Shown piece by piece: positions 1-33,290 of a DNA stretch of 33,290 bases. Location: positions 82,501 through 115,790 of the forward strand of contig JAJCZH010000018.1 of assembly GCA_029262515.1 (NCBI GenBank). The letters are read 5' to 3'. Origin of the DNA: Deltaproteobacteria bacterium (lineage in GTDB: Bacteria > Desulfobacterota > GWC2-55-46 > JADFVP01). The notes beneath the pieces are model-generated. The model worked only from the letters and a program-made list of their open reading frames with translations. It did not search any database and had not been told where the DNA came from. Within the stretch, counting starts at the first letter, position 1; the number at the start of each line of letters is the position of its first letter. A program made the translations under genes and the position numbers.

Positions 1-1178
<1,178 letters not shown>

Positions 1179-1300
1179 TTTTTTAGTTAGTCCCTGCATA
1201 GCACGTTTTTCGTGCGGCAGATAACTGCTAAGGTTTTGATACGTCTCTTTAGTTAATGATTTAAACTCTATTCAGTTGGTTTTTTCTACGGAATTACGCT
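1179..1300 (+). other. 23S-5S spacer with processing-type hairpin
   Basis: AT-rich spacer between the two rRNA genes. It holds no tRNA that I can fold. One clear stem-loop lies at 1194-1220: CTGC, then GCACG, a TTTTT loop, CGTGC, and GCAG. It probably forms in the precursor transcript. Nothing else is recognised. Confidence 0.6.
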
Positions 1301-1418
<118 letters not shown>

Positions 1419-1425
1419 TTATTAA

Positions 1426-1461
1426 GAAAGGGTCCGTTCCTTTATTGGGACGGATCCTTTT
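1426..1461 (+). terminator. Intrinsic terminator of the rRNA operon
   Basis: A stem of about 11 pairs with wobbles (GGGTCCGTTCC with GGGACGGATCC, loop TTTATT or less) is followed by TTTTG. It starts 8 nt after the 5S gene and is the expected rrn terminator. Confidence 0.85.
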
Positions 1462-1463
1462 GC

Positions 1464-1550
1464 TATTTCAAGGGTATGGAATATTCTTTATACGATAGCC
1501 CTGCTCCTTTATAGAGTTGCCCACTTTGTTATTTCAAGGATATGGAATAT
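1464..1550 (+). repeat. Two tandem degenerate copies of a 21-nt terminator-flanking repeat
   Basis: TATTTCAAGGGTATGGAATAT at 1464-1484 recurs with one change at 1530-1550, a period of 66 nt. Each copy follows a terminator-like segment ending in a short T-run (1457-1461 and near 1525-1529). The intervening segment (GCCCTGCTCCTTTATAG...) resembles a decayed copy of the first terminator. This looks like duplication of the rrn terminator region followed by drift. Confidence 0.7.
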
Positions 1551-1560
1551 ATGAAAGCCC

Positions 1561-1595
1561 AGTTCCTTAACCGGGACTGACGTTTTGTCTTTTTA
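1561..1595 (+). terminator. Weak terminator-like hairpin, third unit after rrn
   Basis: AGTTCC (1561-1566) pairs with GGGACT (1573-1578, one G-U), followed by GACG and T-rich GTTTTGTCTTTTT. By position and sequence it is a third, decayed unit of the tandem terminator family. Confidence 0.45.
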
Positions 1596-1598
1596 GCG

Positions 1599-1640
1599 GC
1601 ATGCAGGGTCTCTTGTCAATAGATGAGAGACCCTGCATGC
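1599..1640 (+). terminator. Strong 15-bp hairpin, fourth unit after rrn
   Basis: GCATGCAGGGTCTCT (1599-1613) pairs perfectly with AGAGACCCTGCATGC (1626-1640) around a short loop. The downstream base run is TATTT rather than a long T-tract, so termination strength is uncertain. The left arm GCAGGGTCTCTTGTC recurs exactly in the hairpin after the HD-GYP gene (3075-3089). Confidence 0.65.
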
Positions 1641-1945
1641 TATTTCAGATACATTTGTCCAGCTTTTTGTCGAGAGACCGGAGGTCTTTATCTGTGATAA
1701 TTGCGTCTGTTTTCGAAAAAGAGGGAATGATTTCCTGATAAATAGCAATATAAGTATTGTTAGTCAGGTAGTGTCAGATTAAAGTTAAATGAATAAAATC
1801 CGATAAAATATTATACGATACTTTGACATATCTCATTGTTTGAATTAATGAATCGGGGAAGTTTTATGATTTGGGACTATGCTGGTCTGGGTAGTTTCCG
1901 GAATAGTAGCTGGTCTTCTTAATAAGACGCTATGAGGAGTTGTTT
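1641..1945 (+). promoter_or_regulatory. Intergenic region upstream of the HD-GYP gene
   Basis: About 300 nt, AT-rich, with no ORF I believe. The best promoter-like element is TTGACA at 1823-1828, but 17 nt downstream there is only a poor -10 (TAATGA). The promoter is therefore not fixed. The ribosome binding site GAGGAG at 1934-1939 decides the start of the next gene. Confidence 0.3.
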
Positions 1946-2998
1946 ATGAAGGAGATGAGTTTTGATGAGTTGAAAGAGGCGCTGAAGTATGTAAGAAGGC
2001 TGCTCCTCACCATAATCATTGACCGGAGCGGAGCAAGGCTTAAGGAACTCAAACCTCTGCTTAAAGAGACGACAAGAGAAATAGACTATAATATAGAACT
2101 AATGCTCAGCAGCGGCAGTCAGGTCGAGGAAAAGACTCAGGCCGCTCTTCAGGAGATAAAAGTTATATGGGACGCTTTTCAAAAAACGAGGGATGAGGAG
2201 ATCATACCGGCCTTGCATAAAGGAAACTTCGATTACGCAACAAAGCTGGCCTCAGGGATTCAGGAGGAGAGGTACCGGCAATTCATATCCATTGCGGAAC
2301 TTGTAGACTTTAGTCACAGCCTAGAGGCCATGCTCAAGCAGAAGACAAAGACGATTAGAGACATTTTTTTCGTTTTTGTACGCCTGTTCACCGATTTAAT
2401 GGAGCTGTTTGATGCGCAGATAGGCGGTCATTGCAAAAGGGTATCTGCTATGTCAAAAGGCCTTGCCGAGAAGATCGGGCTTGAGGGCCCGGAGGTTGAT
2501 TTAATAGAAGCAGCATCCAACCTGCACACAATCGGTCTCTTGGGAGTACCGAGGGCCCTATTCTACAAGGATGAAAAGGATCTGAACAAGAAAGAGAAGG
2601 ACTTGTTACGCAACAGCCCGGTGCTCGCCCAGGAGTTTCTTTCATCAATAGACACTTTGAAACAGGCTGGGCTGATAATAAGGGGCCATATGGAGAGGTA
2701 CGATGGTACTGGTTATCCTGACGGACTTAAGAAGGATGAAATACAGATAGGCTCCAGAATACTCGCCGTATGCAAGTATTACGATCAGGTCGTACATAGC
2801 ACGGAAAAGCCTATGAAACGCGATGACGCTATTGAGTTGTTGCAAGATGAGAGTGGAAATATGCTCGACCCGAAGGTGGTCAATTCATTCGTGGAATTCA
2901 AAACGGAAAAGATTATAAATGACGTTAGTCTTAATTCTATAGATAGGATGAGGCAAAGGTCGAGACGGAAAATAAAAGTCTGCAAAGAGGCTGTATAA
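1946..2998 (+). CDS. Degenerate HD-GYP domain protein
   Basis: The 350-residue product has an N-terminal helical region (about residues 1-145) and a C-terminal domain related to HD-GYP cyclic-di-GMP phosphodiesterases (about 150-320). The ATG at 1946 is chosen because GAGGAG lies six bases upstream; a TTG at 1940 would overlap that site. The first metal-ligand histidine (H162, GGHCKRV) and the signature RYDGTGYPDGL remain. Several catalytic positions do not: the HD pair is HT (H194, T195, in LHTIGLLGVP), the usual downstream histidine of the Kxxx..H segment is absent, the HHE motif reads GHME (H248), and the aspartate usually found in RI..V.D.YD is lysine (RILAVCKYYD). I infer a protein that no longer hydrolyses c-di-GMP and may act as a binder or scaffold. 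It stands alone between two related terminators. Confidence 0.85.
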   Translation: MKEMSFDELKEALKYVRRLLLTIIIDRSGARLKELKPLLKETTREIDYNIELMLSSGSQVEEKTQAALQEIKVIWDAFQKTRDEEIIPALHKGNFDYATKLASGIQEERYRQFISIAELVDFSHSLEAMLKQKTKTIRDIFFVFVRLFTDLMELFDAQIGGHCKRVSAMSKGLAEKIGLEGPEVDLIEAASNLHTIGLLGVPRALFYKDEKDLNKKEKDLLRNSPVLAQEFLSSIDTLKQAGLIIRGHMERYDGTGYPDGLKKDEIQIGSRILAVCKYYDQVVHSTEKPMKRDDAIELLQDESGNMLDPKVVNSFVEFKTEKIINDVSLNSIDRMRQRSRRKIKVCKEAV

Positions 2999-3021
2999 CA
3001 GGCATAAGCAGCACCATATGA

Positions 3022-3062
3022 CGCCCCTCGATACTTGACACAATACGGGGAGCGATTTTTAT
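3022..3062 (+). terminator. Possible terminator after the HD-GYP gene
   Basis: CGC-CCCT (3022-3028) can pair with GGGG-A-GCG (3047-3054) with one bulged base, followed by ATTTTTATTATTT. It starts 23 nt after the HD-GYP stop codon. The TTGACA inside its loop (3036-3041) could instead be a promoter element. Confidence 0.45.
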
Positions 3063-3074
3063 TATTTATGGGTA

Positions 3075-3119
3075 GCAGGGTCTCTTGTCTTCATGACGAG
3101 AGACCCTTTTGTTATTTTA
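3075..3119 (+). terminator. Intrinsic terminator related to the one at 1599-1640
   Basis: AGGGTCTCTTGTC (3077-3089) pairs with GACGAGAGACCCT (3095-3107, one G-U) and is followed by TTTTGTTATTTTAT. The first 15 nt (3075-3089) are identical to 1603-1617, so the HD-GYP gene lies between two copies of the same hairpin family. Confidence 0.8.
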
Positions 3120-3135
3120 TTAACATCGGAGCGTG

Positions 3136-3164
3136 TTGAGAACAGATTGTTGACATGATAATAT
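3136..3164 (+). promoter_or_regulatory. Candidate sigma-70 promoter for the AbiC-like gene
   Basis: TTGAGA (3136-3141), a 17-nt spacer, then TAATAT (3159-3164). The predicted start near 3171 gives a leader of about 70 nt to the GTG at 3241. Confidence 0.45.
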
Positions 3165-3240
3165 TTGATCTTGTGTTGAATTGGTAGGTTGGATAGAAGT
3201 ACGAAACCCAACGTCCATTAGTAAAAATAAAGGTGATTTT

Positions 3241-4080
3241 GTGGCTGAAGAAAAGAAAAACCTTCTTAAAGAGTATTGGTGGGTATTGGTTGTTCCTGCT
3301 TTCGTTTTTGCTACCTTCATAGCTTATTGGCTTATTGTTCGGTGGTGGGTTGTTTCTATTGAGGAACGTGGCCAGTTTGGTGATGCTTTTGGAGCTTTTA
3401 ATGCGCTTGTATCCGCCTTTGCATTTACTTGCCTTGTGGTAGCTATCTTTTTACAGAAGAAGGAACTTAAGCTGCAAAGAGAGGAGTTGACTGCTACAAG
3501 AGAGGTGCTTGGAAAGCAACATGAGCAGTTTGCGCTTCAAACCGACAGCATGAAAAAACAGGCTTTTGAGAATACCTTTTTTCAGCTTCTTAACCTGCAT
3601 AATGAAATAGTGAATGCAGCATCTGCATTAGGTGCTACTGAGAAAGGTAGAGGCTGTTTAGATTACCTTTATAATGATAGGTTAAGAGGGTACCATTCCA
3701 GCGCTAACAATACTTTTGGAGGTAGTGATAGTGATGCCTTAAAGATAATAAAAGCGGGGTATAATGATTTTAATGAGGTGTATCAAGCTAGAATTGGGCA
3801 TTATTTTCGAAACTTATACAATATTATCAAGTTTGTGAAAAATAGCGAAGTTAGTGACAAACGACTTTATACGAATGTAATCAGAGCGCAACTTTCAAGT
3901 TCTGAGATGGGGCTATTATTTTATAGTTGTCTCTGGTACGAGAACAGGTATATGAGTTCTAAATTTAAGAAAATGATAGAAGAGTTCTCTTTATTTGAGG
4001 GGCTCCCAATTGATATTTTATTTAATCGAAATGATGAGATGGTTCTTTATGCACCATCAGCATATGGTAAGCCAGAATAA
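3241..4080 (+). CDS. AbiC-like putative phage abortive-infection membrane protein
   Basis: The 279-residue protein has two membrane segments near the N-terminus (about residues 10-38 and 50-72 from the chosen start), a charged coiled-coil stretch, and a helical C-terminal domain. ENTFFQLLNLHNEIVNA, GHYFRNLYNIIKFV and the tract ending LSSSEMGLLFYSC match what I know of the putative phage abortive infection (putAbiC) family. The GTG at 3241 is chosen because AAAGGTGAT sits just upstream; an in-frame TTG at 3181 would add 20 residues with no ribosome binding site. The gene is visibly richer in A and T than its neighbours and stands alone between terminators, as expected for a horizontally acquired defence gene. 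The role in phage resistance comes from family membership only. Confidence 0.8.
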   Translation: MAEEKKNLLKEYWWVLVVPAFVFATFIAYWLIVRWWVVSIEERGQFGDAFGAFNALVSAFAFTCLVVAIFLQKKELKLQREELTATREVLGKQHEQFALQTDSMKKQAFENTFFQLLNLHNEIVNAASALGATEKGRGCLDYLYNDRLRGYHSSANNTFGGSDSDALKIIKAGYNDFNEVYQARIGHYFRNLYNIIKFVKNSEVSDKRLYTNVIRAQLSSSEMGLLFYSCLWYENRYMSSKFKKMIEEFSLFEGLPIDILFNRNDEMVLYAPSAYGKPE

Positions 4081-4110
4081 GCTGGTTCTTTTCTCTACCC
4101 ACCCCCCCAT

Positions 4111-4139
4111 TTGACACCCCGTCCTTCCCGCTCCATACT
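4111..4139 (+). promoter_or_regulatory. Candidate sigma-70 promoter for the permease gene
   Basis: Perfect TTGACA (4111-4116), a 17-nt C-rich spacer, then CATACT (4134-4139). It lies about 70 nt before the preferred permease start. Confidence 0.5.
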
Positions 4140-4211
4140 TAATATGAGTGCTCTTCATAAATAGAGTCTATCTATTGGAGTATTTCTATGGAACGGAGGA
4201 GGAGTGGCGCA

Positions 4212-4748
4212 ATGTTGATAGCGACCTTAATTATGGGTCTTTTTGCGCTTACGTTGCTGGTTATCGGGTACCAGAAGGGCGGGGGCCGCAATATCGAAGG
4301 CCTTACATTTGCCTACTCGACCCTCATAAATATTCTGCCTCTCCTGATTTTTGCCTTTATTATCGCCGGAATGGCCCAAACCCTTATACCTCGCGAGACA
4401 ATAGCTGAGTGGCTCGGAGCAAAGTCGGGCCTGACGGGTATCTTTATCGGCGCTTTTGTCGGCAGCATGGTGCCGGGCGGCCCCTTCGTCAGCCTGCCTA
4501 TTGCAGCCGTTATGTTCAAGTCCGGTGCCGGGCTAGGCACCATGGTAGCCTTTATCACCGGCTGGTCGATGGGCGGCATAGGGCGCCTCATGATGGAGGT
4601 CGGCATCCTGGGCTGGCGTTTCACCACGATACGCATAATCTGTTCCTTTATTTTCGCCCCGCTCGCCGGAGTAATCGCCCAGGCGCTCTTTGGCGGTCTC
4701 TGGGCCGATGGCGCCCAGGGTTTCAGCGCAGACTGGAGGATCTTCTGA
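4212..4748 (+). CDS. Short DUF318/ArsP_1-type permease
   Basis: A 178-residue, very hydrophobic protein with about five membrane segments. It resembles one half of the predicted permease family PF03773 (DUF318/ArsP_1): LPLLIFAFIIAGMAQTLIP, then a Gly/Pro-rich re-entrant-looking stretch (GSMVPGGPFVSLP), then FITGWSMGGIGRL. Family members are often about 300 residues with two such halves, so this is a half-size form. No second half is encoded next to it. The ATG at 4212 is preferred because GGAGGAGG (4195-4202) lies at good distance; the ATG at 4188 with weaker GGAG would add eight residues. The substrate is unknown. Members of the family have been linked to export of organoarsenicals or metals, but nothing here shows which. 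Confidence 0.75.
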   Translation: MLIATLIMGLFALTLLVIGYQKGGGRNIEGLTFAYSTLINILPLLIFAFIIAGMAQTLIPRETIAEWLGAKSGLTGIFIGAFVGSMVPGGPFVSLPIAAVMFKSGAGLGTMVAFITGWSMGGIGRLMMEVGILGWRFTTIRIICSFIFAPLAGVIAQALFGGLWADGAQGFSADWRIF

Positions 4749-5033
4749 CAGATAGCCAAGCCCGTTTAAAGTTAAACTATTGGGTTTACAGGTATCCGAG
4801 TTCTACTTAAACAGAGACAGGTACATAGGTAGGCAGTTCTTAAATCACTACTCGTTCCCTTCCTCTATTCTCATCATAAAAGTCTAGAAAAAAAACTTAC
4901 AAAAAAATTACAAAATGCTTAAGGAAAACTCACTTTTGATCGAAATGATAATGGTAAGAACTGGTACTTGGATCACGGCAATGGAACCGTTTAAAGTAGT
5001 ACAGTCAGGGGGCCGGTGGCGGCCAAATAAGCC
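4749..5033 (+). other. Gene-free stretch with a possible coding remnant
   Basis: No complete gene. AT-rich first half with poly-A runs (4886-4913). A small GGCCG-GTGG-CGGCC hairpin lies near 5011-5024. A short open frame at 4923-4994 reads like a protein fragment and is listed separately. No convincing terminator for the permease gene was found. Confidence 0.5.
4923..4994 (+). pseudogene. Possible remnant of a WYLD-x-NGNG repeat protein
   Basis: The frame between stops at 4920 and 4992 has no start codon but reads FDRNDNGKNWYLDHGNGTV. This resembles the GKWYLDYNGNG repeats I know from FG-GAP/VCBS-like bacterial surface proteins. With 23 codons only, chance is possible. I regard it as a candidate relic of a lost gene. 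Confidence 0.3.
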
Positions 5034-5062
5034 TTGACTTGTCAGACGGCTAAGTGTTAATT
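5034..5062 (+). promoter_or_regulatory. Candidate promoter of the receiver-domain gene
   Basis: TTGACT (5034-5039), a 17-nt spacer, then TTAATT (5057-5062). A perfect TATAAT also occurs at 5066-5071, but its spacing from the TTGACT is 26 nt. The start of transcription is therefore ambiguous. The ribosome binding site AGGGGG at 5086-5091 precedes the ATG at 5097. Confidence 0.45.
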
Positions 5063-5096
5063 TTTTATAATAAATCTCAAATAACAGGGGGCTAAG

Positions 5097-6623
5097 ATGC
5101 CTAAGAAGTTACTTCTGGCAGACGATAGCGTAACCATCCAGAAGGTCATCTCTATCACATTCGCTTCAGACGATTACGAGCTTGTGGTTGTCGGTGACGG
5201 CGACTCGGCCATAGAGAAAGCCAAAGAGGTTAGCCCCGATATAATTTTAGCGGATATCGCGATGCCGGGTAAAACCGGATACGAGGTCTGCGAAGCGGTT
5301 AAGAACGACCCGGCTCTCAGTCATATTCCGGTAATGCTGCTGGCCGGAACGTTCGAGCCTCTCGACAGCGACGAGGCCCAGAGGGTCAAGGCGAATGATT
5401 CCATCGTAAAGCCGTTCGAGTCACAGGAGCTTATCGACAAAGTTAATGCAATTCTGGCAAGTTTTGTCCCGAGGGATGAAGCGCATGCCGAGGAGAGCGA
5501 GCTTGAGATGCCGGATGAAGACTTCGGCGCAGACGCTTTCCCGGGGCTCGATTCGGTCGAAGAGTCCGGGCCTGATCTCGATTTTCTCGAAGGCGGTATC
5601 TTCGAAGAGCCTTTGGAGCAGAGTGTCGCGCACTCTGAGAACTCATTTGCGGATTTTGAGATTTCCGATGCTGAGTTGACACCCGAGGATAGTTCTCCGG
5701 AACCGTTCGATATTTCTGCGGCAACCGCTTCTCCCGTTGATGAGGAGAGCGACGACGACTTCGGAATCCCAGAAATCGGCGACTCCGGTGAATCGTTCAG
5801 CTTTGAACCCGAGGCCGAGAGCCTTGAGGTCGTAGAGCTTGAAAGTATAAGCGAAAGTGAACCTGAGACCCTCTCCGAGAGTACTGAAGAGCCTTTCGAG
5901 ATAGAGCATTTCGGTGCCGGGGCGGAGCCGTTCAGGCCGGATCCCGAACCGTTTGCTGCTACTACGGAAGAGGCGCCGGAGGCAGTCTCTTTTGAGCCTG
6001 AGGCATCGGTTGTCGATTACAGCGTTCCGAGTCTCGAAATCGAAACTCACGCACCTGAGCCGGGTTTACCCGAAGAGGCCGTAGAGCCTGAAGAGGGTAT
6101 CGATAGTTTTGCTCCTGAGGCAGATTTAACCGAGGAGCCGGCAGTTGAGGAAGCTGTTGTATCTGAGGAGATGATAGAGTCGCTCGATGACGATTTTACC
6201 GTTGAGCCTGCTCCCTTGGATGAGCTTGAAATTGGATTTGCGTCCGAAGCGGTTATCGAAGAGGTGACCCCTGAGCCTGAAACCGAGCTCGAAGAGTTGC
6301 CGGAAGAACTCCATGACGCTGCACTCGAAGAACTAGAGCCCGAAGAACTGGAGCCGGAGCCCGAGATGGCCCCGACCTCCTCTGCCGAAGCCGTAGTAGA
6401 GGCTGCCGTTGATGCGGTAACTGAGCAGAGTTTGGAAGCCGTCGCTGTTGCCACAGAGTCGGTCTCGGACTCATTGCCTGCCGAGAAGGTTGAAGAAATT
6501 GTCGCAAAGACTGCGAGAGAGGTTATAGAGAAGGTTGCCTGGGAAGTGGTGCCTGAGCTGGCCGAAGAGCTTATAAACGCAGAGATTAAGAAGTTCAAAG
6601 CGGCGATGCTGCAATCGAAGTAG
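5097..6623 (+). CDS. Receiver-domain protein with long acidic linker and conserved C-terminal helix
   Basis: The 508-residue protein begins with a complete response-regulator receiver domain (residues 1-120): acidic pair D9-D10, phospho-acceptor D53 (ADIAMPGKTG) and K105 (VKPFES). Residues about 130-455 are a low-complexity Glu/Pro/Asp/Ser linker, probably disordered. The last 45 residues turn helical and less acidic (EEIVAKTAREVIEKVAWEVV, then PELAEELINAEIKKF). No DNA-binding or enzymatic output domain is present. The plan recalls polarity or scaffold proteins such as RomR (receiver, linker, helical tail). The C-terminal pattern W-x-VP-x-L-x-E-x-LI-x-x-EI also resembles the tail of PopZ (DUF2497). 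I infer a phosphorylation-controlled localisation or scaffold protein. It is monocistronic. Antisense Ser-rich ORFs here are shadows of its codon bias. Confidence 0.85.
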   Translation: MPKKLLLADDSVTIQKVISITFASDDYELVVVGDGDSAIEKAKEVSPDIILADIAMPGKTGYEVCEAVKNDPALSHIPVMLLAGTFEPLDSDEAQRVKANDSIVKPFESQELIDKVNAILASFVPRDEAHAEESELEMPDEDFGADAFPGLDSVEESGPDLDFLEGGIFEEPLEQSVAHSENSFADFEISDAELTPEDSSPEPFDISAATASPVDEESDDDFGIPEIGDSGESFSFEPEAESLEVVELESISESEPETLSESTEEPFEIEHFGAGAEPFRPDPEPFAATTEEAPEAVSFEPEASVVDYSVPSLEIETHAPEPGLPEEAVEPEEGIDSFAPEADLTEEPAVEEAVVSEEMIESLDDDFTVEPAPLDELEIGFASEAVIEEVTPEPETELEELPEELHDAALEELEPEELEPEPEMAPTSSAEAVVEAAVDAVTEQSLEAVAVATESVSDSLPAEKVEEIVAKTAREVIEKVAWEVVPELAEELINAEIKKFKAAMLQSK

Positions 6624-6675
6624 TAGCGGTTGAGTATGCGTACTACCCGGTTTTTTACGGCGCTTTTTATGTAAC

Positions 6676-6704
6676 ACCGGTATTTTTTGTTTTTTCATAC
6701 CGGT
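6676..6704 (+). other. Perfect hairpin with a T-rich loop
   Basis: ACCGGTAT (6676-6683) and ATACCGGT (6697-6704) pair perfectly around a 13-nt loop that is nearly all T. No T-run follows the stem, so it is not a standard intrinsic terminator. It lies about 50 nt after the receiver gene. Just upstream, GTAGTA (6618-6623) can pair with TACTAC near 6640-6645, before GGTTTTTT. Confidence 0.5.
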
Positions 6705-6765
6705 CCGGGCCGTAACTTCCGGGCCTGTCTGTAAACTTCAAGTCCACCCGGTATCGGTTTATATT

Positions 6766-6868
6766 TATAATAGGATATTATCTATCCAGGTAGATAGAAA
6801 AGGCGAATTACGCCACGGAACCGGCCTTGCAGTGAGGCCGTTTTTTAGTTTTAACGGAAAGCAAAAGC
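6766..6868 (+). promoter_or_regulatory. valS leader with a candidate attenuator
   Basis: A perfect -10 hexamer TATAAT (6766-6771) has no clear -35. It is followed by three potential stems: CTATC/GATAG (6782-6796), GGCG-AATTA-CGCC (6802-6814), and CGGCCT/AGGCCG (6822-6827 with 6835-6840). TTTTTT (6841-6846) directly follows the last stem. This stem plus T-tract has the form of an intrinsic terminator and ends only 22 nt before the valS ATG. No promoter fits in those 22 nt, so any valS transcript should cross it. This suggests attenuation. It is not a canonical T-box: it is short, and only a partial GGAACC is seen. Confidence 0.55.
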
Positions 6869-9562
6869 ATGTCAGACAGATCGGCGGATACTTTGGAGAA
6901 GGTTTACGAGTCCGAAGCGGTAGAGGCCAGGTGGCGTGCACTCTGGGAGAAGCACGGGTTAGGCATTGCGGATGCCGCTAGCGAGTTAGAGCCCTTTACC
7001 ATGGTCATACCGCCGCCGAATATAACCGGTGCGCTGCATGTCGGGCACGCGCTCAATACCACTATTCAGGATATACTCGCCCGGTATAAACGGATGAAGG
7101 GCTTTAGCGTGCTCTGGCTTCCGGGTATAGATCATGCCGGAATCGCCACGCAGAATGTTGTGGAGCGCGCACTTGCCAAAGACGGCATAGACCGCCACAA
7201 GCTCGGCAGAGAGGTTTTTTTAGAGAAAGTATGGGAGTGGAAGGAGCAATACGGCAGTACTATCTTGAACCAGCAGAAGAGGCTCGGGGCTTCGTGCGAC
7301 TGGTCGCGCCTCCGCTTTACCATGGACGAAGGTCTGTCCAAGGCCGTTAGAGAGGTCTTTACCACGCTCTACTCCGAGGGGCTCATCTACCGCGGCAACT
7401 ATATCGTCAACTGGTGTCCGAGGTGCCATACAGCGCTCTCTGATATTGAAGTACAGTTTGAGGAGACCGATGGCAAGCTTTACTATATGGTCTATCCTAT
7501 AGTAGATGCGGACGTTTCCGAGGGCGGTGTAACATCTTTAAATGTTGCCACCACAAGGCCGGAGACGATGCTCGGAGATACGGCGGTAGCCGTCAACCCG
7601 ACCGACGAGAGGTACAAGGACTTAATAGGAAAGAGGATTAAACTGCCTCTAACCGGGCGCGAAATACCGATTGTAGGGGACGAGCACGTAAGCGCCGAGT
7701 TCGGTACCGGTGCGGTAAAGATAACCCCTGCCCACGACTTTAACGACTTTGAAGTCGCCGGCAGGCACTCTCTCGAATCGATCAACATATTTGATATAAA
7801 TGCGGTGCTTAATTCCAACGCTCATAAGTACGAGGGGCTCGATAGGTTTGCCGCAAGAAAGAAGATAATCGAGGAGCTTGAAGAACTCGGATTGCTCGAA
7901 GGTGTTGAAGCGCATAAGATGATGATAGGGGAGTGCTACAGGTGCTCCACTATCGTAGAACCACGTCTTTCAAAGCAGTGGTTCGTGAAGGTCGCCCCCC
8001 TTGCCGGGCCCGCTATCGAAGCGGTAGAGGACGGCAGTATCTCTTTTGTTCCGAAGAGCTGGGAGAAGACGTACTTTGAGTGGATGCGAAATATCCGCGA
8101 CTGGTGTATCTCCCGGCAGATATGGTGGGGGCACAGAATCCCTGCCTGGCACTGCGAGGAGTGTCAGTTCATAACCCTTCCGAGTGGCGCAACAGACCCG
8201 GTTCTCTGTGACGGGTGCGGAAGCGACAAGATCACTCAGGACTCCGACGTGCTCGATACCTGGTTCTCCTCTGCGCTCTGGCCCTTTTCTACTCTCGGGT
8301 GGCCGGAGCAGACCGAGGATCTAGCCAAGTACTACCCGACCTCGGTCCTCTCAACCAGTTTCGATATTATCTTCTTCTGGGTTGCGCGCATGATAATGAT
8401 GGGTAAGAAGTTCAAGGGCGAGGTTCCTTTCAAGGAGGTCTACATACACGCCCTTATACGCGACTTCGAGGGCAAGAAGATGAGCAAGTCGAAGGGCAAC
8501 GTCATAGACCCGCTCATCATGATGGAAGAGTACGGTACCGATGCCCTGAGGTTTACGCTCGCCGCCTTTGCCGCGCAGGGGCGCGATATAAAGCTCGCCG
8601 AAGAGCGCATTGCCGGATATAGGAACTTTTGCAACAAGCTCTGGAACCTTGCGCGCTTTACGCTTATGAACGTTGATGAGGGCTCAGAAGAGGCTGGAAC
8701 AGAGGTTGATGGAAGGTCTCTTGCCGATAAGTGGATCTTGACTAAGTTAGAAAAGTGTAGAAACGACGTAGAGACCTCTATCGACCGGTACCAGTTCGAT
8801 GCTGCTGCAAAGGCGCTCTACTCTTTTGTCTGGCATGAACTCTGCGACTGGTATGTTGAGCTTATAAAACCGGACCTCTGGGGAGATAACGGCGAAGAGC
8901 GCAAAAGGCACTCTGCCGGCGTTTTGCTTATCGTCTTAAGAGACACGTTAAAACTGCTCCACCCGATAATGCCTTTTATTACCGAAGAGATCTACTCCAA
9001 CCTTCCTGTAGAGAAGAGCGGTCGCGCGTTACATGAAGAGCGGTTCCCGGTCGGGCTCGGTACGTGGCCCGAAGAGGAGGCTGAACTCGATACAATTATG
9101 GAAGTAATACGCGCAATCAGAAACCTGAGAACAGAGAACAATGTAAAACCCGGTGTGAGTATCGAGTCAACCTGTCAAACGGACGGGGCCGATGTGAGGG
9201 ATACTCTTCAAAGAGGTTCAGAGTATATACAAAGAATTGCCAAGGTCAGTTCTGTTTCGGTTGAACCGGCCGGAGCGCCACCTGAGGACTCGGTCTCGTT
9301 TGTCATCACCGGCGGCCCGGTAGTCAGTATGCAGCTAAAGGGGCTTATAGATGTTGATGCTGAGGCTAGGAAGATAGAGGGCGAGATAGCCAAAGAACAG
9401 GCTGAACGTGCAGTTATAGAGGGCAAACTCGCCAACGGCTCTTTTGTGGGTAAAGCTCCGACAGTGGTGGTGGAAAAGGTACGGGCCCGGCTTGTTGAGG
9501 TTAATGAAAAGATTGAGAAACTTGAGGACGGCCTTGAGCGGATAAGGGGGATGGCCAAATGA
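6869..9562 (+). CDS. valS: Valyl-tRNA synthetase
   Basis: The 897-residue class I aminoacyl-tRNA synthetase charges tRNA-Val with valine in the cytoplasm. The HIGH-type signature is HVGH at residues 57-60, within PPPNITGALHVGHAL. The KMSKS loop is at 537-541 (GKKMSKSKGN). Between them lies the CP1 editing domain, with TTRPETMLGDTAVAV and GTGAVKITPAHDFND. The anticodon-binding domain follows, and the last 65 residues form the coiled coil typical of ValRS (EARKIEGEIAKEQAERAVIE). Length is normal for the family (about 880-950). It heads a tight cluster: its TGA overlaps the nadC ATG by four bases. A terminator-like leader precedes it and may couple expression to translation or charging status. 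Confidence 0.98.
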   Translation: MSDRSADTLEKVYESEAVEARWRALWEKHGLGIADAASELEPFTMVIPPPNITGALHVGHALNTTIQDILARYKRMKGFSVLWLPGIDHAGIATQNVVERALAKDGIDRHKLGREVFLEKVWEWKEQYGSTILNQQKRLGASCDWSRLRFTMDEGLSKAVREVFTTLYSEGLIYRGNYIVNWCPRCHTALSDIEVQFEETDGKLYYMVYPIVDADVSEGGVTSLNVATTRPETMLGDTAVAVNPTDERYKDLIGKRIKLPLTGREIPIVGDEHVSAEFGTGAVKITPAHDFNDFEVAGRHSLESINIFDINAVLNSNAHKYEGLDRFAARKKIIEELEELGLLEGVEAHKMMIGECYRCSTIVEPRLSKQWFVKVAPLAGPAIEAVEDGSISFVPKSWEKTYFEWMRNIRDWCISRQIWWGHRIPAWHCEECQFITLPSGATDPVLCDGCGSDKITQDSDVLDTWFSSALWPFSTLGWPEQTEDLAKYYPTSVLSTSFDIIFFWVARMIMMGKKFKGEVPFKEVYIHALIRDFEGKKMSKSKGNVIDPLIMMEEYGTDALRFTLAAFAAQGRDIKLAEERIAGYRNFCNKLWNLARFTLMNVDEGSEEAGTEVDGRSLADKWILTKLEKCRNDVETSIDRYQFDAAAKALYSFVWHELCDWYVELIKPDLWGDNGEERKRHSAGVLLIVLRDTLKLLHPIMPFITEEIYSNLPVEKSGRALHEERFPVGLGTWPEEEAELDTIMEVIRAIRNLRTENNVKPGVSIESTCQTDGADVRDTLQRGSEYIQRIAKVSSVSVEPAGAPPEDSVSFVITGGPVVSMQLKGLIDVDAEARKIEGEIAKEQAERAVIEGKLANGSFVGKAPTVVVEKVRARLVEVNEKIEKLEDGLERIRGMAK

Positions 9563-10485
9563 CGATGAAGAAGAGGGTAAGCAAGGGCTCGGTTCCGGTC
9601 AAAAGGAAGGACCGTGAGATGGCCGGGCTCTACAAGTACGCCGGTCTGTTGGTAAAGACCGCGCTGGCCGAAGATGTTGGAGCCGGCGACATTACGACCG
9701 AGGCCATAGTACCAGGGGATATGACCGGCACATGCAGAATTGTAGCGGACGAGAAGATGGTGCTCGCCGGGCTTTTTGTGGCCGAAATGGTATTCACCGA
9801 GATGGACTCAAAGACCAAGTTCAAGGCGAGGCATAAAGATGGTGATACAGTTACCAGGGGCGAAGAGATTGCGGTAGTCAAGGGCCCTCTTTGCTCTTTG
9901 TTAACTGCGGAGAGGGTTGCGTTGAACTTCTTGCAGAGGCTTTCGGGCATCTCGACCCTGACCTCCAAGTTCGTCTCGAAGATAGAGGGCTCTGGCGCCA
10001 AGGTTCTAGATACCCGCAAGACCACGCCGTGTATGCGCTCCTTAGAGAAGTATGCGGTAAAGGTCGGCGGAGGTTTCAACCACCGTACGGGCCTCTACGA
10101 TTATATCCTCATAAAGGACAACCACATAAAGGCCGCAGGTTCTCTGGCTGAAGCGGTCGGGCGCGTTGACGGCGCTTACGGCGGAGGCGCCCCGGTGGAG
10201 GTAGAGGTGACCACTCTCAAGGAGGTCAGAGAGGCCCTTAAGAGCGGGGCGGATATAATCATGCTCGATAACATGGATACGACCAAGATAAAGAGGGCGA
10301 TAGAGATTATAGACGACCACGCGCTGGTAGAGGTCTCCGGGGGTGTGAACCTCAAAACGATAAAGGGGATCGCCGCATGCGGTGTGGACTTTATCTCTGT
10401 CGGTGCGCTAACCCATTCGGCCCCTTCGGTCGACATTAGTATGGATGTAGTTATAGATGCTCGAAAGGTCAAGCGCAGAGGTTAG
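9559..10485 (+). CDS. nadC: Nicotinate-nucleotide pyrophosphorylase (quinolinate phosphoribosyltransferase)
   Basis: The enzyme converts quinolinate and PRPP to nicotinate mononucleotide, carbon dioxide and pyrophosphate in de novo NAD synthesis. The 308 residues carry the family signatures EDVGAGDITTEAI near residue 38, the NFLQRLSGI segment, KVLDTRKTTPCMR, GGGFNHRTGLYD, ILIKDNH and the C-terminal VEVSGGVN. The ATG at 9559 overlaps the valS stop (ATGA), and AAGGGGG at 9544-9550 gives a good ribosome binding site. A second ATG at 9565 is possible. The N-terminus is about 20 residues longer than the usual start, and that basic extension may not be conserved. The next gene, birA, begins inside its 3' end, so the two are probably translationally coupled. 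nadA and nadB are not in the window. Confidence 0.97.
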   Translation: MTMKKRVSKGSVPVKRKDREMAGLYKYAGLLVKTALAEDVGAGDITTEAIVPGDMTGTCRIVADEKMVLAGLFVAEMVFTEMDSKTKFKARHKDGDTVTRGEEIAVVKGPLCSLLTAERVALNFLQRLSGISTLTSKFVSKIEGSGAKVLDTRKTTPCMRSLEKYAVKVGGGFNHRTGLYDYILIKDNHIKAAGSLAEAVGRVDGAYGGGAPVEVEVTTLKEVREALKSGADIIMLDNMDTTKIKRAIEIIDDHALVEVSGGVNLKTIKGIAACGVDFISVGALTHSAPSVDISMDVVIDARKVKRRG

Positions 10486-11494
10486 AATAATCGAGCTGCT
10501 CAAGGGTGCAACCGGGCCTGTATCCGGCGCGCTTCTAAGCCGGGAACTCGGTATGTCGCGCTCGGCCGTATGGAAGCACGTGGAGGCCCTAAGAAAAGCC
10601 GGTTACGCCATTGAGGCGAAGCCGAGGGCCGGTTACAGGCTCGCTTCAAAGGATTTTCCTTTCGGAGCCGTCGAGCTGTTGAGTTCGGTTCAGACCGACA
10701 CTGTCGGCTCTCAGGCACTCTTTTTCGACTCCGTTGACTCTACCAATACCGAGGCGCTGAGGCTGGCGCGTGACGGCGCTGTCGAGGGCGCGGTGATAGT
10801 TGCCGATACCCAGAAGCAGGGTCGCGGACGCGTGGGGCGCAAGTGGGTCTCTCCGCCGAGAGTCAACCTCTATACCTCCATTATCTTAAGACCCTCAATG
10901 CTACCCCCTCATGCCCATATGCTTACCTTTCTTGCGGCTGTTGCCATGGCCGAGGTAATCGAGAAGGTAATTAAGAAGAGGCCTACGGTAAAGTGGCCGA
11001 ACGATATCTTGGTAGACGGGCGCAAGATCGCCGGCATACTGCTTGAGATGGATTCGGAGATCGACAGGGTGCACTTTGTGGTTATCGGCATCGGGGTAAA
11101 TATCAACCTCGATATCGATCTCTTGCCGCACGAATTACGTATAGGAGCCACATCCGTCTCTATTGAGGCCGGTTCTGATTATTCAAGGGTCGAATTCGCT
11201 ACGGCCCTTTATTATGCTCTTGAAAAGTGGTATAAGATTGTCTCAGGACTCGGATTCGGTCTCGACGGTTTCGCTCCCGTGGTCGAGGCTTGGAGGAGTT
11301 ACTTCTCTCATGAAGGCAAGACACTTCGAGTCAGCAGTTTTAATGATACTATTGAAGGTATCTGCGTTGGGATAGACTCCGACGGCGCATTGCTGTTAAG
11401 AAGGCCGTCCGGAGAGGTTGAGCGGATTATTTCAGGCGATGTTCAGCTCTGTAGAGTGGAGCCTTGGAATAACGAGTGCGAGGAGGGTGAGTGA
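10457..11494 (+). CDS. birA: Biotin-protein ligase with DNA-binding domain (BirA)
   Basis: A bifunctional protein of 345 residues. Residues about 8-65 form a winged helix-turn-helix (ALLSRELGMSRSAVWKHVEA). The catalytic biotin-protein ligase domain follows, with STNTEALRLA, the adenylate-binding GRGRVGRKW and KWPNDILVDGRKIAGIL. A small C-terminal SH3-like domain ends it. It should activate biotin to biotinyl-AMP, attach it to the carboxylase carrier, and repress biotin genes when uncharged carrier is scarce. The ATG at 10457 lies 29 nt inside nadC and has no strong ribosome binding site, which suggests coupling. No biotin synthesis genes or obvious bio operator are in the window, so the regulatory target is outside. 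Confidence 0.96.
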   Translation: MLERSSAEVRIIELLKGATGPVSGALLSRELGMSRSAVWKHVEALRKAGYAIEAKPRAGYRLASKDFPFGAVELLSSVQTDTVGSQALFFDSVDSTNTEALRLARDGAVEGAVIVADTQKQGRGRVGRKWVSPPRVNLYTSIILRPSMLPPHAHMLTFLAAVAMAEVIEKVIKKRPTVKWPNDILVDGRKIAGILLEMDSEIDRVHFVVIGIGVNINLDIDLLPHELRIGATSVSIEAGSDYSRVEFATALYYALEKWYKIVSGLGFGLDGFAPVVEAWRSYFSHEGKTLRVSSFNDTIEGICVGIDSDGALLLRRPSGEVERIISGDVQLCRVEPWNNECEEGE

Positions 11495-11502
11495 GCCGGG
11501 AA

Positions 11503-11525
11503 AGATCCGTTTTTTTGCTGGATCT
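11503..11525 (+). other. Small hairpin with a T-rich loop between birA and coaX
   Basis: AGATCC (11503-11508) and GGATCT (11520-11525) enclose GTTTTTTTGCT. Its T-tract is in the loop, not after the stem, so it need not stop transcription. The birA-coaX gap is only 80 nt, and no promoter is evident in it. Confidence 0.4.
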
Positions 11526-11574
11526 GTTGGCCGGGAATTGTTGGCTGCGATTGTTGAATAGATAGATAGAGAAG

Positions 11575-12408
11575 ATGAAGCTCGCCGTTGACATAGGCAA
11601 TACTTCGACAGTTGCGGGCCTTGTGGATTCCGGCAGCAACTCTGTACTGTACCATAAGAGGTTTGCTACTGATTCGCACCGGAGTGCAGAGCAGTACAAT
11701 GAGCTCTTGTGGGATTTTTCGGAAAAGCTTGAGAGTTTTGGCGCAAGCGGAGTTGACGGTCACTGTACGGGCGGCGCTATTATCTGCTCTGTAGTGCCGG
11801 ATGCGGTGCCTGGCATGGTCGCTCCTCTTGAAGCCTTGAGTGGAAATATTGTTTCCGTAGTCTCTGTTGACGGGATCGGCCACGGCCTGCCGGGTACTCA
11901 TATGATTCAGCCCGGAATGAGGTTGCAGGTCGATAATATTAGCGAGGTCGGCGCCGACAGGGTGGTTAACGGCGTGGCGGCTTATGAACTTTTTGGTGGA
12001 CCGGTTGTTATTGTAGACTTCGGTACGGCGCTTACGCTCGATTATGTGGACGCGGACGGCGTATATTGCGGCGGTATCATCGCACCCGGGTGCGGGATAT
12101 CTTTAGAGGCCCTCCACTTAAAGACCGCAAAGCTGCCGTTGGTCTCTTTAAAGAAGCCAGGTGAGCTGCCCGTTAGTGTGGTGGGTAAGAATACGGTAGA
12201 GTCTATCAGGAGCGGGGTTTACTGGGGAGCCGTATCCATGGTAGACGGATTGGTAGAGAAGATCAGGGGCGAAAAAGGCTTTTTAAAGCGAGTGGTGGCA
12301 ACAGGCGGTTTTGCCAGTTCCGTTGCCGGGAGTACCACTTCTATTGATGAGGTTGACGAGTTTCTGACCCTTAAGGGGTTGGGGCTCATATACGAAAGGA
12401 AGGGCTGA
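11575..12408 (+). CDS. coaX: Type III pantothenate kinase
   Basis: Phosphorylates pantothenate, the first step of coenzyme A synthesis. The 277-residue protein has the ASKHA-fold phosphate loop at its N-terminus (AVDIGNTSTVAGLV), then GADRVVNGVAA, the second phosphate motif VIVDFGTALTLDYV, GGIIAPGC, and the adenosine motif VVATGGFAS. It is about 20 residues longer than many CoaX proteins. The ATG at 11575 has only a weak AGAGAAG upstream. Its stop codon overlaps the next ATG (TGATG). coaX next to birA is a common arrangement in bacteria and supports the assignment. Confidence 0.95.
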   Translation: MKLAVDIGNTSTVAGLVDSGSNSVLYHKRFATDSHRSAEQYNELLWDFSEKLESFGASGVDGHCTGGAIICSVVPDAVPGMVAPLEALSGNIVSVVSVDGIGHGLPGTHMIQPGMRLQVDNISEVGADRVVNGVAAYELFGGPVVIVDFGTALTLDYVDADGVYCGGIIAPGCGISLEALHLKTAKLPLVSLKKPGELPVSVVGKNTVESIRSGVYWGAVSMVDGLVEKIRGEKGFLKRVVATGGFASSVAGSTTSIDEVDEFLTLKGLGLIYERKG

Positions 12409-12875
12409 TGGCAAACGGCAGTGCCAGAAACCTGTTTAAAGAGGGCAAGAGCCACCTTAAGGCGGAGAACATAGATAAGGCGCTGCGCTCTTTTGAGAAG
12501 GCGTACCGCGAGGACAAGAGCGACACGGAGATTATGTCGTATTACGGAATGTGCAAGGCCGTAAGAGGCGGCGGTGTCGGCCTCGGTATAGAACTCTGTA
12601 TCCGGGCGATCAAGGGCGATTACCGCAGGGGCGATTTTTATCTCAACCTCGGCAACGTCTATGTGGCCGCAGGCAACGTAAAAGGTGCGGTAAGTGTTTT
12701 CAGAAAGGGCCTCAGTTTCGACCCCAAGAATACAGGGTTGGTAAAGGCCCTTACCGGGCTCGGCTACAGGAACAGGCCTGTCATTTCGGTTATAGAGCGT
12801 TCAAACCCGATAAACCGCTTTTTCGGAAAACTGATGAGAAAGAAGCCCGGTGAAGAGGTTCCGAAGAGCTCCTAG
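12408..12875 (+). CDS. Small TPR protein
   Basis: The 155-residue soluble protein is mostly tetratricopeptide helices. Repeats are visible at about residues 7-40 (LFKEGKSHLKAENIDKALRS), 41-75 and 75-110 (DFYLNLGNVYVAAGNVKGAV and FRKGLSFDPKN). A basic tail follows (NRFFGKLMRKKPGEE). There is no signal peptide or membrane segment. The start overlaps the coaX stop by one base, and AGGAAGGG precedes it, so it is the last gene of the valS-nadC-birA-coaX unit. It is probably a protein-protein interaction adaptor. The partner is unknown. Confidence 0.85.
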   Translation: MANGSARNLFKEGKSHLKAENIDKALRSFEKAYREDKSDTEIMSYYGMCKAVRGGGVGLGIELCIRAIKGDYRRGDFYLNLGNVYVAAGNVKGAVSVFRKGLSFDPKNTGLVKALTGLGYRNRPVISVIERSNPINRFFGKLMRKKPGEEVPKSS

Positions 12876-12937
12876 GCCTGTCTGTAATGTGGTGTGGAGT
12901 CATTCGTGGCGCCACGCCAATGTGGTGATCGACAGGC
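12876..12937 (+). other. Nested inverted-repeat structure after the TPR gene
   Basis: The outer stem is GCCTGTC (12876-12882) with GACAGGC (12931-12937), seven pairs. The inner stem is TGGTGTGG (12890-12897) with CCACGCCA (12912-12919), eight pairs with one G-U. The inner region also contains the 12-nt palindrome CGTGGCGCCACG (12906-12917). It begins at the TPR stop codon and lacks a T-tract. It could be a structured 3' end or an RNA element. The rest of the gap to 13111 shows nothing clear. Confidence 0.5.
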
Positions 12938-13111
12938 ACGTCTGCCGGTTATTCTGTCTGTTCCGGTTTTTATTACCACGGTCTCGCTTCACGTCCCTTC
13001 TGTATTCCAGTTAACGAATCCGTTCCAAACCGGTCTCTGTTCGCGACGAAGGGTGTGATAACTCCCTGACGGAAGTGCCCGCCAATGGAATGGAAGGAGG
13101 CATGGAGAAGC

Positions 13112-13954
13112 ATGAAAATACGCGAAAGCCTCTTAAAGTATGTCTCGCCCAAGGTTCCGGTTGAGGGGCGTCTCGGTACTGTGCGCGCCCTTTCGTCCGC
13201 TCTCCCGGGCGGCGGCGAGCACGCAGAGGGCGTAGGGAGCCTCGGCCCTGGAGACCGTCTCACGATCCTCTTTATCTTAAGTTTCGATTCAGACCCCGGC
13301 GTCTCTAAAGAGGCCTCCGAGGGTTTTGTTGCTTTTAGCCCGGGCGAGCTGACCTCGGCTCTGGAACAGAAACTCGATGCGCGGCTTTTGAAGAAGTTGC
13401 TAGGTTTGCATGCCACAGACCCTTTGATACATGAACTTATCGCGAAGAATCCGGGTGCGGATACGAGTATAAAAGAACTGGTAGCACAGAAAAAACCGAC
13501 AGTTGAGGTTTCAAGCAGGCCGGAACCGGAGGTTCTCGAAGACGAAGATATCGGTATCTACCAGAAGATACTGGCGATGAATACCGCAGACAAGATAAAA
13601 CTCGCCTTTACCGGTGGTAAGACGGAGAGGGGTCTGTTGATCAACGACGCCAATAAGGTCGTTTCCAATGCGGTGCTTAAGAACCCGAGAATAACGGTTG
13701 GAGAGATTACCCAGGTTGTCAACTCCAAGACCGCAAGTGACGAGGTGCTGAGGCTTATAGCGCGCAATAAAGAGTGGGTAAAGAACAAGAACGTTCAGTT
13801 CGGGCTGATAACCAACCCCAAGACCCCGTTGCCTATTGCGATGCGCTTTCTCGATCATCTCGATAAGAGGGCGTTGGCCAAGATTGCCAAGAGCAAGAAT
13901 GTGTCGAGCGTGTTGTCGTCGAATGCGCTTAGAAAGATGCAGAGGATCAGGTAA
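13112..13954 (+). CDS. Conserved helical protein of unknown function
   Basis: A 280-residue, probably soluble and mostly helical protein. The N-terminal part (about 1-130) contains ESLLKYVSPKVP and looks like a small helical domain that includes ELTSALEQKLDARLLKKLL. The C-terminal part (about 155-280) is repetitive: DKIKLAFTGGKTERGLLI, KVVSNAVLKNPRITVGEI, SDEVLRLIARNKEWVKN and LITNPKTPLPIAMRFLDHL resemble successive helical-hairpin units, HEAT-like. I recall close relatives in Geobacter-type deltaproteobacteria, annotated only as hypothetical. The ATG at 13112 follows AAGGAGG (13094-13100). An in-frame ATG at 13085 would add nine residues. No function can be assigned. Confidence 0.8.
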   Translation: MKIRESLLKYVSPKVPVEGRLGTVRALSSALPGGGEHAEGVGSLGPGDRLTILFILSFDSDPGVSKEASEGFVAFSPGELTSALEQKLDARLLKKLLGLHATDPLIHELIAKNPGADTSIKELVAQKKPTVEVSSRPEPEVLEDEDIGIYQKILAMNTADKIKLAFTGGKTERGLLINDANKVVSNAVLKNPRITVGEITQVVNSKTASDEVLRLIARNKEWVKNKNVQFGLITNPKTPLPIAMRFLDHLDKRALAKIAKSKNVSSVLSSNALRKMQRIR

Positions 13955-14020
13955 CGCGGCCGGTACTACAGGCTGCGTTTGTGATGACTGTAAGTTCTGT
14001 TAGAAGAAGGAGTTAGGCGT

Positions 14021-14869
14021 ATGCCGATAGGATTTCATCTGTCCATAGCAGGCGGGTTCTCCCGCGCAATAGACAGGGCTGAGGAACTTGGTTGCGATGC
14101 GCTCCAGATATTCGGGCGTAACCCGAGGTCGTGGGCCTTGAAGCCGGTTAAGGGTGAGGAAGTCTCCCTCTTCAAAGAGAGGCGTGCTGAGGCCAAGATA
14201 AAGACGGTGGCCGTTCATACGACCTATCTTATAAACCTCTCTTCACCTAAGGACGAAATATTTGAAAAGTCGGTAAAACTCTTCTGCGACGAACTCGCTA
14301 TCGCCGAGTCGCTCGGTGCCGATTATCTCGTGACCCACTTGGGCAGCTCTACCGGTGCCGGTGCTGATGTGGCTTTTGAGAGGATAGAGGCGGCCTTAAA
14401 GGTCGTTGCTGAAGCAGGGCTTGGCAAGCAGACAATGATACTCTTTGAAAATAGCGCCGGAAGCGGAGCGACTATCGGTTGCGTTTTGGAAGAGATTGGT
14501 CGAGCGGTTAAGCTGGCAACTAAAGCGGGACTCTCCACAGGGCTCTGTTTTGACACATGTCACGGTTTTGCCGCCGGTTACTCTTTGCAGGAAAAGGGTG
14601 GAATGGACGAGCTTGTGAAGGTCATAAAACGGGAGGTCGGAATGAAGCAGTTTCGGTTGATTCACCTGAACGACTCGAAGACCGGATTCGACTCAAGGGT
14701 AGACCGTCACGCCAACCTCGGTGAGGGTTTTATCGGTATGGAGGGTCTAGCCGAGTTTTTCAGCCGTTCAACCATAAGAAAACTGCCCGTAATTCTGGAG
14801 ACTCCGCAGAAGGAGCCGGGCGATGAGGAGAAGAACCTGAAAGCCGCAAGGAGTCTAATCTGTACTTGA
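14021..14869 (+). CDS. nfo: Endonuclease IV (AP endonuclease)
   Basis: A base-excision-repair enzyme that cuts 5' of abasic sites in DNA using three zinc ions. The 282-residue TIM-barrel shows GFHLSIAGGFSRAIDRAEEL at the N-terminus, DALQIFGRNPRSW, VHTTYLINLSSP, LVTHLGS, ILFENSAGSG, the FDTCHGFAAGY segment, LIHLNDSK, DRHANLGEGFIG and VILETPQ. These carry the expected His, Glu and Asp metal ligands. Length is normal (about 280). A good ribosome binding site (AAGGAG) precedes the ATG. It lies 66 nt after the helical protein and may share its transcript. trxB downstream appears to have its own promoter. Confidence 0.97.
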   Translation: MPIGFHLSIAGGFSRAIDRAEELGCDALQIFGRNPRSWALKPVKGEEVSLFKERRAEAKIKTVAVHTTYLINLSSPKDEIFEKSVKLFCDELAIAESLGADYLVTHLGSSTGAGADVAFERIEAALKVVAEAGLGKQTMILFENSAGSGATIGCVLEEIGRAVKLATKAGLSTGLCFDTCHGFAAGYSLQEKGGMDELVKVIKREVGMKQFRLIHLNDSKTGFDSRVDRHANLGEGFIGMEGLAEFFSRSTIRKLPVILETPQKEPGDEEKNLKAARSLICT

Positions 14870-14919
14870 AACGGTTTCGGGCGGTTTTAAGCACTCTGGC
14901 CGGCAGCCGGATAAATGGC

Positions 14920-14948
14920 TTGAACTGTAGGGCTTTTGCGGTTACGAT
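14920..14948 (+). promoter_or_regulatory. Candidate sigma-70 promoter of trxB
   Basis: TTGAAC (14920-14925), a 17-nt spacer, then TACGAT (14943-14948), about 40 nt upstream of the trxB ATG. AAAGGGG near 14974-14980 is the ribosome binding site. Confidence 0.5.
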
Positions 14949-14987
14949 ATTTTTATATTCATTCTATTTATAAGAAAGGGGTTTGTT

Positions 14988-15935
14988 ATGTACGATCTGG
15001 TTATAATCGGCGGCGGCCCGGGCGGGCTCTGCGCCGGGATATACGCTACGCGCCTTAGGTTGAAGACTATTTTAATAGAGAAGGAACTTATCGGAGGGCA
15101 GATAGCCCTGACCGACGTTATAGAGAATTATCCCGGTTTTCCGTCGATTTCAGGTATGGCGTTGGTGGAGAAGTTCGAAGAGCATGCCAGATCATTCGGC
15201 TTAGAGATTAAGATGGCCGGTGTTGAAAGCATTGCTTCGGACGGGGATACGAAGGTCTTGCAGACGACCGACGGTGAGATTAGAACAAAGGCCGTTATTT
15301 TAGCAACAGGCGCCAAGCCCTCCCGGTTAGGGGTTCCGAATGAGGTCGAGATGACCGGCAAGGGGGTTTCGTACTGCGCCACATGCGACGGGCCGTTCTT
15401 CAGAAACCTGACGGTAATGGTAGTCGGCGGCGGAGATACCGCCTTAAAAGAGGCCAATTACCTTGCGAAGATCGCCTCCAAGGTCTATCTCGTTCACAGG
15501 AGGGACCAGTTCAGGGGAGAGAAGATTCAGCAGGAGAGGGTGGAAGAGGCCGAAAATATTGAGATACTGCGCAGCCATATCCTTAAAGAGGTTGTTGGAG
15601 ATAAGGTCGTAGAGGGCGTTGTGGTCGAAGACCTCAAGACTGGCGAGAGCCGCGATATTGCCTTGGAAGGCGTCTTTATCTTTGTTGGTATTATTCCGAC
15701 TACCGATTTTGTGAATGTGGAGAAGGATGAGAGCGGCTTTATTATTTCTGACTCGAAGATGGGAACGAGCGAGCCCGGAATCTTCGTTGCCGGCGACTGC
15801 CGCGATACACCTCTTCTTCAGGTTGCCACTGCCGTAGGAGACGGGGCAATAGCCGCCTATACCGCAGAAGCTTATATCGAGTCTTTAGTGAACGTGACGC
15901 CGAGAACGAGTAAGAATCCGGCTAAACTGGTATAA
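14988..15935 (+). CDS. trxB: Thioredoxin reductase (NADPH)
   Basis: An FAD-dependent enzyme that reduces thioredoxin with NADPH in the cytoplasm. The 315 residues show the FAD-binding GGGPGG (8-13), the redox-active disulfide C130-ATC133 (SYCATCDGPFF), the NADPH-binding VVGGGDTALKEA with the basic VHRRDQFR, and the C-terminal FAD motif GIFVAGDCRD. Length and order match low-molecular-weight bacterial TrxB. The start has AAAGGGG upstream. No thioredoxin gene adjoins it. Confidence 0.96.
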   Translation: MYDLVIIGGGPGGLCAGIYATRLRLKTILIEKELIGGQIALTDVIENYPGFPSISGMALVEKFEEHARSFGLEIKMAGVESIASDGDTKVLQTTDGEIRTKAVILATGAKPSRLGVPNEVEMTGKGVSYCATCDGPFFRNLTVMVVGGGDTALKEANYLAKIASKVYLVHRRDQFRGEKIQQERVEEAENIEILRSHILKEVVGDKVVEGVVVEDLKTGESRDIALEGVFIFVGIIPTTDFVNVEKDESGFIISDSKMGTSEPGIFVAGDCRDTPLLQVATAVGDGAIAAYTAEAYIESLVNVTPRTSKNPAKLV

Positions 15936-16022
15936 GGCCGGAGCCGTAGTCTGTGTGAGTAGATTAGAAGTTGTTCGAATGGATACGTTGACAGTTATCA
16001 TTACTGAGGTTTGAGTAGCACA

Positions 16023-17246
16023 ATGTCCGAGCAGAATATAAAATGTCCGCACTGCAAGCAGGAGTTCTCTCTTGATGATACGGTTTCGAGCCGCATAGAG
16101 GAGAGTATTAAGGGCGTTCGGGCAGAGTATGAAGGCGAGTTCAGGAAGAAAGAGGCCGAGCTAGCTTCGCGCGAGGGCGAGTTTAAAAGGCAAGTAGAGG
16201 ATGAGGCTTCTAAAAGGCTTGAAGCCGATAGGGTTCGTATAAAGAGTGAGGCCGATAAGAACGCGAAGGATAAGATCTTTGTAGAAATGAGGCAACTTAA
16301 GGAGCAGAACGAAGAGAAGGTAAAAAGTATAGCTGAGCTTCGTAATAATGAGCTTGAGCTAAGGCGCAAGGCTCGTGAGTTGGAAGATAAGAGCAAGAGC
16401 CAGGAAATCGAGATGGAGCGAAAGCTCGACGCCGAGAGAAACAGGATAAAGGCTGAAGCGGCTGAGCTCTTTAGCGAAGAGCACAGACTGAAAGATTTAG
16501 AGAAGGATAAGAAGCTCGGCGATATGAGCCGTCAGCTTGAAGAGATGAACCGTAAGATACAGCAGGGTTCCATGCAGACCCAGGGTGAGGTACTGGAGCT
16601 TGAACTCGAAGAGCAGCTCGGCACTTGCTTCAGAAGTGATAAAATAGAGCCTGTGCCCAAAGGCATACGGGGCGCAGACATACTCCAGAGGGTGCATGAC
16701 GACCTCGGACGTGCATCCGGCACCATAGTGTGGGAGCTTAAGAGGACCAAGAACTGGAGTGAGGGCTGGATAGCCAAGCTCAAAGACGACCGGCGGAGCG
16801 TAAAGGCCGAGGTCGCGGTGCTGGTTTCGGAGGTCTTGCCGGAGGGTGTAAGTGGCTTTGCATTCAGGGACGGTATTTGGGTAACCTCTATCGGGCTCGC
16901 CGTGCAGCTCGCCTCCGTGCTCCGTACTGGCTTGATACAGACCTCTCACGCGCGAAGCTCTGTAGTGGGCAAGGATGAGCGTATGGAGGTGGCCTACAGT
17001 TACCTTACCGGTACCGAATTTGTACATAAAGTAGAGGCGATAGTTGAGGCCTTCAAGGGCATGAGGACCGACCTTGAGAAAGAGAAGCTCGCATTCGCAA
17101 GGATATGGGCTAGCAGGGAGAAGCAGATAGAGCGTGTTGTGACCAATACGGTCGGGTTATACGGAGACGTTCAGGGTATTACGGGCGGTACGCTGGCTGA
17201 GATAAAATCCCTTGAGCTCGATAGCGGAGAGGACGAACTCTTCTAG
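16023..17246 (+). CDS. DUF2130 family protein with coiled coil and nuclease-like domain
   Basis: A 407-residue protein. The N-terminus carries a half zinc-ribbon (CPHCKQEF, residues about 6-13). A long charged coiled coil follows (about 25-185, rich in Glu, Lys and Arg). The C-terminal domain (about 190-400) matches the DUF2130 family. Its conserved core VLELELEEQLG ... GADI ... GTIVWELKRTKNWSEGW has the layout Glu, Asp, Glu-x-Lys of PD-(D/E)XK nucleases, so a nuclease fold is a reasonable inference; no activity is established here. The ATG at 16023 starts directly at MSEQNIKCPHC. A TTG at 16011 would add four residues. It follows trxB by 87 nt. Confidence 0.8.
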   Translation: MSEQNIKCPHCKQEFSLDDTVSSRIEESIKGVRAEYEGEFRKKEAELASREGEFKRQVEDEASKRLEADRVRIKSEADKNAKDKIFVEMRQLKEQNEEKVKSIAELRNNELELRRKARELEDKSKSQEIEMERKLDAERNRIKAEAAELFSEEHRLKDLEKDKKLGDMSRQLEEMNRKIQQGSMQTQGEVLELELEEQLGTCFRSDKIEPVPKGIRGADILQRVHDDLGRASGTIVWELKRTKNWSEGWIAKLKDDRRSVKAEVAVLVSEVLPEGVSGFAFRDGIWVTSIGLAVQLASVLRTGLIQTSHARSSVVGKDERMEVAYSYLTGTEFVHKVEAIVEAFKGMRTDLEKEKLAFARIWASREKQIERVVTNTVGLYGDVQGITGGTLAEIKSLELDSGEDELF

Positions 17247-17283
17247 GAGATGTTTCTGTACTTTTTTTGAAAGGAATAGAGAG

Positions 17284-17463
17284 TTGGATACTTTGTCTGT
17301 ATGGATACTGCCGGCACTTATTCTTTGCGTTATAGTGGTTGCCGTTATTATATATAAAAGACGCGGCGGTGGCGCCAAGAAGCAGTGCGGTTACTGCAGG
17401 GCGTGGGTCAAGTTTAATGCACCGTTCTGTCACAAGTGCGGTTATGAGTTCATCTCCGGATAA
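17284..17463 (+). CDS. Tiny membrane protein with zinc ribbon
   Basis: A predicted 59-residue protein. One membrane helix (about residues 6-24, SVWILPALILCVIVVAVII) is followed by basic residues and a C-terminal four-cysteine zinc ribbon (CGYCRAW, then CHKCGYEF). The TTG at 17284 is preferred because AAGGA (17271-17275) lies eight bases upstream. The longer open frame from 17212 overlaps the DUF2130 gene and adds an implausible N-terminus. It lies 37 nt after that gene and before a strong terminator, so it probably ends its operon. The function is unknown. Confidence 0.65.
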   Translation: MDTLSVWILPALILCVIVVAVIIYKRRGGGAKKQCGYCRAWVKFNAPFCHKCGYEFISG

Positions 17464-17501
17464 ATCCCGGAGTTACTTGTTGATATCAGGCGGCCACGTT
17501 C

Positions 17502-17545
17502 GGGTCAGTGACGGTTACTACTCCCACTGACCCTCTTTATTTTAT
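17502..17545 (+). terminator. Intrinsic terminator after the zinc-ribbon gene
   Basis: GGGTCAGTG (17502-17510) pairs perfectly with CACTGACCC (17525-17533), followed by TCTTTATTTTAT. It terminates plus-strand transcription. The minus-strand peptide gene ends within its T-rich tail. Confidence 0.85.
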
Positions 17546-17631
17546 CTGGCCAGGAGATGAAGTCCGGCCAGCAGACCGCTTGCCGTGATTGCTATAGCTA
17601 TATTCAGTATAGTGTTGATGTTGTTCTGCAT
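17542..17631 (-). CDS. 29-residue hydrophobic peptide
   Basis: Minus-strand frame from the ATG at 17631 to the TAA at 17542. The product starts MQNNINTILNIAIAITASGL and ends LLAGLHLLAR: one membrane helix with a polar N-terminus. It is below usual gene-length cut-offs. It is supported by an excellent ribosome binding site, AAAGGAGAGG, ending four bases before the ATG. It stands alone between the PhnP-like gene and the terminator at 17502-17545. It is a plausible small membrane protein. A regulatory leader peptide is less likely, as no gene follows it on this strand. The function is unknown. Confidence 0.5.
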   Translation of the reverse strand: MQNNINTILNIAIAITASGLLAGLHLLAR

Positions 17632-17845
17632 CGACCTCTCCTTTCTCTCGTACTTCTAAGTTGCATCTCTATAGTAATTACAGTGTATCAACTTGTTAAT
17701 TAAATATAGATTAGACAAAACAGTACCCTGGGTAACAAAAAGCCTTTAGGGTCGGCTAGTTACGGGTTGAAAAGAGTGGTTATTATTAAAGGTTTTCCGG
17801 TTGTTGATTTAGATTTCAATGGCTGGGGCGGGGTACCGGCTCTGG
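17632..17845 (-). promoter_or_regulatory. Region upstream of the 29-residue peptide
   Basis: About 210 nt that should carry the promoter of the small peptide gene. I cannot fix a convincing -35/-10 pair; TTGATA and TATAGA hexamers occur near 17692 and 17670, but the spacing is short. An 11-nt odd palindrome TACCCTGGGTA lies near 17725-17735 and is operator-like. Confidence 0.25.
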
Positions 17846-18616
17846 TCAGAGCTCTACGGATAGTCCATCGAAGGCGAGCTCCACTCCGTCCGGCAGTACC
17901 TCGTTCTCAGAGGCATAGTCGAGAACATGGCCAAGATGCGTAAGCACGGTTCTTTCCGGGTTCAGTAAGCTGGAGGCCTCTACGGCCTCTTCGACCGTCA
18001 TGTGCGTCGGGTGGGGTTTGTGCCTCAAGGCACCGAGTATAAGCAGCTTTAACCCTTGCAGCTTCTTTATAGACTCTTCCGGCAGGGCAGAGCAGTCTGT
18101 AAGATAGGCGACGTCGCCTATGCGGTAGCCGTAGATCGTTGCGTTGCCGTGGAAGATGTTGATCGGCGTTACCTCTACTCCGACTGCTATGAACGGCCCG
18201 TCTACTGCCGTAGCGCAAAGGTTCGGCGTCCAGCTCTGGTTATACTCAGTACTGAAGATATAATTGAAACTCTTTAGAATATGAGCAACTGTTCGGGCCG
18301 ATCCGAAGCACGGTATCGTGCCTTCCTGATGCATGTTGAAGGCCCTCAAGTCGTCGATTCCGTGTATGTGGTCTGCGTGGGAGTGGGTGTAGAGTACGGC
18401 GTCTATCTTGTTAAGGGACTCTCTGAGCGCCTGGGTTCTAAGATCCGTAGAGGTATCTATCAGCAGGTTCTTCTGTTCACCGTCGATTTCTGTCTGAATA
18501 AGCAGAGATGAACGCGTTCGGTAGTTCTTCTTATCGGCCGATCGACATATGGCGCATTTACAGCCTATTATCGGAACACCTGTCGAGGTGCCGCAACCGA
18601 GTATGGTAATTTTCAT
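17846..18616 (-). CDS. PhnP-like metallo-beta-lactamase-fold hydrolase
   Basis: A 256-residue MBL-fold protein. The start MKITILGCGTSTGVP at 18616 fits the family; the open frame runs upstream to 18784, but that extension is not family-like. CKCAIC (Cys-x-Cys-x-x-Cys, within GVPIIGCKCAICRSAD) matches the structural zinc site of PhnP. HSHADHIHGIDD is the metal-binding signature, followed by further ligands in AYLTDCSALPE and LTHLGH. PhnP cleaves cyclic ribose 1,2-phosphate in the C-P lyase pathway, but no phn genes are present. The substrate may therefore be another cyclic nucleotide or phosphodiester. It lies 252 nt after the cytochrome b5-like gene on the same strand and has no strong ribosome binding site. 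Confidence 0.85.
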   Translation of the reverse strand: MKITILGCGTSTGVPIIGCKCAICRSADKKNYRTRSSLLIQTEIDGEQKNLLIDTSTDLRTQALRESLNKIDAVLYTHSHADHIHGIDDLRAFNMHQEGTIPCFGSARTVAHILKSFNYIFSTEYNQSWTPNLCATAVDGPFIAVGVEVTPINIFHGNATIYGYRIGDVAYLTDCSALPEESIKKLQGLKLLILGALRHKPHPTHMTVEEAVEASSLLNPERTVLTHLGHVLDYASENEVLPDGVELAFDGLSVEL

Positions 18617-18868
18617 AATTGAGGCCGATGTAGGTTTGAGGGGAGTTTGTTGAAGCGGTGCCAAGAGGGTGTGGCGGTTGGTATCGGCCTGCTGTGGGTG
18701 TGTATTGCCTGAAAAGTCGCTGCAGACCCGGACTCTTCCCTTACGGTACCACTTGTGCTGTTGTCCCCTGTTTAAATGGCGCACCTGTCTTGTCTGCCGC
18801 GTAACCGTACCGTCTGTAAAAGGAACGTGCGGACAGTAACGGGACTGTTGCAGGGCGATTTTGCTGCC
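18617..18868 (-). other. Gap between cytochrome b5-like and PhnP-like genes
   Basis: About 250 nt without a gene I trust. Two small stems lie next to the b5 gene: ACAGT/ACTGT near 18834-18849, and AGGGC-GATTTTGCT-GCCCT near 18853-18871. Neither has a T-tract. No clear promoter was found for the PhnP-like gene. Confidence 0.35.
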
Positions 18869-19102
18869 CTACTCCTCGTACTCTCCGACCACATCGAGTT
18901 CTTCCATGACACTGCCATCGTGAGGGGCGTCTTCAATGTAATCGGTCAGGTCGGTGCCGGCAAAGTGCTCGAAGTGCATACCGTCTACAAAGAGCGGGTT
19001 TTTAGTAACATCGTATACCTTGCCTTCGTAGGCTAAGTATATCGGCTTGCCTGGCGTTGAACCGTCGAATTGTTTGAGTTCTTCTTCGTTAAATTTCTTC
19101 AT
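18869..19102 (-). CDS. Small cytochrome b5-like heme-binding protein
   Basis: A 77-residue protein that is one cytochrome b5-like heme/steroid-binding domain. FNEEELKQFDGSTPGKPIYL, KVYDVTKNPLFVDGMHFEHF and AGTDLTDYIEDAPH match the short bacterial form of the family. Candidate heme ligands are His43 or His46 and the His in APHDG. There is no signal peptide or membrane anchor. It starts two bases after the stop of the site-2 protease gene, so the two are in one transcript. The acidic C-terminus (MEELDVVGEYEE) is unremarkable. Heme or steroid binding is inferred from the family. Confidence 0.85.
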   Translation of the reverse strand: MKKFNEEELKQFDGSTPGKPIYLAYEGKVYDVTKNPLFVDGMHFEHFAGTDLTDYIEDAPHDGSVMEELDVVGEYEE

Positions 19103-19104
19103 AC

Positions 19105-19989
19105 CTATACAATATAGAACGGTGTTGGAATAAATGTCAATGCAAATACCAGTAGCGCTATCGCGGTGGTTGTTCTGCGCCTGGCATCCATAGGAAGATA
19201 CTGGTCTTCTATTGGCGGGTGCCTAAGTCCTATCAGCGTGATGAGCACTGCCCAGACTATCCAGCCGGGCCATTTCCAGAGCCCTAGTCCTATTAACAGG
19301 CCTACCATGGTAAACGAGAAGAGCCTGTGCCTGCGGCCTATTATTGCGTAGACGATATGGCCTCCGTCGAGCTGGCCGAGCGGTAAGAGGTTCATTGCGG
19401 TTATGAAAAAACCGATCCAGCCTGCAAAGGCGACAGGGTGGAGCACTACGTCGGAGCCTTCGGGCATTGGGCCGAGCGCAAGATACGTAAGGGCCTTGAA
19501 GATAAGGGAAGTGCCGAGTCCTATAGAGCCCTCGGAGTAGGCTAAAGGCACTATGGTGGAGTACTTGAGCCCTATGGCGGTCACTGCTATCGCAAAGACA
19601 AAACCGGCAAGGGGGCCGGCAGCGCCTATGTCCACCAGTTCTCTCTTTGTGGTTATCGGGGATTTTATCCGTATCACGGCCCCGAAGGTGCCGATCATCG
19701 GAGGGATGGGAGGGGCGGGTATAAACATCGGCAGCGTGGTTATAACGCCGTGCCTCCTGGATGCGATATAGTGACCGAGTTCGTGGGTACCGAGTATCAG
19801 CAGTAAAGAGAAGGAGAAGGGCGCGCCGCGGAGAATCATTATCGGGTTACTGAAGATATCGACTCCCTCAAAGAGCGCTCCAGAAGCCATTGTAGTAATA
19901 ACGGTCAGTATGAAGAGTACAGTAGGTAGTAGTACATTGGGGCGGCCAATGTACCGGTTATATTGAATGTAGGTATCTTCTTGCGTCAT
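19105..19989 (-). CDS. Site-2 protease family (peptidase M50) membrane protein
   Basis: A 294-residue polytopic membrane protein with about seven hydrophobic segments. The zinc-protease motif is H69-E-L-G-H73 (LILGTHELGHYIASRRHG), and the third ligand motif is NLLPLGQLDGGHIVYAIIG. These match the S2P/M50 rhomboid-like intramembrane metalloproteases related to plant EGY and SpoIVFB. Such enzymes usually cut membrane-bound regulators within the bilayer. No anti-sigma factor or other obvious substrate is encoded nearby. It is the first gene of a minus-strand unit with the cytochrome b5-like gene, and it is divergent from the PP-loop gene at 20232. Confidence 0.9.
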   Translation of the reverse strand: MTQEDTYIQYNRYIGRPNVLLPTVLFILTVITTMASGALFEGVDIFSNPIMILRGAPFSFSLLLILGTHELGHYIASRRHGVITTLPMFIPAPPIPPMIGTFGAVIRIKSPITTKRELVDIGAAGPLAGFVFAIAVTAIGLKYSTIVPLAYSEGSIGLGTSLIFKALTYLALGPMPEGSDVVLHPVAFAGWIGFFITAMNLLPLGQLDGGHIVYAIIGRRHRLFSFTMVGLLIGLGLWKWPGWIVWAVLITLIGLRHPPIEDQYLPMDARRRTTTAIALLVFALTFIPTPFYIV

Positions 19990-20123
19990 ATCTGTTCTGT
20001 GTACTCTTTTTGCTATCTCTTTTAAGCGCTCTTCGGTTATGTTCTGCTGCTTCCTTCCGGAGATTCAACCAAACTCTTTTCTTTTTATTTTCAACCGGTT
20101 AAGGTGTGCGTCCGGCGAATGTT

Positions 20124-20152
20124 TTGATTTTACACGTCTTTCACAGTATAAT
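20124..20152 (+). promoter_or_regulatory. Sigma-70 promoter of the PP-loop/larE unit
   Basis: TTGATT (20124-20129), exactly 17 nt, then a perfect TATAAT (20147-20152). The predicted start near 20159 gives a leader of about 73 nt. The gene has a good ribosome binding site, AAAGGGAGAG, ending eight bases before the ATG. The rest of the divergent gap (19990-20231) shows no other strong element. Confidence 0.75.
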
Positions 20153-20231
20153 AATCAATTAGAAAATACAAGTGGATTAGCTTATGGTTGGGCTTGTAGG
20201 ATATTGATCGTTTAAAGGGAGAGATTTCAGT

Positions 20232-21239
20232 ATGACCAAAGCGGTAGCGCTTCTTTCCGGCGGGCTAGATTCCACGCTTGCCGTAAAGTTGATGATAGAT
20301 CAGGGAATAGAGGTTCACGCGCTCAACTTTACCTCGGCTTTCTGTACCTGTGACTCGGGTGCGCGCAAGGAGGTTGGCTGCAAGAGCGAGTCGCGCCGGG
20401 TTGCTGAAGAGTTCGGTATTCCGATTAAGGTACTTTTTAAGGGCGACGACTATGTAGATGTTGTGCGGGAGGGGAAGCACGGTTACGGCAAAGGAATAAA
20501 CCCGTGCGTAGACTGTCGTATCTATATATTCGAGCGCGCAAAAGAGTATATGAAAGAGATTGGGGCGTCTTTTATAATAACCGGCGAGGTTCTAGGGCAG
20601 AGGCCTATGAGCCAGCGTCGCGAGACCATGGGTATCATAGAGCGCGAGAGCGGCCTTGAGGGGTTGATCGTACGCCCTCTTTGCGCACTCCAGATGGAGC
20701 CTACAATACCCGAGAAGACCGGTCTTATAGATAGGGAGAAGATGCTCTCTGTTGCAGGCAGGGGCCGCCGCGTGCAGATGGACCTTGCCGACGACCTCGA
20801 TATAAACGACTATCCGTGCCCGTCGGGCGGTTGTCTTCTTACCGACAAGATATTTTCTAAAAAGGTGCGCGACCTGCTCGATCATAATGAAGAGGTCGCA
20901 ACGAAGGACCTGACAATGCTCCGTATCGGCAGGCACTTCAGGCATGAAGGCTCAAAGGTCATCGTCGGCAGAGACGAGGCAGAGAATGCGCGGCTTCAGG
21001 CAATCGTCTCAGAGAGGCATATGCTTATAGAGCCTGTCGGTTTTCCCGGCCCGGTTGCCGTTGTAACCGAGGGAGCCGGTAACGGCGCCAGAGAGTTTGC
21101 GGGCGGCCTTGTCATCAGGTACTCTGCTAAAGCTGGAGACAGCGGGCTTTTAAGGGCCACGCTAAAGGGCGTTAGCGTGGAGTTTACGGCACACAGCCTT
21201 GCTAATGAGAACCTGGTAGAGGAGGCTAACCTGTGCTGA
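20232..21239 (+). CDS. PP-loop ATPase, predicted tRNA thiolation-type enzyme
   Basis: A 335-residue protein with the adenylating PP-loop SGGLDST at the N-terminus. It has many conserved cysteines: C38-x-C40, C50, the MnmA-like NPC92-VDC95, and PC196-PSGGC201, plus a C-terminal Cys335. The fold and NPCVDC motif place it near tRNA 2-thiouridine synthases (MnmA/ThiI-like). Relatives in deltaproteobacteria are usually labelled as tRNA thiolation or methyltransferase proteins. It lacks the standard MnmA C-terminal domain, so the exact substrate is open. The cysteine set could bind an iron-sulfur cluster, as in TtuA-type enzymes (inference). Its stop overlaps a possible GTG start of the larE frame, so the two form an operon. 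Confidence 0.8.
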   Translation: MTKAVALLSGGLDSTLAVKLMIDQGIEVHALNFTSAFCTCDSGARKEVGCKSESRRVAEEFGIPIKVLFKGDDYVDVVREGKHGYGKGINPCVDCRIYIFERAKEYMKEIGASFIITGEVLGQRPMSQRRETMGIIERESGLEGLIVRPLCALQMEPTIPEKTGLIDREKMLSVAGRGRRVQMDLADDLDINDYPCPSGGCLLTDKIFSKKVRDLLDHNEEVATKDLTMLRIGRHFRHEGSKVIVGRDEAENARLQAIVSERHMLIEPVGFPGPVAVVTEGAGNGAREFAGGLVIRYSAKAGDSGLLRATLKGVSVEFTAHSLANENLVEEANLC

Positions 21240-21289
21240 AAAGCGGTGCATCGAACAGAGGGGCTGACAAGAGAACCGGAGCAGGGGGG

Positions 21290-22156
21290 ATGAGTATTGT
21301 TGAAGTAGATCTGCCCGATGGACTCTTCTCGACCGAGGTGCGCGACTCCGCCATAGCAAAGTATGAAGAACTGAAAAAGAGTCTTGCCGAGATGGGATCG
21401 GTGCTGGTCGCCTTTTCCGGAGGCGTGGACTCGACCTTTCTCTTGAAGACGGCCTTCGATCTTTTAGGTTCACGTGCGGTTGCAATGACCGCTACCTCAC
21501 CGACCTATCCCGAGCGTGAGTTTAACGAAGCCAGGGAACTTGCCGCCGAGTTCGGTGTGGAGCACCTGGTGGTAGAGTCGAACGAGCTGGAGATCGAGAA
21601 CTTTGCAGCGAACTCCGAGAAGCGTTGTTACTTCTGTAAAAACGAGCTTTTCGGTATTGCTAAGAGTCACGCCGAGAGGCTCGGCCTTGAGCATGTCGCC
21701 GACGGCGCCAATGCCGACGACAGGCTCGATTACAGGCCCGGAAGTAAAGCCGCACAAGAGCTTGGTGTCAGAAGCCCTCTTCAGGAGGTGAACATGACCA
21801 AGAATGAAATCCGTTTTCTGAGCCGTTCTCTCTCTCTGCCGACGTGGAACAAACCGGCCTTTGCCTGTCTCTCTTCGCGCTTTCCGTACGGTACCGAGAT
21901 TACCGAGAGCAGGCTTGAGATGGTGGCCGAGGGCGAGCAGCTTCTTCGCTCTATCGGTTTTACCCAGTTCAGGGTACGGTACCACGGTAGTATAGTGCGC
22001 GTGGAGGTGGCCCCTGACGACATTTCGCGCTTTGCCGACGAGAGTGTGAGGCTGAGGGTGGTTGAGGGAATGAAACAGGCAGGTTTCACTTACGTTACTC
22101 TCGACCTTCAGGGTTACAGGACCGGCAGCATGAACGAGGTTATCGGTATTGACTGA
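21290..22156 (+). CDS. larE: ATP-dependent sulfur transferase LarE
   Basis: A 288-residue PP-loop enzyme (SGGVDS, residues 43-48). LarE adds sulfur to the pyridinium dicarboxylate precursor of the nickel-pincer cofactor of lactate racemase. The signatures TSPTYPEREFNEA, GANADDRLDYRPG and ACLSSRFPYG fit the family. Three cysteines are present: C113 and C116 (KRCYFCK) and C193 (ACLSS). This is the pattern of LarE proteins that hold a [4Fe-4S] cluster rather than sacrificing a single cysteine (family knowledge). The ATG at 21290 is preferred; a GTG at 21233 would overlap the upstream stop and add 19 unconserved-looking residues. No larA, larB or larC is nearby. Confidence 0.9.
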   Translation: MSIVEVDLPDGLFSTEVRDSAIAKYEELKKSLAEMGSVLVAFSGGVDSTFLLKTAFDLLGSRAVAMTATSPTYPEREFNEARELAAEFGVEHLVVESNELEIENFAANSEKRCYFCKNELFGIAKSHAERLGLEHVADGANADDRLDYRPGSKAAQELGVRSPLQEVNMTKNEIRFLSRSLSLPTWNKPAFACLSSRFPYGTEITESRLEMVAEGEQLLRSIGFTQFRVRYHGSIVRVEVAPDDISRFADESVRLRVVEGMKQAGFTYVTLDLQGYRTGSMNEVIGID

Positions 22157-22184
22157 GATAAGTTGAGGGATCCGATTTTTCTTG

Positions 22185-22214
22185 CCTGCCTGGTACTTCA
22201 AGGCAGGTTTTTTT
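22185..22214 (+). terminator. Intrinsic terminator after larE
   Basis: CCTGCCT (22185-22191), loop GGTACTTCA, AGGCAGG (22201-22207), then seven T. It closes the PP-loop/larE transcript. A second hairpin, GCCTGT/ACAGGC near 22253-22271, lies between this and the convergent gene at 22282, without a T-tract. Confidence 0.9.
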
Positions 22215-22281
22215 ATGAGCGGGTCAGTGGTGGTTAAATGGTATAGAGGAGCCTGTCTGGTGAACAGGCAGGGTGAACTTG

Positions 22282-25005
22282 TCAGAAGGTACCGGGTGAG
22301 GTCTCTTTCTTCGCCTCTTCAAACCATTCCTGAATATGATGTTTTCTAAGGGCGCTGAAGAAGTCGTTTTCTGCGTCTACGATCTCCCAGACCGGTATAG
22401 GGGTGTTCGATTCGAAGCCCTTGAAGATTATGTCTCCGCACCGGTAGAAGCCCTCTATTGTCTCTTTCCCCTTACGGCTCTCTATGCCGATCCAGAACTC
22501 CAGCGGGTCTACCGGAAGAAAGAATGTGCCCTGTATCGACGGGGCGAGTTCTTTTACAGCGATTATCTTTTTAAAGAACCTCTTTGCGCTCCTGTTATCT
22601 TTCATATAGGCCTCCAGGGCTTCCTCGCTGAGTGCCTGCCCCTTGTTATAGAGGTCTGTGCCGGAGCTTATCAGCCTTAGCGATGAGTACGGCTCTCCGT
22701 CCACAAGGCTCTTGAGGTCGTGCAGGAACTCATCCGACACGACCTTTGCCAGCGCTTCGGCGTTGGCCAGTTTTCTGCTCGCCACCATCTTCTCAAATGC
22801 CTTTTCGAGCTCGGGAGGCATCTTGATTGAGTAGGTCCTGTCTATATATATGTCGAACGGGTACTTGAGAGACTGGTTCTTGGTTCTCAGTTTCTCCGCA
22901 CGCAGCAGAACTTCGAGCTTGGCCCAGACGAACGAGTTCCTATAAGTGCCGCGAGCGGCTTCGTTGATCTTCTCGCCTATAGCCACCTGAACGGGACCGG
23001 TAAAATCGTCCATGCCCGCAATGACCATTGTCTCGGCCTTTGAACCGTACGAGATATAGAGCCCTGCCTCAAGCTCGCCCTTGATCGCCTCCTCGAGGTC
23101 ACGGCGGTAGGTATCTTCCAGGCGGTGCTCCTCTTCACCAAGGGTTATAAGGCCTATCTCCATGCCCTTTTTATCCTTGACCGCTTTTGCGGTAATCTCT
23201 TTGCGCCTCGCTTTCAGCCCTTCTTTTTTTTCTTTATACTTTGCGTGTATGTCGTCGAGCATCTCTTCGCCTTTGGTCGGCGGCAGCTTGGTTGCGAGTT
23301 GTTGACGGTAGTTGCGTATGACCTGCTGGATATCCTTAGCGAGGGCAACGAGGTATGTGAGGCTACCGGTGAAGATAGCGGCATCTCCCGGCATGTTGGT
23401 AAGCTTGATGCCGCGTTCGTCCTCGGAGAGTCCTGAGCCCGAGGCGTAGCGGCGTGCGGCCTTGAGTATCGGCAGGTAGAAGTTCTCTTTCATGTAGTCT
23501 GCCATGGCTATCTCTTTTATCTTCAGGGTCTTGCGGGAGAAGTCTTTCATATCTACGAAGAGCTGGCCTTCTTGCTGTAGCTCAAGTGTTTTGAGTATGG
23601 GGCGGGCATCGGTGGCGAAGCGGTAGAGGCTTCCACGGTTGTACTCGTCTTTGAGGGTAGTTGCTGAAAACTCTCCGCGCCTGTCGGCCAGATAACTTCG
23701 CATCAGCCCCCTGAAGCGCTCTATGTGCTCGTCGAGCTTGTAAGAGTAGTAACCCTCAACAAGTTCGTTGAGAGAAGTGACGGTCTCTTTCTTCGAACTC
23801 TTGAGCAGCCCCCCGAGCCTCGACTTTTTAAATGAACTGAGGTAAGCGTGAAAGGTCTCAATTATAACTCCTCTCTGTGAACCCCTTGGCACCTGTTTGT
23901 GCGCATTGTCGAGAGAGTTCGCCAGTTCGCCCATAGCCCTGGGGTCCGCAATCATGCGCGCTATCCGTTTGTCGTCGTCGTAGATAGTATGAAGTGTGGT
24001 CTGCGGTTCCATGTTGGGGGTGTCGAACTCCTTCATGTAGCACAGCGCATTGGCCCTGAAGTTGGCCACTTCCTTGTGCTGTTTAAGGGTATCGGTTGCC
24101 TCGCGGTCAGAGCGAATACGCTTGGTAGTAGAGTCTACCAGTGAAGAGAGGTTTGTGGTGGAGTCGTCTATCTCGGAAGCGAATGATGAGATTATCTGAA
24201 CGGAGTCGGTGTTGATGCCGTAGGGATTGAGAGCAACGGAATGCATATTGGAAGGAATGGATAAAAAGGCCTTGGGCACAGGTACGGTCTGTAGCAGTAC
24301 TTCAGTAAGAGGGTTGTAGGAGGGGGCGCATATATCGCTCAGTCGAGAGGAAATCTTTAAGAGCGTGTGGCGGATACATGTATGGAGCGCAAAGCCCACA
24401 GCCATATCGAGCTTATCGTAAGAGAAGCCTTTTAACCTGACTTCTTTGAGCTGCTCTTTTTTCTTTCTTATCGTTCTCATCATTGCAAGTATGAGAAGGT
24501 CTACCGTCTTTTCGCTCCCGCCTTGCTGCGCCTCATCCCGTACCGTCTTTTCAAACATATCGTCGAGCCAGTGCATGAAGCTTGTGCCGTACCCTTCGGG
24601 GCTGAGCCACTGAACAAGCATGCCTGCATCTACGAATGGGGTGGTGGCCAGTATCTCAATAGCGAGTTTCTTGGTTGAAGAGCTTTCGATGAAGATATCG
24701 GTTCTGTAGGTTTTGTCCTTTAGGTGAGCTGTAAACTTGACAAGGGGGCCAGACATCTTTACTGCACTGACCGGATCGTACCGCTTCGTCAGGAGCGCGA
24801 CGAGTCCCATAATGCAATCTTCTATTATGCTCTCGTCTTCGGCACCCATATGGTACGGTATCTTCAGCTCGGCAATCGACTCTCCATGCTTGAAGCGCAA
24901 CCCCTTAGGCTGGATCATCCACAGGCGTCCGTTGATTATATCGGTACGCTCTTTCAGTAGAGTATTAAAAAGAGATATCCGGTTACATCTGTAAGTTTCG
25001 GTCAT
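22282..25005 (-). CDS. Large protein of unknown function (907 residues)
   Basis: I do not recognise this protein. It has no signal peptide, no membrane segment, and no P-loop or other catalytic motif that I can name. The N-terminal 170 residues look mixed alpha/beta (KGLRFKHGESIAELKIPYHM, then a segment ending WLSPEGYGTSFMHWLDDMFE). The middle (about 300-560) is mainly helical. A charged coiled-coil stretch follows (about 585-640: KYKEKKEGLKARRKEITAKA). The C-terminal 250 residues are again mixed, with conspicuous aromatic segments (GTFFLPVDPLEFWIGIE, TPIPVWEIVDAENDFFSAL). Codon use resembles its neighbours, so recent transfer is not suggested. It is a single-gene unit divergent from the HEAT-repeat gene, with an inverted-repeat promoter region between them. 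Confidence 0.85.
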   Translation of the reverse strand: MTETYRCNRISLFNTLLKERTDIINGRLWMIQPKGLRFKHGESIAELKIPYHMGAEDESIIEDCIMGLVALLTKRYDPVSAVKMSGPLVKFTAHLKDKTYRTDIFIESSSTKKLAIEILATTPFVDAGMLVQWLSPEGYGTSFMHWLDDMFEKTVRDEAQQGGSEKTVDLLILAMMRTIRKKKEQLKEVRLKGFSYDKLDMAVGFALHTCIRHTLLKISSRLSDICAPSYNPLTEVLLQTVPVPKAFLSIPSNMHSVALNPYGINTDSVQIISSFASEIDDSTTNLSSLVDSTTKRIRSDREATDTLKQHKEVANFRANALCYMKEFDTPNMEPQTTLHTIYDDDKRIARMIADPRAMGELANSLDNAHKQVPRGSQRGVIIETFHAYLSSFKKSRLGGLLKSSKKETVTSLNELVEGYYSYKLDEHIERFRGLMRSYLADRRGEFSATTLKDEYNRGSLYRFATDARPILKTLELQQEGQLFVDMKDFSRKTLKIKEIAMADYMKENFYLPILKAARRYASGSGLSEDERGIKLTNMPGDAAIFTGSLTYLVALAKDIQQVIRNYRQQLATKLPPTKGEEMLDDIHAKYKEKKEGLKARRKEITAKAVKDKKGMEIGLITLGEEEHRLEDTYRRDLEEAIKGELEAGLYISYGSKAETMVIAGMDDFTGPVQVAIGEKINEAARGTYRNSFVWAKLEVLLRAEKLRTKNQSLKYPFDIYIDRTYSIKMPPELEKAFEKMVASRKLANAEALAKVVSDEFLHDLKSLVDGEPYSSLRLISSGTDLYNKGQALSEEALEAYMKDNRSAKRFFKKIIAVKELAPSIQGTFFLPVDPLEFWIGIESRKGKETIEGFYRCGDIIFKGFESNTPIPVWEIVDAENDFFSALRKHHIQEWFEEAKKETSPGTF

Positions 25006-25039
25006 GACAGGTCCGTTTTTAGTAAGGCGTTCCTGATTT

Positions 25040-25077
25040 CTTTACAGTATAGCTTATACTATATAAGGTGTGTAAAG
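25040..25077. promoter_or_regulatory. Overlapping inverted repeats between the 907-residue gene and the HEAT gene
   Basis: Three dyads are nested in 38 nt: CTTTACA (25040-25046) with TGTAAAG (25071-25077), AGTATA-GCT-TATACT (25046-25060), and CTTATA-CTA-TATAAG (25053-25067). The sequence also supplies -35-like TTTACA on both strands and -10-like TATAAG/TATACT hexamers. It starts 35 nt from the ATG of the minus-strand gene. It is probably that gene's promoter overlapped by a regulator site. Confidence 0.5.
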
Positions 25078-25120
25078 CAAGGGGGTTGCAGCTGTTTTGA
25101 AGTAATTCCGTGTACTTGAG

Positions 25121-25149
25121 TTGTAAAGAGATTTGATTTATGCTATATA
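25121..25149 (+). promoter_or_regulatory. Candidate promoter of the HEAT-repeat gene
   Basis: TTGTAA (25121-25126), a 17-nt spacer, then TATATA (25144-25149) preceded by TGC, an extended -10. The leader would be about 95 nt. Confidence 0.5.
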
Positions 25150-25252
25150 GACGCAAAGAGATTTTTTCGGTAAGTTAGCCTCTGATCTGTTATTTCTTAT
25201 TCGGCTTGCAGCTCTGCAAGGAAATGTAACTTCAACTGAGAGAACTGAGAAG

Positions 25253-26047
25253 ATGAGTACGACTAAGGAACAGTTATATACCGTTTTCACTAAGATATCC
25301 GGTGGTACCGTTAGCAGGGAAGAGGGTAGCATGCTTCTTAACGACTTGGTGAGAAGTGATGAGGCCGAGACCGTAAAGGAGCTTGAGTACCTGCTTGAGA
25401 ATCCGCCGCAGAATGTCCATAAAAAGACGGTCTTTCACACGATGGTTCTCGCCAGGAACAAGGCTTATATACCTTTGATCGCAAAGGCGCTTGATAACCA
25501 GGATGAGGAGCTTGTTGTTGTTGCGGCTGAAGAGCTCTCAAGGCTCCATACTGATGAGGCCGAAGGGTTGTTGCTGGCGCACCTCGATTCAGATGCTTAC
25601 CACACTAGAAAGGCCTCTGCAGAGGCCTTTGCGCAAGGCTTCGGGGCAAAAGGCATTCGGCTGCTAAAGCAGCATGTCCTGGAGAATACCGAGGCGCTCT
25701 TTCGTTACACCTCTGCTCTGGCGCTTCTTCATGCGGGCCATAATGGTATGACGGCTCTGATAGAGATTCTTTCCTGCGGTAAAGAGGGGCCGGTAAACTC
25801 TGTAGCTGAGGTATTGGTAAAGGCACCGGAAGACCTGCTGGCTAACGAGCTTCGGCAGTTGATAGACGTACTTATGCTTGCTGGGGACCGTGATGACCCG
25901 GTCTCTATCATCGGGCTTCTTAAGGTAATTTCCTCTCTTGGGGGAAGGGCTGCCAGCTATGAGGACTTTATTCTTGCTTTCGAGGACAACATCTCCGGCC
26001 TTGTCAGGGACGAGGTTGGACGGACTATGGCCGCTATTCGGGTCTGA
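25253..26047 (+). CDS. HEAT-repeat protein
   Basis: A 264-residue soluble protein built of helical hairpins typical of HEAT/armadillo repeats. Examples are ELVVVAAEELSRLHTDEAEG at about 85-105, YHTRKASAEAFAQGFGAKGI at about 112-132, and LFRYTSALALLHAGHNGMTA at about 147-167. There is no enzymatic motif, signal peptide or membrane segment. It is probably a scaffold or adaptor. Its 3' end overlaps the convergent TPR gene by 14 nt, so the two transcripts must overlap. It is divergent from the 907-residue gene. Confidence 0.8.
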   Translation: MSTTKEQLYTVFTKISGGTVSREEGSMLLNDLVRSDEAETVKELEYLLENPPQNVHKKTVFHTMVLARNKAYIPLIAKALDNQDEELVVVAAEELSRLHTDEAEGLLLAHLDSDAYHTRKASAEAFAQGFGAKGIRLLKQHVLENTEALFRYTSALALLHAGHNGMTALIEILSCGKEGPVNSVAEVLVKAPEDLLANELRQLIDVLMLAGDRDDPVSIIGLLKVISSLGGRAASYEDFILAFEDNISGLVRDEVGRTMAAIRV

Positions 26048-26762
26048 TGCGTACCGGTGAGCCGGTAGAGTAAAGCCTACCTAGCCCCTGTTTTGCGGCT
26101 TCTCGCGTTACAGGGTATCTGCTTGCAAGTTTGTAATTCCTGGCAGCCTCCTCTGTCCGTCCCATCAACTCCAGCGCCGTACCGGCTCCTAGTATAGCTT
26201 CCGCATACTCAGGCACATACTTAAGTGCTTGCTTGTAATCTGCGTAAGCCTTTGGTGCATTTCCTAAGTCTATATAGAGGTTGCCCCGTGCGTAGTAGGC
26301 TTTTATATGCAGTGGATCGAGTGCAAGCGCTGTATTGAACTCTTTAAGGGCCATGGCTGTAAGCCCCTTGGAGTGGTAGGCAACCGCCAGGTTGTTGTGC
26401 GCTTTTACATCATTCGGCTTTAACGATATTGTAATATTATACCGCCTGATTGCCTCGTCGATATCTCCAGTTACGTGTTTTATAGCACCTATGTTGAAGT
26501 GGGCGCCCGGAGTTGCAGGGTTGAGTTTGAGCGTTATGAAGTTCTCTTCAAGTGCACGGTCGAAATCGCCTGTGCCTACAAGTTCGGTAGCGAGGTTGTA
26601 GTGTGCCCTGTATTTCATCGGAGATTTGGCAACGACATCGCTCCACAGAGTTACGGAGTCGTCCCATACGGTATTCCTTTGATAGGCGAGAACAGCGTAT
26701 ACAGAGACGGCTAGAACCAATACGGCAGTGGTAAGGGGGGGTATTCTGTTGCTAAATGGCAT
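26034..26762 (-). CDS. Membrane-anchored TPR protein, apparently 5'-truncated relative to its family
   Basis: A 242-residue protein with one N-terminal membrane helix (about 10-28, LTTAVLVLAVSVYAVLAYQR) followed by about five TPR units. The junction QRNTVWDDSVTLWSDVVAKS is the one I know from large TMTC-like or glycosyltransferase-like TPR proteins, where it follows the last of about ten membrane helices. Here everything before that last helix is missing. The gene lies 90 nt downstream of the barrel gene on the same strand and lacks a strong ribosome binding site. It may be the last gene of the cytochrome/barrel cluster. Its stop region overlaps the HEAT gene by 14 nt. The TPR part probably faces the periplasm as an assembly scaffold (inference). 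Confidence 0.75.
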   Translation of the reverse strand: MPFSNRIPPLTTAVLVLAVSVYAVLAYQRNTVWDDSVTLWSDVVAKSPMKYRAHYNLATELVGTGDFDRALEENFITLKLNPATPGAHFNIGAIKHVTGDIDEAIRRYNITISLKPNDVKAHNNLAVAYHSKGLTAMALKEFNTALALDPLHIKAYYARGNLYIDLGNAPKAYADYKQALKYVPEYAEAILGAGTALELMGRTEEAARNYKLASRYPVTREAAKQGLGRLYSTGSPVRIRPE

Positions 26763-26852
26763 TGTGGCCGCCTATTACGGATGTATGGTATCAATTTATC
26801 GTCTTGATCTGTTCCGGCGCAGACAGGTTTCAGTACGGTTTATTATGAAAAG

Positions 26853-28802
26853 CTATCTCCAGTAAAAGCCGAACGACCTTGCGGCCGTGAGCATTAGCCT
26901 GGTCTCTACGGTCTCGCTGTTCTGAAAAGCTCTGTCTATGTAGGTGTACTCTGCGGTGAGAAGCCAGCTCCTGAGCTGATAGACCAGCTTGTTCTTTATC
27001 GATTTGGAATCCTCTTCCGACTCATCTGCTTCTTTATGACTCCAGAGCAGTTCGAGATCCCAGAACGAATTCATTGTAAGTCCTCGCTGGTAGGTGGTCT
27101 TAAAGAGCCTGGTTGTCGTATTCTGTTCTCCTTCTTTAAATGTGCTTTCATTTGTAGCATGATAGAAGTTACTCGCAAGGTTACCACGTAAAAAGATGCG
27201 TTCATGCGATATGGTGAAAACTTTATCGAGGCTAGTAGTGTAACCACTGAAGAAGTCGGAGAATTTATTGTAATCGATTCTGTACCTTATGGGTAGGGAT
27301 TGAATGTAATTGGTGGAAGCGCTAAAGTCTATTTTGGTCTTTTTTGTGTCGCTCGATACCGCCTTGGATTCTGATGTGGTGAAGTTATAACTACTGCTCA
27401 ATTCAACATATCTATTAAATGCCCGGTTCTGAGCTGAGAAGCTGTAGGATGTGCTTCTGTTCAATGTTCCTACTGATGACCTAGATGATGACCAGCTACC
27501 TGACGTGTTAAGCAGTAACAAGGGAACTACATTAATACCGGACAGGTTGCTGCTGACACTCTGCTCAAGGCCTCTGCCATCTTCATATATGTCGGACTGG
27601 GTCTCATTGTAACCTAATGAACCGGAGGCGCCAAAGCTTGCCCAGGAGTAGTTGTTTGAATAACTTGCAGTTGATGTAAGCCTGAAGTCCGTGCGGTCAT
27701 CAAGAGCTGTATTCGCAGTATCTATTGAGGTCGATGATTGTTGGCTGTAAGAGACGCTCTCAGTCAAACTGAGATGGTCCGTGGCACGGTAGGAGATGTT
27801 GGCTCCTGCAGTAATAGAGTCGGAGTCTCTTGAAGATGTCAGCGTATTGTTCTTATCTGTAGCTAACGATACGTTTGCTGAGGAAGTGATCCTGTCCGAA
27901 ATGTTATACCGCATGGCGCCGGCATAGTAGTGGCGCTCACTCGAATTTTCGTTTGATCCATCCGTCTCAACGCTAACAAAGCTATAAGCGTGGTTATGGC
28001 TGAAGATACGGCTGGGTGTGGAGTTGAGTGAAGTGTTCATGCCGATTACTGAACTCGAACTTCCACCTCCCTGGTCAGCTTTGGCGGCAGCAGCTGATAC
28101 GCTCAGTTTTGTGGTACGTGAGATATCTGTTTTGTTTATAAAGTTTGTCGAGAACTGGCTTGTGCTGGTGCCAGCGGTTCTGTTCTCGTATACGTTATAT
28201 TCATTTTCGAGTTTATTATCCGTTATTCCTATCTTTTTTTGTAATGTCAGGTCATATTCAGTGTCAACGCCATGGGTTCTATCATCTGTATGGTGATCGG
28301 TTTTGAGCGTGAAGATGGTCTTCGGTAATTTTCTGAAGGTTCCATACCAGTTTAGGCCGTAGGTAAATTTATTTCTCCATGTATCCGACCCAGCCGATGT
28401 GCTGGTATACCTGGTGTTATTGAAATACGTGGTAAGCGGTATGTTGGTTTTAGGTAGTATGGTGGTAGAGAGGTAGTAGTACCACGTATTGTTGGTCGTT
28501 TTGGTCTGGCCGGCATCGAAAGTTTTTCTCGAATAATGGAGCCCGGTATCGTATGTCATGAGCCAGCGCGAGACAATATGGCCAAGTGCGTCTAATGCGT
28601 ATTGTTGCTCAAAAGAGGTGCGTAGGTTTTCAAATGATGAAATCTTATTCTTAGTTGTATCTCTGTCATACTGGAAGTAGAGTCCGAAACGTAGGCTGTT
28701 GTTAAGGTACGGATCGACCTCTACAGCCCGCGTGGTCTCTGGCATCACAAACAGTATCGTCAGTATGACTATAGATACAAAAACCTGTACTGGTCTGGAC
28801 AT
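26853..28802 (-). CDS. Outer-membrane beta-barrel protein
   Basis: A 649-residue protein with a signal peptide (about 1-26, ending ETTRA). A mature part follows with alternating polar/hydrophobic, Ser/Thr/Asn/Tyr-rich strands through its whole length, ending in aromatic RSFGFYWR. This is typical of a large outer-membrane beta-barrel. I see no cysteine, no plug domain and no TonB box. It lies directly downstream of two cytochrome-related genes and two SUMF1-domain proteins. This makes a porin-like partner of c-type cytochromes, as in MtrB/PioB-type conduits, an attractive but unproven idea. Composition is more AT-rich than the housekeeping genes. The start has AGAGGG about ten bases upstream. 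Confidence 0.75.
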   Translation of the reverse strand: MSRPVQVFVSIVILTILFVMPETTRAVEVDPYLNNSLRFGLYFQYDRDTTKNKISSFENLRTSFEQQYALDALGHIVSRWLMTYDTGLHYSRKTFDAGQTKTTNNTWYYYLSTTILPKTNIPLTTYFNNTRYTSTSAGSDTWRNKFTYGLNWYGTFRKLPKTIFTLKTDHHTDDRTHGVDTEYDLTLQKKIGITDNKLENEYNVYENRTAGTSTSQFSTNFINKTDISRTTKLSVSAAAAKADQGGGSSSSVIGMNTSLNSTPSRIFSHNHAYSFVSVETDGSNENSSERHYYAGAMRYNISDRITSSANVSLATDKNNTLTSSRDSDSITAGANISYRATDHLSLTESVSYSQQSSTSIDTANTALDDRTDFRLTSTASYSNNYSWASFGASGSLGYNETQSDIYEDGRGLEQSVSSNLSGINVVPLLLLNTSGSWSSSRSSVGTLNRSTSYSFSAQNRAFNRYVELSSSYNFTTSESKAVSSDTKKTKIDFSASTNYIQSLPIRYRIDYNKFSDFFSGYTTSLDKVFTISHERIFLRGNLASNFYHATNESTFKEGEQNTTTRLFKTTYQRGLTMNSFWDLELLWSHKEADESEEDSKSIKNKLVYQLRSWLLTAEYTYIDRAFQNSETVETRLMLTAARSFGFYWR

Positions 28803-28947
28803 AATAGTTCAGCCCTCTCGAAGTGAAGCTCAAAAGTAGAACAAAAAAATAACTTTAGTGATCTATTGTTATCTGCGCGGGAAGGGTGAAAATACTGCGT
28901 CGATACATCTATTACCGTATTATATGTTGCTGAATGTATAACGGTAG

Positions 28948-28991
28948 CCGGAACGTATTGCCGCAACTGTTCTGTGCGTAATACGCTCCGG
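28948..28991. repeat. Long inverted repeat between the SUMF1 lipoprotein and barrel genes
   Basis: CCGGAACGTATT (28948-28959) pairs with AATACGCTCCGG (28980-28991), with one G-U. Inside the loop CGCA/TGCG can pair too. No T-run follows on either strand, so it is not a standard terminator. In the 208-nt gap it could act as an mRNA-processing or 3'-stabilising hairpin. A perfect -10 TATAAT on the minus strand near 28918-28924 lies just downstream and may start barrel transcription. Confidence 0.55.
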
Positions 28992-29010
28992 TAGTACTGT
29001 TGTAAAGTCG

Positions 29011-29853
29011 CTACTTATTCTTCTCCACGTCCTTTGCTGACCAGGCACACCTGAAACCCACATCATTGTAACCGCCTTTAGGCGGTGCGGCATTTCTGTA
29101 GGAGGTTCTCAGGTTAATCTGTAATGTGTAATGGCCGAGCCCGCCCCAGCCTCCGCCTCTTACGACCTTGTGCTTTTCTCCGTATGCCTCATCTGCAAAA
29201 TCATTACCCGGATACTGTTGGTACCAGTCCGAAGTCCACTCCCAGACGTTACCGGCCATATCGTATGCGCCATATGGGCTCTTGCCGTCTTCGTATTTGC
29301 CAACTGCCGTTGTTCCTCCCTGGAGCCCCATTGAGGTAGCCTTGTTCTTGTCGAACTCGTTACCCCACGGGAATTCTCTAGCGTCGGTACCACGGGCGGC
29401 TTTCTCCCATTCGGCTTCCGTAGGCAGCCGCTTGGTCTTCGAAGCGCAGTAATCGACCGCATCATCCCAGCTGATGTTACTAACCGGGTGGTCGCCTGTC
29501 CCTTCCGGGTAGGTTCCGGTCGCCCAGCTGCCGGCAATCCTGTGGCCTGTGGCGTCTACGAACTCTTTATAGTCCGCATTGGTTACCTCGTATTTGTCTA
29601 TATAGAATTCTTCTAGTGAAATCTTTCTGCTCGGCCTCTCATTTGCATACCATGGCCGCGCATTTCCATACTGAATTCCTTTGGCCGCATCATCAACCTT
29701 GTCGCTGCCCATTGTGAACTCGCCATTGGATACCTTGACCATGCCCGGAGGCGGCGGCACGGGCGCAGGTTTTGAGCATGCGGAGAGTAGTATAAGCGCG
29801 GCGAAAAAGAGTATAGAGAGGGTAACGTAACGTAAGTTGTAGATATTTTGCAT
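29011..29853 (-). CDS. SUMF1/FGE-domain lipoprotein without catalytic cysteines
   Basis: A 280-residue protein. The lipoprotein signal ends LILLSAC with the lipidated cysteine at 26, followed by a Pro-rich linker. A full formylglycine-generating-enzyme/sulfatase-modifying-factor domain comes next: MVKVSNGEFTMGSD, YIDKYEVTNADYKEFVDATG, RLPTEAEWEKAARG, EFPWGNEF, YDMAGNVWEWTSDW, VVRGGGW and GFRCAW. The cysteine pair that FGE enzymes carry after RGGS is absent (RGGGWGGLGHYT), so formylglycine chemistry is unlikely. It is probably a C-type-lectin-like binding or structural module. The ATG at 29853 is chosen because GGAGG lies six bases upstream, inside the longer open frame. It is paralogous to the next gene upstream. 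Confidence 0.9.
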   Translation of the reverse strand: MQNIYNLRYVTLSILFFAALILLSACSKPAPVPPPPGMVKVSNGEFTMGSDKVDDAAKGIQYGNARPWYANERPSRKISLEEFYIDKYEVTNADYKEFVDATGHRIAGSWATGTYPEGTGDHPVSNISWDDAVDYCASKTKRLPTEAEWEKAARGTDAREFPWGNEFDKNKATSMGLQGGTTAVGKYEDGKSPYGAYDMAGNVWEWTSDWYQQYPGNDFADEAYGEKHKVVRGGGWGGLGHYTLQINLRTSYRNAAPPKGGYNDVGFRCAWSAKDVEKNK

Positions 29854-29932
29854 CCATTTCCTCCAAAGCATTGCCTGGTTTGACTGTTTAAGGCTGTAAG
29901 TTCGATTTATATAGTATTACTGCCGTGCGCCG

Positions 29933-30982
29933 TTATTTGGCATCGCTGGCGCACCTGAACCCGAAGTTGTTATTCTTTGTCCAGGGGTTGAAGAAAATTC
30001 TGTTGTAGGTAGGTGCGCTTATGCCACACTTGTAATAGGTACAGTCATACCATGAACCGCCGCGCACAACCCGTACGATCTCTCCGTAGTTCTCATCCGG
30101 GTGGTTGTTGCCCGGATACTGTTTGAACCAGTCTCCCGTCCATTCAAAGACGTTGCCCGCCATGTCGTGAAGCCCGTAAGGGCTGACGCCATCGTTAAAG
30201 GAGCCGACCTCCATGGTGTCTTCATTGCCGAGTTGAGGCGTGTTGCCCTTGAAGCGGGAAAACTTGTCGCCCCAGGGGAAGGTACGCGCATCCGAGCCGC
30301 GAGCAGCCTTCTCCCATTCGGGCTCCGTCGGAAGTCTCTGGTTGTCCCATTTGCAAAAGTCGTTGGCATCGAACCATGTTACATATACCGCCGGGTGATC
30401 CAGTTTTCCTTCCGGTATCATACCGCCTGTCCAGCTCATCGGAGGTTTGCGCCCGGTTGCATCGACGAAGGCCTTGTACCGTCGGTTGGTTACTTCATAT
30501 TTATCTATTCTGAAAGCGGCCAAATTCCTTTTGTGCTCCGGCTGGCTTTTAGGCCACCAGTTGTCGCTACCCATGGTGAACTCCCCGGCGGGAACAAGGG
30601 CCGACTCTTTCTGCTCTTTCAGGCTGCGCGGGACATTTTGACCGAAACGCGGATCTTTGCTGAACTGTCCCTTGACCCCTTTCTGCTCTGCTGCTGCGTA
30701 CTGGAGCAGTTCCTTATCTTCGTACGGGTCTGCGTAGCGGTCGTTGATTGCCAGAAACTCGTCACTGAGTCCGGGGCCGTGGCATGCTACGCAAGAATCG
30801 TCCCGTGTATAGTCAATAGAGTAGCTTCTTTCCGAGGAGTGGCACTTGGTGCAGTCGGGCTCTCCGGTTAACGGGTTGTAGTCTTCCGGGGCCGCTAAAG
30901 CGCTGGACAAGGGTATCAGCACCGAAAAAATAGTAGCGGCTGCAGTTGTCAGCAGGTAATGTTTGAAGCGATATATAGTCAT
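29933..30982 (-). CDS. Diheme c-type cytochrome fused to a SUMF1/FGE domain
   Basis: A 349-residue exported protein. The signal peptide ends ALA at about residue 30. Two heme-binding motifs follow in a short domain: C44-TKC-H48 and C64-VAC-H68 (DDSCVACHGPG). A linker of about 55 residues leads to a SUMF1/FGE domain (about 128-349) with SALVPAGEFTMGSD, FRIDKYEVTNRRYKAFVDAT, RLPTEPEWEKAARG, TFPWGDKF, LHDMAGNVFEWTGDW and GFRCAS. Unlike its lipoprotein paralogue it keeps two cysteines with a four-residue gap (C314, C319) right after RGGSW, recalling the copper-binding pair of true FGE. Their distance from GGS is one residue longer than I recall for FGE. Functions to consider are a periplasmic redox enzyme receiving electrons through the hemes, or a cytochrome with a binding module. 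Confidence 0.9.
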   Translation of the reverse strand: MTIYRFKHYLLTTAAATIFSVLIPLSSALAAPEDYNPLTGEPDCTKCHSSERSYSIDYTRDDSCVACHGPGLSDEFLAINDRYADPYEDKELLQYAAAEQKGVKGQFSKDPRFGQNVPRSLKEQKESALVPAGEFTMGSDNWWPKSQPEHKRNLAAFRIDKYEVTNRRYKAFVDATGRKPPMSWTGGMIPEGKLDHPAVYVTWFDANDFCKWDNQRLPTEPEWEKAARGSDARTFPWGDKFSRFKGNTPQLGNEDTMEVGSFNDGVSPYGLHDMAGNVFEWTGDWFKQYPGNNHPDENYGEIVRVVRGGSWYDCTYYKCGISAPTYNRIFFNPWTKNNNFGFRCASDAK

Positions 30983-31074
30983 TTATTCTCTTGATTAAAT
31001 TATTTTTTTGGTTATTGTGGTTATATCAGCCTGAAAGTTGTTTCTTCAGGTTTTGCTGCGTAGGTGGCCGGCTG

Positions 31075-31599
31075 CTACTTTGCCACCTCTTTCGCGCGCC
31101 CTTCCTCTGCAAGCTGCCTAATATAAGCAAGCACATCCCAGCGTTCGGCCTCACTCAGTATGCCTTTCCATTCCGGCATGTTCATAGCCTCTCCTCCGAC
31201 CTCTTTTTTGACCCCTTCGCTGATCGATTCGAAGAGTTCCTCATCCGTTTTTTTCATCCTCTTGCGGTCATGTACAAAGTCTGCCGGATGGGGAGAGATC
31301 GCCATGCCGACGGGTCCGTCACCGAGCCCACTGTTTCCGTGGCAGAAGTGGCAGTGTCTCTCGTATACTACTTTCCCTGCTACGGCATCACCGGAAGGTC
31401 GGGTTGCAGCAGACGGAGCCTGCGTCTTTGTAGCGCTCTCTACGGGAGATGCGGGTGCCTTGGAGCTTCCGTCATCCGTGCCGTTGGAGCAGGCGGTAAG
31501 GAGCAGCAGTACGGCGCATAGCATAAATCCACGAGGCGTACGCCATTTGTGGTTACGGCTGTTTTCCTTCTGCCTATGATTTCTCTCGATTTGCATCAT
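31075..31599 (-). CDS. Monoheme cytochrome c lipoprotein
   Basis: A 174-residue protein with a long basic N-terminus, a hydrophobic segment and a lipobox (LLLLTAC, lipid cysteine about 37). A Ser/Ala/Pro/Thr-rich linker and a class I cytochrome c domain follow: C83-HFC-H87, GNSGLGDGP, a PADF segment, and the axial-methionine region AMNMPEWKGILSEAERWDVL. It is membrane-anchored and faces the periplasm. The start is uncertain: ATG at 31599 or 31596, TTG at 31608, or a much shorter form from 31524 (MLCAVLL). It lies 29 nt after the foldase gene, so it shares its transcript. It is probably a soluble-domain electron carrier for the cluster. Confidence 0.9.
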   Translation of the reverse strand: MMQIERNHRQKENSRNHKWRTPRGFMLCAVLLLLTACSNGTDDGSSKAPASPVESATKTQAPSAATRPSGDAVAGKVVYERHCHFCHGNSGLGDGPVGMAISPHPADFVHDRKRMKKTDEELFESISEGVKKEVGGEAMNMPEWKGILSEAERWDVLAYIRQLAEEGRAKEVAK

Positions 31600-31628
31600 A
31601 TCGCTCAACGAGTCACTTGTTACGGTTA

Positions 31629-32651
31629 TTAGTAAAGGTCTTTTACAAGTATTTCGATCTTTGCATCCTTACGGAGCTCTTTAAGCCACTCTTTGTTGTT
31701 TCTGTCGTACTCTCTCTTCTCGAGCTGCTCTTTAAGGTTTTTATGGTTAAGGTTTTCAAACTTCTTCTGTTTGGTCGGTGTTGAGTCAACAAGCTGGACA
31801 AGATGGTAGCCGTAGATAGTCATTACCGGTTCGCTGATCTCGCCTTTTTTAAGCGCGGAGGCCGCATGGTCGATCTCTTCAAGCAGGCTGCCTTCATGAG
31901 CCCAGCCCATGTCGCCGCCGTTGGCCGCATTGGGCCCCTGAGAGTGCTTCTTTGCAAGTTCGCTAAACTCGGTACCGCTACGTGCCTCTTTCAGAATTTC
32001 AAGGGCTCTTTCACGGGTCTCGTTCCATACCTTAGGCCCGCCGGAAGGGTCGCTCTTGAGTAGAATATTGTTAAGCCTGATTCTCTTCGGCTCTTTGAAC
32101 TTGTGAAGGTTGTCCTTATAGTATTCCTTCATGTAAGCCGTGTCTACGGTCTTGGCGGCTTTCTCCAGGTGAGCTTTTTTCATGGCCTCTTTTTGAGCGC
32201 GAATTACCAGCGTTTTATTGAGATCCTCTCTGAGTTGCGCCATTGTCATATCACTTGCCTTAAGCACTTTCTTGAGTGTCTCGCCCTTGGGCAGCTTACC
32301 CTTGAGGCTCTCAATCTTGGAGTCAATCTCCGCCTTCGGAGCTTTATGCTGATTCTTCCGCTTGGCGTCCTTGTAGATAAGCTCAACATCTATCAGCTGA
32401 TCGAGCGCCTTTTGCCTTGTCTGCTCGTACCGTTTTTCCGATACCGATTTGTGCAGCGAGGCATACGGCAACAGTGTGGTTACCGCGCTGTCGAGTTCCA
32501 TGCGCGTAATCTTTATTCCGTCTACCGTTGCAATGGGTTCGAGTTTATACGGGTCTACTCCCGCAGAAGCTGTTGAAATGGTAAAGGCGCTCAGTATAAG
32601 AAGAGCGAGGGTAATTGTTAGGTTGTGAAACCTGTTAGTTATTAGAGACAT
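31629..32651 (-). CDS. Parvulin-type peptidyl-prolyl isomerase (SurA/PpiC-like)
   Basis: A 340-residue exported foldase. The signal peptide ends about residue 30 (ISTASA). The N-terminal SurA-like helical chaperone region (about 40-180) is rich in Lys and Glu. The parvulin rotamase domain follows (about 190-290: RIRLNNILLKSD, FSELAKKHSQGPNAANGGDM, GEISEPVMTIYGYHLVQLVD), and then a basic C-terminal helix. It would assist folding of outer-membrane or periplasmic proteins. Foldases of this type are often encoded beside multiheme cytochrome genes, and here it heads the cytochrome/barrel unit. GGAGG lies about ten bases before the ATG. The lipobox is absent, so it is soluble in the periplasm. Confidence 0.92.
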   Translation of the reverse strand: MSLITNRFHNLTITLALLILSAFTISTASAGVDPYKLEPIATVDGIKITRMELDSAVTTLLPYASLHKSVSEKRYEQTRQKALDQLIDVELIYKDAKRKNQHKAPKAEIDSKIESLKGKLPKGETLKKVLKASDMTMAQLREDLNKTLVIRAQKEAMKKAHLEKAAKTVDTAYMKEYYKDNLHKFKEPKRIRLNNILLKSDPSGGPKVWNETRERALEILKEARSGTEFSELAKKHSQGPNAANGGDMGWAHEGSLLEEIDHAASALKKGEISEPVMTIYGYHLVQLVDSTPTKQKKFENLNHKNLKEQLEKREYDRNNKEWLKELRKDAKIEILVKDLY

Positions 32652-33028
32652 ATCTTAGAAACCTCCAGTTATTGAGTAGTACGTATTATATAAAATATGG
32701 ATACTTATAGGTAGTTTTTTTTGTGTTTAAACCGATCAATTCCGAATAAAATATAGAAAAGCGGCATTGTCGGGTTGTACGGTATTTTTTACCCGATTAA
32801 AAGAGTCGTCATGCCACTAATAGACCGCCTGGCGGGTCGAGTCCGTATGGTAGAGTCATTGTAATATATAGCATTAAAAGCACGATTAGTGAGTAATTAA
32901 AAGTTTTTAACCTCTGCCAGAGGTAGGCCGTTATTTCAGGTTTTTAATGTTTTCTAAGATAGTATGTCTTACTTCTTATATAGGGGTTTATCGGTAGTAA
33001 ACAGACTAGCTTAAGGGGAAAAGTGAAT
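32652..33028 (-). promoter_or_regulatory. Regulatory region of the foldase-cytochrome-barrel cluster
   Basis: No gene. On the minus strand there are two promoter-like -10s: TATAAT at 32690-32685 (no good -35), and TATATA at 32870-32865 preceded by TGC (extended -10). A 15-nt dyad, ACCTCTG-C-CAGAGGT, occupies 32910-32924. Its centre lies about 59 nt upstream of the start predicted from the extended -10, a usual activator position. A hairpin TCGGGT/ACCCGA with T-rich loop lies at 32770-32796. Confidence 0.4.
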
Positions 33029-33072
33029 AAAAAAAGAGGCTGACCGTTTGTACCGGTCAGCCTCTTTTTTTT
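33029..33072. terminator. Bidirectional intrinsic terminator
   Basis: A-rich run, AGAGGCTGACCG, short loop, CGGTCAGCCTCT, then eight T. The stem has about 12 pairs extended by A-T pairs. In the minus direction it ends the cytochrome gene at 33110 and separates it from the foldase cluster. Confidence 0.9.
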
Positions 33073-33109
33073 AAAGCAGTGCGGTAAGATTATACCGCGA
33101 GTATCTGGT

Positions 33110-33290
33110 TTACTTCTCGTGACAAGTTCTGCAAACTCCAGAACCGGTATTACCCTCAACTCTCCTGAGGAAGAGGCCGTTGGACTCAAACGCGCCGCCC
33201 CAGGTGGACTCTACTTCAGTCCAGCTCTTGTTGTTGAAGTGAGGATCATGACAGGAACCGCACTCTACGTTACCGGCTCTGAGCAGATCG
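33110..33290 (-). CDS. C-terminal end of a multiheme c-type cytochrome
   Basis: Only the last 59 residues are in the window; the gene continues beyond the right edge. Two heme motifs are visible: CGSCHDPH (in RAGNVECGSCHDPHFNNKSW) and CRTCHEK at the very C-terminus. The pattern SCHDPH followed about 45 residues later by a CxxCH at the end is typical of paired-CxxCH multiheme cytochromes in dissimilatory metal- or sulfur-respiring bacteria. The number of hemes cannot be told. The strong terminator at 33029-33072 follows, so it is a separate transcript from the foldase gene although on the same strand. Confidence 0.9.
   Translation of the reverse strand, partial: DLLRAGNVECGSCHDPHFNNKSWTEVESTWGGAFESNGLFLRRVEGNTGSGVCRTCHEK

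Follow-up and report, generated by a model that had tools for sequence, protein, structure and literature searches.

A conserved foldase, cytochrome, SUMF1 and beta-barrel gene cluster resembling OmcE/Uet-type extracellular cytochrome systems in a deltaproteobacterium

A 33,290-nucleotide stretch of deltaproteobacterial DNA (hereafter the window) carries six minus-strand genes in series at positions 26034-32651. On balance, we favor reading them as an operon that supplies folding, export and wiring functions to an extracellular cytochrome system of the OmcE/Uet type, with a SUMF1 redox module among its parts. The gene content recurs in a conserved order among relatives, the tetraheme cytochrome encoded upstream is homologous to OmcE, the barrel falls in the fold class of the Mtr-complex barrel, and a cysteine pair is conserved in the SUMF1 protein that bears hemes.

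Gene order and transcriptional layout

ORF calling and Pfam searches on the window recovered, with the same span, order and strand, all six genes that an earlier note on this DNA had placed in series. They read 5' to 3' as PPIase, monoheme lipoprotein, diheme-SUMF1 fusion, SUMF1 lipoprotein, 649-aa barrel and membrane TPR protein, with intergenic gaps of 20, 92, 61, 208 and 90 bp. The features of the region are as follows.

33110..33289, minus strand: C-terminal fragment of a tetraheme OmcE-like cytochrome (ORF, two CXXCH, end of contig C18)
33029..33071, minus strand: terminator-like hairpin 3' of the cytochrome gene (18-pair stem, T tail)
31629..32651, minus strand: SurA/PpiC-type periplasmic peptidyl-prolyl isomerase, PPIase (Pfam Rotamase 2.6e-21, SurA_N_3 1.3e-12)
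31075..31608, minus strand: monoheme class-I type cytochrome c lipoprotein (Pfam Cytochrom_C 5.7e-11, one CXXCH, lipobox-like LTAC)
29933..30982, minus strand: diheme c-type N-terminus fused to an FGE/SUMF1 domain (Pfam FGE-sulfatase 2.4e-54 after two CXXCH; CX4C pair)
29011..29871, minus strand: SUMF1-fold lipoprotein without the cysteine pair (Pfam FGE-sulfatase 1.1e-57; lipobox-like LSAC; loop GGGWGGLGHY)
26853..28802, minus strand: predicted 32-strand outer-membrane beta-barrel, 649 aa (AlphaFold2 model; best PDB match 6r2q_B)
26034..26762, minus strand: membrane-anchored TPR protein (Pfam TPRs; N-terminal hydrophobic stretch judged by eye)
25253..26047, plus strand: convergent HEAT-repeat gene (Pfam HEAT_2 4.6e-07)

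Both lipobox-like motifs come from a pattern search. The HEAT-repeat gene, present at 13 of 28 loci (tblastn over the window and 27 further loci), is a conserved neighbor that marks the end of the cluster and is not proposed as a working part. The multiheme cytochrome reported just upstream is indeed there, although its copy in the window is a C-terminal fragment with two CXXCH at the contig end. Since 458 bp and the 18-pair hairpin (33071-33029) lie between this fragment and the PPIase gene, the cytochrome gene is probably a transcription unit separate from the six-gene operon. Terminator-like sites showed no excess in the scan (7 versus a shuffle mean of 9.2), and the remaining six have stems of 5-7 pairs each, against 18 for the hairpin after the cytochrome.

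The upstream OmcE-like cytochrome and the extent of the unit

The cytochrome fragment is 78% identical to the tetraheme cytochrome of a relative (L038:14641-15531), which in turn matches OmcE (PDB 7tfs) at 4.4e-18 and 9yuq_N at 1e-13. The motifs CxFCHTPH, CxSCHDG, NDHP, SCHxxH and CxxCHxK align between the tetraheme family and the OmcE-like proteins found in Geobacter-like genomes. Relatives carry four CXXCH and the OmcE motif set; the window fragment holds two of the four, and because this copy ends at the contig end, we infer its four hemes from the relatives.

A tblastn search over the window and the 27 loci was used because the greedy ORF script had missed genes, among them the tetraheme gene of L030 and the monoheme gene of L038. 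Its locus counts record the best match anywhere in a locus, those for TPR and SUMF1 include some cross-matches, and it missed the L048 barrel that phmmer had labeled. A tetraheme cytochrome gene lies within about 2.2 kb upstream of the PPIase gene in 15 of 15 loci (the window and 14 of the 27), counting only loci in which a PPIase is present and preceded by 500 bp or more of sequence; the other 13 of the 27 are without PPIase or flank. Outside these 15, the complete genome G022 (L024) is an exception, in which NHL is followed directly by PPIase with no space for a tetraheme gene. The usual order in relatives places an NHL propeller and a triheme lipoprotein upstream of the tetraheme cytochrome, and in this bacterium NHL and triheme genes lie within 2.8 kb of the start of contig C17. 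The unit is thus larger than six genes, also comprising the tetraheme OmcE-like cytochrome, the NHL propeller and the triheme lipoprotein. A spermine-synthase-like gene also sits within the cluster in relatives. Elsewhere in the same genome, contig C20 encodes an 11-heme cytochrome adjoining an NHL gene.

Recurrence and variation across genomes

A neighborhood comparison, as called for in the earlier note, showed that the gene order recurs in many genomes. The genes thus form a conserved unit, in which a large barrel of the Mtr type neighbors an extracellular-type cytochrome, and are not six unrelated neighbors. By hand count among 59 relatives, a SUMF1 gene stands beside the barrel in 31 of the 35 barrel-bearing genomes. 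In a sample of 395 genomes of the phylum, the barrel profile was found in nine, all of this bacterium's class; every one also has a SUMF1 profile match (17/395 genomes) and an OmcE-like match somewhere (46/395). Because all nine belong to the same class, kinship explains part of this co-occurrence.

The composition of the cluster varies. Two loci from Nitrospirae-labeled MAGs (L054, L062) carry NHL, OmcE-like, barrel, NHL, cytochrome, diheme-SUMF1 and SUMF1 genes, and tblastn found no PPIase at either locus. SUMF1 is absent from L134 and L135, where PPIase and barrel are present; at L135 the genes run consecutively NHL, tetraheme, PPIase, barrel. Conversely, L057 has partly inverted cytochrome-SUMF1 genes and neither PPIase nor barrel. 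In family f4, SUMF1 matches occur in 8 of 9 genomes and barrel matches in 0 of 9, and an OmcE-like match at 1e-12 was found in 0 of the 3 genomes searched. The cytochrome-SUMF1 block is therefore separable from the barrel and, since it occurs without a barrel in f4, is not nanowire-specific. The proposal that the six genes form one electron-conduit or redox-assembly system accordingly holds as to a conserved unit, but that unit is larger, its SUMF1 block is separable, and its other parts match a published cluster type (see below).

The outer-membrane barrel

The 649-aa protein matches no Pfam family. Its AlphaFold2 model (pLDDT 86.7, pTM 0.59) backs the barrel originally called from sequence, and the strand count came to 32, where at least 20 are expected of a porin-cytochrome barrel. 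By two aligners the best PDB match is the Mtr-complex barrel 6r2q_B (Foldseek E 1.4e-10; VIA-align Z 17.4), with Foldseek TM-scores of only about 0.3. The other VIA-align rows are in the main beta-barrels, plus one apolipoprotein B row (Z 16.4). Chain B of 6r2q is presumably MtrB, whose barrel has 26 strands; the large barrel is what this cluster shares with MtrCAB, whereas its 32 predicted strands and the absence of a decaheme partner set it apart.

Profile comparison shows the barrel of the Nitrospirae-labeled MAGs to be homologous (E 8e-18 over 568 columns). Other families encode barrels of about 660 aa beside OmcE-like genes, and their match to the present barrel (probability 92.8, E 4e-07, 592 columns) is suggestive of homology; these barrels in turn gave no profile match to the Nitrospirae barrels or to the 748-806-aa proteins of Geobacter-like genomes. 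The latter proteins were rejected as homologues of the barrel, aligning over only 100 N-terminal columns with probability 61. As the barrel profile itself found only the nine genomes of the phylum sample, it is profile-profile scores that point to wider homology.

The fold match bears on whether the cluster encodes a porin-cytochrome conduit of the Mtr/PCC kind, in which the barrel would encase small cytochromes as a fixed sheath, without exporting anything. Turns of 2-10 residues, the absence of a plug domain from the model and the heme proteins encoded next to the barrel are consistent with such a sheath. However, heme proteins at the cluster loci contain 1 to 5 CXXCH, except for 7-heme genes at L034/L055 and L056, no decaheme-type partner is encoded in the locus, and no periplasmic cytochrome of about 8-10 hemes or more was found beside the barrel at this group's loci. 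In addition, PPIase and NHL accompany the barrel, as in export-type nanowire clusters. We consider a conduit of this kind possible but rather unlikely. A classical porin-cytochrome conduit has a plug of roughly 10 hemes, and since the small heme proteins do not amount to one, a system that assembles and exports a wire-type cytochrome explains the cluster no less well than a conduit does.

The SUMF1 proteins and their cysteine pair

After removal of identical sequences, all 30 distinct diheme fusions proved to carry a CX4C pair, as did 2 of 34 SUMF1 proteins without hemes, both being fusions cut at a contig end; the loci counted (L022-L041 and L042-L068) come partly from the same genomes. The cysteines of the window fusion, C314 and C319, are invariant in 20 aligned rows. 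At the level of sequence, the pair matches the active-site, copper-binding cysteine pair of FGE, although alignments differ on its register: phmmer aligns it with the cysteines of a bacterial FGE (6muj, which we take to be from Streptomyces), whereas a profile alignment to human FGE shifts it one CX4C step further along, and the structural model of the fusion (mean pLDDT 56.3) is too poor for residue placement.

These cysteines, the phmmer pairing and the occurrence of the SUMF1 block on its own in other families would suit an FGE-type copper enzyme that uses its hemes as an electron wire to modify an exported target, be it the tetraheme cytochrome, the barrel or a further protein; the block would then be a maturation system whose service to the nanowire cluster is incidental. 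PF00115 oxidase-family genes occur in 12 of 12 genomes, so that oxygen use is possible, although this family also covers NO reductases. Against it stand the offset in the human FGE alignment, the poor model and two negative searches: PF00884 sulfatases have no match in this genome (which rules out sulfatase maturation as the SUMF1 function here), 4 of the 9 genomes searched having none, and CxPxR is absent from the labeled cluster proteins save one fusion ORF, where it probably sits in an over-extended N-terminus. This alternative appears quite unlikely. More speculative still, and a long shot, is that the fusion represents a new class of electron-wired copper enzyme, in which an FGE-type Cu(I) bis-thiolate site, reduced or oxidized via its own c-hemes and the monoheme lipoprotein, would modify or oxidatively lock the exported cytochrome (or the barrel) at the portal, so that maturation of the nanowire would be tied to the wire's own redox state.

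A structural role, with the SUMF1 proteins forming a periplasmic collar under the giant barrel like GldK/PorK, the SUMF1-fold lipoprotein ringing the type IX secretion channel, is highly improbable: a SUMF1-fold lipoprotein does adjoin a giant barrel and NCBIfam GldK matches both SUMF1 proteins, but at 76.7 and 90.8 bits against a cut-off of 350 and below egtB/SenA, so that the match shows a shared domain only and type IX membership is ruled out, and a collar leaves the hemes and the cysteine pair unexplained.

Comparison with known systems

The closest likeness is to Uet, the undecaheme electron transfer cluster known from 'Ca. Tenderia electrophaga' and from some Gallionella, which, in the available parts of its descriptions, comprises tetraheme UetA, PPIase UetB, beta-barrel UetC, triheme UetDEG, NHL proteins UetHI and undecaheme UetJ, with a TPR gene in 'Ca. 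Tenderia' that appears cotranscribed with the triheme cytochromes (PMC10734462, PMC5371394). By gene content, both encode a tetraheme cytochrome (a fragment in the window), a PPIase and a barrel together, and NHL and triheme genes occur in the relatives' clusters and, in this genome, near the end of contig C17. The differences are that Uet has three triheme genes and the present cluster one, and that SUMF1 proteins do not feature in those parts of the Uet description (PMC10734462, PMC5371394); a UetJ-like undecaheme gene is absent from clusters with full flanks. By parts list, then, apart from the SUMF1 block and the missing undecaheme gene, the cluster matches the published Uet type and is no new kind of conduit. 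The earlier view that no known conduit has this SUMF1-containing layout stands to the extent that none of the SUMF1/formylglycine papers among the matches listed joins SUMF1 to an electron-transfer cluster, but the remaining parts are those of Uet.

OmcE clusters of four genomes termed Geobacter-like, from OmcE similarity (G334, G119, G405, G206), likewise have an OmcE-like gene, an adjoining 748-806-aa protein (a barrel by eye) in 4 of 4 and NHL genes in 2 of 4 loci, where the ORF caller may hide others. They differ in that cytochromes with 8 to 10 hemes are encoded upstream, nothing in the stretch was labeled PPIase or SUMF1, and their barrels resemble the present one weakly. A PPIase locus of Geobacter-like genomes (L119, L124) was rejected as osc, being OmcZ-like with an adjoining S8 protease, presumably that of OmcZ; OscH of osc itself is presumably a PPIase. 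The osc (OmcS companion) operon of G. sulfurreducens is described, in the available part of the source, as encoding folding (OscH), secretion (OscEFG) and morphology (OscD) proteins (PMC13194489), and the numbering in the part available of PMC10599522 places the spermidine synthase GSU2502 between omcT and GSU2501. By description, osc is a looser match than Uet: it shares folding and secretion proteins, and GSU2502 recalls the spermine-synthase-like gene of the relatives' cluster, but OmcS has six hemes and SUMF1 does not appear in that part of the osc description (PMC13194489). Characterized FGE/SUMF1 proteins share the domain and the CX4C pair, whereas here the domain is fused to two c-heme motifs in a genome in which no sulfatase was found.

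Proposed mechanism and implications

In the favored reading, that of a folding, export and wiring operon, the tetraheme OmcE-like cytochrome would be the extracellular product, which may form filaments and conduct electrons. The PPIase would fold it in the periplasm, and the 32-strand barrel could serve as its outer-membrane portal and anchor, while on its periplasmic side the NHL propeller, triheme lipoprotein and TPR protein may provide the cytochrome with a docking site or scaffold. Together, the monoheme lipoprotein, diheme-SUMF1 fusion and SUMF1 lipoprotein would form a periplasmic redox module at the mouth of the barrel, passing electrons in either direction between periplasm and portal, and the cysteine pair may serve to oxidize a client or modify it.

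The cluster bears on the passage of cytochrome nanowires through the outer membrane and their attachment to it, and the 32-strand barrel, foldase and tetraheme OmcE-like cytochrome within one conserved locus provide a minimal set for testing this. Work on the SUMF1 family has so far concerned cysteine oxidases that depend on oxygen and sulfoxide synthases, and the host lineages also encode heme-copper oxidase-family enzymes. A SUMF1 domain that is fused to hemes and carries the cysteine pair of FGE hints at a family member that is redox-coupled.

Gene organization and conservation of the cluster

The source genome (2.5 Mb, 98% complete) carries six genes in series on the minus strand, with intergenic gaps of 20, 92, 61, 208 and 90 bp:

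First gene, minus strand: PPIase, SurA/PpiC-type
Second gene, minus strand: monoheme cytochrome lipoprotein
Third gene, minus strand: diheme-SUMF1 fusion, two CXXCH motifs and an FGE-sulfatase (SUMF1) domain
Fourth gene, minus strand: SUMF1 lipoprotein
Fifth gene, minus strand: 649-residue barrel protein, no family found in Pfam or NCBIfam
Sixth gene, minus strand: TPR protein, N-terminal hydrophobic stretch

The C-terminal end of a cytochrome containing two CXXCH motifs lies 458 bp upstream, separated from the six genes by a terminator-like hairpin of 18 pairs, and a convergent HEAT-repeat gene follows at the far end. The window ends where contig C18 ends. The triheme and NHL genes of the source genome are found within 2.8 kb of the start of contig C17, so an assembly gap probably divides an otherwise complete cluster. 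In addition, a 907-aa protein (22282-25005, minus strand), for which no Pfam or NCBIfam family was found, adjoins the HEAT gene in several relatives.

Complete clusters encode, in order, a triheme c7-type lipoprotein, an NHL beta-propeller, a tetraheme cytochrome, the PPIase, the monoheme cytochrome, the diheme-SUMF1 fusion, the SUMF1 lipoprotein, the barrel, the TPR protein and the convergent HEAT gene. Co-occurrence was counted by tblastn in 28 loci, comprising the window and 27 records (13 titled NC_groundwater; most labelled Deltaproteobacteria, three Nitrospirae), all picked for encoding the diheme-SUMF1 protein. SUMF1-lipoprotein matches occurred in 28/28 loci, although this query also picks up the diheme fusion (e.g., L051 and L060). 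The monoheme cytochrome was matched in 24 loci, the PPIase in 18, and the barrel, TPR protein and tetraheme cytochrome in 17 each, counts affected by contig ends that cut many loci and, for the barrel, by a copy present at L048 but missed. Where the PPIase was present with at least 500 bp upstream (the window and 14 of the 27 records), the tetraheme cytochrome lay within about 2.2 kb upstream of it in 15/15 loci. Exceptions to the common order are genome G022 (L024), where the PPIase directly follows NHL, and L057, where part of the cluster is inverted and both PPIase and barrel are lacking; tblastn found no PPIase in two Nitrospirae-labelled loci (L054 and L062). Many relatives (e.g., L024:11698-13281), unlike the window, encode a membrane spermine-synthase-like protein between their SUMF1 genes, and the G. 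sulfurreducens omcS region, by its gene numbering, also includes a spermidine synthase gene (PMC10599522).

OmcE-like cytochrome and outer-membrane barrel

A full-length relative of the upstream cytochrome matches PDB 7tfs (E 4.4e-18), which we take to be the Geobacter nanowire cytochrome OmcE (the entry itself is titled just 'Cytochrome c'), and 9yuq_N (E 1e-13). Alignment revealed four CXXCH and flanking motifs common to the relatives and the OmcE-like proteins of Geobacter-like genomes. With a 7tfs fragment as query, 46 of 395 phylum genomes were matched at 1e-12, and OmcE-like genes elsewhere often have NHL proteins and a probable barrel of ~660 or 750 aa nearby. The source genome encodes further OmcE-like proteins: a tandem pair on contig C26 (L098:9229-11734) near probable cytochrome-maturation genes, the latter judged by eye; a single cytochrome on C23 (L100:9475-10479); and, on C20 (L101:8984-11221), an 11-heme protein that is OmcE-like in part, adjoining NHL, 4-, 6- and 7-heme genes. 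Four loci of Geobacter-like genomes (L118, L120, L123 and L127) contain a cluster of PPIase, NHL, 4-heme, 7-heme and 3-heme cytochrome genes, directly beside genes that, judged from sequence, look like type II secretion or type IV pilus genes.

The barrel model, built from a 16-sequence alignment (mean pLDDT 86.7, pTM 0.59), has 32 strands, each 13-20 residues long, and its turns span 2-10 residues. The Mtr complex (6r2q) supplies the top match, its chain B, presumably MtrB, in both Foldseek (E 1.4e-10 at a TM of about 0.29) and VIA-align (Z 17.4, with an rmsd of 12.2 over 450 residues). If closed, the modelled 32-strand barrel would by simple geometry have a backbone diameter near 58 Å. Nitrospirae-labelled MAGs carry homologues of this barrel beside their OmcE-like genes (E 8e-18). 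By hand count, 35 of 59 relatives encode the barrel, with a SUMF1 gene beside it in 31; in the remaining four, contig ends cut the locus (G002 and G030) or the barrels are distant and without an adjoining SUMF1 gene (G053 and G058).

The SUMF1 block and its cysteine pair

The monoheme cytochrome, diheme-SUMF1 and SUMF1 lipoprotein genes look like a cassette inserted between PPIase and barrel, since G053 has the row NHL, tetraheme, PPIase, barrel at L135 and this block on a separate contig (L037). Family f4 (no barrel match in 9/9 genomes) and some others have the block but no barrel. Barrel-less mini-operons of these three genes, some with an extra SUMF1, are seen at L035, L036, L039 and L040.

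The FGE loop reads GGSWxDCxxxxC in 30/30 distinct diheme fusions and in 2/34 distinct heme-less SUMF1 proteins, both being fusions cut at contig ends. CX4C was absent from that loop in seven other FGE-domain proteins (two from the source genome; loop recognised in five). The active pair of human FGE is Cys336-Cys341 (PMC4505483). A phmmer alignment pairs the fusion cysteines with the cysteine pair of a bacterial FGE; because profile alignment to human FGE displaces the pair by one CX4C step, register with the active pair is only probable. PF00115, a family that covers oxidases and NO reductases, is represented in 12/12 genomes tested, so oxygen chemistry is possible. Sulfatase activation is ruled out here as the SUMF1 role, as no PF00884 sulfatase was found in the source genome.

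Relationship to known clusters and proposed function

As described in PMC10734462, the electron-uptake cluster Uet of 'Ca. Tenderia electrophaga' and Gallionella comprises tetraheme UetA, PPIase UetB, barrel UetC, triheme UetDEG, NHL UetHI and undecaheme UetJ; in 'Ca. Tenderia', a TPR gene is apparently cotranscribed with the triheme cytochromes (PMC5371394). The parts lists agree in tetraheme, PPIase, barrel, triheme and NHL components. However, the undecaheme gene is missing from the window cluster, and the likeness is one of gene content rather than of compared sequences; we therefore term the cluster Uet-like. Its functions also resemble those listed for the OmcS companion operon osc (PMC13194489), and an operon of beta-propeller, PPIase and large cytochrome was reported in ANME partner bacteria (PMC5539420). 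The new element relative to known clusters is the SUMF1 block; no paper among the matches listed joins SUMF1 or formylglycine to an electron-transfer cluster, within a scope that excluded most subscription literature, including the primary Uet and Osc papers.

The data show which genes are present and in what order, their homologies, the fold class of the barrel and the conservation of the cysteine pair; the roles that follow are inferred. We propose that the PPIase folds the tetraheme cytochrome, for which the barrel would serve as portal and anchor, while the NHL, triheme and TPR proteins may scaffold or feed the system. The SUMF1 block would carry electrons and may also act on a client. Electrons could flow either way: they could be taken up in conjunction with oxygen respiration, the direction proposed for Uet, or be released.
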